Positions 1 through 64,000 of a DNA stretch of 64,000 nt are shown here, one piece after another. Source of the stretch: Tetradesmus obliquus (lineage: Eukaryota; Chlorophyta; Chlorophyceae; Sphaeropleales; Scenedesmaceae); the NCBI GenBank assembly GCA_030272155.1, contig CP126201.1:5070501-5134500 (forward strand). The letters are read 5' to 3'. Each line of letters opens with the position of its first letter. The stretch's first letter is position 1. The notes under the pieces were generated by a model that was not told the DNA's origin, did no database searches, and saw nothing but the letters and a program-made list of their open reading frames with translations. The position numbers and the translations under genes are program-made.

Positions 1-1364
1 GCTGCCTTCCAGCTGCTGCCGGCTGGCCTCATGCTGCTGCTGCTGCGCATGCTGCTGCCTCACCTGGAAGGTCTTGCCGCATCCCTTGGGCCCCCATATG
101 CCCAGGATGAGCGGCACCTTGGTGGTGGCGCTGATGGCGCCCTGGTCAGCCAGGTAGTTCTTGGTGATGTGCATCTGGGGGGGGGGGGGGAGCAGCAGCA
201 GCAGTGTGTATTTAGATGCCTTGTGGGCCAGGTAGCTGTTGCTGAGGTGCATCCAGGTATGGCAGCAGGCGGGGGCAGGGCTGCAGGTAGCCAGGGCAGG
301 AGGCAGGGACGATTTGAGACATGGCTGGTGCAAGCACACAGACATTTAGAGTCACTTCCAGCAAACATGCGGCCTAAACCAACACAACCCGTGCCGCTGC
401 CAACACAGGCGATCACTGCACGCCAACGCCAGCCGCCGCCCAGCACGCTGCCTCCATGCAGCAGGCGCTGTGCCCTGAGCCAGACCTTGTGTGCACACTC
501 GCCACTCATCACTCACCGCCACTTTGTCCATGAACTGCGGCGCGATGTAGTAGTCGCCGATGATGTGCTTCAGCGTGCGCGCCTCCCAGCCCCGCAGGCT
601 GCCGTCCGCGATGTCGCTGCGGTGGCCCAGCACGTTGCCCGTGAACAGGCTGTCGATCATGCCCACGTTCTGCCCCGCGTCCACATTCGTGTTGTAGTCC
701 GACTGCCCCAGCTCAAACAGGTAGTCGCCAGCAGAGCCGCCGCTCGCCTCCTTGGCATCCCAGCTGCTGCGGAACCGCTGCCCGCTGCCGCTGCTGCTGC
801 TGCCGGCATCTGCAGCAGGCGGCGCGGCCGGCGCGCCGCTGCCGCCGCTGCTGCTCCTGCCAGCAATGTAGTTGCTGAAACGGCCGCCCTCAGGCTGCTG
901 CTGCTGCTGCTGCTGTGGCTCAGGTTGCTGCTCCTGCTGGGGTTGTTGCGGCGGCTGTTCGCGCTGCTGCTGCTCCCGCTGCTGCTGCTCGCGCGGCGAG
1001 GGCGAGGCTGAGCGCCAGCTGCTGCCCGCGGTGTACTTGGAGAAGCGGCCGCTGGAGGTGGGCTCGTCACCTGCACTGCTGCTGCTGCTGCTGTCATATA
1101 CCGGGCTGGGCGAGCGCCAGCTGGGAGATGTAGGCCGGCTGAGCGGCCGCTGTGGTTGCTGCTGCTGCTGCTGTTCCTCATCAGCGTAGCCGCTCCTGCT
1201 GTCTGGCCGCTGCTGTGAGAGGTAGGAGCCCCACCTGCCCCCTGCTGGGGAGGGAGGCTCAGCAGCAGGAGGCTCCGGATCACGCCGCTGCTGCTCACGC
1301 TGCTGCTCCTGCTGCTCCGGTGAAGGCGTGGAGCGCCAGCTGCTCCACCTACTGCTGCTGTCAG

Positions 1365-1406
<42 letters not shown>

Positions 1407-4400
1407 GGCGTGCGGGTGGTTCCTGCGGCTGCGGGCTTGGTGAGCGCTGCCTGATGCGCTGGATCTGGTCGGCAAAGCGCTCACTGCCGCTGCTGCTGCT
1501 GCTGGCTTGCGGCTGCTGCTGCTCCTGTTGCGGTGGAGGCACCAGCCCACCCTCAGGCTGCTGCTCCCAGGGAGGGATAGGTCCCTGCTGCTGCTGCTGC
1601 TGAGCGCGGGATGAGATGATGCCATCCCAGCGTGAGCTGCCATCAGCGCCGCCGACATCGCTGCCGCTGCTGCTGCTGGGCTGCGCATCCTGGCGCCTCC
1701 ACTGCTCCTCCCGCTGCTGCTGTTGCTCGCGCCGCTGCTGCTGCTCCACGTCCGGCGTCTGCTGCTGCCGCCGGTCGATGAACAGCGTGGCGGGCGGCTG
1801 CGGCGGCTGCTGCTTGCGCGCAGCAATGATGGAGGCCCACCTGTCGCCGGAATCAGCCTGCTGCTGCTGCTGCTGCTGCTCCTCCTCCTCAACTGTGGAC
1901 TCAGGAGAAGAGGCAGGAGATGCTGCAGCAGAGGCAGCTGGCGATGCAGCCGGCGATGCAGCCGGCGAGGCCGCTGCTGATGCTGGCTGCGATGGCGTCG
2001 CTGCAGCAGCAAACCTGTCCTTGAAGACCTTGACCACGGCATCCAGCGGCTGCAGCGGCTTGGCTGGCGGAGCTGGCGGCGGCGGCGGCTGCTCCTGCTG
2101 TTGTGGCTCAGGTGGCGCTGGCGCTGCCGTCTCCTCCACGCGCTTGGCGTACCAGTCAGCAGGGTACACCGGCTGCATGGGCGGCTGCTGCGGCGGCACC
2201 GGCGGCATCAGCTGCTGCGGCTGCTGCACCGGCGGCAGCGGCGCTGCTGCTGCTGCTGCTGGCGCCTCCTCTGCCTCCTCATCTATTGAGGCCCACACGC
2301 TGCTGGTGGCAAAGGTGGAGCCGTACTGGCACTCCGCATGCAGCACGCCTGCTGCCTCACTGGCGCTGCCTGCTGCTGGCTCCACAGTGATGCTGCGGTT
2401 GGGCCCCGCCTCCCAGTCAAAGGTGCCGTCAGTGTTGACCACCACCAGCTGCAGCGGCAGGATGAGGCAGGCAAGGCAGGGCAGAGCACCAGCAGCACAG
2501 TGAGGCGGCTGGTCAAAGCGGCGAGCACGCGTGGATTGCGCTGGACCAGGCCGTCAGTACAACATTCATACATGCATGCATGCACTTGTTCCATGTAACT
2601 GCATCATCTGTGTCTGCCAGCCAGCCAGGACAAGCTATGCACTGGCTGAGCTAGCCCCTGCAGCTGCCACCCCACCCCGCCCCCTCACCTTGAACTCGTA
2701 GCTGCCGGGGGGCATGAGCAGTGTGGTGCTCCACACGTCGCCCTCAGCCCACTGCAGCGGGGGCGCCGCCTCAGGCTCCCACTCGCCCAGCTGCTGCCCG
2801 CCGCCCACAGCCTTCAGGAAGGTGCCAAACTGCGCCGCAAACTTGGTGCTGATGCGCACCTCGCGCCAGCCCTGCTGCTGCTGCGGCACCGCACCAGCAC
2901 CAGCGCCAGCAGGAACTACGGAATAGTCCTCGGAATCGGAGTCTGAGTCGCGCCGCCTGTGCCCGTTTGCGGACGCCTTCTGCTGCCACGGCTCCAGCTG
3001 CTCCGCAGCCTCCTGCCGCTGGTACACCTCAGCCGCTGACAGCTTGCGGCCGGTTGGTGCAGCGCGAGGGGGCCCGCCTGCTGCGTCCTCTGCTGCCGCG
3101 ATGGCCTTGGCTGCTGCCAGTGCTGCCGCGAGGCCTGGCAGCGGCACGTGGATGCGCCTGTTGGCCCCCGGCTCCCACTCCAGGCGGCCGTCCTGGCGCA
3201 CCACCACGTACTGCAGGGGCAGCAGCGGCAGCAGCAGGTGGCAAGGCGCAGGCACAGCATGCAGCAGGTTGGATGAGGCTGTGCAGCTGCAGTTTAGAGA
3301 GCCTGGAGACCGCAGTGTGTGCATGTAAGGGGTGCAGATAACTGGAGCAGCTGCTGTGCAGCAGCTGCTGTGCAGCAGCTGCTGTGCAGGCACAGGCTGC
3401 TTGTGCCTGCTCGCCATGGCATGGGCTGCGCGCTGGTGCGGCACAGCGCTGCCGCTGCTGCTGCGGTGGCTGAGGAGCAGCTGGAGGCTGACTCCCCGCG
3501 CTAAGGCTGCTGCTGCATGCAACGCACCAGGCCCATGCTGTCACCCTGCGGTTGCTACCGCTATGGGCACAGCCAACTTGCTGCAACATCCAGCGCCTGC
3601 ACTTGCTGCTGCTGCTGCTGCTGTGGACCATCCCCCGCCCCGCCCCCCCCCCCCCCCACCTTGAACTCGTGCTCCCCTGCGGGCAGCTCCAGCGTGGCGG
3701 TCCACACGTCACCCTCGCCCCACGTCAGCGCGGGTGCCGCCCCTGCATCCCACGCGCCCAGCTCAGTAGGGCCGCCCACCACCTGCACAGTGGGAGGCAG
3801 CAGCAGGCAGTGACGTATGTAAGGCAGGAGCTCTGGCATGCTGTCGATGAGCAGCAGGCGTGTGCCTTCTGCGCTGCATGGTAGCTGCCACCTGCCAGAG
3901 AGCCCACAGCAGCGTCAAGCATGCTGCACCAGCATGCGCAACAGCCGCCGATGCAGTCCTGATAACATCACAGGCAGCTGCCACCTTGCTTACTCAGCTC
4001 TCCCCCCTGCCCCCCACACAACAAGCGCAACCTCATTCGCCAACTACCTTGCTCGATGCCTACATGCAATTGCAATCACTATGTCAGCGCCACGCAGCCC
4101 CGCACCTTGAGGTACTCCCCGAAGGAGGCCGTGTATGTGGTGGTGAGCTTGACCATGGTGTTGCCCCCGCTGGTCTCAACCAGCTGCGCATCAGGCGGCT
4201 CCTCATCACCCTCCCCGCCACCCTCCCCGCCAGACAGCAGCCCCAGCACCAAGTCCACCTCGCTGCCACTGCCGCTGGCGAGTGCGCCGCCGGGGCGCGG
4301 CACCACCACGCGCCGGTTGTTGCCGGGCTCCCACACTGGCGGGCCCACAGCCTTCACGGCCACAGCCTGCGGGCGGCGATGAGGCAGCGAGTTGAGCAAA

Positions 4401-5340
4401 ACCACCAGAAGCAATGCGCGGGGATTGTGTTTAGGCAGGCTGTCAGCAGTTAAGCTGCACTTGATAGTGGCTGCAGAAGCAGACATGCAAGGAAACTGCA
4501 TCCCAGTGGCATGTTGCTGCAGCAAGCTACATAGCAAACCCAGCGCCAGCTGCCGCCCCCCGCTCCCACCTTGAACTCATGCGCGCCGGGCGGCAGCTCC
4601 AGCGTGGCTGTCCACACGTCACCCTCGCCCCACGTCAGCGCGGGCGCAGCGTCCGGCTCCCAGTTGCCCAGCGCGCGCGTGGCGCCGCACATGAGCACCT
4701 TGTCACCCACCACGCCGCTGAATGTGGCAGAGACTTTCACCATGACGCTGCCGCTGGAGCTGGTCACCACCTCAGCGCTGCTGGGCGCGCCAAAGCCGCT
4801 GTCTCCCGGCTCAAACGCCTCATACGGGGCGGCAGCAGTGAAGAAGGGCTGCGCCGCTGACGAGGCAGACGGCCCCGATGACGCGTGCACGGGTGCGACT
4901 GCGGCGCCTCCCGCAGCGCTGAACAATGACGCCGGCTGGAAGCGCGACAGCGGCGGCACACCCCGCGGGCTGGCGGGGCTGCCAGGCCGCGCGCTGAAGC
5001 CGAGACCTGGTCCGGCGCTGCTGCTGTTGGCCGCCTGGCTGCGCTGGTTGGCTGCTGCTGCGGCGGCTGCTGCTGCCGAGCGTGCCGCGAGGTGTGGCGG
5101 CAGCCCCCCTGCAGCCGACACGGGACTGGCTGGGCGGCTGCCTGCGCCTGACGGCGCGCCACTGCTGCCACCAGCAGCAGGCGGTGGGCTGCCGGCACTG
5201 CTTGGTGGCGCTGCGCTGCTGCTGCCGCCGCCGCTGCTGCTGCTACTGCTGCTGCTGCTGTTGCTCTTTGGCGGCTGCTGTGGGGCTGCCAGCAGCTCAG
5301 AGAGTGGGCGCGGCCTGCCTGGCGGGTAGTAGGCGGCATG
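1..5340 (-). CDS. Triple CBM20 - motif-repeat linker - Rubisco activase fusion (3' partial)
   Basis: Exons, in transcript order: 5340-4570, 4366-4106, 3782-3660, 3210-2689, 2448-517 and 174-64, all joined in phase 0 (1240 codons in the window). Counting from codon 5340, residues ~190-284, ~322-412 and ~492-585 are three CBM20 starch-binding domains, with motifs such as LGNWEPDAAP, WGEGDVWTATLELP, HEFK and WEPGNNRR. Residues ~586-1130 are a Gln/Ser/Pro-rich disordered linker with repeated RW/RF motifs. Residues ~1132-1240 match the Rubisco-activase family: NVGMIDSLFTGN, DYYIAPQFMDKVA, VPLILGIWG and the Walker A GPKGCGKT. The rest of the AAA+ domain lies outside the window. Walker A reads GPKGCGKT rather than the plant GGKGQGKS, so this may be an activase-like paralogue. 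The N-terminus and any transit peptide are unresolved: the first exon stays open upstream to 5670 without a convincing start. The fusion itself is seen; a pyrenoid role is inferred. Confidence 0.88.
745..1848 (-). repeat. Array of degenerate RW/RF motifs in the activase-fusion linker
   Basis: On the minus strand, about nine short motifs are spaced 35-55 codons apart by Gln-, Ser- or Pro-rich spacer: DRWASIIAARK (~1812-1848), SSRWDGIISSR (~1607-1642), SERFADQIQRIRQ (~1447-1488), SSRWSSWRST (~1327-1361), GGRWGSYLSQQR (~1207-1242), SPSWRSPSP (~1101-1140), SGRFSKYTAGSSWRS (~1008-1056), GGRFSNYIAGRS (~849-892) and GQRFRSSWDAK (~745-783). The shared core is a small or acidic residue, Arg, Trp/Phe, then an aliphatic or aromatic residue 3-4 positions on and often another Arg. 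Further upstream, DWYAKRVEE (~2145) also resembles a W-basic motif. The motif residues are kept while the spacers are low complexity, which argues for selected binding motifs. Confidence 0.75.
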
Positions 5341-8300
5341 CTGTGCCCAGCAGGGGACGATGCAAACAAAGGAGCAGGGCACAGGCATGTCAGGCCTGCG
5401 CTCTGATGCTATGCAAGGATACTGCTTGCGTGCAGAGAATGTGCAGAGCTCAGGACTTGTTATTGCTACATGTGGGAGCTGACATGTGGAGCTGCACAGC
5501 ACGGTGTGCTGAGCCTCATGCAGCAGCCACAAGGATACGCGTGCGTGTCCTGCCGCCACAGTGAGCAGTTGCAGCATGTAGGCAAAAGCATACACACCAC
5601 CCCAACAGTGTCTTGATGCCAAGCACAGCCTCTGCTTCATGAGTGACATATGGAAATTGAACTGCTGCACTTACCCCAAGCACCAAACGGCGCCTTCTGC
5701 ATTTGGGGGAGACTGAACTGCGCAAGCCTGCACGCAGACAGCAGCATGAGGCGTCAGTGTGTTTGGTGTGACAGGCTTGAAGAAGCGCCACCAGCATCTG
5801 CCTAACTCGTGCTGCAGCTGGATCTGAGATATTGAGTAGCCGAATAATGGCATGGGCTTTCTGAACAAGACCAGGGTGACTGTGCACAACCCCGAAACAT
5901 GGTATGCTTGCCACATTGCAGCCACAGTTGTGCTCCATAAACATTTGATTTGTAATAAGTAGTCACGACTGTACCTATGCGGGAGCCTGCTGCCCGGTAA
6001 TGCTGTGGCACCGTTCGTGCACTGCCAGCACCCAGAGGATGGCCACGTTGCATGGCTGCCCCAGAGTTGCAAAATTAGCTTGTTTTCCACTATTTATAGA
6101 TTGTCTCGGACATGCAAAACACAGTGTAAAGCTCGCGGCCTTTCGCGACTGTATCTGCTATCAGGGTGACCGACCACTTGCACCCAGCTGCCAAATGCAA
6201 TAATGATAGTATGGCGGCAGTATCACCAGAGCTCGGGCATGCCCGTAATGTTGTAGACTTCTATGCAGAACCCCAGCTCCGAATGCTGCATTTCGCGTAA
6301 GCAGCCTTAAAAGTGGATTTAACGCTTTCTGTACGTAGTTTTGCTGGTGCTCAAAATGCCATATTCCAAGCGCGCGCGATCAAGCTCGCTTTCGTACTGT
6401 TTTGCGAGTCCAGAGCCGGCAACAACGGACAACAGGGTTTGTCCAGCAAGCAGCTGAATATGCTGTTTCAAAATAGCCTGAATTGATTGAGGTTTACCGT
6501 GGCGTTCAAGTACCTAGCTCAAGTGCAGCAGTTGCGCATCCACCAATACGTAGCCGACAGCACTGCTGGCGCAGTGCGCCACGATTGGTGGGGCAGTGGC
6601 TAGCGACTGTTCATTCAGACGCCCGTAGCTCCGAGTTCACGCAGAATCAGACCAACCAATGAAATTGACCAGGCTTGTTACCTACAGGGCAGTCACTGCA
6701 TCAGGCATGGCTGACTGCAGCGCTGCAGCTGCCAGCACAGTCACTGTGTTGCCACTGAGTGGCAAGTGGCAGGGTGCTTTGATACGAGCCGGCAAGCCAC
6801 CAACCATGCAAATGCCTGTTCGGTAGCACCTGAACCTAAATTGAAAGACAGCGCGCCAAGCATCATGATTGTCTATGCAAAGCAGGTGAAGCAGAAACCC
6901 CTTGCCTGCTAGCGTCCAAGCGTCGACACTCTCTCATCATCATGCCAGCACAGCCATACGTAGGTGCACACAGCATACAAAAGCGCATCACTGACGACCA
7001 TCATCAGCGACACGAGGAAGCTAAAGCTATGCAACACCACTTCATGCTGCACGGCCTGACTAACGAGAATGTGTAGAAAAAGCAGCCACTCTAGTGCAAA
7101 ACAGCCGTTGCTTGAACAGTCCCGCCCGGTGCTTGCCAGCCAGCCCAGCCCAAACTACCGCGCCACACCCCCTGAACCCAACCCAGCACCCCTGTGAGGC
7201 TGTGCCAGGCCATATATATTAAGCTGGCCACCTGGCACATGCATCATAGCCCATGACACGGCTCAGCCGCAACAGCGTACCCTCCTCACCCAGCATCAAG
7301 CCTTGCGGCAGGCAGCAGCACAGCAGGCACGGATGGCTGCCGCAACAGCAGCAAGGCACCCGCGCCTTCTGCAGCGCCGCCGCACGGGCCCCTTCAAAAC
7401 ACCCACAATGTGCGGGCAATGCGCAACTCAGTGCTGATGCGGGCGCGCAGCCATTAGCAGTAACAGTGACCAAGTGCTGCGCAATCAACCTTCGATGACA
7501 GCAATCAACATATACCAAGCCCCCCCTGTTGTGACAGAAGCTGCATGTCGCATTGAAAGAGTGCGTCAATACCTTGCTGCACACAGTGCCAGGCACCCCC
7601 AAACCGCAAGCGCCTGGCGCCTGTGTGCTGCTTATTTCTAGTGCTGTGCCGAGCCGCTGTGCTGTGGCTGGCTGGCTGGCTCTGCCGCATCACCCAGCAC
7701 CACACCAACTTCACGGCACACAAAGAGCTACACCTAGTGATGGAGGCGCAGCGCAACTGGAGCGCAGCATATCTGCATGATCAAATGGCAGCATGTGATG
7801 CTGTGACAGTTCCGTGAACTCGATAAAGGTACGTGCAGTTTGAAGGGCGGCTGGCGCCAGCCAAGCGTGGCGTGAGGCGCCAGCTCATGGCTTGGAGAGC
7901 GGATGCGCCCCGCTGAAGTGGCAGCCACTGCTGAGCAGCAACTGGCCTCCTCAGACTGCTGTTGCTGCTGGCTTGAATGATCTAGCATACACACAGCGCA
8001 GCTTGCAGGTCACCCAGAGCACATGCAGCGACGCACCATCGGTGCGCACAACATCAGGTCAGCCAACACCTCACGAGACAACAGCAGCAGAACAAATGGT
8101 GCTGCTGCTACTGTCCCAGTGAGAGTGACACGACACAACATCCCAGAATGCACAAATCCAGCTGCTAAGAGATCCACCCCCAGGCCTCACCGAGTTCCTG
8201 CTGCCATAGCCAGTAGCAGGCGCACATGCCATGCGCATGTGCCCACTGCCCCCTCCCTCAGCACATACCTAGCCAGGCACATGCTCGTGCAACACCAACA

Positions 8301-8393
8301 AGTGCTGCCGTGCCTGGCCCTGTGCTCGCAAGACTCCCGCCCGCGGCTGCCACCGCTGCTGCTGCTGCTGCTGCCGCGGCTGCTGCTGCCGGC
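5341..8393. other. No confident gene; probable 5' region of the activase fusion and 3' flank of ABCG
   Basis: I found no conserved coding signature here. The upstream part of the activase-fusion gene must lie within it. Two weak possibilities exist: the open frame continuing from 5340 to 5670, and a short ATG-initiated reading at 6053-5975 ending at a GTACAG donor, whose phase does not fit the 5340 exon directly. A TATA-like ATATATTAAG occurs near 7212. Base composition around 6200-7200 is less repeat-rich than the genes. Confidence 0.4.
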
Positions 8394-11300
8394 CTAGGCC
8401 GCCTTGGTCTTCTGGCGCAGCGTGTAGTACACCAGCAGCCGCAGCGCCACCAGCATGCCAAACAGCACGCCCAACTCCAGCGCGGGTGACGCGTTGGGGT
8501 CGGTGGGCAGCTGCAGCGCCGCCTGCAGGTCAGGCACGCTGTGGCAGGGCGCGGCAGCGGGGCCTGCTGCTGCTGCCTCGCCGCTGCCCAGGCCGGATGC
8601 GCCGCAGCTGTAGTAGGTGGCCCCGGCAAACTCAATCTTCAGCAGCAGGTTGCTGTGCGGAAAAACGGCAGGGGCGAAAGCAGGCAGCAACAGAAGAGTG
8701 AGCAAAGGCCTTATACGCGCTTGACGCATGGGCACACACGCCAGCATGAAAACAGCCGACAATACAAGTAACTGCGCTTTAACAGGCACCGGCATGCTAC
8801 GAGAGGAGCAATCCATGCGCCGCAGGCCCGCAGCAAATAGGCTCTGTTGCTGTGCTGCGCAGGGTCTGTCCAACCAGCCAGCCGTGCCACTCACAAGCCC
8901 CAGTACACGAAGGACAGGTAGCGTATCCAGCTGATCCATGCGGGGATGCCCCTCACGTAGTAGCCCCCCACCAGCATGAAGCCAAGCATGATGATGCTGG
9001 CCACAGTCTGTGGAACAAGGGAGGGGGGGGGGGGGGGGCAGCCGAAACAGCAGCAGCAGCAGGCGTTACTCATGTGTTGTTGGGGCGTGCCACATGCTGC
9101 TGCAACACCGAATGCATGCCCAGTCCAGGCACTGGCTCGCCCGCATACAGGTAGGCAGAGCTGCCCACTACAGCGCATGACACTGCACTACGTCTGCCAG
9201 TGCAGACTGGTAAGGGCCACGCCACCAGCAGGCATGGTATCACGGCTCCGCATACAGGGCTGATGCCACTGGCTCATGCTGCTGCCCTGAGCACTGCCCG
9301 GCTGCCTCACCTGGGCCGTCTTGGGGTTCATGAAGGCCACTCCCAGCAGCAGGCCCATGGACTGGGCCACCAGCACATTCAGCACCTGGCAACAGCAGCA
9401 GCAGCAGCAGCCGTAAGGTCAGCTCAACGCAGCACAGCGCAGGCAGCGATGCCCTGGCTTCAACGCTGCAATGTGTGTCACTCAGCACCACCCTGGCCGC
9501 ATGGCAGCCCCACCACGCTGCTGCATTGCGTGCTGTGCTGCTGGCTAAACTCCATTGCTGCCCTCACCAGTGCCGCGAGGTTTGACAGGAAGGCTGCTGC
9601 TGTGAGCCGCAGCCCTCCCATGAAGTAGATGATGACCACAAACAGCGCCGGCAGCGCGCAGTCCATTGGCAGGTCGGACAGCGCGCTAGACACGTAGAAG
9701 GCTGACACGCGGTACCTGCGGTGACACAGCAGCAGCAGGCAGCAGCAGCAAGCGTCAGTGACAATGCGCGTCCAGAAGCATGCGCCAGCTCAGCACGCAG
9801 CGCATGCGATCAAGCTGACTGCCATTGCTGCCAGCTCACGACTTGTGGGGCTCAACCGACTAGCACCATGTAAGTACACCGTCAGCGCAATCAACTGCCC
9901 ACCCAACCAGCCCAGCCTTCAGGTCTGCGCGTCACCCCGCCGCTCACGGCCTATGGACCCAGCCACCAACATGCAAGTACATGCCAACGCAGAGTCCTGA
10001 CCACCCTGCACCCCACCCCGCCAGCCGCTCACATGCCGCTGGCGCGCTCCTTGAGCAGCATGCGGTAGTCGTTGGGGAAGGTGAACAGGCTGGTGAACAG
10101 CGCGGTGAAGGCGGGGAACAGCAGCTCGAAGAACAGCAGGCCCACCACGTCGCTGGCGGCCAGCAGGGAGCCGCCGCGGCCGCGCTGCCACCAGAACATG
10201 CCCGTGATAAGCGCCACAATCACGCCCTGCAGGAAGCGCTGGCTGGAGAGGGACTCAAAGCGCTTCACCTGCGGGGTGCGGCAGCAGGAATAATTCAGAT
10301 GTCAGCGCACATCTCACTGATGGCATTGGTGGAGCTGCAGCATCGAGCTCCACAGCTCGCTGACAAAGCAGGCCAATGAAGCAGCAACTTACGCTCGTCG
10401 CGCTGCACACCGCCTTAAACAGCATCAGCATCCGGCCCACCTTGATGTGCCGCTGCAGCAGCACGCGCAGCTGCGTGCTGTAGCTGGCGCCGCCCCTGTC
10501 AGCCAGGCCCATGCCCGCCACCAGCTGCCCGCCACAGCCCTTGCCAGCGCCAGCAGCCGCCTCGATGTCGCCCGGCGCGCCAGCCCACAGGCTGCTGCTG
10601 CTGCGGCTGCGGCTCCAGATGCGCGTGATGCTGCGCCTGAACTCGGGGGACTCGCCGCCCTCCTCCTCGTTAGCAGGGTCACTCAGCTCGTCGCTATCGC
10701 CAGCAGCAGCAGCAGCAGCCTTGCCGTGCTGCTTGGGTGACTCAGCGCCGGCCTTGTCCCCGCCCATGTCAGCCAGGCCCAGGAAGCTGCCGGCCTTATG
10801 CAGGCTGCGCTCAATTAAGCTGCCGCCGCCGCCCAGCCGCCGCTTGCCGTCGCCTGCTGCTGCCTTCTTAGCCGCCGGCGGCTCCAGTGCCAGCTGCAGG
10901 TCAGCCAGCTGCTGCGGCTCGCCTGCAAAGCCGCCCGGGTGCTTGCGCTTGTACGTCTCGTAGCTGCTGTACAGCGCCTGGATGGCAGCAGGGCCAGACA
11001 GCGGAGCAGCAGGCACGCCGTGCGCTGTGCCTTGCTGCTGCTGCTGCTTGGCCTGCCTGTCGTGCTGCTGCGCGTCCTCGCCCTCCTCGCCTGCTGCCAG
11101 CGCCTGCTGCTGCTTGTACAGCGCCTGCTGCTGCCCCACTGCTGCTGCTGCTGGTGCGAGGCGTGAGAAGTCGCCCCCCTCCACCTCGCCCTGGGCCAGG
11201 TCTAGCAGGAAGTCAGCCACGTTGACGCCGTACGGCATGGCAAAGCCCAGCCCAGCAAACCACGACACCACCTGCGGCACAGCGCAGCGGGCGAATCACG

Positions 11301-13224
11301 GAACAAATGTCAGTGGGCAGAGGTGCGTGTAGAAGCACGCATCTGCGATTATGCCTGCCGCTACTGCTGCTGCTGAAACAGTTGCTGCTGTTCATCCCAA
11401 GCAGCCTGTCCCCCAGTTGCTGCAAGCGCGCCGCCACTGCAGTCCACTCTCCCGCAGCCCCCCCCCCCACCTGGTCAGCCTTGCCGTAGTAGGCCACGTG
11501 GCCCTCAGCCAGCAGCATGAGCGTGTCCAGCTGCAGGTACAGCCGGCTGCTGGGCTGGTGGATGGTGGTGGCAATCGCACGCCCGCCCTGCGCCAGCTGC
11601 CGCAGCGTGACCAGCAGGTGCAGCGCGGTGGTGCTGTCCAGGCCGCTGGTGGGCTCATCAAGCATGAGGATGGCGGGGTTGATCAGCAGCTCGTGGCCGA
11701 TGGACACACGCTTGCGCTCACCGCCGCTGATGCCGCGCCTGAAGAAGCCGCCGATGATGGTGTGCCGGCACTTGCTCAGGCCCAGCGCGAGCAGCACTGC
11801 CTCGACGCGCTCCGCGCGCTGCGCTGCGCTCATGCCGCGCGGCAGGCGCAGCGCTGCTGCGTAGCCCAGCGTCTCCCACACCGTGAGCGACTGCACAGCA
11901 CGTGAAACAGGGGAAGAAGCGATAACTGTCAGACACACACGGCAGCCGACAACAGCAATTGCACTCATCAGACAGCTCGCCACGGATACCAGCCACACGC
12001 CGACTGCTATGGGCTGCATTGCCCGGAAAACAGCTGCGCAACGCAGCCTTACCCACCACCACCACCACCAAAAGAACAGCAACACGAGCTCCGTGATATG
12101 CTGCAGCAGTATCCTTATCCCCTGCCCTCCCCCCCCCCCCCCCCCCCACCCACCTCGTAGAGCAGGTCGTCCTGCAGCACGAAGCCCACGCGGCGCTTGG
12201 CTGCCTTGGTGAAGCGCGAGCCGTTGCTGGTGACCTTGCCGCTGGTGGTCACGGCCTTGGGGGCGCGGCCGCTGATGATGGACAGCAGGCTGGTCTTGCC
12301 GCTGCCGCTGGGCCCCATCAATGCCAGCATCTCACCGGGCACCATCTCGCCGGTCACGGAGAACAGGATCTGCGGAGGCAGGCGTGGTGTAGTATGAAGG
12401 GAGCAAAGCGCGTTTACGTGCTGGTGCAGACGTGGCGGCCTTGCAGTACTTAATAAAGTGACTTCTAAGGCCGGCAGTTCTGTGCATGAAGGACATGGAG
12501 ATTGCGCATTACGACAAGGCCATCATGGTAGCTGCTGCTGGAGTGCAGTACACACGTGCAAGCATACTTGCAACCGGGACCACACATTGACACGACCAGA
12601 TCAGCAGTGCATGTGCCGTGCAGGAAATTTCAGCCAGCTGCAAGAATCCTGCTGGCAGCTTTTGATGCAGAGGTGCCCACAACACGCATGGCCAGGCTGC
12701 AGCCACTCTCAGGACCACACGTCATGCCGCGCTGCAAGCATACCAGCGATGTACATGCGCAGCTAGGGTAAACATGTGAGCATAATTCAAATGTGTTTTG
12801 TTCAAGGTGGATATAACATGTGCAGCCAAACCACGCCCTGCCATTCCAGCATGCAATCCAGTGGCTAGCACGTCCACTGGCTGCGCTGCTGCTGCTCCCT
12901 CACCTGCTTCTTCTGCTTTGCTTCAGCCTCTGCCCGAGCCGTCTTGTCAAAAGTCCTCTTAAGCCGCGTGACCATGCCTGGGGTGTCATAATCGGTGTTC
13001 ACATAGGCACAAATCCTCTCAAAGCGCAGGTTGAGCTGCTGGCTGGGGGGGATGTCCTCCAGCAGCATCTTGTGCTTGGGCGGGGCCTCCATGTCGAATT
13101 GATGGACATCCAACCCAGCAGCTAGTTTGATCATAGGGTCCCCCAGCTGCTGGCCGTTCGCAGTGGCAGGCGTTGAGGAGCTGTGGTGGGCCACCGGCTC
13201 CTCCTGCTGCCTGTCTGCAGCCAT
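8394..13224 (-). CDS. ABCG-type half-size ABC transporter
   Basis: Exons, in transcript order: 13224-12904, 12369-12154, 11890-11471, 11271-10393, 10268-10033, 9715-9568, 9385-9311, 9007-8895 and 8652-8394; they encode ~888 aa. The start is the ATG of MAADRQQEE. The nucleotide-binding domain is N-terminal (~108-320): Walker A GPSGSGKTS, Q-loop VLQDD, signature GISGGERKRVS, Walker B ILMLDEPTSGLD and H-loop TIHQPSS. The ABC2-type membrane domain follows, with segments such as GVIVALITGMFWW, VGLLFFELLFPAF, FVVIIYFMGG, SIIMLGFMLVGGYYV and the typical YLSFVYWGFNLLLKIEF ending. NBD-then-TMD order defines the white/brown (ABCG) class, exporters of lipids or small hydrophobic molecules that work as dimers. 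A Gln/Ala/Ser-rich insert of roughly 150-200 residues between NBD and TMD makes it longer than the usual 600-750 aa. The substrate cannot be told from sequence. Confidence 0.93.
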
Positions 13225-15393
13225 CTATATGCGCCTCTACGAGTCAGTCGCTCTCTTGAAAACTATTTGTAACCCCGACGGAGTACTGAGTGCGGAAAAA
13301 AGGGGAGGTAAGCCTGACCTCGCAACCACAGTAGGGTATGTGCCAACAGCGGCTGATGAAATCTGTCGATGTGAGTGTAAAACACAAGTCCGGTGGCTGA
13401 ACAGGGACATACAGGCATCTGGCACGCATTGGTGCCTTGAGTAATCTCCGCCAGTCACCTGTCATGACAGTTTGTAAGTGCGAAAGGAAGCCACCAGTTG
13501 AAGAATAAAGCTCAATCGCTTTAGAAATAGCCTCCTTTGAGACAACGCGGCGGGCAAGCATACAGGCGGTGTAATGCGTGCATGCTGACCATGTTGGACT
13601 TCTGGTGCCAGTGAGTTATATTTCGGCCTACTGAGGTTCGTCAGTGATTTGCTGGACCAGATGAGCCTCTTTTGGCTTTGATTGTGAGTGGGCCTGCTGC
13701 GCCCCTATGTTTCTGCTGTTGGTACAGGATGCCGCTTAGCACAGTGCTGGTGCTGATGATGGTTGCAGTGGATGCCGCTTAGCACAGTGTGTGCTGTTTG
13801 CGCTTGATTTGCGTCAGATTCTGCTTGATTTCGGCCTACTGAGGTTTGTCAGTGATTTGCTGGACCAGATGAGCCTCTTTTGGCTTTGATTGTGAGTGGG
13901 CCTGCTGCGCCCCTATGACTCTGCTGTTGGTACAGGATGCCGCTTAGCACAGTGCTGGTGCTGACGATGGTTGCAGTGGATGCCGCTTAGCACAGTGTGT
14001 GCTGTTTTCGCTTGATCTTGATTAGGTCTTGCTTGTTTACAGATGTCATCTCAGTGCTTTCTGGACCCCATGAGCCTTGTCTGGCTCCTTAGTGGGTGGG
14101 CCTGCTGCCCTACTTTGGTAATTGGTAATAATTCTAAGGGAAGCACTTAGCGTGTCAACGGCTACTAAGGTAACAAAATGCATGATTGAAATTGAAATCT
14201 CGAATCAGCGCTTATGCTAGCTGCTGAAGTATGCTGATGACCCAATCACATCATGTTTTCTGAGCCAGCATGAGCCGCACTTGGATAGTGACTTTTATAA
14301 GAAACATCAAGGCCAAGTGGCTGTGCTTTGGTGTAAGAAGCAAGCAACGCTCACAGAACACGTGAAACTTAGGTGAATCTTCAAGTGATATGTCAGGCAG
14401 TCAGGGACATGCATGCACGCCTCAGGCACTGTCTATTACACGCAAGGCGCCGCATTGCGAGCAATGCTGCCAGTGGCAGCCTGACGTCAAGGTGCCCACC
14501 CACGTGGAAACTCTGAACACCGCTGCCACACAGGCCTGAGACATTGCCATTTTGTTACATTGCAGAAGCAAGGCAACCGGAGCCATATACATTGACAGAC
14601 AAAGCAAGCCGTAAGAGGCTGAGAAGCCTAAGAGGCTGGGAAGCCCGGCTTGGGCCAACAGCACTATCTCAGCGCTGCGGCTAGCCTACACTGGCAGGCA
14701 AAAATAGCAGACGAGACAGAATCAATTACTAAAAGCAGTTGCCAAGCAGTAAATGCAGTTGCCGCCAGTGGTAGCTCTCACGGGGTGTTGAGGACCGCCA
14801 GACTGCCAGGACTTCAACAGCTCTGATGGCACTATATCAAAAGTAGGCTCCATGCTGTGCTGCCGTCCCGTCGCTACTGGCAGAAACCTGACAACCGTGG
14901 CTGAGACAAAGAGGCAGCAGCACTTCTGCTGATATGAAACTAGGCACCTGGCACTTGCCCCTGGACAGCTGCAGCCGCGATGCACAGCTGGTGAGTGCAA
15001 AGCAAACTGGCGTGCAGACATGGACAGGCGGCCAGGGCCTGCCTATTGGTGCCACATGCAAGCAATTGTGGCTTATATCCAAACAATATCAAAATGTATC
15101 ATCATGCGTGTATGGCTGTGCTGACTGTCACTGCATATCGAGCTGCTGGCACTAAGATTGGCACAACATGCACACCATTTGACTACTTGCTGCTGTGTTT
15201 TGCTGCAGCACGACACCTTTGATAACCAAAACCCAGGTCATGAGCGCAACAACTGCTGCCTGCTCCTTCAAACCGATGAAAACTGTAACAACTACATTAT
15301 CATCGCTGCTGTTGTGTGAACGGCTGAGGCTGCTGCCAATACCAAAGCTGCTGGCGTTCTTGGCAGTAAGAACATGCTGGGCCTGCGGCGTGG
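13225..15393. other. Intergenic region between ABCG and CDC20, with a tandem repeat
   Basis: The stretch holds the 5' flank of the ABCG gene and the 3' flank of CDC20. Apart from the tandem repeat at 13622-14115 I see no gene. Reading frames here are short and lack splice-consistent continuation. Confidence 0.5.
13622..14115. repeat. Tandem repeat of ~208 bp, about 2.4 copies
   Basis: The unit beginning TTCGGCCTACTGAGG at 13622 recurs at 13830 with only a few substitutions. A more diverged partial third copy runs from about 14026 to 14115. Within each unit GGATGCCGCTTAGCACAGTG occurs twice. No reading frame is conserved across copies. Confidence 0.85.
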
Positions 15394-18112
15394 TCATCTG
15401 ATGGAGGCGGTGCGGCTGGCCATGGGAGCGGCGCCAGCCGCTTTGTCAGCAGCCTTGGTGGGCGCATCGCCAAACACGCGCCAGAAGCGCAGCGTCTCGT
15501 CAGCGCCGGCCGTCACCACACTGCAGCACATGAAAGCAGCACGGGTTCAGCAACTTGAGCAGCGTGTATATAATCAATGCTGTGTGATGAGTAGGTTCAG
15601 GGACTGGCAGGTCGGGGTCGAACGCCAATGACAGGTTGTGCAGCTGCGATTGCAATGCACAAGCTTGCAAGGTAAGGCATGCAGGATCAAGTGCATGCAC
15701 AAGCATGTACGCCGATGAAAGATTTAATCAAAATGGCTAACCTGGAGCCATCAGGAGAGGGCACCATGTGCAGGACCCGCCCGGTGTGACCAGTGAGCTC
15801 CGCCGCCTGTTGCAAAGACAGACACATTTGTGAAATGATGCAGGGTATCAGCAGAAGAACATGCTAAGCAGCAACATGCGAGAGCAGATGCGGCAGGTGA
15901 CAAGCACGCTGGAACCGCTGCAAGCCCACGCCATGCGCACCTTGACCAGCGATGGGTAGCGCCAGAGGCACAGCTGGTTCTTGCTGTAGCCGTGGCTGGA
16001 CAGGATCTCGCGCTCGTGGCGGCTCCACACCAGGCTGCAGACCTGGCTGCCGGTGTCGATGGCGTTGAGCTGCGCGCCCGTGCTGCTGTTCCAGAAGCGG
16101 ATGTGGCGGTCGGCAGTGCCGCCGCCGGACGCCAGCAGGTTGCTCTGGAAGGGGCACCAGGCCAGCGCGCGCACCGCAGCCTGATGGGCGTTGATGCGGT
16201 GCTGCTGCTCGAAGCCGGCGCTCCAGATGCAGAGCATGTTGTCGTTGCCGCCGCTGGCCAGCTGCGCCAGTGACAATGAGAAGCAGAACCGAAGCAGTCA
16301 GAGCAGCAGTCCCCTCAGCCGATGAGGGGCAAAAGTACCTTGCTGCTGCCCTTGCAGCTTACTCTGTACTTGCCTGGGGACTGTCAGTCCATTGAAGGCT
16401 GTAAAACAGTTATTCGCAGCATGCCATCATTATAAGACACACAGCAACCAGCCGTACCTGGCAGCCGTTGGGGCTCCACTTGAGGCCGCACACCTCCTGC
16501 TCATGGCCACGCAGTGTTGCCACGCGCGCCTCGTTCTTGCGCAGGCGCACGTCAAAGTTGCACACAAGCGCATCACGGCCACCTGCAGGGGGTGCATGAA
16601 TTTGGCAGGTGACAATGCAATGGCACAGTGCTTTAAGCTAAAAGTTCAGGCAGCGCTGCTGTTAAAGTTGGGGACGCGCTGTGCATGCAGATGAACTAGT
16701 TATCAGTAATGTTAGCATTCCTTGCAAATCCTGCGCGCCTCACCTGAGGACAGGATGGCGTTGTTCCAGGCCAGGGATGACACGCGGTTGGTGTGGCCGG
16801 CCAGCTCCTTGACCTGCTTGCAGCGCGCGGCGTCCCACACCTGCACCTTGGCCGAGCTGGTGCCGATGGCCAGGTGGCTGGCGTCTGCCGCCCAGGACAC
16901 GCTGGTCACGTACTCGCCCTCGGCGGGGCAGCTGCACAGCTCCTCGATGGTGCCGGTGCTGGCGTTGTACAGGTACACGGTGGGGCCCAGCGCGATGGCC
17001 AGCTGCAGCAAGGCGGACAGCGGTGCAGGCAGGCAGCATGTGAGGGAAGCGTATAGGCTGCAGATGACAAGCAGGTGGGTGTTGCCAGGCCAGCCTTGGG
17101 GCATGGGAGAAGGACGCCTGCAGAATGCTGGCGGCACCAACTGCCTGGTCGGTGTGGCTTTGTGTGTGGCAGGTCAACAGTGTCAACATATGCAGCATTT
17201 GTGTGGATGGAGGGTAGCTTATTGCAACAAGGTAGCTGCCTGACATGCATCATGTGCCATGGCTGCAAGAAGTGATGTTGCGCACCTGGTTGCTTGATGA
17301 CCAGTCCAGCAGATTGAGGTAGTAGTCATCCACCAGGTCAGGGGCTGCACAAAACAACAGGGCGACATCACCACATTTTGAATGCTGGGCGCTGACATAT
17401 CAGGAGTAGTATTGGGCTGTTGCAGTGATTACAAACTGTTGGCATTGGGCTGGGCAGCGCAAAGATGCATATGCAGAGAGGCAGTACAGCATGCCGTATG
17501 CACAGGAAGCAGAGAAGATGTTAAGGTAGGCAGCCCCTCCTGTTGAGCCTTATCTGCCTATAGCTCACCATCCAGAATCCTCTCCTGTGTTGTCGGGATG
17601 TGCCTGTGCTGCTTGCGCTGTGGTGCACTGCCCAGGTTGGCGCTGTACAGGCTGGCCATGCTGTTTGCATGCTCTGGCGGTGGCGCAGGGGCCTTGTGCT
17701 TGAAGGCCAGGACGCGTGCACCCTGCTCGGCAGTCAGATGCAATGCTCCAGCCAGCAGCTGCTGGAACTCCTGCTTGCTGGGGCTGGCCTGGGAACCTGC
17801 TGCATCAGATGCAGCTGAGCTGTTCTCCTGACCGGAGCACAAGTCAAACGGTGGGAGGTCGTCCATCCCAGAGCGGTTGGGGATGAATCGGTCGAGCTGC
17901 ATGCCAAAAATAAAGAGCGATAGAGCCTAGAGTCAGCGAGCGAGTCCAAGCAAGCAACTAGCCGTTGGGCGCCTACTGTTTCTGCTCGAGCAGCTCACCT
18001 TGTCGCGCTTAGACTGTCCGCCTGGTGTCTTGAAGATACGAGAGCCAGCTGCAACGCTGGGCGAGCCATGCTGCTTGCTGCCCGGGGTGCTGACGCCTTG
18101 AATGAGAGTCAT
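15394..18112 (-). CDS. CDC20: CDC20, WD40 activator of the anaphase-promoting complex
   Basis: Exons, in transcript order: 18112-17999, 17896-17569, 17344-17286, 17002-16744, 16582-16458, 16261-15941, 15806-15742 and 15520-15394; they encode 465 aa. The start is the ATG of [11 protein letters not shown]. Residues 40-46 are the C-box DRFIPNR, followed by SGMD as in plant CDC20. [20 protein letters not shown] introduces a seven-bladed WD40 propeller with repeats such as [40 protein letters not shown] and [11 protein letters not shown]. The protein ends in Ile-Arg (SIR-stop), the tail that docks on TPR subunits of APC/C. Both contact motifs are therefore present. It recruits mitotic substrates for ubiquitination. 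The C-box context [11 protein letters not shown] favours CDC20 over CDH1/CCS52, which usually reads DRFIPSR. Confidence 0.95.
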
Positions 18113-19186
18113 AGTGCTGTTTGGGGGCTGAAAAGGGATGGTGTGGTTGGTGAGAGAGGCGAGGGTGGATGGATGATGGCGTAGAGGAAGGGAGTGTTGT
18201 GGGGAGTGCAGAAGCGCAAGGAGGCTGCCTGCTTTATGCAGCAGGTACAGCCAGGGTTGAGGGCCACATTTGTTAGTGACAACAGCTGCAATGCCGTCTG
18301 CTTTTACGACATAACACTAGTTTTTTCGCAAATATACTTGTTCCTTGCTACGCATGCAGTGCAAGGACAGAAGCACAGCCGCATGTTCTCTGATGCGTAC
18401 CGCTCTGTACTGCTGCTTGACACCAGACATCCTCAATTCATACAAGCATTGTTGGGTATGAGCGGATATCATGCAGTAAACGTGGTGGAATCTCAGAGCG
18501 ACGTGGCAGCACGGCATCATGCACCTGGCTCACACCTACCAGCGGTAGTAGCCAGCTGCCAGCTCAGCTCAAGTGGTGCATGCGATGCCATCACAACCAG
18601 CCTGGCAGGCACTGAACTTTTCAATAGAAGATGGCTGGGAGACCGCTGAAGCACGCAAAAATGCGCCTGAATCAGCATACAGCACAACCATGCTGCCACA
18701 CACATGTCCCTGATCCATCATGGATCCATGGCATGGAGATTGTGCCTTCCAGAGGGCAGCTCATATGCAGGACTGGCAGGACAAGTGCACTTGGATGCAA
18801 CAAAGTTATTCAACACCAGGGGGCAACTAGTACAATAAAGCAGACCTGTGACTTGACAGGCTTCAGAAACGAGTTGGCTGTGCATGCTAAGCATTGCTTT
18901 GCTTCAAATTGTGCACCCTGAACCCAAGGGAGTTATGCAACCTGTCAATCAGCGGAGGTTCCTGTGTTCATGGGGCACCTTATGCATTGAAGGTACATGA
19001 TTTACCAAATTTCAACCTCTCGACTGATCAAGGGGGCTCTTTCTGTGCTAACGCTGAAGTTGAAACCAAGGTCCTTGCGTGTGTCTTTCATTGGTGCATC
19101 GGCTCGCCAGAAGACTCGACAGTAGCCGCTGGCCGCAGAGTGCCTTATTTAGCTCAACCGGCCAGCGGCCTGCAGCCAGCAGCAGC
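18113..19186. other. Intergenic region between divergent CDC20 and a small plus-strand gene
   Basis: CDC20 starts leftwards and the 76-residue gene starts rightwards, so this ~1.1 kb probably carries both promoters. I see no further gene and no clear TATA box. Confidence 0.4.
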
Positions 19187-20150
19187 ATGGGGTGGATTAG
19201 CTTTGTACTCACCCAGACACTCGTCACCAGCGTCACGCTAGGGGCTATGAAGCGGCAGGGCGTCATACAGTAAGTTTGAAGTAACGTATGTTTGCTCCTG
19301 CTTGCTTGCAAGCGCTGCTGCAGGCTGATCTGATGGTTTGTCTGTGCTGCTGTTGTGCGGTTGCTTTCACTGCTGCTGGACTAAACAGGTTGAACACAAA
19401 CAGCATAAAGAATGACACAGCACGATACTGCCTGGTGAAGCTGGTGAGCACGTAACTCAAGAACTTGCAGCTGGCCAGCAGTGCAGGACAGCCGACCCAA
19501 GGTTGCTGCTTCACTTCTGCAGCAGCTGGGGTTGACGGCGCTGCATGTACCCTGCGTTGTACACAGCTTGTGGCTGGCAGAAACAGATTTTTCTTGGCGC
19601 AATAACGTCAGAGGCAGCTCCATTGCCTGGCATGGCTGCGACTGATGCTCACACGCTGCATGCTCATGTGCATCTTGCTTACCTTCACGTGGCCACCCAC
19701 TGCTGTTTTGCAGGTTGACTTTGGCGAGGACGTGTGCATATTTGGGGAGAAGTTTGTGGTGGGGCTCACGGAGGAGATCGAGCGGGTGAGCGGCAGGCAG
19801 AATGGCAGGCAGGCAGACAGCAGCACCCCAGTGGCAGCTGCGGCTTGCATACAGCTTCAGCCATTGCAGCAGCACAGGTAGCGTGGCCAGACAAATGGGA
19901 TCCGGCAGCAGAGTGCAGTGCCATGTGTCTGTTTGAGCAGTGTGCAAGCCAAGAACCGGTTGACGTGTCGGCACCGGGTTGAGCACGTTTGAATCCCTTG
20001 CTGTCCGTGCATAAGCGTGCCCAACAACAGCAGCTATCAGTCGTTGGCTCGCTCTGTGTTTCTTCTTTGCAATCTTCTGCTGTGCTTATTGATCAACACT
20101 AGTCTGCCTGTGTACGTCCTGCACTGCAGGCTAAGAAGGAGCGAAAATGA
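19187..20150 (+). CDS. Small membrane protein of 76 aa, four exons, unrecognised
   Basis: Exons are 19187-19269, 19389-19443, 19714-19785 and 20130-20150. The phases agree at every junction (2, 0, 0), each junction is GT-AG, and the last exon is just AKKERK followed by a stop. The N-terminal segment WISFVLTQTLVTSVTLGAM could span a membrane; it is followed by KRQGVIQLNTNSIKND, VDFGEDVCIFGEKF and a charged C-terminus, VVGLTEEIERAKKERK. I do not recognise the family. A short N-terminal membrane segment with a charged tail fits a small organelle or envelope subunit, but that is a guess. It could be missed by automatic prediction because every exon is under 90 nt. Confidence 0.6.
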
Positions 20151-21646
20151 GAAGCTAGCTCGCCGACGACTTGAAGCTGGCAGGGAATGATGTGCCGTAG
20201 TTTCAGCACATTCATCAGGCCAATGGGTGTGCACAGTAGACCAGCATATGCATGTGTAGCAGCTGCAGCATCACATTAGGAGCATCTGAGAGCAGCGCAG
20301 TTGTTCTGCCAGCAAGGTCTGTCACGGCTGTGCTCACAGGCGGTGGTGCATGTGTAAACATCGCATGTGAAGCAACTGCACTCTGCCAGGTAGCAGCATG
20401 TATTATGCATTGCAGCGATTGTGTCACCAGTGGGTGGGGCTGCATGCCAGCCAAACAGCTGAGCATCAGCAGCACACCGCTCTCTCCTTGTAGGTGTCAT
20501 CACCTGCTGAGAGCCGATTGTGCATGTACAGTGCGCGTGCAGCAGTGCTCAGCAAGGTTCCTGCAGCAGGTGACCATTGCAGGCTTACTAAGCCATAGTA
20601 TGGGTTGTTATCCCTGCATTTTGGGGTACTACTAGCACCTGTAGTAGATGACAATGGTTGCGGCCTGCGTGAAGCACGGCATGAAGTTCATGCACCAGTC
20701 ACTGGATTGTTTGTGTCATCCTACTTCTGCCTCGTCTGCTGCCACCTCAGCTGCATGTTGTAGTTTGCTGTTTTCAGCTGTTTTTCAGCTGTTCACGAGA
20801 CCTGTAAATGCACAGCTGCACTGGCACTGGCTCTCTGGCTGAAATGTGTCAGCTTTAGGACAGCTTAACAGGTGCACTACACCGTGGCAACGCCTCCTGC
20901 AGTTTGTGTCACCCTTCACCTGGACCGTTCGTCATCAATGTACCTGCCTTTCCATGCTGTGACGGCTGTATTGCTGCGTTTTGTTACAGCACATGCAGGC
21001 TACGCATTAGCACCGAAACCCTAGTTGCCATGGCAACTCCCGGCATCGGTTCGGTCCGCTATGGTGTTAACGGCGCTGTTTTGAATGTATGATAATAAGC
21101 ACTGCATTGCGGACGAGTGTGCTCACGCTGCTGTACATCTGCCAATCACATTGACCCGCGCATATCGCCCCAGAAACCCCCGGCTCCTCTCATCTTGAAG
21201 TTTGACTGTGCCAGTGTAGACATATACTGGTAAGATATGCAGCAGGCGTGCCCACTTGCATGCCACCAGATGAGTAACAGGACAGCACCACTTTGTGCAA
21301 AACTACGCTATGCATACACTGCAGAACCGCAGGTCGCTAACAGCGAACCTTTTCAAGTCTGAGAAAACTTTTCTGCTTCGCATCTAGTTGATGCAGCACT
21401 CGCTGCCAGCCACTGCCATCAGCCACAGGTGGTAGCCAGGCCAGCTGCATTGACTGTGGCAGGCGCACTGTCAGCTCAGCAGGCAAGCGGAACAGCACTG
21501 TTTTGTCCCTCAACCATGCACTGATGGCTCTGACGTGTCTTCCACTCCCTTACTTCTGTCGCAGGGACGCGGCTATGCGGTCTGTTGACGCACCGCGGAG
21601 CGCAGAGGAGCGCCAACAGTAGCGCCTGCCTGAGCTCTTGAGCAGC
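20151..21646. other. Intergenic region, no gene seen
   Basis: This is the 3' flank of the 76-residue gene and the 5' flank of the PQ-loop gene. I found no conserved coding pattern, RNA gene or repeat of note. Confidence 0.4.
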
Positions 21647-22433
21647 ATGGCAGAGAGCGCAGCTCTGGCTGACAGCGCACGTGATGCACTTGGGTACTTA
21701 GGTAGGCTGTCGTTCTTGGTATGCCAGCGTAGCACTACTGTTGGCACACCGAACCATACTGCTAAGCGGCATATGGCAGCTGTGCAGTGCACCAACCACC
21801 ACACTAGCATGAGTTCTTCATGGCGTTCGCCGGGCCCTAGTGCATGGACCAATTCAGCGCACCAACTGCAGCCTGCGTTGCAGTAACCACTGCTACTGCT
21901 GCTGCTGCTGCTGCTGCCGCTACTTTCACGCTGTGCTGCGCAGGCGGCTGCATCCTGGCGCTGAGCCTTGTGCCGCAGGTCATCAAGCTGCTGCTCACGC
22001 GCAACGCAGCAGACATCAGCCTGATGTGGAGCCTGCTGTACCTGCTGGGGTCAGCGCTGAGCTTCATCTACCTGGTGCTGCTGGGCGCGGTTGCTGCCTG
22101 GGTGCCCATCGTGGTGGAGCTGTGCGGCTGCCTGGCCACCATCAGCCTCAAGCTGCTGTTTGACCACACGCGCTGGGGCAGGAACCAGGAGCTGATGCTG
22201 GAGCTGGAGCTAGACACACAGCAGCCGGAAGCAGCGACAGCAGCAGCTCCTGCACTTGCAGCAGCAGCCGGGGTTGTAGCAAAGGGCGCTGTGTCAGCAG
22301 TGATGGAGGCAGGAGAGGTGGCGGTGGATGTGCTGTTGCCTGCAGAGCAGCAGGGGCAGGGGCAGGATGGGAAGCAGCCACAGCCAGCAGCAGGCAAGCA
22401 GCAGCTGCTGCCCACCTCACTTGCTGCACCCGC

Positions 22434-22472
<39 letters not shown>

Positions 22473-23223
22473 GCTGAGGCAGCGCACCAAGAAACGCGTG
22501 ATGCTTGCAGCGCCCCTGACAGCAGCAGAGGCAGCGGAGGCAGCTGCAGCAGTGGCCTCGGGCGACATCGTGCTGAAGCTGGGCCTGCAGCTGCCCCACA
22601 ACCCCCTGCAGCGCGGCAGCCTCAACAGCGCAGGCTCAACTGCAGCATCAACGCCTCGCGGGGATGCCTCAGGCGTGGTGTTCTATGACAGCAGCGACGG
22701 GGCCGGCAGCAGAGGCGGGCCAAGATGGGGCAGCCGCACCGCCAGTGCGCGCAAGGTGCCGTGGTACCTGCAGACGGGCATCAGCCACCACAGCGTGCTG
22801 CCACCAGCGTCGCCGCGCCAAGCAGCAGCAGTAGCAGCAGCAGCAGCAACAGCGGCAACAGCAGCGGCCGTGCCAGCCCCCGACTCACCAAGGAGAGGTG
22901 GGACAGTGCCTGCAACAGCCCCGGGGTCTGCAGCTGCTTCTGTGGCATGCCACTGTGGCATGCCAGCACAGCAACAGCCGCAGCGGCAGCAGCTGAGCAT
23001 TGTGGCTGGGCCGTCAGGGCGCGCCTTCAGCAACAGCCTGTTCAGCCCCACTGGCAGCAGCTCAGAGGTCACGCCGCACAGGGGTGGCTTCCTCATGCGG
23101 CGGCAGTGGAGCCTGTTTGGCCGGGATGCAGGTGCAGCTGCGGGCGACAGGCAGCAGGAGGCCAGCAGCCCATCCGGCGCAGCTGAAGGTGTAGGCGTCA
23201 CCTCTGCACCCTTCCACATGTGA
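21647..23223 (+). CDS. Single PQ-loop (SemiSWEET-like) membrane protein with long disordered tail
   Basis: Exon 1 is 21647-21701 (MAESAALADSARDALGYLG) and joins in phase 1 to exon 2, 21944-23223, giving 444 aa. The first ~95 residues hold exactly three hydrophobic helices: GYLGGCILALSLVPQVIKLL with the PQ motif, SLMWSLLYLLGSALSFIYLVL, and WVPIVVELCGCLATISLKLLF. That is one PQ-loop/MtN3 triple-helix bundle, half of a SWEET or lysosomal PQ-loop transporter. A functional pore would therefore need oligomerisation, as in bacterial SemiSWEETs. The remaining ~345 residues are low complexity (Gln, Ala, Ser, Pro) with no recognised domain. The substrate is unknown; sugars or amino acids are the usual cargo of the superfamily. 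Confidence 0.85.
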
Positions 23224-24137
23224 TCGAGTCCGCTATAGCTGGTTGCTCCTGTCCCTGACTTGTTGTTGGACATGGCTGCGGCCTGCAGCTGTTACTCTAG
23301 TAGGCTTTCAGGCTGGTTTCAGATTAACAGCTATCAGTACCAAGCGAAGAGTTGCGCGGGTCAGCCTGCAGCGGCTGCATCACCACTGATCAGTGGACAC
23401 TATATTTCTTACCTCTATCCCGGTTCCTTTGCCAGGACTTGCAGAGTTGGACCGTGAGAAGGGGTACTAGCCGGACAGCCTGCTCTGAGAGTTACATCGT
23501 CCTTTAGCGGACGTGGCGCAGTTGCGATGGAGGGTGCATCAACCCTTCATCAAGCCAAGGCAGTGGTAGCAGTGGTGCTGATCTTGATTCCACCAAGTGA
23601 CCCCCCCTCTTTGATTTTTAAGAGGTTCAATAACTTGGGTCGTGGTATGCATGTGCTTGAGTACTGTAGCGGTGTGTGACACACGCCGTGGCGGGGCCCA
23701 TGACTGGCATGTTAACCAACATTTTTGCCTCAGAAAAGCAGCGTGAGTGACACGTGGTGGTGTGCGATACGTATGTTGTGCGTGTTATTGGCCTTTGGCT
23801 TTGTAGCATGGTGCAAACATGCATCCCACCCAAAGGAAGTTGCAACAACCCTAGCCTGACTGCAGGTGGTGCCAGCCCAGTGCACCGTGATGTGCGTCCT
23901 GTGTCGCTTTCTTCCTTTTGCAGCGCAAGCAACAGCACACCTGTGCGATGTTTTGCTCTTTCGTACGCGTGCTGAGCTCACTAGAAGCTGTGACGCGTGC
24001 ATGGGTGGCTGTATGAGGCCTGTCACTTGCCGAGTGACACCACTCGGCATACCACACCCATACATGATCCTGAGTACAGCTCTAAAACTTTTGTCACACA
24101 GGTCAACGTTGATCATTCACCCGCAACCGCAGCTGCA
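23224..24137. other. Intergenic region, no gene seen
   Basis: This lies between the PQ-loop gene and the small lumenal-protein gene on the same strand. No coding signature or repeat was recognised. Confidence 0.4.
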
Positions 24138-24882
24138 ATGGCTCTTTGCTTCCGTACCTCGTCGAGCGTGGCCCGCCCGCTCCCCAACGCCGCAGGCAAG
24201 GATGCTGTGGCGCCTCACGGTGCTTCTCGTGCCAGATGCGTTGCCGTGAGGGCTGCTGCTGAGCCTGCCATGGCCGTGGCGTCCAGGAGGGCAGCACTGG
24301 CCATGGGTGAGTGCGACTTCAAGGCCACAACCGTACAGTGATAGCATCGCTACTCAACGCAGAACATTGAGCTATAAATCATTTGCACAGCAGGTGCTCG
24401 CACAGCCCGACGCTCATAGGTTGCCCTTGGAATCTGCTGCCTGCTGCTGCCGCTGCTGCTACTGCCTGCTGCTGCCTGCTGCTGCTGCAGGGGTGTGTGG
24501 TGCTCTGCTGAGCGCTGCGCCTGCTTGGAGCAAGGAGCAGGTGCCTGCTGATGACATGCCAGCTGGCGCTGCAAGCACCGGCAGTGCTGCCCAGCACCCC
24601 TCCGCCATGCAGCAGACTGCTGGCACTGGCGCTCCCCCTCTGGTGTACGTGAGCAGGGGCACCGGCGGTGAGCTACTGCTCTGCAGCAACAACATGCTTT
24701 CTGTTGCCGTGACTCCAGCAATGACTGTGCCCTAGCTGTAAACTAGAAAGCAGCCACAGCACAGCGTCAGCTGCTACTTATGCAGTCTCTGCAGCCACAG
24801 TCACAGGCAGCACCTCACTTTCTTTCACCTCACTTGCTGTTCTCCTGTTGCTGTGCTTGCAGGCAAGGGCGGAACAAGGTGA
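24138..24882 (+). CDS. Small chloroplast protein with Tat-type lumen targeting, function unknown
   Basis: Exon 1 (24138-24306) starts MALCFRTSSSVARPLP, an Ala/Ser/Arg-rich chloroplast transit peptide. It joins in phase 1 to exon 2 (24491-24667), and together they read ASRRAALAMGVCGALLSAAP then AWSKE: twin arginine, hydrophobic core and a plausible processing site, the pattern of thylakoid-lumen Tat passengers. The mature part is short, about 55 residues. The preferred ending splices 24667 to 24863 in phase 1 and stops after YVSRGTGGKGGTR (121 aa precursor). Alternatives are read-through of exon 2 to 24735, or a donor at 24648 joining 24863 in phase 0 and running to 25060. TGTAA polyadenylation-like motifs occur at ~24737 and ~25093. 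I do not recognise the mature protein. Confidence 0.55.
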
Positions 24883-26131
24883 ACAGCTTTCAGCTGCTTG
24901 GGCAAGCCTCCATCCAACCGGTGACTCAACTGGAAGGACATTGCACTCGGCCGCTGCCAGTTCGTCGGTAGCAGGGGCACGAGCTATTCCGCCGCTGATC
25001 TCAACAGCTGGATGGAAGGGCACGGCGCTGCTGCTGGCTGTGACCAAAGTGTACAGCTGATGCGGCCATTACCAGGAGTCGGGCAAATTACTTGTAATTT
25101 TGCACATGTATACTGACACTCGCTGCAGTTTGTTGCTCCAGTTGTATGGTGATTTGTACCATATGTCGACGCCAACAGCCCATTTGCTATCTACTACTGA
25201 GCCTGCAGCAGCCAGCCTGGCATGCTGCCTGGATGGGACACAGCCCTGCCATGCTGTGCTGGCAGCGCAGCATCAGCGTACAGCTGCTTGTGCATTATGC
25301 CGGTGGCTCCGATGTAACTGACACATCTTGCGCTGGCCAGAGGTTACCTCTCAAGGAGTCCAAGTTCAGCTTCAGGCATCACTTGTTAGTAAGTATTAAC
25401 ACCACCAAACAAACGTTACAGGATGGACACAACGTCTGCTTTGGGTCATGCCGTCATGATGATGATGTTGTGGATGATGCAACGACCCAGCTCATCATGC
25501 CGACGCATGTTGGCGGTCACCATCAGACTGCCGTGAGCACAAGGTGGATGTAGGCACGTAGGGGCGCTGCAGGAGCAGCATGCACATCCCAGCAGGCTGT
25601 GCCGAGCTGCGCAAAGCACTAGCAAGCTGGCACCCACTGGGCGTGGCACGACAGGGGTGCCTAAAAACAAACTGGCCACGATGGGGGCAATGCGCCATAC
25701 CAAGCTGGCACACTTCAACATGCTGCACCGTCACACGTCATCCAATGTGCCAGGCTCCAGGCACATAACCACATGAAGCAATGCACCCTAAAAGCATGTA
25801 TGCACACATGTCTGTAGGTGGCTTGATTGCCTCAAAACAGTATGATACAGTCCGAGAAAACATTTGAGTCGGCGCCGGCATGCCGGCATGCTCAACATGC
25901 ACTCATGCGGGGTCAAACCACGCAAACATGCAGCAGGCCACAGAGCAGGCCGCAAGCAGAGCAGGCCGCAAGCAGAGGGAGCAGCTGCGCAGCTCCATAC
26001 TGTGCACATCAACAGACTGGCAGAAGAAGCAGCCATCCTAGTAAGATGTAACGTGAGCAAGGCTAGGCCTGCTTGCATGCATCCAAATGCAATCACTTTG
26101 TCAAAACACCACAAGAGCCCCATGGCGGCGA
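24883..26131. other. Convergent 3' intergenic region
   Basis: The stretch lies between the 3' ends of the lumenal-protein gene (plus) and the CPBP protease gene (minus). No further gene is supported. A short purine/CAG-rich repeat (agcaggccgcaagcagag) is duplicated near 25935-25975. Confidence 0.4.
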
Positions 26132-28737
26132 TCACGCGCTATCTACTGCCGGCTTCAGCACTGTGGAGTCCGATGCAGGAGGCGGCACGGCATCACCATG
26201 CTGCTGCTGCTGATCCTGCTGCCGCCCGCGCCGCGCCTGCCAGGGCCTGTACACCAGCGCCGCCGCCAGCAGCAGCCCCCCCTGCATGCAGCCCACCACA
26301 GCCAGCCCAGCACCCACGGGGCCCAGCCCGCTGCGCATCTGCAGCACCATGCTGCCCAGCACGTACGCGTTCCACAGGCTGTGCAGCGCCATGGGCGGCG
26401 CCAGGTTGCCGCTGCACTGCTCGTACGCCGCGCCAAACACCAGCCCCAGCAGCAGCAGCGGCGCAAAGGTCTCCGCACGGAAGTGGCACAGCGCAAACAC
26501 CAGGCTGCTGCCTAAGAGGGCCGCCGGGCGCGCGAGGCGTGCGGCCAGGCTGGGCAGCAGGAAGCCGCGGAAGATGAGCTCCTCCCACAGCGGGGCGCAC
26601 ACGCTGACCACCGCCACGTAGGCGCCGCAGGTGAGCCAGTCGCGCTCCGCCAGCGTGGACTCCACCTGAGAACAGGCAGGCAGGTAGGCGGGATGGGTGG
26701 GTGGGTGGCACGGGCGGCGCAGAGAGCGATGCATGCAAAGTGTCCGTGTAGCACTTGGGTTCAGGCATGCAGATGCGCAAAGCAAGCAGGTCCCAATGCT
26801 TACCAGAAGCGCTGGCCTACTGCTGAGCTGCACCTGCGGACGGCTGGCTGCTGCTCGCTGAACCCACCAGCCATGCTTTACACTAATGCGCTGCGCACAG
26901 CGGGTACGCAGTTGTTGCACATGTCGCTAAATCTACTGCACAGCCCACTAATGTTCCATACAGCAGAAGCGCCCATTCAATCATGCAGGCGCCTGCCAGC
27001 CCCCCCGCCCCCCCCCCCCCCCCCCACCTGTGTCGGCCACAGCTCCACGCTGCCTGGCGCCTCTCCTGACAGCAGCACCATGCTGCTGTTGGCCAGCCAG
27101 TCCACCACAGGGAACGCCAACGCGCCTGAACCAGCAGCAGCGGGCAGCAGCAGAGGTGGGCTGCAAAGAAGATTTGACACCCACTTCCTCAGGCCAGATC
27201 AGTGCCTGCTGCACCAGCTTGGCCAACGCAGGACCTTGCAGGACACCGTACATCACTCATCTCGCAACTGCTGCTTTTGTCACATTCACGACACCAGCGC
27301 ATGCATCGCCGCTGGCTACGTCAGCCCACTTCATGCCCACTGTCTGCTCTCCAGAGCCAGCTGCCCCGCATGCAGCGCCTGGGCAGCTCTTGCGCACTCA
27401 TCGTCTCACAGCCGCATCCCAGTGCACCAGCCACGTCACTGCTGCAGCCAGCAAGGCCATGCACGCCGCCTGCCGCCGCCCACCTGCCGCCACCACCCAC
27501 AGCCACCGCCCGCCCTGCCAGGCCACGCGGAACAGGCCGCGCTGGCGTGGCGCGTAGCGGCCCAGGCAGCCCGCCAGGATGGCCGCGGTGATGCCCACCT
27601 GCGCCAGCGGCAGCACATCCGGCAGGGCCGTTTGCTGGGTTTCCACAGCCGAGCAAACTTTGCTTTGTAGCAATGGCACTGACCATGTTTGTTCTGCCAT
27701 CAACATACGATGCTGAGCTCTGCTGCACTGCGCGAGCTGCAGCAGCGCGCATGTGGCTGGATGATGCAGCAGGTGCTCATGTGAACTTGCAAGTTTAATT
27801 GCCTGATGTGGATGCTTGTTTCAACATGCCCACCTGGCCCAGGTCCAGGCTGAGGTTGAGCAGAGCGCCGCCCCGCGGCCCCAGCGCCGCCTGGTCCACG
27901 CCCAGCCCCGCCAGCAGCGCAGGCACCGCCAGCTGGCCCAGTGCCAGGTAGGCCAGCAGCCACAGCCCCATCACCTGCACCACCTTGCCCAGGCCCCACG
28001 GGATGTCCGGAGGCCACGGCGGCGCTGCTGCTGCTGCTGCTGACGACTGCTGCTGCTGCTGCTGTGCGAGGTTTGACTGCTGCTGCTGCTGCTGCTGCTC
28101 GGCTAGTTCAGTGCTGCTGCTGTTGCTGGCTACGCTGTTGCTGTTGGCTGCTGGTGGTGGGGGCACAGCCGTGGCAGCTGGCTGCTGCTGTTGCTGCTGC
28201 TGTGGGCGCTACAGGGCAGCGTGTACATGACAGGGTGAGGCGCAACGAGGTACGCAGGCAACGGTTGCCTCACTAACAAGACATGCCGCATGTTGCTGCT
28301 GAAGAACTAGTAGCTCCCAATGTGCTGCCCAAGCATGCAGCCGTGTGTGCATGCATCTACTGAACATAGCGGCCACTACTGCAGTCACAGCTAGACTGTG
28401 TTGCTGACCAGCCTCCTTCAAGTATTTAGGTCAGCATGCTGCTCACCTCGCTAGACGCCTGCAGCCCCAGCGCGCTGCCGTTCTCATCAGGCACTGGTTC
28501 TGGCCAACACGCGTCTTCCCGTTGTTGCTGCTCAGGACAACTGCTGATGTCGCCGTTGCTGCCTTGCTGCTCGGAGAGCTGCTGCTCAAATCTATTGGGT
28601 AAGCTACTTAGGAGGCATGGGGTCACCCTAACATGGCCATGGCGGTGCAGCCAGTGGCAGGGTGCCCTACTGGGTTGGCTTGCACGCCCCAGCAGTACCC
28701 TGCTGCCACGGCTGCTGCTGCACAGGCATCGCGCCAT
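26132..28737 (-). CDS. CPBP-family intramembrane protease (CAAX protease/Abi), probably plastid
   Basis: Exons, in transcript order: 28737-28447, 28208-27834, 27598-27484, 27125-27028 and 26665-26132; they encode 470 aa. The ATG of MARCLCSSSRGSRVLLGRAS gives an Arg/Ser-rich N-terminus that looks like a transit peptide. After a Gln-rich stretch come several membrane helices (VVQVMGLWLLAYLALGQL, ITAAILAGCLG). The C-terminal domain carries the three CPBP motifs: WEELIFRG (~320), FALCHFRAE (~360) and HSLWNAYV (~393). These supply the Glu-Glu, His and His/Asn metal ligands, so the catalytic set looks complete. In plants, CPBP proteins act in chloroplast envelopes or thylakoids; some are pseudoproteases involved in chlorophyll metabolism. 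The tail is Gln-rich and not conserved. Confidence 0.9.
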
Positions 28738-29076
28738 CGCTGGCACGTCTAAGCAAAAAGTCACTGCATGTTTCTCACCAATGATCAGGTCATCAAGTCG
28801 TCAAAGCAGTGCAAAACAGGGCAGCAGCGAGGCTTCCTGTACTTGCTGTGCTGAGCGGTTCGTTCCAGTACCAAAGTCTTACAGCTTCTAGCAGCAGTGA
28901 AGGATAGCGCATGTGATTGGAAGTCCGATGTTGGAGCGTACTATGCTGCAGCAAACGCCTGTACAGTGCCCTAGTGACTTGTGACACCTGCGACAATTCA
29001 GGTCGATCAAACAGTGCACCACTGGTGCCAGAACGACACCAACGTTTTGGACCTAACCTTTGATCAGTGTTAAAAC
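28738..29076. promoter_or_regulatory. Short divergent promoter region between the CPBP protease and NudC
   Basis: Only 339 bp separate the two divergent start codons, so both promoters and both 5' UTRs must fit here. No TATA box is evident. The assignment rests on gene arrangement alone. Confidence 0.5.
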
Positions 29077-31529
29077 ATGGCGTGCACGATCGAAGACGTC
29101 ACTGATCAGTTTGACCCGCTGGATGTCGATAAGCCGCTTGGCGACCTGCTTGTGGGCCACGAAGGAGACACATCAAAGTTCTTGATCACTGTGCTGGAGT
29201 TTCTAAAGCGCAAGACAAACTTCTTCAAGGAACCCGATTCTAAGCGGCGGGTTCTGGACGCGTACAAGGCTGTAAGCGGCGAGGGTGATGGATTTAAGGC
29301 TGGTTTCTTCGGTGCACCCAAGCCAACAGCATCCAGGCCTGCAGGCAAGCCTTCTCCCGAGGTGCGCGCTCTTTTTGGTGCAGGCCTGACATGAGTCTGG
29401 AGACGTCTTGCCAACCTGAGGATCCTGTGTTGCTGCTGTCCTACAGGCACCAGAAGCATCTCCAGCAGTAGCTGCAGAAGCAGGCACCAGCAGTGCAGCA
29501 GCAGCAGCAGCAGATCCACAGACGCAGCCTAGCAGGAGTGAGCCAGCAGCAGCAGCAGCAGCAGCACCAGAGCAAGTCTCGGAGCAGCAGCAGCAGCAAC
29601 AGCAGCAGCAGGCTGAAGCGGGGCCTTCACCAGACGCCGAGCTAGCAGCAGAGAAGTCTGACCAGAGCAAAGGCATCAGTGAGTGGCATGGCTGTGTGGT
29701 GCGCCCTGAGCATTCGGCATGTTCCGCTCTGCTTGCACTGCAGTGCTGTGTTTTGCTGCTCTGCACTGCAAGAACATGACAAGCAAGCAGCAGTGGGTGC
29801 ATGCTGCATTTTACAATGGAGATGCAGCACCCCTTCTGTTGTCTCAAACCACGCCGTTGTTCAGCTGGGCTGTCAGCACTTCAAACCTTGCACCTAAACC
29901 ACAGCACACACAGCCCAGGGCCGCACCGTGCACTGCCAGCTCTTCATCGGCATTGAGGTCCTGTGTGTGGCAATGCACCAGCAGCCTGCTGCCCCTCGAG
30001 CTCACCTTGTACCCACTGCACCCTGCACTGTGCTGCGCTGCACTGGCCAGAGCCCAATGCCGGGCGTGGCGCCGACCTGGGCAGCTACAGCTGGACGCAG
30101 ACGCTGCAGGAGGTCAGCGTGGCGGTGCCTGTGGGCAAGGGGCTCAAGGCAAAGCAGCTGGACGTGGTGGCCAGCAAGCAGCACATCCGCGTGGGCGTGA
30201 CGGGGCAGCAGCCCATCATCGATGTGAGTGGCAGCATCAACAGCAGGAGCAGCAGCAGCAGCAGCACTGGCACGTTGCGCGATCAAGTGCAAGAGTATGT
30301 AGCAGCTGCTGCACCATTTGGCATATGCTTCTGTATGATGGTTGCAAGCAAGGCCTCGCGTGCGGCAATGCAGCCGTGTGTGTCTATGCACATGCGCACG
30401 GGTTTGGTAGTGCTCGAGCCAGTGCCACAGTGTGCAATGGGCGCAAGTGCAGGCTTTACTTGGGTTGGCTGCTGCTGCTGCTGCCGCTGCAGGGTGCGCT
30501 GACTGAGCCCATCAAGGCTGACGAGACCATGTGGAACCTGTGTGAGTGGGGCGCCTGGCACAGCAGGCACAACATGCATGCATGCAGCAGCAGCGATGTG
30601 GTGCAGCCCCATGAGCAGGCATTGAGAATGTTTGTGGATGGGCATGCAGCGTAGCATGCTGCAGGAGCAGGCGTACGTCCAGATGCAATAGCAGCACAGC
30701 TGGCAGCTCTTGCTGGGGCCCCAGCAGTGCTGTGCAGCTGAGCTTGTTGCTGGCCGCAGTGCCCCAGGCGGGCGCGTGGCTGGCTCGCCTCCCACGGTTG
30801 TCACAGGCAGCCTTGGCGTGGGTGCAGCAGCAGCACAATTCACCGCAGCGGCCTGCACCATGACATCCCCAGCACCAGCACCAGCACCAGCACCAGCATC
30901 AACATCCTCTTCCAGGCACGCCTCCCTTTCACTGTGCTTGTGCCAGAGACATACCCAACTGTGCTGTGCTGTGCTGCCTGCGCCCTGCACCGTCTTCTGT
31001 TTTGTCACTTTCCTCCCCGTAACGCGCAGCTGATGGCGTGGTGGAGCTCACTCTGACCAAGGCTGAGGGCATGCACTGGTGGAGCAGCGTGGTGGCGGGC
31101 GGCCCCGCCATTGACGTGCAGGCCGTGGAGCCTGAGAGCAGCAAGCTGGGAGACCTGGACCCGGAGACGCGGCAGACCGTGGAGAAGATGATGGTGCGGG
31201 GGGGGGGGGGGGGGCACATGACTGATGGCGCGCTGCGCATCTTTTATCGCTTTGAGATTGCGCTTCGCTCGCAAGCTTAGATGTCAAACTGCAGAGTGCC
31301 TGTCAACACTGCACACTGCACAGTGGGGGTGCTTTGCATGCAGGTGGCTTGCCTAGTTGTTGTGGTGTTTGCGGTGCTGGGTGTGGTGGGGGGGCTGCAG
31401 GCTCCTGATAGGGGTTGAGCTGCATGCATGAGGGCGACACCGCTGCTGGTGGTGGCTGTGCAATGGGCCTGGCAGATGACGCGTGAGAGCTGCAGCTGCA
31501 GGTGGTGCGCGCACTTGCTGCCTGACATG

Positions 31530-31568
<39 letters not shown>

Positions 31569-31931
31569 AGTTTGACCAGCGCCAGAAGGCCATGGGGCTG
31601 CCCACCAGCGAGGAGATGCAGAAGCAGGTGCGTGGCTGTGGTGTGTGTTGGGGGCGGAGAGAGTCAAGCATGCGCGGCTGGCAGCAGCAATGGCACTGCC
31701 GCACACAGTGTGCTGACCCAGGTAGTTGACTTCACTTGCACACTTTTATTCATGGTGCACACAGACCCATTCAGGCGTTGTGCTGCTTCTTTGCGCGCTG
31801 TCTATGCGTCCCTGTGGCTGCTCACTATGCCATGCCTGCTGCTGCTGCTGCTGCTGCCGCAGGAGATGCTGAAGCGCTTCATGGCGGCACACCCGGAGAT
31901 GGACTTCACCAACGCCAAGATCATGCCATGA
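29077..31931 (+). CDS. NUDC: NudC nuclear-distribution/co-chaperone protein
   Basis: Exons are 29077-29361, 29447-29678, 30051-30223, 30493-30541, 31030-31193, 31571-31627 and 31863-31931; they encode 342 aa. Residues 1-~70 form the NudC N-terminal helix region (DVTDQFDPLDVDKPLGDLL, FLKRKTNFF). An Ala/Gln/Pro-rich acidic linker follows. The CS (p23-like) domain begins KPNAGRGADLGSYSWTQTLQ and continues VSVAVPVGKGLKAKQLDV, GALTEPIKADETMWNL, DGVVELTLTKAEGMHWW. The C-terminus is the NudC tail: MGLPTSEEMQKQEMLKRFM and PEMDFTNAKIMP. NudC/BOBBER proteins are HSP90-associated co-chaperones linked to dynein or, in plants, development and thermotolerance. Introns carry a long G-run after 31193 and (CTG)n before 31571. 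Confidence 0.94.
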
Positions 31932-33744
31932 CGACCTCACAGTGCGTGTGAACTGCCACAGCGGCGCAACTGCAGGCGTGTGCAGCCGGCCGCACAGGAG
32001 GGCAGCAGAGCCGGCAGGCCCTGCTACCCCCCAAACCCTGAACCATAAAAGATCCTACTAGGATAGCTGTGCCTGTGTTGACCGTGTGGCTGTGCGTGCG
32101 TTGTTGCGTAAGAGGGCATGGGGCGAGTCTTATGCCTGGGCATCGCACTGAGAGGCTGGATGGGCCTGTCTTTGCAATTGATGCATGTGCCAGCCCACAG
32201 GCACTGCCATGGCATGGAGCGACATCTGCCAGTGTTGCCTCGGGATCGAGGTGTGCCTGCACGTTTGGAAGCCACAGCGGAGCCGGATACTGGTGTTCAG
32301 GCATCATGCACACATATTATTGAGGAGACTCCATCTACAGGCGCTCTGCCTTTGTTTGCAAGGATAGGGGTGCAAATTGTGATGCTTGAAGGTATTGAAC
32401 TTCACCAGAGACAATTGGGCGTGGTGTTGCTGCCCAGTATGCCGTGGCTGAACTTAAGTTGCACTGGTAACACCCATTGTCACATCATCAGCGTTACATT
32501 CCTGCCACATATGCTAAGGCCCGACACACTGCAACGTCAGCAATTGCTGCTTGCAAGTGTGAATCGCATGCATGTCATCAACAGGCTGGCTGTCAACCGA
32601 GGCCGTAGGGGCCCTAGGGCCTCACTGTAGGGCCCTAGGCAATACAGCAGCTCCACTGAGCCCTGTCAGCGGCTCCAAGTGGTTGCGCATCACGAGGATG
32701 CTTAAGCACCGAGACTCAGCACCCGCCGTCAAGTTGCAACTGCGGCGTCATGCATGCCCCATCATATGCGACAGCCACGCCAAGACCTTGCCACGCAATG
32801 CCCAGTCATCGTGTGCAAGGCAGTCCATACAAAATCACCTTGCTTGGCATGCTACTTTAGCCTCACAGTCGGAGCTCCGCCTCAACCTAGTAGGCATGCT
32901 GTACAGGGCAGGAGTGCCATGCGCATACATGCTCATGACACTCGGAAGTCCAGACCCTGTCCATGCACACACGCTACATGCAGCCATGCCTTCAGCTGTG
33001 AACATGCTGCCTATGAAGCAGCACCAAGCAGCACACACACACACACACGATGCTGATAGAATGAGGACTCTGGCATGGCACAGCTGTGGCTGGCATGCCA
33101 CTGCCAGCATCGTGCCTTAGAAGCAATGCGCCAGCTGCACAGGACAACATATTGTAGTATAACGGGTCAGGCCGTGCTGCTGGTTGGCCCGGCAACCAGG
33201 GCTTGCAACGCGCGCGAAACAAACCTCCAGCAGCAGCAGCCGCGCCGCCACCCTGCTGTGCCAGTCGTGGGCCAGAGCTGGCTACACACACCACGCTGCT
33301 GCCACCCGGCGGCAATGCCCCGGTGGTTCTATCGGTTGTACCGCTGCATGTGCACAGGTGCAGCCAGACGTGCCGCCGCCAGGCTGGTGCCGGCCTGGCC
33401 GCCAGGCGTTATTGCGATCATGCACCCAGCCCTAAAGATTTGCTGCGCTGCTGCATGTGCTGGACCAGCACGCGCGCATCAAAACAGACCGCAACACGCC
33501 CTACCAGGCTGTGACACATCCACACCACCAATGACTGGCCAACGCCCACCTTGTGAACTGAAGTAGTGCGCACAAGCTGCAGTTTGTATGCCAACGCTGC
33601 TGCTGACTCTACAGCTGGCATCACACTGCAGCTGCAAAGAACGCGAGCACATGCAGAGCAACCAACCAGCGTCACATGCGTCATAGCTGAGCTGCCACGG
33701 CCAGCTGGTGTGAGGCGTCAAGTTGGTGCCTGCACCCAGCTGGC
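31932..33744. other. Intergenic region, no gene seen
   Basis: This is the 3' flank of NudC. It contains a short self-complementary GGGCCCTAGGGCC-type element near 32610-32640 and an (AC)n run at ~33033-33049. No coding signature was recognised. Confidence 0.4.
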
Positions 33745-35438
33745 AGCCCAGCAGTGTAATGCAGCGCGTAGGGGACACACGTGCGCAACGTGTGTGCATA
33801 TTTACACATGCACGTGCAATTGCTGCTGAGAGCCATGCGTGCTGATCATGCGTGATGCACAGCAGGCGACCCTTGCAGCCCATATGGCATGGAAAACAGG
33901 TGCCACGCACCTGCCTGCCTGCCTGCTGCAGCTGCCTGTGCCGCCCTTCAGCTACAGCCTGCATGCCACCTCTACTGAAGCAACCGAAGCTGCACTTCTT
34001 CAAAAGAAATATTCGGCAAAGAATGCAGTGAGCACCATTCTTCGTGTGGAAACAACAAACTGCTCTTCTACTAGTAAGAACTGCTCTCCTGCGAACAAGT
34101 ACTGCAGCACCCACAGCCCAACCGCCTGCTGAAGCCAAGCTCAAGTACTGCCGCTCCACCAGACCATAAGCTACATACCAAGTATTCTTCAAGCAATGTG
34201 CACATCACCAACCCACACTAGTCAAATGTCCCCTGTGTACACAATGTCAACTCTACCACAAGTTTGGAAACCTCTGAGCAACTGGCAACACAAATTCAGA
34301 TCAACACGCAAGAAAGAACCTAAAGAACAACACAGTATGCACTGACCGAACCAGAATATATGGTGTAGTGTAATGATGCTTTTTTGACAGCTGTGGAAAT
34401 GTAGCCAGCAGCCATCAACCTCCAGGGAGGCCCCGCCCAGCAGAGTCGGACGCACCGCATGTAAATATGTGATAGTAAGATGCACCAAGACAGACGTTCC
34501 GCCGCTCACATGTGCGCCATCACTCACCGGCACCCCGCCCCTGCGCCTCGTCATCATTTGTGCCGCTGCCTCAGCCTGGGCAGCCGCAGCCCAGCAGTGT
34601 AATGCAGCGCGTAGGGGACACACGTGCGCAACGTGTGTGCATATTTACACATGCACGTGCAATTGCTGCTGAGAGCCATGCGTGCTGATCATGCGTGATG
34701 CACAGCAGGCGACCCTTGCAGCCCATATGGCATGGAAAACAGGTGCCACGCACCTGCCTGCCTGCCTGCCTGCCTGCTGCAGCTGCCTGTGCCGCCCTTC
34801 AGCTACAGCCTGCATGCCACCTCTACTGAAGCAACCGAAGCTGCACTTCTTCAAAAGAAATATTCGGCAAAGAATGCAGTGAGCACCATTCTTCGTGTGG
34901 AAACAACAAACTGCTCTTCTACTAGTAAGAACTGCTCTCCTGCGAACAAGTACTGCAGCACCCACAGCCCAACCGCCTGCTGAAGCCAAGCTCAAGTACT
35001 GCCGCTCCACCAGACCATAAGCTACATACCAAGTATTCTTCAAGCAATGTGCACATCACCAACCCACACTAGTCAAATGTCCCCTGTGTACACAATGTCA
35101 ACTCTACCACAAGTTTGGAAACCTCTGAGCAACTGGCAACACAAATTCAGATCAACACGCAAGAAAGAACCTAAAGAACAACACAGTATGCACTGACCGA
35201 ACCAGAATATATGGTGTAGTGTAATGATGCTTTTTTGACAGCTGTGGAAATGTAGCCAGCAGCCATCAACCTCCAGGGAGGCCCCGCCCAGCAGAGTCGG
35301 ACGCACCGCATGTAAATATGTGATAGTAAGATGCACCAAGACAGACGTTCCGCCGCTCACATGTGCGCCATCACTCACCGGCACCCCGCCCCTGCGCCTC
35401 GTCATCATTTGTGCCGCTGCCTCAGCCTGGGCAGCCGC
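33745..35438. repeat. Near-identical tandem duplication, units of 843 and 851 bp
   Basis: Copy 1 is 33745-34587 and copy 2 is 34588-35438. The only difference I noticed is an 8-bp length change in a CCTG run (two extra CCTG units in copy 2, ~34755). The 12-bp sequence AGCCCAGCAGTG begins each copy and recurs at 35439, so it marks all three junctions. No terminal inverted repeats or coding domain are visible, so this is a segmental duplication, not a recognised transposon. The near identity means it is very recent, or an assembly artefact. Confidence 0.93.
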
Positions 35439-36069
35439 AGCCCAGCAGTGCCCCACATCCTGCTGCACCCAACCAGGTGCGCCATTAAGTCTCAGGGCTA
35501 TGTACATAAGTAATAATACACATACCTATCACACATACTCAAGTATTAAGCGCAGCACAACCATTTGCATGCATTCAGGGCGCTCCGTATGTTCTCAAAG
35601 CAAAGCAGAGCCTAATCGTTTGTCTATCAATGTTTTGGGTGCAATATGCTGCAACTGTACCTGCTGTACTGCAAGGATAATCTGCCGAGGTATCAAGAGC
35701 TGCAGGAACCCACTATTCAAGCACACCTGTGCTAAACAGCCGCAAGCTGCCAGAAGGCATGCACAGTACTACTGCCGCCACCGTGGCACGACGCAGGTGA
35801 CTGCAGGTGACGCAGGTGACTGCACCGCAGCACAACCCAACTCTAGTCGACAAGATATACTGTGGTTGTGGCTGTGGCAGCGGCTGCGGCTGTGGCAGCG
35901 GGTCAGGGGCGGCTTACTGGGCAGCGGATCAGGGGCCGTGCCGCCAAGCCGCCAGGCAGCGCGCCTCAGCATGGGCTGTGCCTCAGGCCGCTGCCTGCCC
36001 CTCATCTGCCACATGGCAGCCAGCCAGCCAGCCACTGCAGCAGGCAGGCAGCCGCCAGCCGGGGCGGCC
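35439..36069. other. Intergenic region, no gene seen
   Basis: This is the 3' flank of the secreted-protein gene. It contains a short degenerate repeat of GTGACGCAG/GTGACTGCA near 35795-35830 and a GGCTGTGGCAGCG repeat near 35865-35900. Confidence 0.4.
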
Positions 36070-38598
36070 TCAGCCCTGCTTGCCCCACCAGGCCTTGTTC
36101 TTGCACCAGCGCGGCGGCTTCACGCGCTTGTGGCTGCCGGGGGGGTACTGCCCCGGCTTGAAGTCGCCCAGGCTGTACTGCGTGGCCCAGGGCCGCACCA
36201 GCATGCCCAGCGGCTTGAAGGGCTGCCCTGTGGCGCGGTTGAAGGCCTGGTTGCGCTCCCACTGCTCGCGCGTGTTCTTGATCCTGCGGGCAGAGGTGCG
36301 GGCGGGAGCATGACGCGCAGGCGTACAGGCAGTGAGAGGTGGCAGGTGTGGGCGCAGAGCTAACAACAAGTCGACGTGTCACGAATGGGAGGATCCAAAC
36401 AGTCAGCTCAGCTGCTGGCGTTGCTGCAAGGCACGCAACCAACTCAGAGGCAACCTAAGCGGCCTTGCTGTTGCTGCAACCTGACATCAAGGCTGCTGGG
36501 CAGCTTCAGGCCTGCCAAGCTGCACATGGCATGCATACCAGCCGCAGCACAGCTGCACATGGCATGCATACCAGCCGCAGCACAGCTGCAGCAGGCGGTG
36601 CTGTCCCGCCACTCACATCCAGTGCCTGCTGTTGCTGACTGGCGGCCCTGGCAGCGTGTGCACCAGGTCAGGCTGGGGCAGCCCGTCAGCCTGCAGGCAG
36701 CAGTGCATGCATGCGGCCACGTCAATGCTGGCTATATCAGTTCGCAATAAACAAACTGCACACAGCACGCGCCAACCATGGTGTTTGCTTGCACGGCTGC
36801 TTTGCGGCTGCTTCACAGCTGCTGCATGGCCTGAGTTCTGGCGGCTCACTGCAGCACCCTGTTGCGCAGCATGTGCCCTGCCAGCCCGATGCGCCAGCAC
36901 CTGCAGCAATGCATGTTGATTTCTGTGCCAGCAGCAGCCAGGCCCTCACCCAGCACTTGACGAAGTACATGTACACCGGCACGCTCGGCCTGCTGCCCTT
37001 GGCGCCATACCACAGGTACTTCCCCTGCACAATGACAGACCAGGGGAACAGCATGACGCATGGGCAGAGCAGTCGGGTAAGACAGCGGTTGTCAGCCTGT
37101 TGCATGTCATGCTGCTGTGTGCCTGGCAGGAAAACACAGCCTGGGTTGCTTGCTGGAGGTTGCTTGCTGGAGGAGCATATTGCAGTTACGGCACGAAGCA
37201 TTTCTCAGCTGCATCCGGCACCCCTGGCCAGTATCCACACACAGCCATCATGTGGCCACAGGCTTGATGTTCAATATACCATGCAAGCAAGGACAACGCA
37301 GCAGCAGCAGCAGCACGCAGCAGCAGCACGCAGCAGCAGCAGATAACACAGTCCCCCCCCCCCACACACACACCTTGTATGGCTCCACCTTGATGTCCAG
37401 GGGTGTGGGGCAGTCCTTTGGGTCACACACGTCAGTGACCTTCCACATCAGGTCGTGGCTGTGGTCCTCAGTCCAGATGGACAGGCACACGTCCTGAGGG
37501 CGGAGCAGCGCGGGCAGCAGGTGGCAGCAGCAGCACGCAGCAGCATGGGGACGTTGCTGGGGTTAGCAGGGCTGGCGCTAGCTGGCAGCACACTGGTGCA
37601 TCGCTGCTTGGCTGGCTTCACTAAGTGCACACGGCGCGCGCTCAGCATGCAGCTTCAGCTGCGACAGGTATGCAGCGCGCGTTTCTGGCTGTATCATGCC
37701 AGGCAGCATTCTGGTGGCTGGCGCGCTGCTGCTGCCAGCCAGAGCCGGGCCAGGGGACGCCCATTGCTCCCACCTGCCTGCACCAGCGGTCCAGCCCAAA
37801 CTCCTTGAACCAGTACCTGCGGCAGCGGAGGGCAGGCAGCCAAGCGGGCTCAAGTGGCTGCACGCAGGCAGGCATGCCGCAGTGCAGCTGGCCGGACTGC
37901 ACCTGCTGCGCACACATGCATGACATTGCACACGCAGTGTGCACGCTAGCATGGGGTTTCCAGCACAACTACACACATGCAGCACGCTTGAGATACAATG
38001 CAGCAAGCTGCCGCTATGCCATCATCCTCTCAGCACCCAAAAATCAGCACAGGTGCTGGCTGCGCATGTGCGGCAGGCCACTCACGGGTGCAGCGCTGCG
38101 TTGGCGGTCCAGTACGCGTTGAAGCTGTAGCAGCAGGCCACGTCCATGGGCGCCTTGTTGCGGTAGTACAGCGGCTGGTCGGGCAGGTTATAGTACCTGG
38201 GGGCAGCAGCAGGGCGTCGTACATCAGCCTGGGCGGGCAGGGGGCCCAGCAGCGGCCAGCAGGCCCGGGTGACACCGGCAGCACTGGCAGTGTCACTTGT
38301 GGTGGCAGGCTGCACACTTACTTGAATTGCACCTTGAAGCGCTCTCCAAAAGGCACGTCCCGATGTTTGACCTCGTAGCCCGACTGGGAGTTGACGCGCC
38401 TGTCCGGAGGCACCAGACAAACCATGTGGGTTACTGTCACCACCCAGCAGCGCACGCACCCTCTACGTCCAGTAAATGCACGCACCTCAGTGAGTCCTCA
38501 TCACGGGGCAAGCCCACGCGCAGGTTGGGCAGCTGTGCACGCACTTGCCCTAGCCCGATCAGAGCCAATAGGCACACCAGCACCCTTATCTGCTCCAT
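36070..38598 (-). CDS. Secreted Cys/Trp-rich protein, possibly double-psi beta-barrel (expansin-like)
   Basis: Exons, in transcript order: 38598-38486, 38399-38322, 38196-38086, 37816-37774, 37493-37374, 37024-36950, 36690-36617 and 36283-36070; they encode 275 aa. The N-terminus MEQIRVLVCLLALIGLGQVRA is a clear signal peptide. The mature protein has paired cysteines and many aromatics: APMDVACCYSFNAYW, WFKEFGLDRWCRQDVCLSIW, MWKVTDVCDPKDCPTPLDIK, VPVYMYFVKCW. The WKVTDVC...C...DIKV arrangement recalls algal double-psi beta-barrel/expansin-related wall proteins, but I cannot confirm the fold. The C-terminus is strongly basic and Trp-rich (PPGSHKRVKPPRWCKNKAWW), as in wall-binding proteins. Likely extracellular; activity unknown. 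Confidence 0.82.
36518..36583. repeat. Two tandem copies of a 33-bp sequence in an intron
   Basis: AGCTGCACATGGCATGCATA and its following 13 bases are repeated exactly at 36518 and 36551, inside the last intron of the secreted Cys/Trp-rich gene. Confidence 0.85.
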
Positions 38599-39362
38599 GG
38601 TATGTGCCAGAAACTCTGGAAATGTCTGAAACACAACTGTAGCAGACAAGATACGCGCGTCTTTGACGGAGGTCCCGTCCACAACCACCACCCTAGGGGC
38701 ACAAGAGCCCACTGCAGTAACACTGTTGAAACCTAAGCAAGCAAGACATCTGCTGCGCAACCAGATTACTGGACGTCACCGACATAATCGTGCCTGCTGT
38801 CTGCTGTCAGTCTGGTGGCGAAACCCCAAAGCCCTGCAAGTTCAGGATGACGGTCTTCACGGCTTCATTTGCGCATCTTGGACAAACTTTCTCAAGCTAC
38901 CTCAACATTTCCGAGATCGGGTGGCTCTCTAGTTGCACAGTCAACTCATAGTGTCAGCGAGTTTGTCCTCTGAGAGCCCGTTGATTCTGCAGGCTGTGCT
39001 GATTTTCTCGATTGGCTCCTTTGTTGCAACTCGCCGTTGCAGTGGTAGCCTGCGGTCCAGGTGCGTACGCGAGTGTTTACCTTGGCTTTTCTGGAAGCTC
39101 CCCTGCTGGTTCAATTTTGCATGAATGCGCATGAACGGGTTGAATTATGGACATGCTGCATGTAATTGCGCGCGCAGCAGCAACCCCAGCACTGTTGAAG
39201 CGCTGCCATGAGCTGCAGCTGCTGTGGCGCTGTTGGTGCTGTCCCCAAGCTCCGCAGCTCGTGTTGTTGGCTTCATGCCTGTCACCAGGTGGACATTTTA
39301 GTCTGATCACGGTATTTGCCGCTGCTTGCTACGCTAGGTGTGGCGTTCTGCTGTTTCCCGCC
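38599..39362. promoter_or_regulatory. Divergent intergenic region between the secreted protein and the SR factor
   Basis: The two start codons point away from each other across 764 bp, which therefore should contain both promoters. No clear TATA box or other gene was seen. Confidence 0.4.
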
Positions 39363-41425
39363 ATGGCGATGGCCAAGGTGTATGTGGGCAACCTGCCCGC
39401 CACCATCCCAGAGTCTGCAGTGGAGCGCGAGTTTGAGCGCTTTGGGCGCTGCAGGGTGTGGGTGGCGCGCAAGCCGCCCGGATTCGGTGAGCCGCAGGCT
39501 TGGCAGCAGCAGCACATGCCACATGCACATGCCTCTGGCAGGGGCAGCACTGCACGATGCCAGGCTGATGCACCATGTGCCCCTTCACTGCAGCTGGACG
39601 TGGCTGCACTGCCGCTGCAGCAATGTAGTACCGCTTGATCCAGAGTCTGCGCCGACTAGCTGTGCACAGACCCAAGACTGCTGCCTGCTGCGCTAGCAGT
39701 GTTGTGTTAATGTGCACTGATGTGTGTCATTGTCACCTGGGGCGTTGTGTCTGAGGCTGTGTTTGCTGCTTGGTTGCAACGCCTACCAGTGTGATGCAAC
39801 AGCACACCAACACCAGCAGCGACCGCAGCACCAGCACCATCAGCACCACCAACACCAGCATGTGTGCTAGCTTCTGGCCATCTCAACACGTCTTCCTGCA
39901 AACATCGTGGCAATTGTGTTGGTCGAGCATCACCACAACCATCACCTCAACATGCGGCACCGCAGCAGCGCCAGCCCAAACCAGCAGCGGTCACCCAACT
40001 GATCAGCCTCGCCTGTACCCTAGCATCACCACCACCAGGACGAGACAAACCTGGCCAAGCAGCTAGCAGCACTCGACGTTTGAACTCACCCACCATCAAC
40101 ACCATCAGGGTCCGACTAGCAACACGTCAGCAGCATGTAAGGAGGTGTGCGGCGTAGCTGGTGTGCTGCTGGGATCCCGGTGCAAGTGTGGTTGCTGCCG
40201 CGTGTGTTTAGTGCACAACGGTCTTGGGTGGCTGCTGACTCACAAACAGATGCTCAATAGTTTTGTGTGGTTGCAGCCTTGCGGCTGCAGTTGTGCTGAA
40301 GCCTGTGCCAGTGCCACCAGTCACGCAATTGAGCCTGTGTGCCCTGCTTGCGTGCTGCTGCCCACTGCCGCTGCGTACTGCTGCTGTTGTTGGCGCTGCA
40401 CTGGCTGTGCATTGTCTGGCCAGGCTTTGTGGAGTATGAGGTGGGCAGCAGCAGCAGCAGCGATGACGGTGGCTGTGGCGTTGAGCAGACAGCACTTGAC
40501 ACGATTGCGGATGCTGCACTGCTTTATGATTTCACAATGGGCTGCAGCAAGCGTTCTGTGCATCTGTATGTTTCTGCAGCTGTGCACACGATTGCCGGCT
40601 CACCAATGCACGTTTCTCTGCCCTGCCCCTGCTGCTGCTGCTGCTGCTGCTGCTGGCAGGACCCGCGTGATGCCGAGGATGCTGTGAGGGAGCTGGCAGG
40701 CTTCAATGGATGGGTGAGCACCTGGGCATGGGCCCAGCTGCAGTGGCAGCCACACGGCATGCAGCATCCATGATGCACTACCACATGCACGACAGCGTGG
40801 TGGCCTGGCGCTGCAGGCTGGTGGTGCTCGAGTCTGGCCACAACCTCACATGTTGCAGCTGCTCCAGTGAAATGCACACTGACTGCGGTGCTCATGTGGG
40901 GTACACAACCTGCATGTCATCATCAAAGCCTTCTCTGCACTCTGCTGAACCTGCATGTGCCCCCCTTCTGACTTGTGTGTGCCTGCTGCCGCCTGCCACG
41001 CGTGCAGCGTGTGGAGCACTCCCGGGGTGGCCCGCGTGGCGCAGGCGGGCCGCCTCCCCCCAGGGGTGGCTTCTACGAGCCGCCCCCACCAGCACACTAC
41101 AGGCATAGGTGGGGTGGGGTGGGGTGTGGGGTGTGGGGGGGGGGGGGGGTGCTGGTGGTGCTGTTGCCATTGCTTGGCTGGGAGTGGGGCGCGTAGTTGT
41201 GTTTGCATTTATAAATGCATCGCAGCATGCCGCCTGCGTGTACGGCGCATGTGGAGGCATATGTTTGTGTCTTTTGCTGCTGCAAGTGTCCTGCATGCAT
41301 CTAGTACACGCCAACCACCAGCCGTCCCACCTCTTTGTGGCCAGCAGCAGCTGCTGGTCTGCCTGGCCAGCTTGCTTGCTCGACACACGACCACTGCATG
41401 AGAGCCTGTGACTGAGCTGTGCTGC

Positions 41426-41460
<35 letters not shown>

Positions 41461-42328
41461 ATGGACTGTGCACTGCACCCTCCGCCCCCGCACCCCACAG
41501 CCCGCCGCCGCACTTCTCCCCGCCCCCGTACGGGCGCCGGCCCTACTCGCCAGGCCCCTACGGGCGCCGCGGCCGCTCGCCCAGCCCCGCCGGCTACGGC
41601 TACAGGCGGCGCAGCCGCAGCCGCAGCAGGGGCCGGCGCTACGAGGAGCGCTACGACTCACGGGACCGGCGGCTGCGCAGCAGGAGCAGGAGCAGGGGGC
41701 ACGGCTACGGGCGTGGCCGCAGCAGGAGCTACAGCAGGGACAGGCGCGGCAGGAGGTGCGGAAGCACCCGTGGTTGTTTTGACTGAATGAGAAGATTGCA
41801 GCGCCGCATGCCTTGTGGCGCATCTCATCGTCATCAGCGAGCGTGCCATGTGGCACATTCAGTGCACTCAAGGCAGCACAGCGCGCCAGGCCTGCGGTCA
41901 CGCTCCCGTGGCCACCAGCCATCACGCTGTGCCTGCCGCCTGCTGTGCCGCCCTGCAGGTCTCCCTCACCAGCTCCACGCGACCGCTACCGCAGCCGCAG
42001 CAGGGGCAGGGCCAGCCCGCTGCCCGCCAAGGCCCTGCCGGGGCCGCCAGCAGAGGAGGGCCGGCGCGCCAGCAGCCCCGCAGGCAGGGCGGGCGGCGCT
42101 GATGACTTTGTGAGCCCTGCGCGGGGCCGCAGCAACAACCGCAGCCCGTCACCTGCTGCGGCTGCAGGCAGTGATGGGCGTGGCCGCAGCGCTGACAGCG
42201 ACAGGCCCGGCAGCGGTGATGCTGGCGACGACAGGCGGCGCAGCGGCAGCCGTGACAGCCGCGGCAGCCGCAGCAGGAGCCCCTCCAGGGGCGGATCGCC
42301 CCGCAGCCGCAGCGCCACGCCAGAGTGA
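39363..42328 (+). CDS. SR-family splicing factor (one RRM plus RS domain)
   Basis: Exons are 39363-39486, 40424-40440, 40660-40713, 41008-41108, 41501-41755 and 41959-42328; they encode 306 aa. The RRM (~4-75) shows RNP2 VYVGNL and RNP1 GFGFVEYE, then DPRDAEDAVRELAGFNGW. A Gly/Pro-rich hinge (RGGFYEPPPPAHYRH) leads into a long Arg/Ser region with many RSRSRS, RSPSP and SRDRR elements ending SRSATPE. There is no CCHC zinc knuckle, so it is not an RSZ/SRSF7-type protein; it is closest in layout to SRSF3-like or plant SR proteins. RNP1 is encoded across a 17-nt microexon flanked by introns of 937 and 219 bp. Long introns within the RRM are a known site of alternative splicing in SR genes, so autoregulation is possible. 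Confidence 0.93.
40424..40440 (+). other. 17-nt microexon encoding the core of RNP1
   Basis: The exon is GCTTTGTGGAGTATGAG, between a CAG acceptor and a GTGGGC donor. It supplies the end of a Gly codon and FVEYE, completing GFGFVEYE. Without it the RRM loses RNP1 and the frame shifts by 17 nt. Confidence 0.88.
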
Positions 42329-43038
42329 GAGGCAGCTTCAGCTGCATGGAGTGCAGATGAGAGATGAGGCAGTGAAGCTGAGTTGAGTGAGGCAGGCAGC
42401 AGGTCGTTCTGCAGTCTTGCGTGGTGTTTGTGCTTGAAGTGTTGTTGAACAGAGTTGGTTAGGAGGCTAATGAGCGAGTGGCTGGAGTTATGTGCACGTA
42501 GTCCGTAACATATTGCAACTGGCAGCCACCAGCCGGTGTCTCTACTAATAGTCTTTCATGGCGTGCGCCGTCAAGCAGAGTTGCAGCAGTTCATGCTGAC
42601 TCCAGCTGAGGGTGGTCAGCTGCCTGGGGTCCTAGCGTCTAAGACTGTCTGCATGTATAGCGGATGTTTTGCGGGGGAGGTGGTGCATGCCGTGACGACG
42701 TCAGGCACACAGCCACGTGGTGCAGTGCGCTCCCAGACAACATGACATGACAGTGCAGCACCAGCCTCAACCGCGTGTGGGCGGCACGACGCGTCTCACC
42801 GACAGCACCCTGTTGATTATCTCTAATTGGCCGGCGGTATGAGTTGCGACAGCGTCCGTGCAGTTTTCCTGAGCTGAAGGCAGTTCTCAGTGCCTCTTTT
42901 GCTCCAGCACGATCTCAATCTCCAGTTGGAAACACCAACAGCGTCTAAAACAGTGATGCACTGCGTTTCTGACGGTGCTGATTCGAGAATCAAGCAGGCC
43001 TCCTTCTTCGTCAGGCCTTGGGGCCAGGCTTCGGCACC
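42329..43038. other. Intergenic region, no gene seen
   Basis: This lies between the SR gene and the first secreted paralogue on the same strand. No further gene or repeat was recognised. Confidence 0.4.
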
Positions 43039-43684
43039 ATGCAGCTTAAGAGCAAGCATAGTTACAAAAACTTTGTGTATGCTTTGCTCATCTCATTAAG
43101 CTGGAGTTTGCGACCGGTGGTGGGCTACCCGGGTGAGGTTACTGCATCGGTGCTGCTGGTGACCCCAGCAGGGCCTGCGCCGCGCTGCAGTAGTACCAGC
43201 TGTCGCTGCAGCGAATGATATTGCTGCTTCAAAGCATCATGTACTAGCAGCTGTTGCACGAACAGCTGACAGTGATAAGCAGGTGGCATCACCAGCAGCT
43301 GCTTACTACAGCCCTCCTGCTGCTGCAGAGCTGTTTGTTCGGCGGTATGGCTCTGATTGCAAGGTAAGAGCTTCATATGACTTCATGCAGTGTGATCCAG
43401 CAGTGATAGCCCTGCTGCAGCCAGTACCAGCACTGCGAATCATCTCCAGCCACGACAACATGTGGAAGTGCTGGCTGGCTGGCAGCAGTGCCGCAGCATC
43501 CATCGCAGCCACAAACACAAGCAAGCCAAGCAACAGCTGCCCACTGCTGCAAGGGGTCTTTGAACATACTTCCTTCCCTGTTTCTGTTCAACAATGGCTC
43601 TCGCCGGTGTGTCCGCCCTTGCAGGCCAAGCCCAACCCCAACCAGCAGTACGGCTCACATGGCACACCAATGTGGGACAGGTGC

Positions 43685-43715
<31 letters not shown>

Positions 43716-44533
43716 GAACAGGTCAACACGCTTGCGTGCTGACTGCACCACTCATCTTTGACTGCATGCGCACGGTGCGTGCCGCCGGCTCATGCAGTCA
43801 GCTAACTCCTGCAGGCACATGACTCATGTGACATGAGCACATGGAGCGCACGGCGCTGACATAACCGTAGACTGCAGCACGGCTGCTGCACCTGCCGGGT
43901 GGCTTGCTGGGCAGTGCCGAAACCTTGCCCCCCCCCCCCCCCCCCCCCCCCGCGCTGCTGCCCCTGAATGCAACCGCAGGCCAGGCGTGGGCTTCACCAT
44001 CACGCAGTGGGGCAGGAACATCCTGAAGCACAACCTGACCGCAACAGAGCGCTACAACATCACGGTGAGCAGCAGCAGCAGCAGCAGCAGCAGTAGCACA
44101 CCAGAGATACAGACCGGCTGCGCTGCACAGGCTTTGCTGGTGCCCGTGTGCACAGCTCTCACAGATCTCCAACCTTGCCAGGATGATTGGCAGCAGGCGC
44201 AGTATGCATCCCACATAGGAGTAGTGACAGAGCACTGCTCCTGCACCGCCACGCGTGCCTGGCCCTGCCGCAGGTGTACTTTGAGAACCCGCGCCATGCG
44301 CTGGTGTACAGCAGCTGGGGCAAGCTGGACTACACAGACAAGCCCACCCCTCCCGGCAGGCCATGGTGAGGCAGCACACTCACTCGCGCAGCAGTGGGCT
44401 TGAGCTGTGTGCATGCCGGGGATGGTGCTGGCACGGCTGGCGGCAGCGGCTGCAGATGCGACACTGCTGGGCAGCAGTCGCGCCTGCTAGTCATTGGACC
44501 CATCAGATCAGAGCCACCAAAATTGTGTTATGA

Positions 44534-44567
<34 letters not shown>

Positions 44568-44809
44568 GGCCTGCTGCAGCCCCAACCGGCTGGCGTTTGG
44601 CCCTGCCAGCGGCTACGACCCTGCCACGTCCTTCACATTTGAGATTGTCGTGCCCACCAATGGTAAGCAGTAGCGACCAGAGCCAGCAGCGCTGAGGGAT
44701 GTGCCCCTTGCCAGTGCTTTGCTCTGCTGGCATGCACAACATCACATCAGCTGCACAGAGCCTCAGCTTCCGTGCTCGTGCCTATTCCAGCAAGGCAATG
44801 CCATCATCA

Positions 44810-44869
<60 letters not shown>

Positions 44870-45479
44870 TGGTCACTCGCCTGCTGCTGCAGCCCCCACT
44901 GTGGACGTCACTGCCATCTCCTCTAACAGTGAGCTCAGCAGGTTCCTGGTGGGGCGCGTGACGCTGGAGGTCACTCAGCCCAGCAGCAGCAGCAGCAGCA
45001 GCAGCACACCGGCACCCAGCGCACCACCGTCGCCGCCACCAGCAGCGACGCCAGCAGCCGCACCACCCAAGCAGGGGCCCCCATCAGCCTCTCAGCCAGC
45101 ACCAGCGCCACCACCACCAGCAGCAGCAGCAGCAGCAGCCGCCGCCGCAGCAGCAGCAGCGCCGCCAAAGCCAGCCAAGGCGCCAGCCCCACCGCCAGCC
45201 AAGCAGCTGCCGCCACCACCTCCAGCCAAGCCAGCGCCTGCAGCAGCGCAGGCTGCAGCCGCGCAAGCAGCCCCTGCCCCGGCCTCATCCCCGGCACCTG
45301 CGCCAGCGCCGCCAAAGCCAGCAGCGCCAGCCGCACCGCCGGCCAGCCCGCCAGGCAGCCGTGCGCCCAGCGCGCCAGTTGCCAACATGACCACCTCTAG
45401 CACAGCATCAGCAGCAAAGGGAACAGCGGCAGCAGCAGCGCCAGCACCAGCAGTGACAGCAGCCAGCCAGGGCACGCCA

Positions 45480-45516
<37 letters not shown>

Positions 45517-45860
45517 CCCCCCCCTCACCTGCACCATCTGCATCACAAGCAGCGACAGTACCTGCAGCCAGTGAGTTCATCGTCATTAGCAGCAACAACA
45601 TCACAGCCAGCGGCAGCAGCGGCAGCGGCAGCAGCAACAACAACAGCAGCAGCAGAAACGGCAGCACTGGCACCGGGGTTAGTAGCATCAGCAGTGGAGG
45701 CGGCACGGGTGGCAGCAGTGGCGGCGGCGGTGGCGGTGGCAGTGCTGGAAGTGGCGGCAGCAGCAGCAGCACCGCCGCAAAGTCGGCTGCTGCTGCTCAG
45801 CCAAGTGCTGCGGCATCCAGCAGCCTGCAGGCGCCATCCAGCAATGCAACTGCTGGTTAG
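43039..45860 (+). CDS. Secreted beta-sandwich-like protein with Pro/Ala/Ser/Gly-rich tail (paralogue 1)
   Basis: Exons are 43039-43132, 43329-43363, 43625-43680, 43980-44064, 44274-44365, 44580-44662 and 44893-45860. Residues 1-~30 form a signal peptide (NFVYALLISLSWSLRPVVG). The globular part reads YPELFVRRYGSDCK, GVGFTITQWGRNILKHNL, RYNITVYFENPRHALVYSSW, CPNRLAFGPASGYDPATSF, TFEIVVPTN, TVDVTAISSN. Alternating strands and a Cys late in the domain resemble a Reeler-like beta-sandwich, but this is tentative. The final exon encodes ~300 residues of Ala/Pro then Ser/Gly, similar to hydroxyproline-rich wall glycoproteins. An alternative 3' end may splice into 45862, where GGAVINVTLIIPPPP continues in a frame homologous to the neighbour paralogue. 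Probable cell-wall or matrix protein. Confidence 0.75.
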
Positions 45861-47426
45861 GAGGCGGTGCTGTCATCAACGTCACGCTCATCATACCACC
45901 ACCACCAGCAGCAGCAGCAGCAGCAGCAGTAGCGCCAACCTTGATCAGCAGCATCTCAGCCAGCTGCTCCACCACAAGCCACAGTGGGGCTGAGGCCGGC
46001 AGCACACTACTGGCACGTGTGGTGACAGCTCCTCGGCTGCGGCACGCTTGCAGGAAGGCAGTACAGTGCAGCAAGGTCACCTCACTCAACACCATGCAAT
46101 GGATTGCAGCTGCTTTGCTCAAGGTATGCAGCTGCTTTGCATCAAACGTGTCACATTGTCAAAAAATAGGCCCAGCTTCTGGGGCAATTTTGCAGCGGGC
46201 CACAGCCAGCCTGGAGCTTGCAGAAGGCAGCAGCTGCCGCGAGCCATGTTATGGCAGCCATGCAGCGGCGCACAGCCTTTATTGTTGATCTCATACTGTT
46301 CAACACATACCATGACTTCACCCTGTTGTGGCTGCTGGTTGTATGCTGCTACTGCTGGCCTAAAGATAAACCTGTGTGTGTCTGGCTTGGGGCTTCTGGC
46401 CAGCCTGCTGTTGGGCAGCTCGCCTTGTTTTATTGTCAAAGTTGCTGGTGCGCCAGGCGCTGCTGTGCGTGATGTGCAGCATGCACGCGTGATGCTGGTC
46501 ATGCTGCTTTCATCACTGCTAAACATAACGCAGTTTTGTGGTGATTCCCTCGTAGTCATGGTGGTGATTCCCTTGTAGTCATTGTTGCACATGAAGCATT
46601 GTTTGCGCGTGTTGATGTTTGACAAGTGAGAGCTGTGGCTGAACACATCATGGAGTGGCACTGTCAGGGAGATATCCTTGCCGAAGTGGCAGCTGTCTAT
46701 GCTCGGATGCAAGGCAGCTGCCGCAACAGCAGCTACTGTGCGCATCGTGCTCGTGCCACAGTGTGGCCTGAGCGCCACCTGCCACGCTGTCAGCGTGCGT
46801 AGCAGTCTCTGGTGTTGTAGCCAGCCACTTGATGGGCTGGCAGCGCATCCTGGTCAGCATTGTTTGAAGGTGCACAGCTGTGCATGGCCAGCGTCCTTTG
46901 GGATCCTGGCTTTGTCTTGAAATCGTCATTTTGCATCCTGGGTGCGCATTGTTCTGGCAGCCGAGGCCGCCAGCCCATGTTTGTCTCTAACTGAGTGGAG
47001 GGGGTGGTTGCAAGAGGATGAGTGGTAGTTCGTGGATCTGGCACCGAGACAGAGGCTTGTACACCATGAACCAGCTGCTGTGCACTTGGTACACTCAGCA
47101 GCAATGCCAGTGCTGAGGCTGCCGCTCAGCATGGTAGTCAGCCTTGCCCTCTTGGAGAAATGCTATATATAAGGTAGTATGCGGTTTAAATTGTTAATGG
47201 CAGGTACGACGACCTGCAGTGCGCGAGACGTCAAGAGCGCGCTGGGGCGACCTTGACTGGTGACGACTGAAACACAAGTCCCGGAACAACAACCATTCGT
47301 AGCACAGGCCTGTTGATAGTACCTTGATTTTGATCATTATTGGGTTTGAATGTTTGAAGCTGGTAGAACGGGCTGCTTGCCAGCATGTGCATTTGGCGCA
47401 CTCGATTGACACCAACCTACAGCGAC
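45861..47426. other. Spacer between tandem paralogues, with a possible extra exon and a TATA box
   Basis: A reading from 45862 (GGAVINVTLIIPPPP, APTLISSISAS, TLLARVVTAP) to about 46120 resembles the last domain segment of both paralogues and follows a TTAG acceptor, so it may be an exon of paralogue 1. A TATATATAAG box lies at ~47164, 260 bp before the start of paralogue 2. A 24-bp GTGGTGATTCCCT-containing sequence is duplicated near 46537-46585. Confidence 0.45.
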
Positions 47427-48215
47427 ATGCAACATGGCGCTCTCCTTCTGTTGCTTAGTTTAGCAGATTTTCATTCCGTAAATGCATACCCAGAGCTACT
47501 CGCAGCACTGACACGGACTGACTGCAATGCCGTGCCAACGAAAGCATATGGCTCACATCTCCGGCACAACAAGACAGGCAGGTCTACCATGGCCGTTGGT
47601 GCATGCTCGACCTGCTGTCGAGTGTTGCATGTGTTTGCTGACGGCCTGCTGGGCTGAGGCCTGAGCTATGGCATCACTGCAGCTATGGCACCCCAGCTGT
47701 ATGAGCAGGCATGATCAGCTGCTGGTGCTGCCTGCAGGAGCGCCAAGTTCGTGATCACCTGCCACGGTGGCAAGCCCACGGCCCGCCTGCAGGCAGGCGG
47801 CACCTACAACATCTCGGTGTGGCGCTGCTGCCGCCAGCTTATGACCAGGCCAGCCTGGCCAGGCGCGGCCATTGCAGCTGCTGTGCATGCAGCAGGCGGA
47901 CTTGATCAGAGTAGAGTCGCGCATACCCAGACATACCTGACAGCAACAGCAGCCTGTCTAGTTTGCAGCAAGCAGAGATGTTCATGAATGCGACAGCTGC
48001 TTTTGTGCCTGCACCCCTCAGCATAACTGACCCACTGGGCAGCACTGCCAGGCCGCCAGCATAACTTGATTGTCCTGCCGCCTGCTGCAGCTCAAGTTTG
48101 GCACTCCGCGGCGTGCGCTGCTGACCGCCAGCGCCGGCAGCCTGGCATTCCCCGGCAAGCCGCGCAGCAGGACCGAGCTGTGGTACGGCCAGGCCGGCAT
48201 ACGCGGCTGGTGAGG

Positions 48216-48256
<41 letters not shown>

Positions 48257-49023
48257 TAGCAAACATGCGGCAGGCCTGGTGCCAGCCTAGGCGGCAGCTC
48301 AGCACCGCCACCAGCATGCTGCACAGCAGGGATGCACATTGGCGGGGGCCCTCCCGCGCCTTGCTGCCTGGGCTTGGCAGGTCATGCAGTCAACTTTGTG
48401 CTTGATGGCAATGCGCAGACGGGCAGAGACAACAATGCAACTGGAACGTGCTGTGTGCATGCTGCGACTAAGTAGCGCTGCCTGTGCCCGAGCTGTGCAA
48501 CACGAACTTGCTTGTCGCTGCCGCATGCTGCAGCGTCAACCGGCTTGCTTTTGGCCAGCAGGAGGGCTTACGCAGCCAGCAAGGCGCTCAAGGCGAGGCT
48601 CAGCCTGCCCAAAGCAGGTGTGGCACAGCAGCACGCGCCAGCAGGCGCAGCAGCAGCAGCAGCAGCACGCGCCAGCAGCACGCAGCAGCAGCAGCACGTA
48701 GCAGCGCACAGCAGCAACCTGCATGGCGATCAGCATGCGGAAGACAGCGTCGTCACCAGCTAGTGCAGCCTCTGAGCTGTCACAGCTCATGCAGCATGCC
48801 ATGTGCAGCAGCATGAGCCGTGCCGTGCGTGCACTGCCCTCACACCGCTGACGCAAGGACGCCTATGCTGGAGGTGTTTCTGCTGCCTGCTGCGTCGTTT
48901 GCTGGCTGTCATCGCAGGCGGCGGCAGCGTGACGCTGGTCGTGGTGTCTGCCAGGAGTGACAGCAGCATGTCAGGTGAAGTGATGCCCAGATCGTGTTTG
49001 CTGCTTGAAGTTGGCGTACTGTA
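47427..49023 (+). CDS. Secreted beta-sandwich-like protein (paralogue 2), possibly frameshifted
   Basis: Proposed exons are 47427-47581, 47738-47816, 48091-48209, 48534-~48610 and 48917-~49023. It starts MQHGALLLLLSLADFHSVNA, a signal peptide, then YPELLAALTRTDCN and YGSHL, matching YPELFVRRYGSDCK and YGSHG of the upstream gene. SAKFVITCHGGKPTARLQAG, TYNISV, LKFGTPRRALLTASAGSLAF, CVNRLAFGQQ and GGSVTLVVVSA continue the homology exon by exon with the same phases. In the CVNRLAFG exon the homologous reading switches frame near 48562: AYAASKALKARLSLP is in the +1 frame. A 1-nt insertion or 2-nt deletion would explain this, so the copy may be a pseudogene, may use a different splice site, or may carry a sequence error. 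The 3' end is uncertain. Confidence 0.6.
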
Positions 49024-50717
49024 AAGCTTTTGGTGTGTGTGGTGTCTGTTTGTCCCAACACGGCCTGTGATGCTGGTGATTTTCTTGCTGGGTCGTTGCA
49101 TCATTGACCACAGCCGATGTCAATCAGCTGGAATATTTCCAAAGGTGGCGTGCAGGGCAGGGCAGGGATTCAAGCCACACGCAGCGGTTGCTGTGCCATC
49201 AAGATTTGCAGCGCTATCATCAGCGCTGATGTTGGGGAGCTGGCATCACTGGAAGTGCCGTGCCAGTTTGGGAGGGTATGCTTGAACGGTCGTGTTTTCT
49301 TTGCTGTGCTTGGTGCGATTACAGTTGGGCACACTGTCTGCAAGAGGGTGTTGTGTCAAAGGGCCATGTCGAACATATGTGTTGGGTCTGGTGTGGGCGC
49401 TGGCTGGACGATGTTGGTGATTGTGTGGGTGGCTTGAGCATGGCGGTCGGTCAACAAGCATCATGTGACTCTGCACCCAGTCACTGCTGGCACTCCAGCA
49501 GCCATGCACATCAGCGGTGATGGGACTTGGCTGCCTTGAGCGTGCAAGCATGTACGTATGTGGGCGCGTCCTGGCCGTCAGCGCACAAACGCCAGGCGCC
49601 GCAATCTGCCGGGCTTAGCAGGTGTCCTGCCTTGCCTTGCACAAACCTCAAGCTGGGTGGCCTGCTGCAGGGCTGTGCCTTCGTACTGCTGCATTTGGGA
49701 TGCTGTGAAATTGTAAGCTGGTGCAGCTCTAACCAGCGCGGGTGAGTTGCTGAACGCATGTGTGTGCTGATTCCAGGACTGTGATGTAGCTCGCAGCGTA
49801 GCGCTGTCTCCTTTGTCGCACACCGCCTGGTGCTTGCTGCAAACACGGTTGTTGTGTGCAGTTTTCAGCTTGATGCTCAACAGTGTGCAGAGGCTACTTG
49901 CCCTCATCACTCCTTACCACGCCACACCTGTTGGCATGCCTGCAGTCGCTGCACCAGAGCTAATGTGGGGCCTGACACAGCGGCTGCGCACACAACCAGC
50001 CTGATATACGGGTGTCGGCGTCATGTTCAGTATCTTCGCGCTTAGCGTTCCATGGACTGTTCTGACGGTTGTATTTCATGGACTGTTCTGACGGTAGTGC
50101 TGGTGTGCAATCACGTGCAGCATATTTGTTGCAGGGGGGTTGCTGCCGCCGACCCGTCTGGTCAATGCATGATGCCGATGTTGGCTGCCTGCTGCGTTGA
50201 GTCACGTCAACAGGTACCTGTTCACCGGTGAAGGCAGCTCTGCATCGTTTGTTTGTTTACTTTTTGGCATGGCCTGTTCATAAAATCCTGCATGGACACG
50301 CGTTGTTGCTGTGCAGCTGGCTCTGTCATCAGCATGAATGTGGCCAGTGGCACATGCAGTCGTGCTGCACAAGACACACAGCATGATGCACAGCGGCCCG
50401 CCGCAGGGTGCATTGATTGCCGCCAGTCAGCAGCTTTGGTTGGTGAAGATGATAAGACGTGGCCGCTTGAGTAAAACAATGCGGCAGATACGGCCCTGCC
50501 CCGTACAGTTGTGCAACTGATGCCAGGGGTGCCGCACAGGCTGTTACTTAGGTGGCAACACGCGATAATCATTCTGTCAATTTGTCAACAGACCGAGTCG
50601 ACAAGCTGTTAGTATGCTGCAGCCCACCATCTTGTCAGACACATGCCCTTACCACGGGAGCTGAAGGAATTTACGTTTGCGCTACATCTACACCCACCCT
50701 ACAAACCACCAATTGCC

Positions 50718-50765
<48 letters not shown>

Positions 50766-50817
50766 ATGGCATAAAACAGTCCAAGTCCGCCGAGCTGCTT
50801 CTGCCTCCGCCGCACTG
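49024..50817. other. Convergent 3' intergenic region, no gene seen
   Basis: This lies between paralogue 2 (plus) and the cyclase gene (minus). A 27-bp sequence containing CATGGACTGTTCTGACGGT is duplicated at about 50051-50095. A (CTG)15 run at 50718-50765 lies just downstream of the cyclase stop codon. Confidence 0.4.
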
Positions 50818-53800
50818 CTACTTCTCAGTCAGCTCCCGCACGCCCCGCCAGCCGGGCGGCGCAGCGAAGCCGTGCCCAGCCATGAAGCCCAGCAGGGCGG
50901 CCGCGGGGCCGTCCTCCATGTGCTGCCCGGCTGCGTTGAGCCGCGCCGCCTGGCACGCCTCAAACGCGCGCCGCGCTGCTGGCCAGTCCCCCGACAGGTA
51001 CAGCTGCAGGCGGCAGCGGTGGAGACGTGTTTGTGGGTTCAAAGCAGGCAAGCAGTGTGTGAGTGACTGGTGGAGGCGATGGGGCGCGCCCGAAGGGGCG
51101 CATCTTCCAGTGGTGAAGCACGCCAATGCACATGTAGGCAGTCTAGTGTGTACTTACACCTTTGCAATCGAAGGCACGTGCAATGCTCTCAGCCACACTC
51201 CAGCATGTGCATATGCTTCATCACACACAGCAGCACGCCCTCCTCCCCTCCTCCCCTTTCCCCCAGCCGCCGCACCTGCATTGCCTCGTCCCACTGCTCC
51301 TTGAAGGCCCAGTCCAGCCCCCAGCTGCCTGCCAGCACAGGGTTGGCCAGCCAGTCGTCATCGTGCTCCTGCGCCAGCAGCAGCTGCGGGAGCGGGGGCG
51401 AGGGGCAGCGCAGGGCAGAGTACACTTGCATCAGCTGGGTGTGCCTCGCTGAGAGTTCTGCTGCGCCACAGTGCAAAGGTGTGCCATTAACAACAAGCCA
51501 CGCCCATGATGCAGTCATATCCGGCTGATGGCAACTTGCAGTTGGTTTTAACACGTGTTAACCCAAACACACAGGCTGTACTCGTGACGCCGCCCACACC
51601 GCCCACCTCTGCCTCATCCAGCCCCGGCCGCTCCTCCCCTCCCCCCCAGCCCTGGCTGGCGCTGCTGACCACCACACTGCTGCGGGCCGCGCCAGCAGCA
51701 CCGGGCAGCACCGCCAGGCTGTGCCGCACAGCAGGTGGCAGCCCGGGGGAGGCGGCTGAGCTGCCCCTGCTGCTGTCACGCGTCAGCCTGCGCTCCTGGT
51801 GGCTGCTGCTGCTGCTGCTGCCGCCTGCTGCTGCTGTTGCCAGTGCCGCCACCGCTGCCTGTGCTGCTGCCAGGTCCAGGTCGTATGTGAAGAGGCCCAG
51901 CGGCTGAGTGCTGCCCTTCACCGTCACACAGTCCACCTGGCGCACCTGCCAGCCCAACACAGCACACACCACGTGTTTACGTGTGGACTGCTTACATGCA
52001 AAATGCGTCTCTGGATATAACATGAGAGATTTGGTGCTCAAGGGTGTGCAGTGTGTTTTACGGTGCTCACTCTCCGTTTCTGGTCTCAGACCTGTGTTCA
52101 AGCTGTTGTGGCTCATACCATCCAAGATGGTGCCAGGACCCACATGTAACTATCCTCTCTCAAAATGTAAACGCTTCGTCAACAACACGCACCGTGGCCA
52201 CAGCAGTTGGGGCGTTCAGCACAGGAACAAGGTGCTCTAAGCAGCTACACCGGTGTGTCTGACGGTCAGCGGCAGCAGGTGCTGGAGTAAACTGCAATCA
52301 GCCGGTTGTGGCGCATGCAGGTGCTGAGCACGGGCTGCTCCTGCAGGTGCAGGTGCTGTGTCAGCAGCCAGCTGCTGATGCTGTGCTGTGCCCCACCTTG
52401 GCGCGCACGCCCGGGCTGAGGCAGTCCACGAAGTCCCTGCTGAGCAGCAGCGGGGTGCCGTACTGCTTGGTGGCCGCCTCCAGCCTGCTGGCCAGGTTGA
52501 CGTTGGGCGACAGGTAGCTGGCGTCAATCTTGTACTCAGAGCCTTGGGGATTATAGGTTGGGGAATGGAACAGGCGGCAGCAGCACAGGCACAATTATGC
52601 AAACAGAGTGATTTGGATGGCTGATTGTAACAAACACTAATTGTAACAAACACAAAATGTCGCAGAAGGCACACCACTCCAGTATTGCGGTTGCAGCAAA
52701 GTCCTCGTAGCGGTGCTGTAACAGCAAAAATGTGTAGGCTGCCGCCGCTGCCACCACCCGCCGCACCTATGGCTCCCTCAATGGCCCATCCCACGTGCAG
52801 CCCGAAGCCCATCTGCACCGCAAAGCCAGGCATGCGCGCGTTGAGGTCGGGCCGCGCCGCGTAGCGGGCCAGCAGCCGCGACACACTGATGGCCACCTGG
52901 GGGGGGGGGGGGCAAGCGGCAGCAGCAGCAGGATGGATGCCGGCTTGTGGTTGAAAATGTGTATGGAGTTGCCAGCATGGCGTCATGTGCGCTAGGCCAC
53001 CAAACCCTGAAGACAGACTGTGTGTACCAGTTCAGCAGGCTTCGGTGCAGCACCCGCAGCCTGGCCAAGGGGCAACCCTGGCATGCTGCGGTGCCGCACA
53101 CTGTGACCAGCAGCTGCGCCCACCTGTATGACCACGAAGGAGGCCAGTGCATTGTCTGCGATGGTGTTGATGATGGTGGCCTTGGCGGCAGCACTCAGCC
53201 CGGGCAGCGCCCGCACACTCTTCAGGCTCATCACGGCACGACGCAGCCCAGGGTTGCCACCGCTGCTGCTGTGGGCAGGCGAGCCGGATGACGCAGCACC
53301 GCTGCTGCTCCTGCCGCTTGCTGGCATGCCTGGCTGCTGCTGCGGCTGATGATGTGGCAGGGCGAGCATGGAGTCGCCAGCCCCACTGCTGCTGCTGCTG
53401 CTGCTGTGGCCTTGTTGCTTGGCGTGGTGCCTGCTGTGTGGCATCAGGTCGGCCAGGCCGCTGGTGGCGCGCTGCAGCTTCATCTGCGCAGCCAGCGCTG
53501 AGCTGAGCTGCCGGCTGAGCTCCTCAGCGCCAGCGCCGCCGCTGCAGCTGCTGCCCTGCGGCGCTGCTGCTGCTGCTGCCACGCCGGAGCTGCGGGCAGG
53601 CGTGGCTGACCTGCTGCTTGGCTGGCTGCTGCCGGGGCTGCCTGCTGCTGCTGCGCCCGCCTGCTCCTCGTCCTCTTCGTCGCTGCCCTGCTCAGCCAGG
53701 CCTGGCCAGTTCAGCGTGGCGGCACGCTGGTAGTTGAGGGACAGGGAATGGTGGGTGCAGCAGGCAGTGCAGGTTTGTGTTGGCCCTACTTGTGCTGATG

Positions 53801-56800
53801 TAGACACTATGGTTGTTTTCACCATGTGCACTTGCCCATCAAGGTCTCGAGCAACAATCGATATAGTATGGCCAACAGATGCTGAGGGGTTGCTTCCAAG
53901 TCATGCATTGAACGTGAGCTCTGCCTGCTTGCTGTGCCATGTATGAGCTCACCAGCCTGCTTGTTGTGCCTCCTGGGTTGCTGCCTCCGCCGCTGCTGCG
54001 CTGCTGCTGCCCTCCCCCTGATGAGCTCAGCATGCTCACATCACGCTCATCCAGGCCCTTGGGCAGCTTCCACACCTGACGCGGCAGCCAGGCAGCAAAG
54101 GCGTGTGGCAGCTCAACAGTAGCAGTTGGGCAGGGCTGCAGCCGGAGCACCTGCAGGGTGCCCTGTGTTTTTTGCTCGATCGGCACGACTCCATGCAACA
54201 CAGAAGCGGCAACAAGCAAAGCGGCCAGCACATGTTCAGCACCGCTGCTGCCTGATCATGCCTCACCAGCAGGAAGGCGTCGCCGATGTTCTTGTTGGCC
54301 GCGCCGCCACGCGCCGCCACAGCGCCGTGCACCAGGTGCGCAATGGTGTTGACGAACTCCATCACTCCCTCCTGCAGCACCTCGGTGGTGTCGGTGAAGC
54401 GGCGGATGTCGCAGAAGCCAAACACAGCCACCTGCACAGGGGGGGGGGGAGGGGGCAAGCAGCAGGTGGCATGGTTAGCAGCAAGGGGTGTAAAGGCCTT
54501 CGACAAGGCTACCTTGCAGCACAACTCTCAAGCATGCCACTCTGCTGCCTCACCACTGCACTGCAATATGGTGGAGCGGCAGGTGGCACATGCAGTGGCA
54601 GGCATTGCAAAGGTTTCAATTATGCTGGCTTGCAGCACAAGACTCACAGAAGCATTACCGTTCTGCTGCCTCACAATGCACTGCCACCCGCCACCCCCCC
54701 CCCCCCCCTCACCATCTTCTTGCCAGGCACGATGGGGTTGAGGTCGCCCTCCTTGCGGATGTTCTCAGCAATCACCTCCGCCCCCGCATCGCCAAAGCCC
54801 ACAGCCAGCAGCGCACAGATCTTGTAGATGCTCTGCTCCAGCAGCCGCGTCTCGTACTGGCCCTGCACGCCAGCCTCCTCCCCGTCACCCGCAGCGCGCA
54901 GCAGCAGCGCGCGCATGGCCGAGGTGCGCGCACGCAGCTGCTTGCCCAGCCGCGCCGCCACAGCGCCTGCAGCGCTCGCGCCAGCCGCAACGCTCACGGA
55001 CAGCCGCCGCGTGCCTGCCAGCAGCATCTGCGCCCCAGACACGCGCCCGGACTGGCGCTGCTTGAGCTGCAGCTGCTGCCCAAGCGCCGAAGCCTTGCTG
55101 TTGGTGCTGCCGTCGGCGCTGTTGGTGCTCGCTGTTGTGCCTCTGTCCTCCCCCTCCTCCCCTGCCAGGGCGTGCACCTGCACTGAGGACCAGAAGCGGC
55201 TGTGGCTCATGCGGCTGGGCCGGCTGCTCTGCTGCGGGGAGGCCTTGGACGACCAGCCGCTGCCCTCGCCACCACCCGGCTGCTGCTGCTGCTGCTCCTT
55301 GGACAGCAGCGCGGCAGCACCAGGACCCGCTGAGCCGCCGTTGCTGCTGCAGGGCGCGCTGTCAGTGCCTCCTCCTGCCGCCCCGCTGCAGCTATGCGCT
55401 GCTGCTGCTGCTGCTGGTGGGCTGCTGCGCACGGCTGCCAGCATGAGCGGGTCCTCCGCCATCTCCCTCACGCGCTCCACCATGCGCTGCACCGGCTGCA
55501 GCACCAGGCGGTACGTGTCCTGGTGGATGAGCATGGCCCCGGCAGCCAGCAGCAGCGCCAGGAACAGCGTGCGCGCGATGCCGTACACAGACTGCGGCGC
55601 GACAGCAGCAGCAGGGAGTCAGCACCGCGCTGTGAGGCATGCAGCGGAGGCAGCAGGTGGCGCTGCCTATGCATGCTCGAACAGGCAAGCATGCACAGCA
55701 GCCGCACAACACACAGATGCTCTATGGCGCTGTGCCACACAGACAGCAACACCTAGTTATCCTCTGGTTATCCTCTCAGGCCATAGTCATCCCTCTGTTG
55801 CTTGCGGTGCATCTTGGAGTACACCAGCACATGTAGCTTGCTGCATCAGCCGTGCCGCACCTGTGCCTGCAGCGCCCACTTGATGTCCATCAGCACAAAG
55901 CTGCGCAGCACCTCGCAGCCCTCGCCACGCAGCACACTTGACTCGCCACCAGCAACGCCGCCAGCAGCAGCAGCAGCTGCTGCAGCCACCTCTGCAGCTG
56001 CGCCCACCACAGCGTAGCCGGGCGCAACGCCAGCTGCCAGCACCACAGGCTCAGCGCCGCTGCCGCCAGCATACTGGCTGCCCAGCGGGCACACCCAGCT
56101 GCTGTAGGCCACCGCCTGCATCTCCAGGTAGCGCCTCAACTGCTGCTGCGGCCTGCTGCTGCTGCTGCCGTTGAGTGCCACCTGGCTGGCGATGTCGCTG
56201 GTGATGTAGGTGGTGTTGGCCACCACCAGCAGCAGCAGCTGCCCTGTCTTCTGCCCCGCCAGCTCATACTGCAGGCTGGCCTGGAAGGCCTGGTGGGGGT
56301 GGTGGGGTGGGGGGGGGGGGGGAGGGGGGGGCAGCAGCAGACGACAGCAGCAACATACAGCTGGCTGTCAGGGAGTGGGGCGGTGATGCAGCACACAGTA
56401 TGCAAGAAGTGCCAGCATGAGCTGCAGTAAGCTGGGGCCACTCCTGCTGCTCACTGCTCAGGCCTTGCATGCTTGCTGCGCTCCCTGTTGTGATGAGCAC
56501 TGCTGTGGCATGTACGCTGCTGCCAGCCATGCATGCAAGCCTTCCACCACCGTGTGCTGTTTCCGTCATCACTTTATGCGCAGCTTCTCCCCCACCCCGC
56601 CCCGCCGCACCTGCAGGCTGCTGTTGAAGGCCTGGCTGGCGCTGCCCGCAGTGATCGCCGTGCTGTGCAGCATGTGCAGCCCCCCCAGGGCCAGCGGCGT
56701 GTCCCGCCCGTTGATGCCGCTGCTGATCTCCAGCGCTGGCAGCACCACCAGCATGGCCAGCACGCCGCTGATCACACGCTTCATGGTCAGGTCTGGAGGC

Positions 56801-57609
56801 GGCAGCAGCAGCAGCAGCAGCAGCAGCAGTGGCAGAGCTCAGCACAGGTGCTGCTCACTTGCAATGTAGAGCATGCGGCAGCTGCTACTCCCTGTGCACA
56901 TCAGCGATAAGCCCTGGCTATGCCTGATGCTCTTACAGCAGCAAGAGCTACCGCCATGTGCCGCTGCTGCTGCTGCTGCTGCCGGCTGCCCACCTGAGAG
57001 GCGCTGCCCCACCCTGCTCTGCCCGCCCTGGTACTTGGCCATGACGCGCGCCTCCACAGCAGCCAGCTCAGCCTCCCCGGCCAGCCCCTGCTCAGGCAGC
57101 GCCTGCTCGGCAGCAGCCAGCGCCGCCTTGAGCCGCTGCCGCACCTCCAGCTGCCTGAACAGCCGGATGAGCTGCAGCTGGCGGAACAGCCGCACCATCT
57201 GCAGGAGGGGCGAGGCAGCACGGCACAGCGGCAGGTGAATGACCTTGAGGCAGAGGCAGGTGTGCGCACAAGGCATGTATCTGCTGGCCTGCCGCGTTGA
57301 ATGACCTTGAGGCAGAGGCAGGTGTGCGCACAAGGCATGTATCTGCTGGCCTGCCGCGTTGAATGACCTTGAGGCAGAGGCAGGTGTGCGCACAAGGCAT
57401 GTATTTGCTGGCCTGCCGCGTTGGGCAAGCCCAGCACGCACGTGCTGCAGGCAAAAGAACAGCTCACTTCTGCAGTGTGCTGCATGTCGCTGGGTGCCGT
57501 GACGGCCTGCTGCGCACCTTGGCTGCGCGGCCCGCCTTGCTGCTGACCAGTGCCTGTGCGCCAGCCGCCATCAGGTAGCTGTCAGCAGCAGCCAAGTCCA
57601 CATACTCCT

Positions 57610-57644
<35 letters not shown>

Positions 57645-60464
57645 TGATGTTTCACGCAGTCCATCAGCAACAGCTCCTTTGCAAACGAAGAAGCGCGGCA
57701 ACGCAAACATTGGCACCAATCAAATCCAGGCAGCGGCATCCCTTGTGTACAGTCACCACTCCAGTGAGGTCTGGCTCCTGCTGCATGACGCATTGTTGCT
57801 GCGCCCACCACCTTCCTACCCCACCTGTGTCGCTCCCAGCAGCAGCACCGCCCGTAGTGCTGGCAGCTCGAAGGCCAGGCTCAGCACCGCCACGGTGTCC
57901 AGCCAGAAGTAGAAGGACAGGAAGAAGTGCGGCCGCACCACACACGACAGCCCTGCAGCATGTGCACGGCGGCAGCTGGTGTGATGCGTGCGTCGCCGTC
58001 ATGCTTTGTGCTACCACGTCACAAGTCGCGCTCATAGCGGTCTCATGGGAGGTTGAATCTCTACTACAGTTGCCGCCGAATGCCCGCTGGGTTGCTGTCA
58101 TGCAGGTGCCAGCCCGCAGCCGCACCTATCTCCACCAGGAACAGCAGCAGCAGCGCCAGCGTGATCGCCTCCAGGCCCAGGTCGGCACCCGGGGGCAGCA
58201 CCGCGTACTTGACGTCTTCCTGGAAAATGACAAACAGCGTCATCACCATCAGCAGCCAGCTGGCCCCGGGGGAGTCCAGCACCTGCAGCAGCCGCACACG
58301 GCGCGCCTTCCACCTGCCGCTGCTGCTGCCCATGCTGTTGGTGCTGCTGCTGCTGCCGGCGGCTGCGGCAGGCGCGGCAGCATTAAAGCTGTCCGCTGGG
58401 TTGGCAGATGCTGGGTGCTGCTGCTGCTCCTGGCTGGGTGCACGCCTGCGCAGCAGCTTTGGCAGATACAGATCGTCCAACCACCCAGCGCGCTGCTGCT
58501 GCTGCTGCTGCTGGCGCTGCTGCTCCTGTGGTGGCAGGGCTGCTTTGTGTGGCACACCATCTGGCAGCAGGCAGCGGCAGGGCAAGATGGGCACAGCACA
58601 AGCACGGTGAGCGCCACCACAAAAGCAGCTGCTGTATGGGTGAGCGGGCTGTGGCGCAAGCCTCCAGCGGTTCCCCAGCACGCCTGGGGCACACGGCAAC
58701 ATCAAACTGCCTGACTACGTTTACTCGGCAGCTGCTGCTGACATTACCACCTAATGCATCCGGCACTGCGTAGCCAGTTGGCCCAGCTGCCAGGCAGCCA
58801 GGCGGGGTCCATGGCCTCAGCCTGCCAGCACCCCATCAGCACCCCCTCACCCCCTCACCATGTGCCTCATCCTGCCTGGCCTGCTCCGACAGGCGTGGGT
58901 GCGCTGGCAGTGCTGCCACGTAGGCGGGCTGCCGCAGCAGCAGGTGGTCCTCCTGCCCAGCGGGCATGGCGGGGCCCCAAGGGGGCGGGCTGGCTGCGGG
59001 GCGCTGCTCGCCAGGCGCTGCGCCTGAAGCGCTGCAAGGGGTTTCCTGCCAGGGCGCCCTAGCACCTGCACGCAGGACAGCATGGTGTGGGACACGTGCC
59101 CTGCCCTGCAGGCTGCTGTGCAGATGTATGGCTTGAGTGGTGCTGGCCTGGATGCTGGCAGCTGTGGTGCACCAGCACCTGGCTGCTGCAGCAGGCGCTC
59201 ATGGAGTGAATGAACCCAGCAACTTTGCCGCTGGCAGCAGAACCAGCTGCAGCCTCACCTTGTGTCAGGGCTGAGCCTCACCTTGTGTCAGGGCTGAGCC
59301 TCACCTTGTGTCAGGGCTGAGCCTCACCTTGTGTCAGGGCTGAGCCTCACCTTGTGTCAGGGCTGAGCCTCACCTTGTGTCAGGGCTGAGCCTCACCTTG
59401 TGTCAGGGCTGAGCCTCACCTTGTGTCAGGGCTGAGCCTCACCTTGTGTCAGGGCTGAGCCTCACCTTGTGTCAGGGCTGAGCCTCACCTTGTGTCAGGG
59501 CTGAGCCAACACGTGCTGCTGAGCCGTCGGCGCTGCTGCGCAGGGAGGGCGGCGCGCCACGCGGGTCGGCCACTGCTGCCTCTAGCTGCCCATGTAGCCC
59601 GTCACCCGCATCTGCTGCTGTCAGCGCTGTGGCAGCTGCCAGCGGTGGCAGCTTGGCGTGGCCATGCGGCGCGCTGGCCAGCAGCGCTGAGATGCTGGGC
59701 CGAGTGCGCTTCATCAGCTGGGGGGGGGGGGGGGCAGGAGGTGCAGCAGGCAGCAACACCCAAGCAGGTGTGCGCGATAGCACAATGGATTTGCAAGCAT
59801 GTTTTTGCAAGCAGCAGCTGTGAGCAATCCAATGCTACTTGCTTTCAAACTGCATGCTTAGCCAGCTACGTGTGTAGCCAATCGTGAACAGCAGGCACGG
59901 GTCATGCATGGGTCACGCACTGACATCTGCTGAGCACATGCAGCAGATGCGCTGGACCAGAGCACATACCAGATGTAGTTGATGATCAACATAAAGCAGC
60001 TCAGACGGCCTGTTTCGTGCCAGCAATCATCTTGATGATTCACATGTGCGCCAGTGCATCTGCCCAGCTGCAGCTGCTTGCCCAGCACTGCTGCTGTCGA
60101 GCCTCCAGGCTGGCGGGCTGGCCAGTCAACAGCAAGCAGTTTTTACTTTGGTACTGTGGTGTAGTACAGTGATCAACTCCACAGGTGTTTGTTGAGCACG
60201 CGACGGGTCGCACAAACTGGACAGAGCAAGCACGTAGTGACAACTCCAGTACCAACACGAGACATGCTCAAAATATATGTTTCTAGTTCTACTAGTTCTT
60301 CGTAGCGCTGTAAAGTGCTCGTTCATCACCATGTCATCCGGCACAACTGGTTGACTGACCTGCACGAAGAGCGGGAAGTGCATTACGGACCGCCAGAAGC
60401 AGCATGCGACAGCTCTACAATGTGACAGCACCTCATTACTGTTGATGTTGATCGAGCCTTCCAT
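50818..60464 (-). CDS. Class III nucleotide cyclase with voltage-sensor-like membrane module
   Basis: Core exons, in transcript order: 59717-59489, 59065-58859, 58560-58126, 57952-57825, 57607-57518, 57198-56994, 56792-56611, 56289-55861, 55591-54713, 54431-54267, 54075-53953, 53726-53124, 52896-52767, 52542-52397, 51945-51607, 51383-51276 and 51003-50818; they give 1527 codons. Likely 5' exons are 60464-60432 (MEGSININ) and one starting at 60359; their junction to 59717 is unsettled. Four helices follow an N-terminal disordered region: SWLLMVMTLFVIFQ, LEAITLALLLLFLVEIG, FWLDTVAVLSLAF, and an S4-like MVRLFRQLQLIRLFRQ. TMKRVISGVLAMLVVLPAL and VYGIARTLFLALLLAAGAML bracket a ~200-residue probably extracytoplasmic domain. 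The cyclase domain has both metal Asp (FGFCDIRRFT, NKNIGDAFLL) and VNLASRLEAAT. Lys (NKN) and Asp (KIDASYLSP) at the purine-selecting positions favour ATP, so adenylate cyclase is likely. Confidence 0.87.
57237..57422. repeat. Three tandem copies of a 62-bp unit in a cyclase intron
   Basis: The unit starting GAATGACCTTGAGGCAGAGG occurs at 57237, 57299 and 57361 with almost no differences. It sits between exons 57607-57518 and 57198-56994 and has no coding role in the model. Confidence 0.92.
59252..59504. repeat. 23-bp minisatellite, 11 copies, carrying a 5' splice site
   Basis: The plus-strand unit GCCTCACCTTGTGTCAGGGC plus TGA is repeated 11 times without interruption. Read on the minus (gene) strand, every unit contains CTGACACAAG followed by GTGAGGC, which is the end of cyclase exon 59717-59489 and its donor. 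The array therefore begins inside the exon end and continues into the intron. Confidence 0.95.
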
Positions 60465-61138
60465 GCTGGAAGTCCTTGCGTGATCACATCAGCCAGCTGC
60501 AGCAGCACGCCTGCAGCACACCAGGCAGACACTGCCCTGTGCAGGAATCAAAGGTTCCACAACAATAAACGTGCAGCACAACTGGTGGCCACTCAGTGAA
60601 GTACGAAAAAACATACCAATGCAGTTGTCCATGACCAAGCATGCTGAATCACCTACAGCGTTCATCAAGCCTAGCAGGTGCAGCAGGTGCATGTTTCAGC
60701 ACCTGCATGCAGCTCCTAGAAGGAAGCAGAAGTAATGCAGAGTAAGTACAGGAAGATGCTTTTATATAAAAGCTGTGTACATGCCAGCACATGGCTGATG
60801 CTCAGTGTCTTGGATGCAGACTACACAGCGCCACATCATGTGCCAGATGCGCCTTTGTTATACACAGTGCTTGACTCTGCAGCCAGGCAGTGAAGTCAGC
60901 GGCTGCACCATCGCATCATACAACATCATGTTCTCACTCAAGCTCATCCATTCATACCATCATCTCCACGCCCCACGGGAGCAAAAGAAGCGCGATTTCT
61001 GTACTGCAAACCATGCACGCACCACATTCGTTGAGTTTCAGCCATCACAGGCTGATGGCGCTTCCAAGGCGGCGCACTTGTGCTGCCCCGCACTCACGCT
61101 GCCACACCTATCCATGACAAGGCATCAATGGCATGACC
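60465..61138. promoter_or_regulatory. Probable cyclase promoter region with a TATA box
   Basis: TTTTATATAAAAGC at ~60761 is a palindromic TATA-like element about 300 bp upstream of the putative cyclase start at 60464. The rest is the 3' flank of the Ser-rich gene; no other gene is visible. Confidence 0.4.
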
Positions 61139-61670
61139 CTACTTGGGGATGCTGAACACTCGCCGGTAGCCTGGGCTGCTGCTTGCGGTGCTGCTGCTGC
61201 TGCTGCTGCTGCCGGCAGCTTGGCCGGGGCTCATCTGCCCAGCTGACTTCAGCTGAGGCGCTGCTGGCAGCAGCTGCTGCTGGGCTGGCTGCAGCGCAGG
61301 CAGCAGGCTGGGCCCCTGCCTGGGCGGACGCACTGCACCAGGGCTGCTGCTGCTGTTGGCTGCGGGGCTGCTGGTTGCGCCTATTTTGGGCTTGGTGGCA
61401 ACACTACTGCTGCTGCTGCTGCTGGTGGCAGCAGCAACGCGCGGCTTGCTGGCATTCTTGTTAGGGGGCTGGCTGGCTGGCATGGCAGGGCCAGTGCTGC
61501 GCTGCTGCAGCCCACCGCTGCCAGCAGCATCCTTCAGCGGGGCTGTGGGGCTGGCAGCTGCCTGTGCCTGTCTCCCCACTGTCACTGCAGCATGGGGCTG
61601 CCCACCAGCAGCTGTGCCGCCAGAGCTTTTGGTGCTTGGTTGGTTGGGTCCGCCTCCCGTGCTGCTGTTC

Positions 61671-61739
<69 letters not shown>

Positions 61740-62908
61740 ACTGTGTGCTGCGTACGCGGCTGCATAGTGGTGATGAGGTTGGTGCTCCAGGTGGCGGAAG
61801 GGGCGGGGCGGGCTGCACTGCCGCCGGTTGCCTGTGGCAGCACGAGCTTGCTAGCAGTGCTGCCAGTAGTGTGGAGTGCTGCAGCTGGCAGCTTGCTCGC
61901 AGTGCTGGTGCTGCCACTACGCATACTGCTGGCTTTCACTTTGTTGTTTGGCGGCACAGTGTTGCTGGTGCTGCTGCTGCTGCTGACCGCAGTGATGTTG
62001 CCATGCTGTTTATTGCTGCTGGCGCCTACACCTGTGACTGCTTGCTGTGTTGGGTGATGTGCCGCTGAGGCCTGCTGCTTTTGGCTGCTGAGGCTGCTGG
62101 TGAAGCGGCCCCCAGGTGGGGCAGCAGCAGCAGCAGCAGCAGCAGCACGTTGGACAGGCCCGGCTGCTGCAATGCCAACTGGGCTGCTGCCAGCCTCATC
62201 AGCACCAGCCCTGGCAGAGCCTGATGGGCTGCTGGGGGAAGCCTCTGGCAAGCCCAATGCCACAGCTGAGCTGTCATGGCCGCTGCTGGCAGCATCGACC
62301 GCAGCCAAAGATCCGGCAGCGCTATCCTGTGCGGCTTTGGTGCTGCTACTGCTGCTCTTTGTCAGAACCGCAGCGCTGGACTGTGCAGTGAGCTCTGCTG
62401 CTGCAGCCTCTGACAGGATGCTGCCTGCAGTGGCGGTGCTGCTGTCACTGCTGCTGGGCTGATCAAATGTGCTGCTGTTGCTGCTGGCTGTGTCAACTGC
62501 TGGCCCGCCCTGTAGCTCAGGGGTGGTGGCTGGTCCAGGCACAGCACCAGCAGCAGCTGCTGGCTCCTGCGGGGGTTCCCCCTCCAGCCGCAAGCCATCA
62601 AGTGGTTCGCCCCTGCTGCCTTCACCACCGTTTTCTTTACTAGTGTCGCTGTCTTTGCTTGGTGATGCATGTGCATCTGCTGCTGCAGAAGTACTGTCGG
62701 CTGCTGCCTCTGAGGATGGCTGGTTTGTGTCAAGCACAACATCACTGGTTATGCCGCTGCTGCTGCTGCCAAGGCCGTACCTGTTACTGCTGCTGATGGT
62801 GTCAGCATTGTGCTGCATGGCTGCGTCAGCTGATGCGGAGAGGCTGCCCCCAGCATCGCTGCCCCCAGGCAGCTGGTACTTGGCTGCTGCTGCCTGGTCA
62901 GCCAAACC

Positions 62909-62949
<41 letters not shown>

Positions 62950-64000
62950 CACCACTGTTGTCTGTTGTGTGGCTGCTCCCTGCTGTGGCGTTGGTCCCCT
63001 CGCCGGCATGAGCGTCACCACCTTCAGCTGCCACACTGCCTACTGTTGCATCCGTGCCTGCTGTGGGAGGTCCGCTGACAGCAGGTGTTTCTACTATGGC
63101 AGTGTCATTGATGCCACTGCCACTTGCGTGGTCAGCAGCGTGTGTGTCGGCTGTACCAGCTGTGGTGCTGTTGCCTGCTGTGGCGCTGCCCTGCTGCGGC
63201 TGGCTGCTGGCAGGCACAGCACCATCACTGGCCTGAAGCTCGCCTGGTGCGGCAACATCCCTTGTTGCACTGCCAACGCTGCTGCTGCTGCTGCTATTGC
63301 TGCTGCTGCTGCTGCTATTGCTGCTGCTGCTGCTGCTACTGCTGTTGCTGGGCTTTCCGCCCTCTTCTCCAACCTCCACTTTGTGTGCAGCAGCTTCTGC
63401 ACCTGTTGTTGGTAAATCAATGACGGCAGGTGCATCTGCTATGGCAGTATCATCGCTGCTGCTGCCAGTGATGATGTCCACAGCGGGTGTGTCTGCTGCA
63501 CCAGCCGCAGTGCTGCTGCCAGGTGACGCGTTGCCTTCCTGAGGCTGACTGCTGGCAGGTGATGCGTTGCCTTCCTGAGGCTGACTGCTGCCAGGTGACG
63601 CGTTGCCTTCCTGAGGCTGACTGCTGCCAGGTGATGCGTTGCCTTCCTGAGGCTGACTGCTGGCAGGTGATGCGTTGCCTTCCTGAGGCTGACTGCTGCC
63701 AGGTGATGCGTTGCCTTCCTGAGGCTGACTGCTGCCAGGCACAGCCGGCTGGCTGCTGCTGGCAGGCACAGCGCCTTCACTGCTCTGCAGCTCACCTGGC
63801 ATGACGGCATCCCCTGCCGTATTGCTCGAGCTGCTGCTGCTGCTGCTCGGGTCTGCGCCCTCCTCATCGCCCTCCCGGCCCATGCTGCTGCTGCCGCTGC
63901 TGCTCAGCCACTCTGCTGGAGGCCTGTCAGAGGTGACCGGCAGGCAGGCAGGCTGCGCGGCTGCCCTGCTGCCCCGTTGCTGGCCTGCTGCTGCTGCTGC
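61139..64000 (-). CDS. Giant Ser/Ala-rich low-complexity protein (5' partial), unrecognised
   Basis: One exon stays open from the stop at 61139 to the window end (more than 950 codons). An ATG at 63883 (MGREGDEEGADP) exists, but the frame continues upstream without a stop (SDRPPAEWLSSSGSSS), so the true start is probably outside. Composition is dominated by Ser, Ala, Gly, Pro, Gln and Thr with Ser homopolymers, including ~20 consecutive Ser encoded near 61675-61739. A 12-residue repeat, SSQPQEGNASPG, is present six times near the N-terminal end. The only ordered-looking piece is the C-terminus, SPGYRRVFSIPK. No domain, signal peptide or membrane segment is visible in this part. A disordered scaffold or phosphoprotein is possible; the function is unknown. 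Confidence 0.7.
61675..61739. repeat. (CTG)n tract coding for polyserine
   Basis: An uninterrupted run of about 21 CTG triplets on the plus strand reads as AGC (Ser) in the minus-strand gene. It is one of the longest pure triplet tracts in the window and is likely length-variable. Confidence 0.9.
63520..63735 (-). repeat. Six tandem 36-bp units encoding a 12-residue repeat
   Basis: The plus-strand unit containing GTTGCCTTCCTGAGGCTGAC recurs every 36 bp six times, with small changes (GGCAGGTGAT versus GCCAGGTGAC). In the gene frame it encodes SSQPQEGNASPG or SSQPQEGNASPA. Period and frame agree, so copy number can change without breaking the protein. Confidence 0.95.

Follow-up and report, generated by a model that had tools for sequence, protein, structure and literature searches.

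The window analyzed here is a 64,000-nt stretch of the Tetradesmus obliquus genome (C11:5070501-5134500). At its left end lies a minus-strand gene that extends past the window's left edge and whose encoded chain runs from three CBM20 modules, through a 535-residue linker rich in Q, S, and P, to an AAA+ module of the Rubisco activase family. Ten exons can be joined, six in the window and four beyond it (the genome searched comprises 104.7 Mb in 17 contigs). All nine introns have GT/AG borders, eight in phase 0 and the last in phase 1, and the joined frame holds 1526 codons and a final stop, with no internal stop. Its features are as follows (window positions unless C11 or residues are given).

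5675..5797, minus: candidate first exon, beginning with ATG, 41 codons, basic and Cys/Ser-rich, donor GTAAGT in phase 0
4570..5340, minus: exon 1 of the model, an S/A/P/G-rich N-terminal region and about three-quarters of CBM20-1; AG/GT borders, PF00686 over cut-off
4106..4366, minus: exon 2, end of CBM20-1 and start of CBM20-2; PF00686 once spliced, no Pfam match for the ORF alone
3660..3782, minus: exon 3, middle of CBM20-2; PF00686 once spliced, and alignment to 1ac0
2689..3210, minus: exon 4, end of CBM20-2, spacer, and about the first three-quarters of CBM20-3; PF00686
517..2448, minus: exon 5, end of CBM20-3, linker, and start of the activase-like region; open for 644 codons
64..174, minus: exon 6, Walker A GPKGCGKTF
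C11 5070339-5070136, minus: exon 7, beyond the left edge of the window
C11 5069753-5069523, minus: exon 8, beyond the left edge
C11 5069043-5068902, minus: exon 9, beyond the left edge
C11 5068652-5068369, minus: exon 10, beyond the left edge, ending in TAG
about residues 199-280 of the model, minus: CBM20-1 (PF00686)
about residues 327-408 of the model, minus: CBM20-2 (PF00686)
about residues 500-582 of the model, minus: CBM20-3 (PF00686)

The start exon is putative. The phase of 5675..5797 matches the phase-0 acceptor at 5340, and among the nine ATG..GT phase-0 stretches that pass a composition filter (17 were found), only this one has GTAAGT; placing the start here is nonetheless a guess, and the in-frame ATGs at 5388, 5577, 5640, and 5649 or a farther exon could also serve. 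Further upstream (8394-9187, minus), the next frames resemble by eye the end of an ABC-2 type membrane transporter; Pfam gives nothing for 8394-9065.

A first-pass annotation had described 517-2448 as an intronless exon harboring the second half of a CBM20, a linker of ~545 residues, and the start of a Rubisco activase domain, with Walker A in the next exon and two more CBM20 copies upstream. Most of this description holds. The exon is open throughout and runs 84 residues into the activase-like region, GPKGCGKT lies at 174-64, and the upstream exons supply CBM20-1, CBM20-2, and the first ~3/4 of CBM20-3. Two sizes are revised, as exon 5 contributes only about the last 23 residues of CBM20-3, nearer to the last quarter, and the linker counts 535 residues. 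The AAA+ module is also intact to the left of position 1, where exons 7-10 complete the AAA+ and helical domains, including Walker B and the arginine-bearing RDGRMEKFYW. The domain search of the full translation that the annotation had proposed, extended past position 1, returns PF00686 three times, PF00004, and PF21228, all over cut-off.

Exon 5 is CAG-rich, and one of its other frames stays open for 516 codons, so that an open frame by itself is poor evidence of coding. Support for the frame comes from the genuine domains that it encodes at either end, from the GT/AG introns, all but one of which are in phase 0, and from SSWDAKEA..DYLFELG, a conserved N-terminal stretch of activase-like proteins. 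At the level of sequence, the CBM20-linker-activase architecture is thus confirmed as one frame.

PF00686 scores 167.4 bits over three stretches of the joined product. Spliced CBM20-2 aligns with the glucoamylase starch-binding domain 1ac0 (E 2.2e-10) and keeps W/K/W, the residues of starch site 1; W/K/W also occurs in CBM20-1 and CBM20-3, judged by matching position only. The array is expected to bind starch.

Family and clade of the AAA+ module

The module begins in exon 5 and continues through the remaining exons.

517..768, minus: N-terminal part of the activase-like module (SSWDAKEA..DYLFELGQ..FMDKVA)

The nearest solved sequence is 6z1d (E 2.9e-94), and 4w5w is matched at E 9.9e-93; these are the activases of Nostoc and Arabidopsis, respectively. 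Pfam identifies PF00004 (57.2 bits) and the helical domain PF21228 (86.5 bits), whereas the sole NCBIfam match, CdvC, lies far below its cut-off (21.5 bits vs 650). These sequence matches settle the family as Rubisco activase. A Walker A pattern, Walker B, TVNNQ, and RDGRMEKFYW are all retained, with Walker A reading GPKGCGKT here versus GGKGQGK(S/T) in canonical activases.

Family membership does not extend to identity with canonical activase. In a tree of 46 rows (the fusion copy and 45 of 148 proteins from two protein searches; the activase encoded on C16 stands outside it), the fusion copy groups with green-algal activase-like proteins in a clade of 30 rows (support 97/99). The eight canonical activases stand apart on a long branch (100/100), with long branches also flagged among other rows, and four land-plant activase-like rows lie outside the green-algal clade and join the canonical rows weakly (87/74). 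The canonical N-terminal stretch RWxG[ML]..SDDQQD is absent from the aligned fusion module. The tree placement rules out a canonical activase, and the domain call of the first-pass annotation stands for the family only. Canonical activases are encoded elsewhere in the genome, on C8 and C16, by match to P0009 and P0011. Of note, the C16 gene has four tandem copies coding REAS(D/N)QIKKG..LF(I/F)NDL at positions 3629-4181 of C16:1816001-1826000.

The short green-algal activase-like proteins, among them T. obliquus P0031, P0130 from the GHRR transcriptome, and Chlamydomonas incerta P0103, share the 97/99 clade with the fusion copy. They differ from it in that PF00686 appears in none of the best 120 of 3765 matches (lengths 281-648), whereas the fusion has three CBM20 modules. 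The rice activase-like protein P0138 has the SSW(D/E)AK region in common with the fusion and is 57% identical to it; Arabidopsis At1g73110 is presumably also a land-plant activase-like protein. The literature searched yielded no tested function for activase-like proteins, and the terms "activase" and "RCA2" are absent from the main text of a TurboID study of the Chlamydomonas pyrenoid (PMC10473203).

Within the clade, the closest partners of the fusion copy are P0029 (GHRQ transcriptome), P0036 (GHRR), and P0038 (metagenome), at 100/99. Their sister group consists of the short copies P0030, P0031, and P0130 (96/91), and all seven group at 96/88. Both sister groups are represented in GHRR and in the T. 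obliquus genome (C11 at 5.07 Mb and at 1.155 Mb), which points to duplication of the activase-like gene in Scenedesmaceae or a nearby group, with one copy in this genome bearing CBM20 modules. At the 1.155 Mb locus, P0031 matches at 87-100% in most pieces and at 54% in one, among the matches listed, and the C-terminal exons of this short gene are tandemly repeated (C11:1152001-1162000, with last-exon copies at 2602-2844, 2335-2517, and 2074-2250 therein).

The short relatives bear on whether the locus could instead hold two adjacent genes, one for the CBM20 modules plus linker and the other a short activase-like gene with a transcript starting in exon 5. The ORFs of P0036, P0030, and P0031 start at MIDSLF and that of P0029 at MHITK; the records of P0029, P0036, and P0038 begin inside the activase region, the two transcriptome ORFs (P0029, P0036) being labelled complete; the short paralogue P0130 has its own leader without CBM20; and repeat-rich DNA can be open by chance, as the second frame of exon 5 illustrates. 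Nevertheless, SSWDAKEA..DYLFELG is conserved and lies upstream of MIDSLF in the same frame, so that translation beginning at MIDSLF would truncate conserved sequence, and no stop interrupts exon 5 from the end of CBM20-3 to the activase-like region. Short models can, moreover, be truncated, since P0031 misses an N-terminal exon, similar to that of P0130, that is present in the T. obliquus genome. Two separate genes are therefore considered unlikely, and the single-chain fusion remains the preferred gene model.

No second protein of this kind emerged from the databases. Two protein searches covered ~5.8 billion proteins, with lengths of ~689-838 residues falling outside both. PF00686 is likewise listed in none of the 28 long activase-family matches in precomputed domains. 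The CBM20-linker part has no match at E <= 1e-8 among the 7996 scored candidates sharing most words; as a negative this is weak, since low-complexity words probably fill much of the candidate list and just those 7996 were scored. A broken or missing public gene model would also hide a fusion. No paper on an activase-CBM20 fusion appeared in the literature searched, and the author of the first-pass annotation was not aware of a described protein with this combination. The fusion rests on one genome, because no relative found carries CBM20 together with activase, and its expression as a single transcript is presumed from the gene model. Activase-family proteins are joined to other domains elsewhere: 15 of the 28 long ones carry rhodanese PF00581, some also WW PF00397 (P0004-P0007, P0012, P0014-P0016, P0018-P0024), and one of the 15 is from Cymbomonas tetramitiformis.

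Linker motifs and the activase tail on C8

The linker separates the CBM20 array from the AAA+ module and carries short motifs in which an aromatic residue follows an arginine, located by pattern scan.

769..2373, minus: linker, 535 residues, aa 585-1119 of the model; Q 17%, S 17%, P 15%, A 12%
1813..1842, minus: (D)RWASIIAARK, aa 762
1603..1632, minus: (S)RWDGIISSRA, aa 832
1450..1479, minus: (E)RFADQIQRIR, aa 883
1321..1350, minus: (S)RWSSWRSTPS, aa 926, including one WRS copy
1207..1236, minus: (G)RWGSYLSQQR, aa 964
1105..1119, minus: WRSPS, aa 1003
1018..1047, minus: (G)RFSKYTAGSS, aa 1027, an exact R[WF][SA][SNK]Y, followed by WRSAS, aa 1037
853..882, minus: (G)RFSNYIAGRS, aa 1082, an exact R[WF][SA][SNK]Y

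Arginine makes up 7% of the linker, and nine of its 19 W/F residues directly follow one. Motif counts were compared with 20000 shuffles of the linker and with 42,517 aa of the other six-frame ORFs of the window. R[WF][SA][SNK]Y occurs twice (shuffle mean 0.0011; 0/20000 reach 2; other ORFs 0), R[WF] nine times (1.35; 0/20000 reach 9; 118), WRS[ASTP][PS] three times (0.02; 0/20000 reach 3; 0), R[WF]..[YILV] five times (0.10; 0/20000 reach 5; 15), R[WF]..[YILQ][IL] five times (0.011; 0/20000 reach 5; 2), and [SN]WR[SAR] three times (0.048; 1/20000 reaches 3; 0). R[WF][SA][SNK]Y was fixed by the copies in activase tails (see below), though the linker was already known when the pattern was written; the other patterns were composed with the linker in view, and the shuffle figures are thus descriptive.

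Seven R[WF] places picked as a core set are spaced 70, 51, 43, 38, 63, and 55 residues apart, and all nine are spaced at 35-70. Both ranges fall within the 20-120 residues that Barrett et al. use for pyrenoid linkers (PMC11570498). The pyrenoid linkers EPYC1 and CsLinker are disordered chains with spaced short motifs (PMC11570498), which the fusion linker, probably disordered by its composition, may resemble. EPYC1 and CsLinker themselves are not known to have a catalytic or starch-binding domain.

The same motifs recur in the genome in and near the canonical activase gene on C8.

C8:5763202-5768880, minus: canonical activase P0009, with a C-terminal extension of ~700 residues
C8:5758078-5760424, minus: tail-only gene, ~3 kb below the C8 activase, same strand
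C8:5778195-5780744, plus: tail-only gene, ~9 kb above the C8 activase, opposite strand

P0009 (OEZ85_014455) matches C8 at 91-100% in co-linear pieces, the longest at 98.5% over 474 residues. Its tail carries copies of GDRW[SA][SK]Y and SWRSxP between repeated small domains, whose Rho_N-like scores are weak and below cut-off, and a tail of this type is also found on P0013, an activase from a metagenome. P0009 therefore has motifs in common with the fusion linker, R[WF][SA][SNK]Y and SWRSxP, but unlike the fusion it has a canonical AAA+ module at its N-terminus, the motifs in a C-terminal tail, and no PF00686 listed. The two tail-only genes, alike by eye, carry RFSSY, RFANY, RWSKY, RWASY, and SWRS of the activase repeat tail. 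A whole-genome search gave no activase match at either, although a diverged domain could escape such a search, and both are candidate Rubisco linkers of Tetradesmus. The N-terminal exon of the short activase-like copy at ~1.155 Mb of C11 has one related motif, GRFDRLIQQR.

Lone motif matches in the genome are meaningless, and only clusters count, because DNA able to code R[WF][SA][SNK]Y falls below its reversed-pattern control in two counts (62 vs 167 and 104 vs 257). An initial, looser DNA pattern that CTG repeats can satisfy as well found 285 places, compared with 149 for its control. Four motifs cluster in the C8 activase tail, four in each tail-only gene, and two, 165 bases apart, in the fusion gene. 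Small clusters also occur on C1, C4, C7, C10, and C14 (from these two counts, the second with the first 100 of its 104 places listed). A possible second CBM20-plus-motif gene on C10 was rejected, as the DNA match, 1.6 kb from a CBM20 match, lies outside any listed minus-strand frame of at least 90 residues.

If the tail of the C8 activase holds Rubisco, the motifs in common would let the fusion protein hold Rubisco too. The literature searched contains no report of R[WF][SA][SNK]Y binding Rubisco; GRFSNYIAGRSS and GDRWASYSRSS are candidate Rubisco-binding linker peptides. It is possible, though doubtful enough to be taken as tentative, that R[WF][SA][SNK]Y and SWRSxP form a Scenedesmaceae Rubisco-binding motif used by the activase tail, the tail-only linkers, and the fusion, and that the activase-like motor, held at the starch face, remodels Rubisco or linker contacts there. 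We know of no other starch-anchored, Rubisco-directed AAA+ protein and no other powered pyrenoid part such as this reading would imply.

The motifs also weigh on a partner other than Rubisco. Plastid CBM20 proteins often work in starch metabolism, and the fusion could be real yet serve there, its CBM20 modules and ATPase acting in granule initiation or in remodeling starch-enzyme complexes. The position of the AAA+ module outside the canonical clade and its lack of RWxG[ML]..SDDQQD would agree with such a role. However, the linker motifs are common to the tail of a canonical activase, which acts on Rubisco by family, and a purely starch-metabolic function is accordingly judged improbable.

Proposed role at the starch-matrix boundary

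On balance, the reading we favor is a plastid protein of ~1570 residues that links the starch sheath of the pyrenoid to its Rubisco matrix by means of CBM20 modules, motif linker, and activase-like motor. Its import into the plastid, its pyrenoid location, its binding of Rubisco and starch, and the target of its ATPase are predictions that reach beyond the sequence. In this scheme, the three CBM20 modules would grip starch, while the linker, disordered by composition, would weakly and multivalently hold Rubisco via aromatic-arginine motifs 38-70 residues apart. At the boundary between starch and matrix, the activase-like AAA+ module of the C-terminus would then act either on Rubisco itself or on its contacts with the linker. 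The first-pass annotation had proposed a single chain that anchors activase at this interface. A single chain in which a linker with repeated motifs joins three CBM20 modules to an AAA+ module of the activase family fits a tether, but because this module belongs to the activase-like clade and canonical activases are encoded on C8 and C16, what is anchored may not be activase proper. In Chlamydomonas, canonical activase belongs to the proteins of the pyrenoid matrix (PMC10473226).

SAGA1 and SAGA2 of Chlamydomonas reinhardtii combine CBM20 with Rubisco-binding motifs in one chain and are located at the starch-matrix interface; their CBM20s bind starch in vitro, and the proteins localize starch to the pyrenoid (PMC13167743). 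The layout is like that of the fusion, with two consecutive CBM20 modules in SAGA2 versus three here (PMC13167743). The likeness drawn in the first-pass annotation thus holds for layout but not for the motif, since the SAGA-type W[RK]..[LIVA] has no match across the fusion's 1526 residues. We take W[RK]..[LIVA] to be the Chlamydomonas Rubisco-binding motif, and because it is unmatched, the link to Rubisco rests instead on the motifs that the linker has in common with the tail of this genome's own canonical activase. To our knowledge, SAGA1 and SAGA2 carry no AAA+ module.

An activase AAA+ module with an added condensate module has a parallel in cyanobacteria. The structures 6z1d-6z1f come from an activase of this group, in which an SSUL domain binds Rubisco and presumably recruits the enzyme to the Rubisco condensate. 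There, the added module is a folded domain and starch binding is lacking, whereas the fusion has short motifs.

The fusion might also be a true pyrenoid tether whose AAA+ module is no longer a motor and oligomerizes only to raise valency. Tethers need valency, and the SAGA proteins are not known to have an ATPase domain. Retention of Walker B, of RDGRMEKFYW, and of the Walker A pattern speaks against this, and we regard loss of motor function as quite unlikely.

How the starch sheath is attached in pyrenoids outside the Volvocales is an open question, for which the fusion gene offers a candidate. SAGAs are said to occur among Volvocales and to be absent from other algae, where, as the authors speculate, functional homologues may pair carbohydrate-binding domains with a Rubisco-binding motif of their own lineage (PMC13167743). 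The fusion gene matches this prediction in another green alga, with an unexpected activase-like motor added. It supplies a specific candidate motif for tests with purified Rubisco, and it may give a functional lead for the activase-like proteins.
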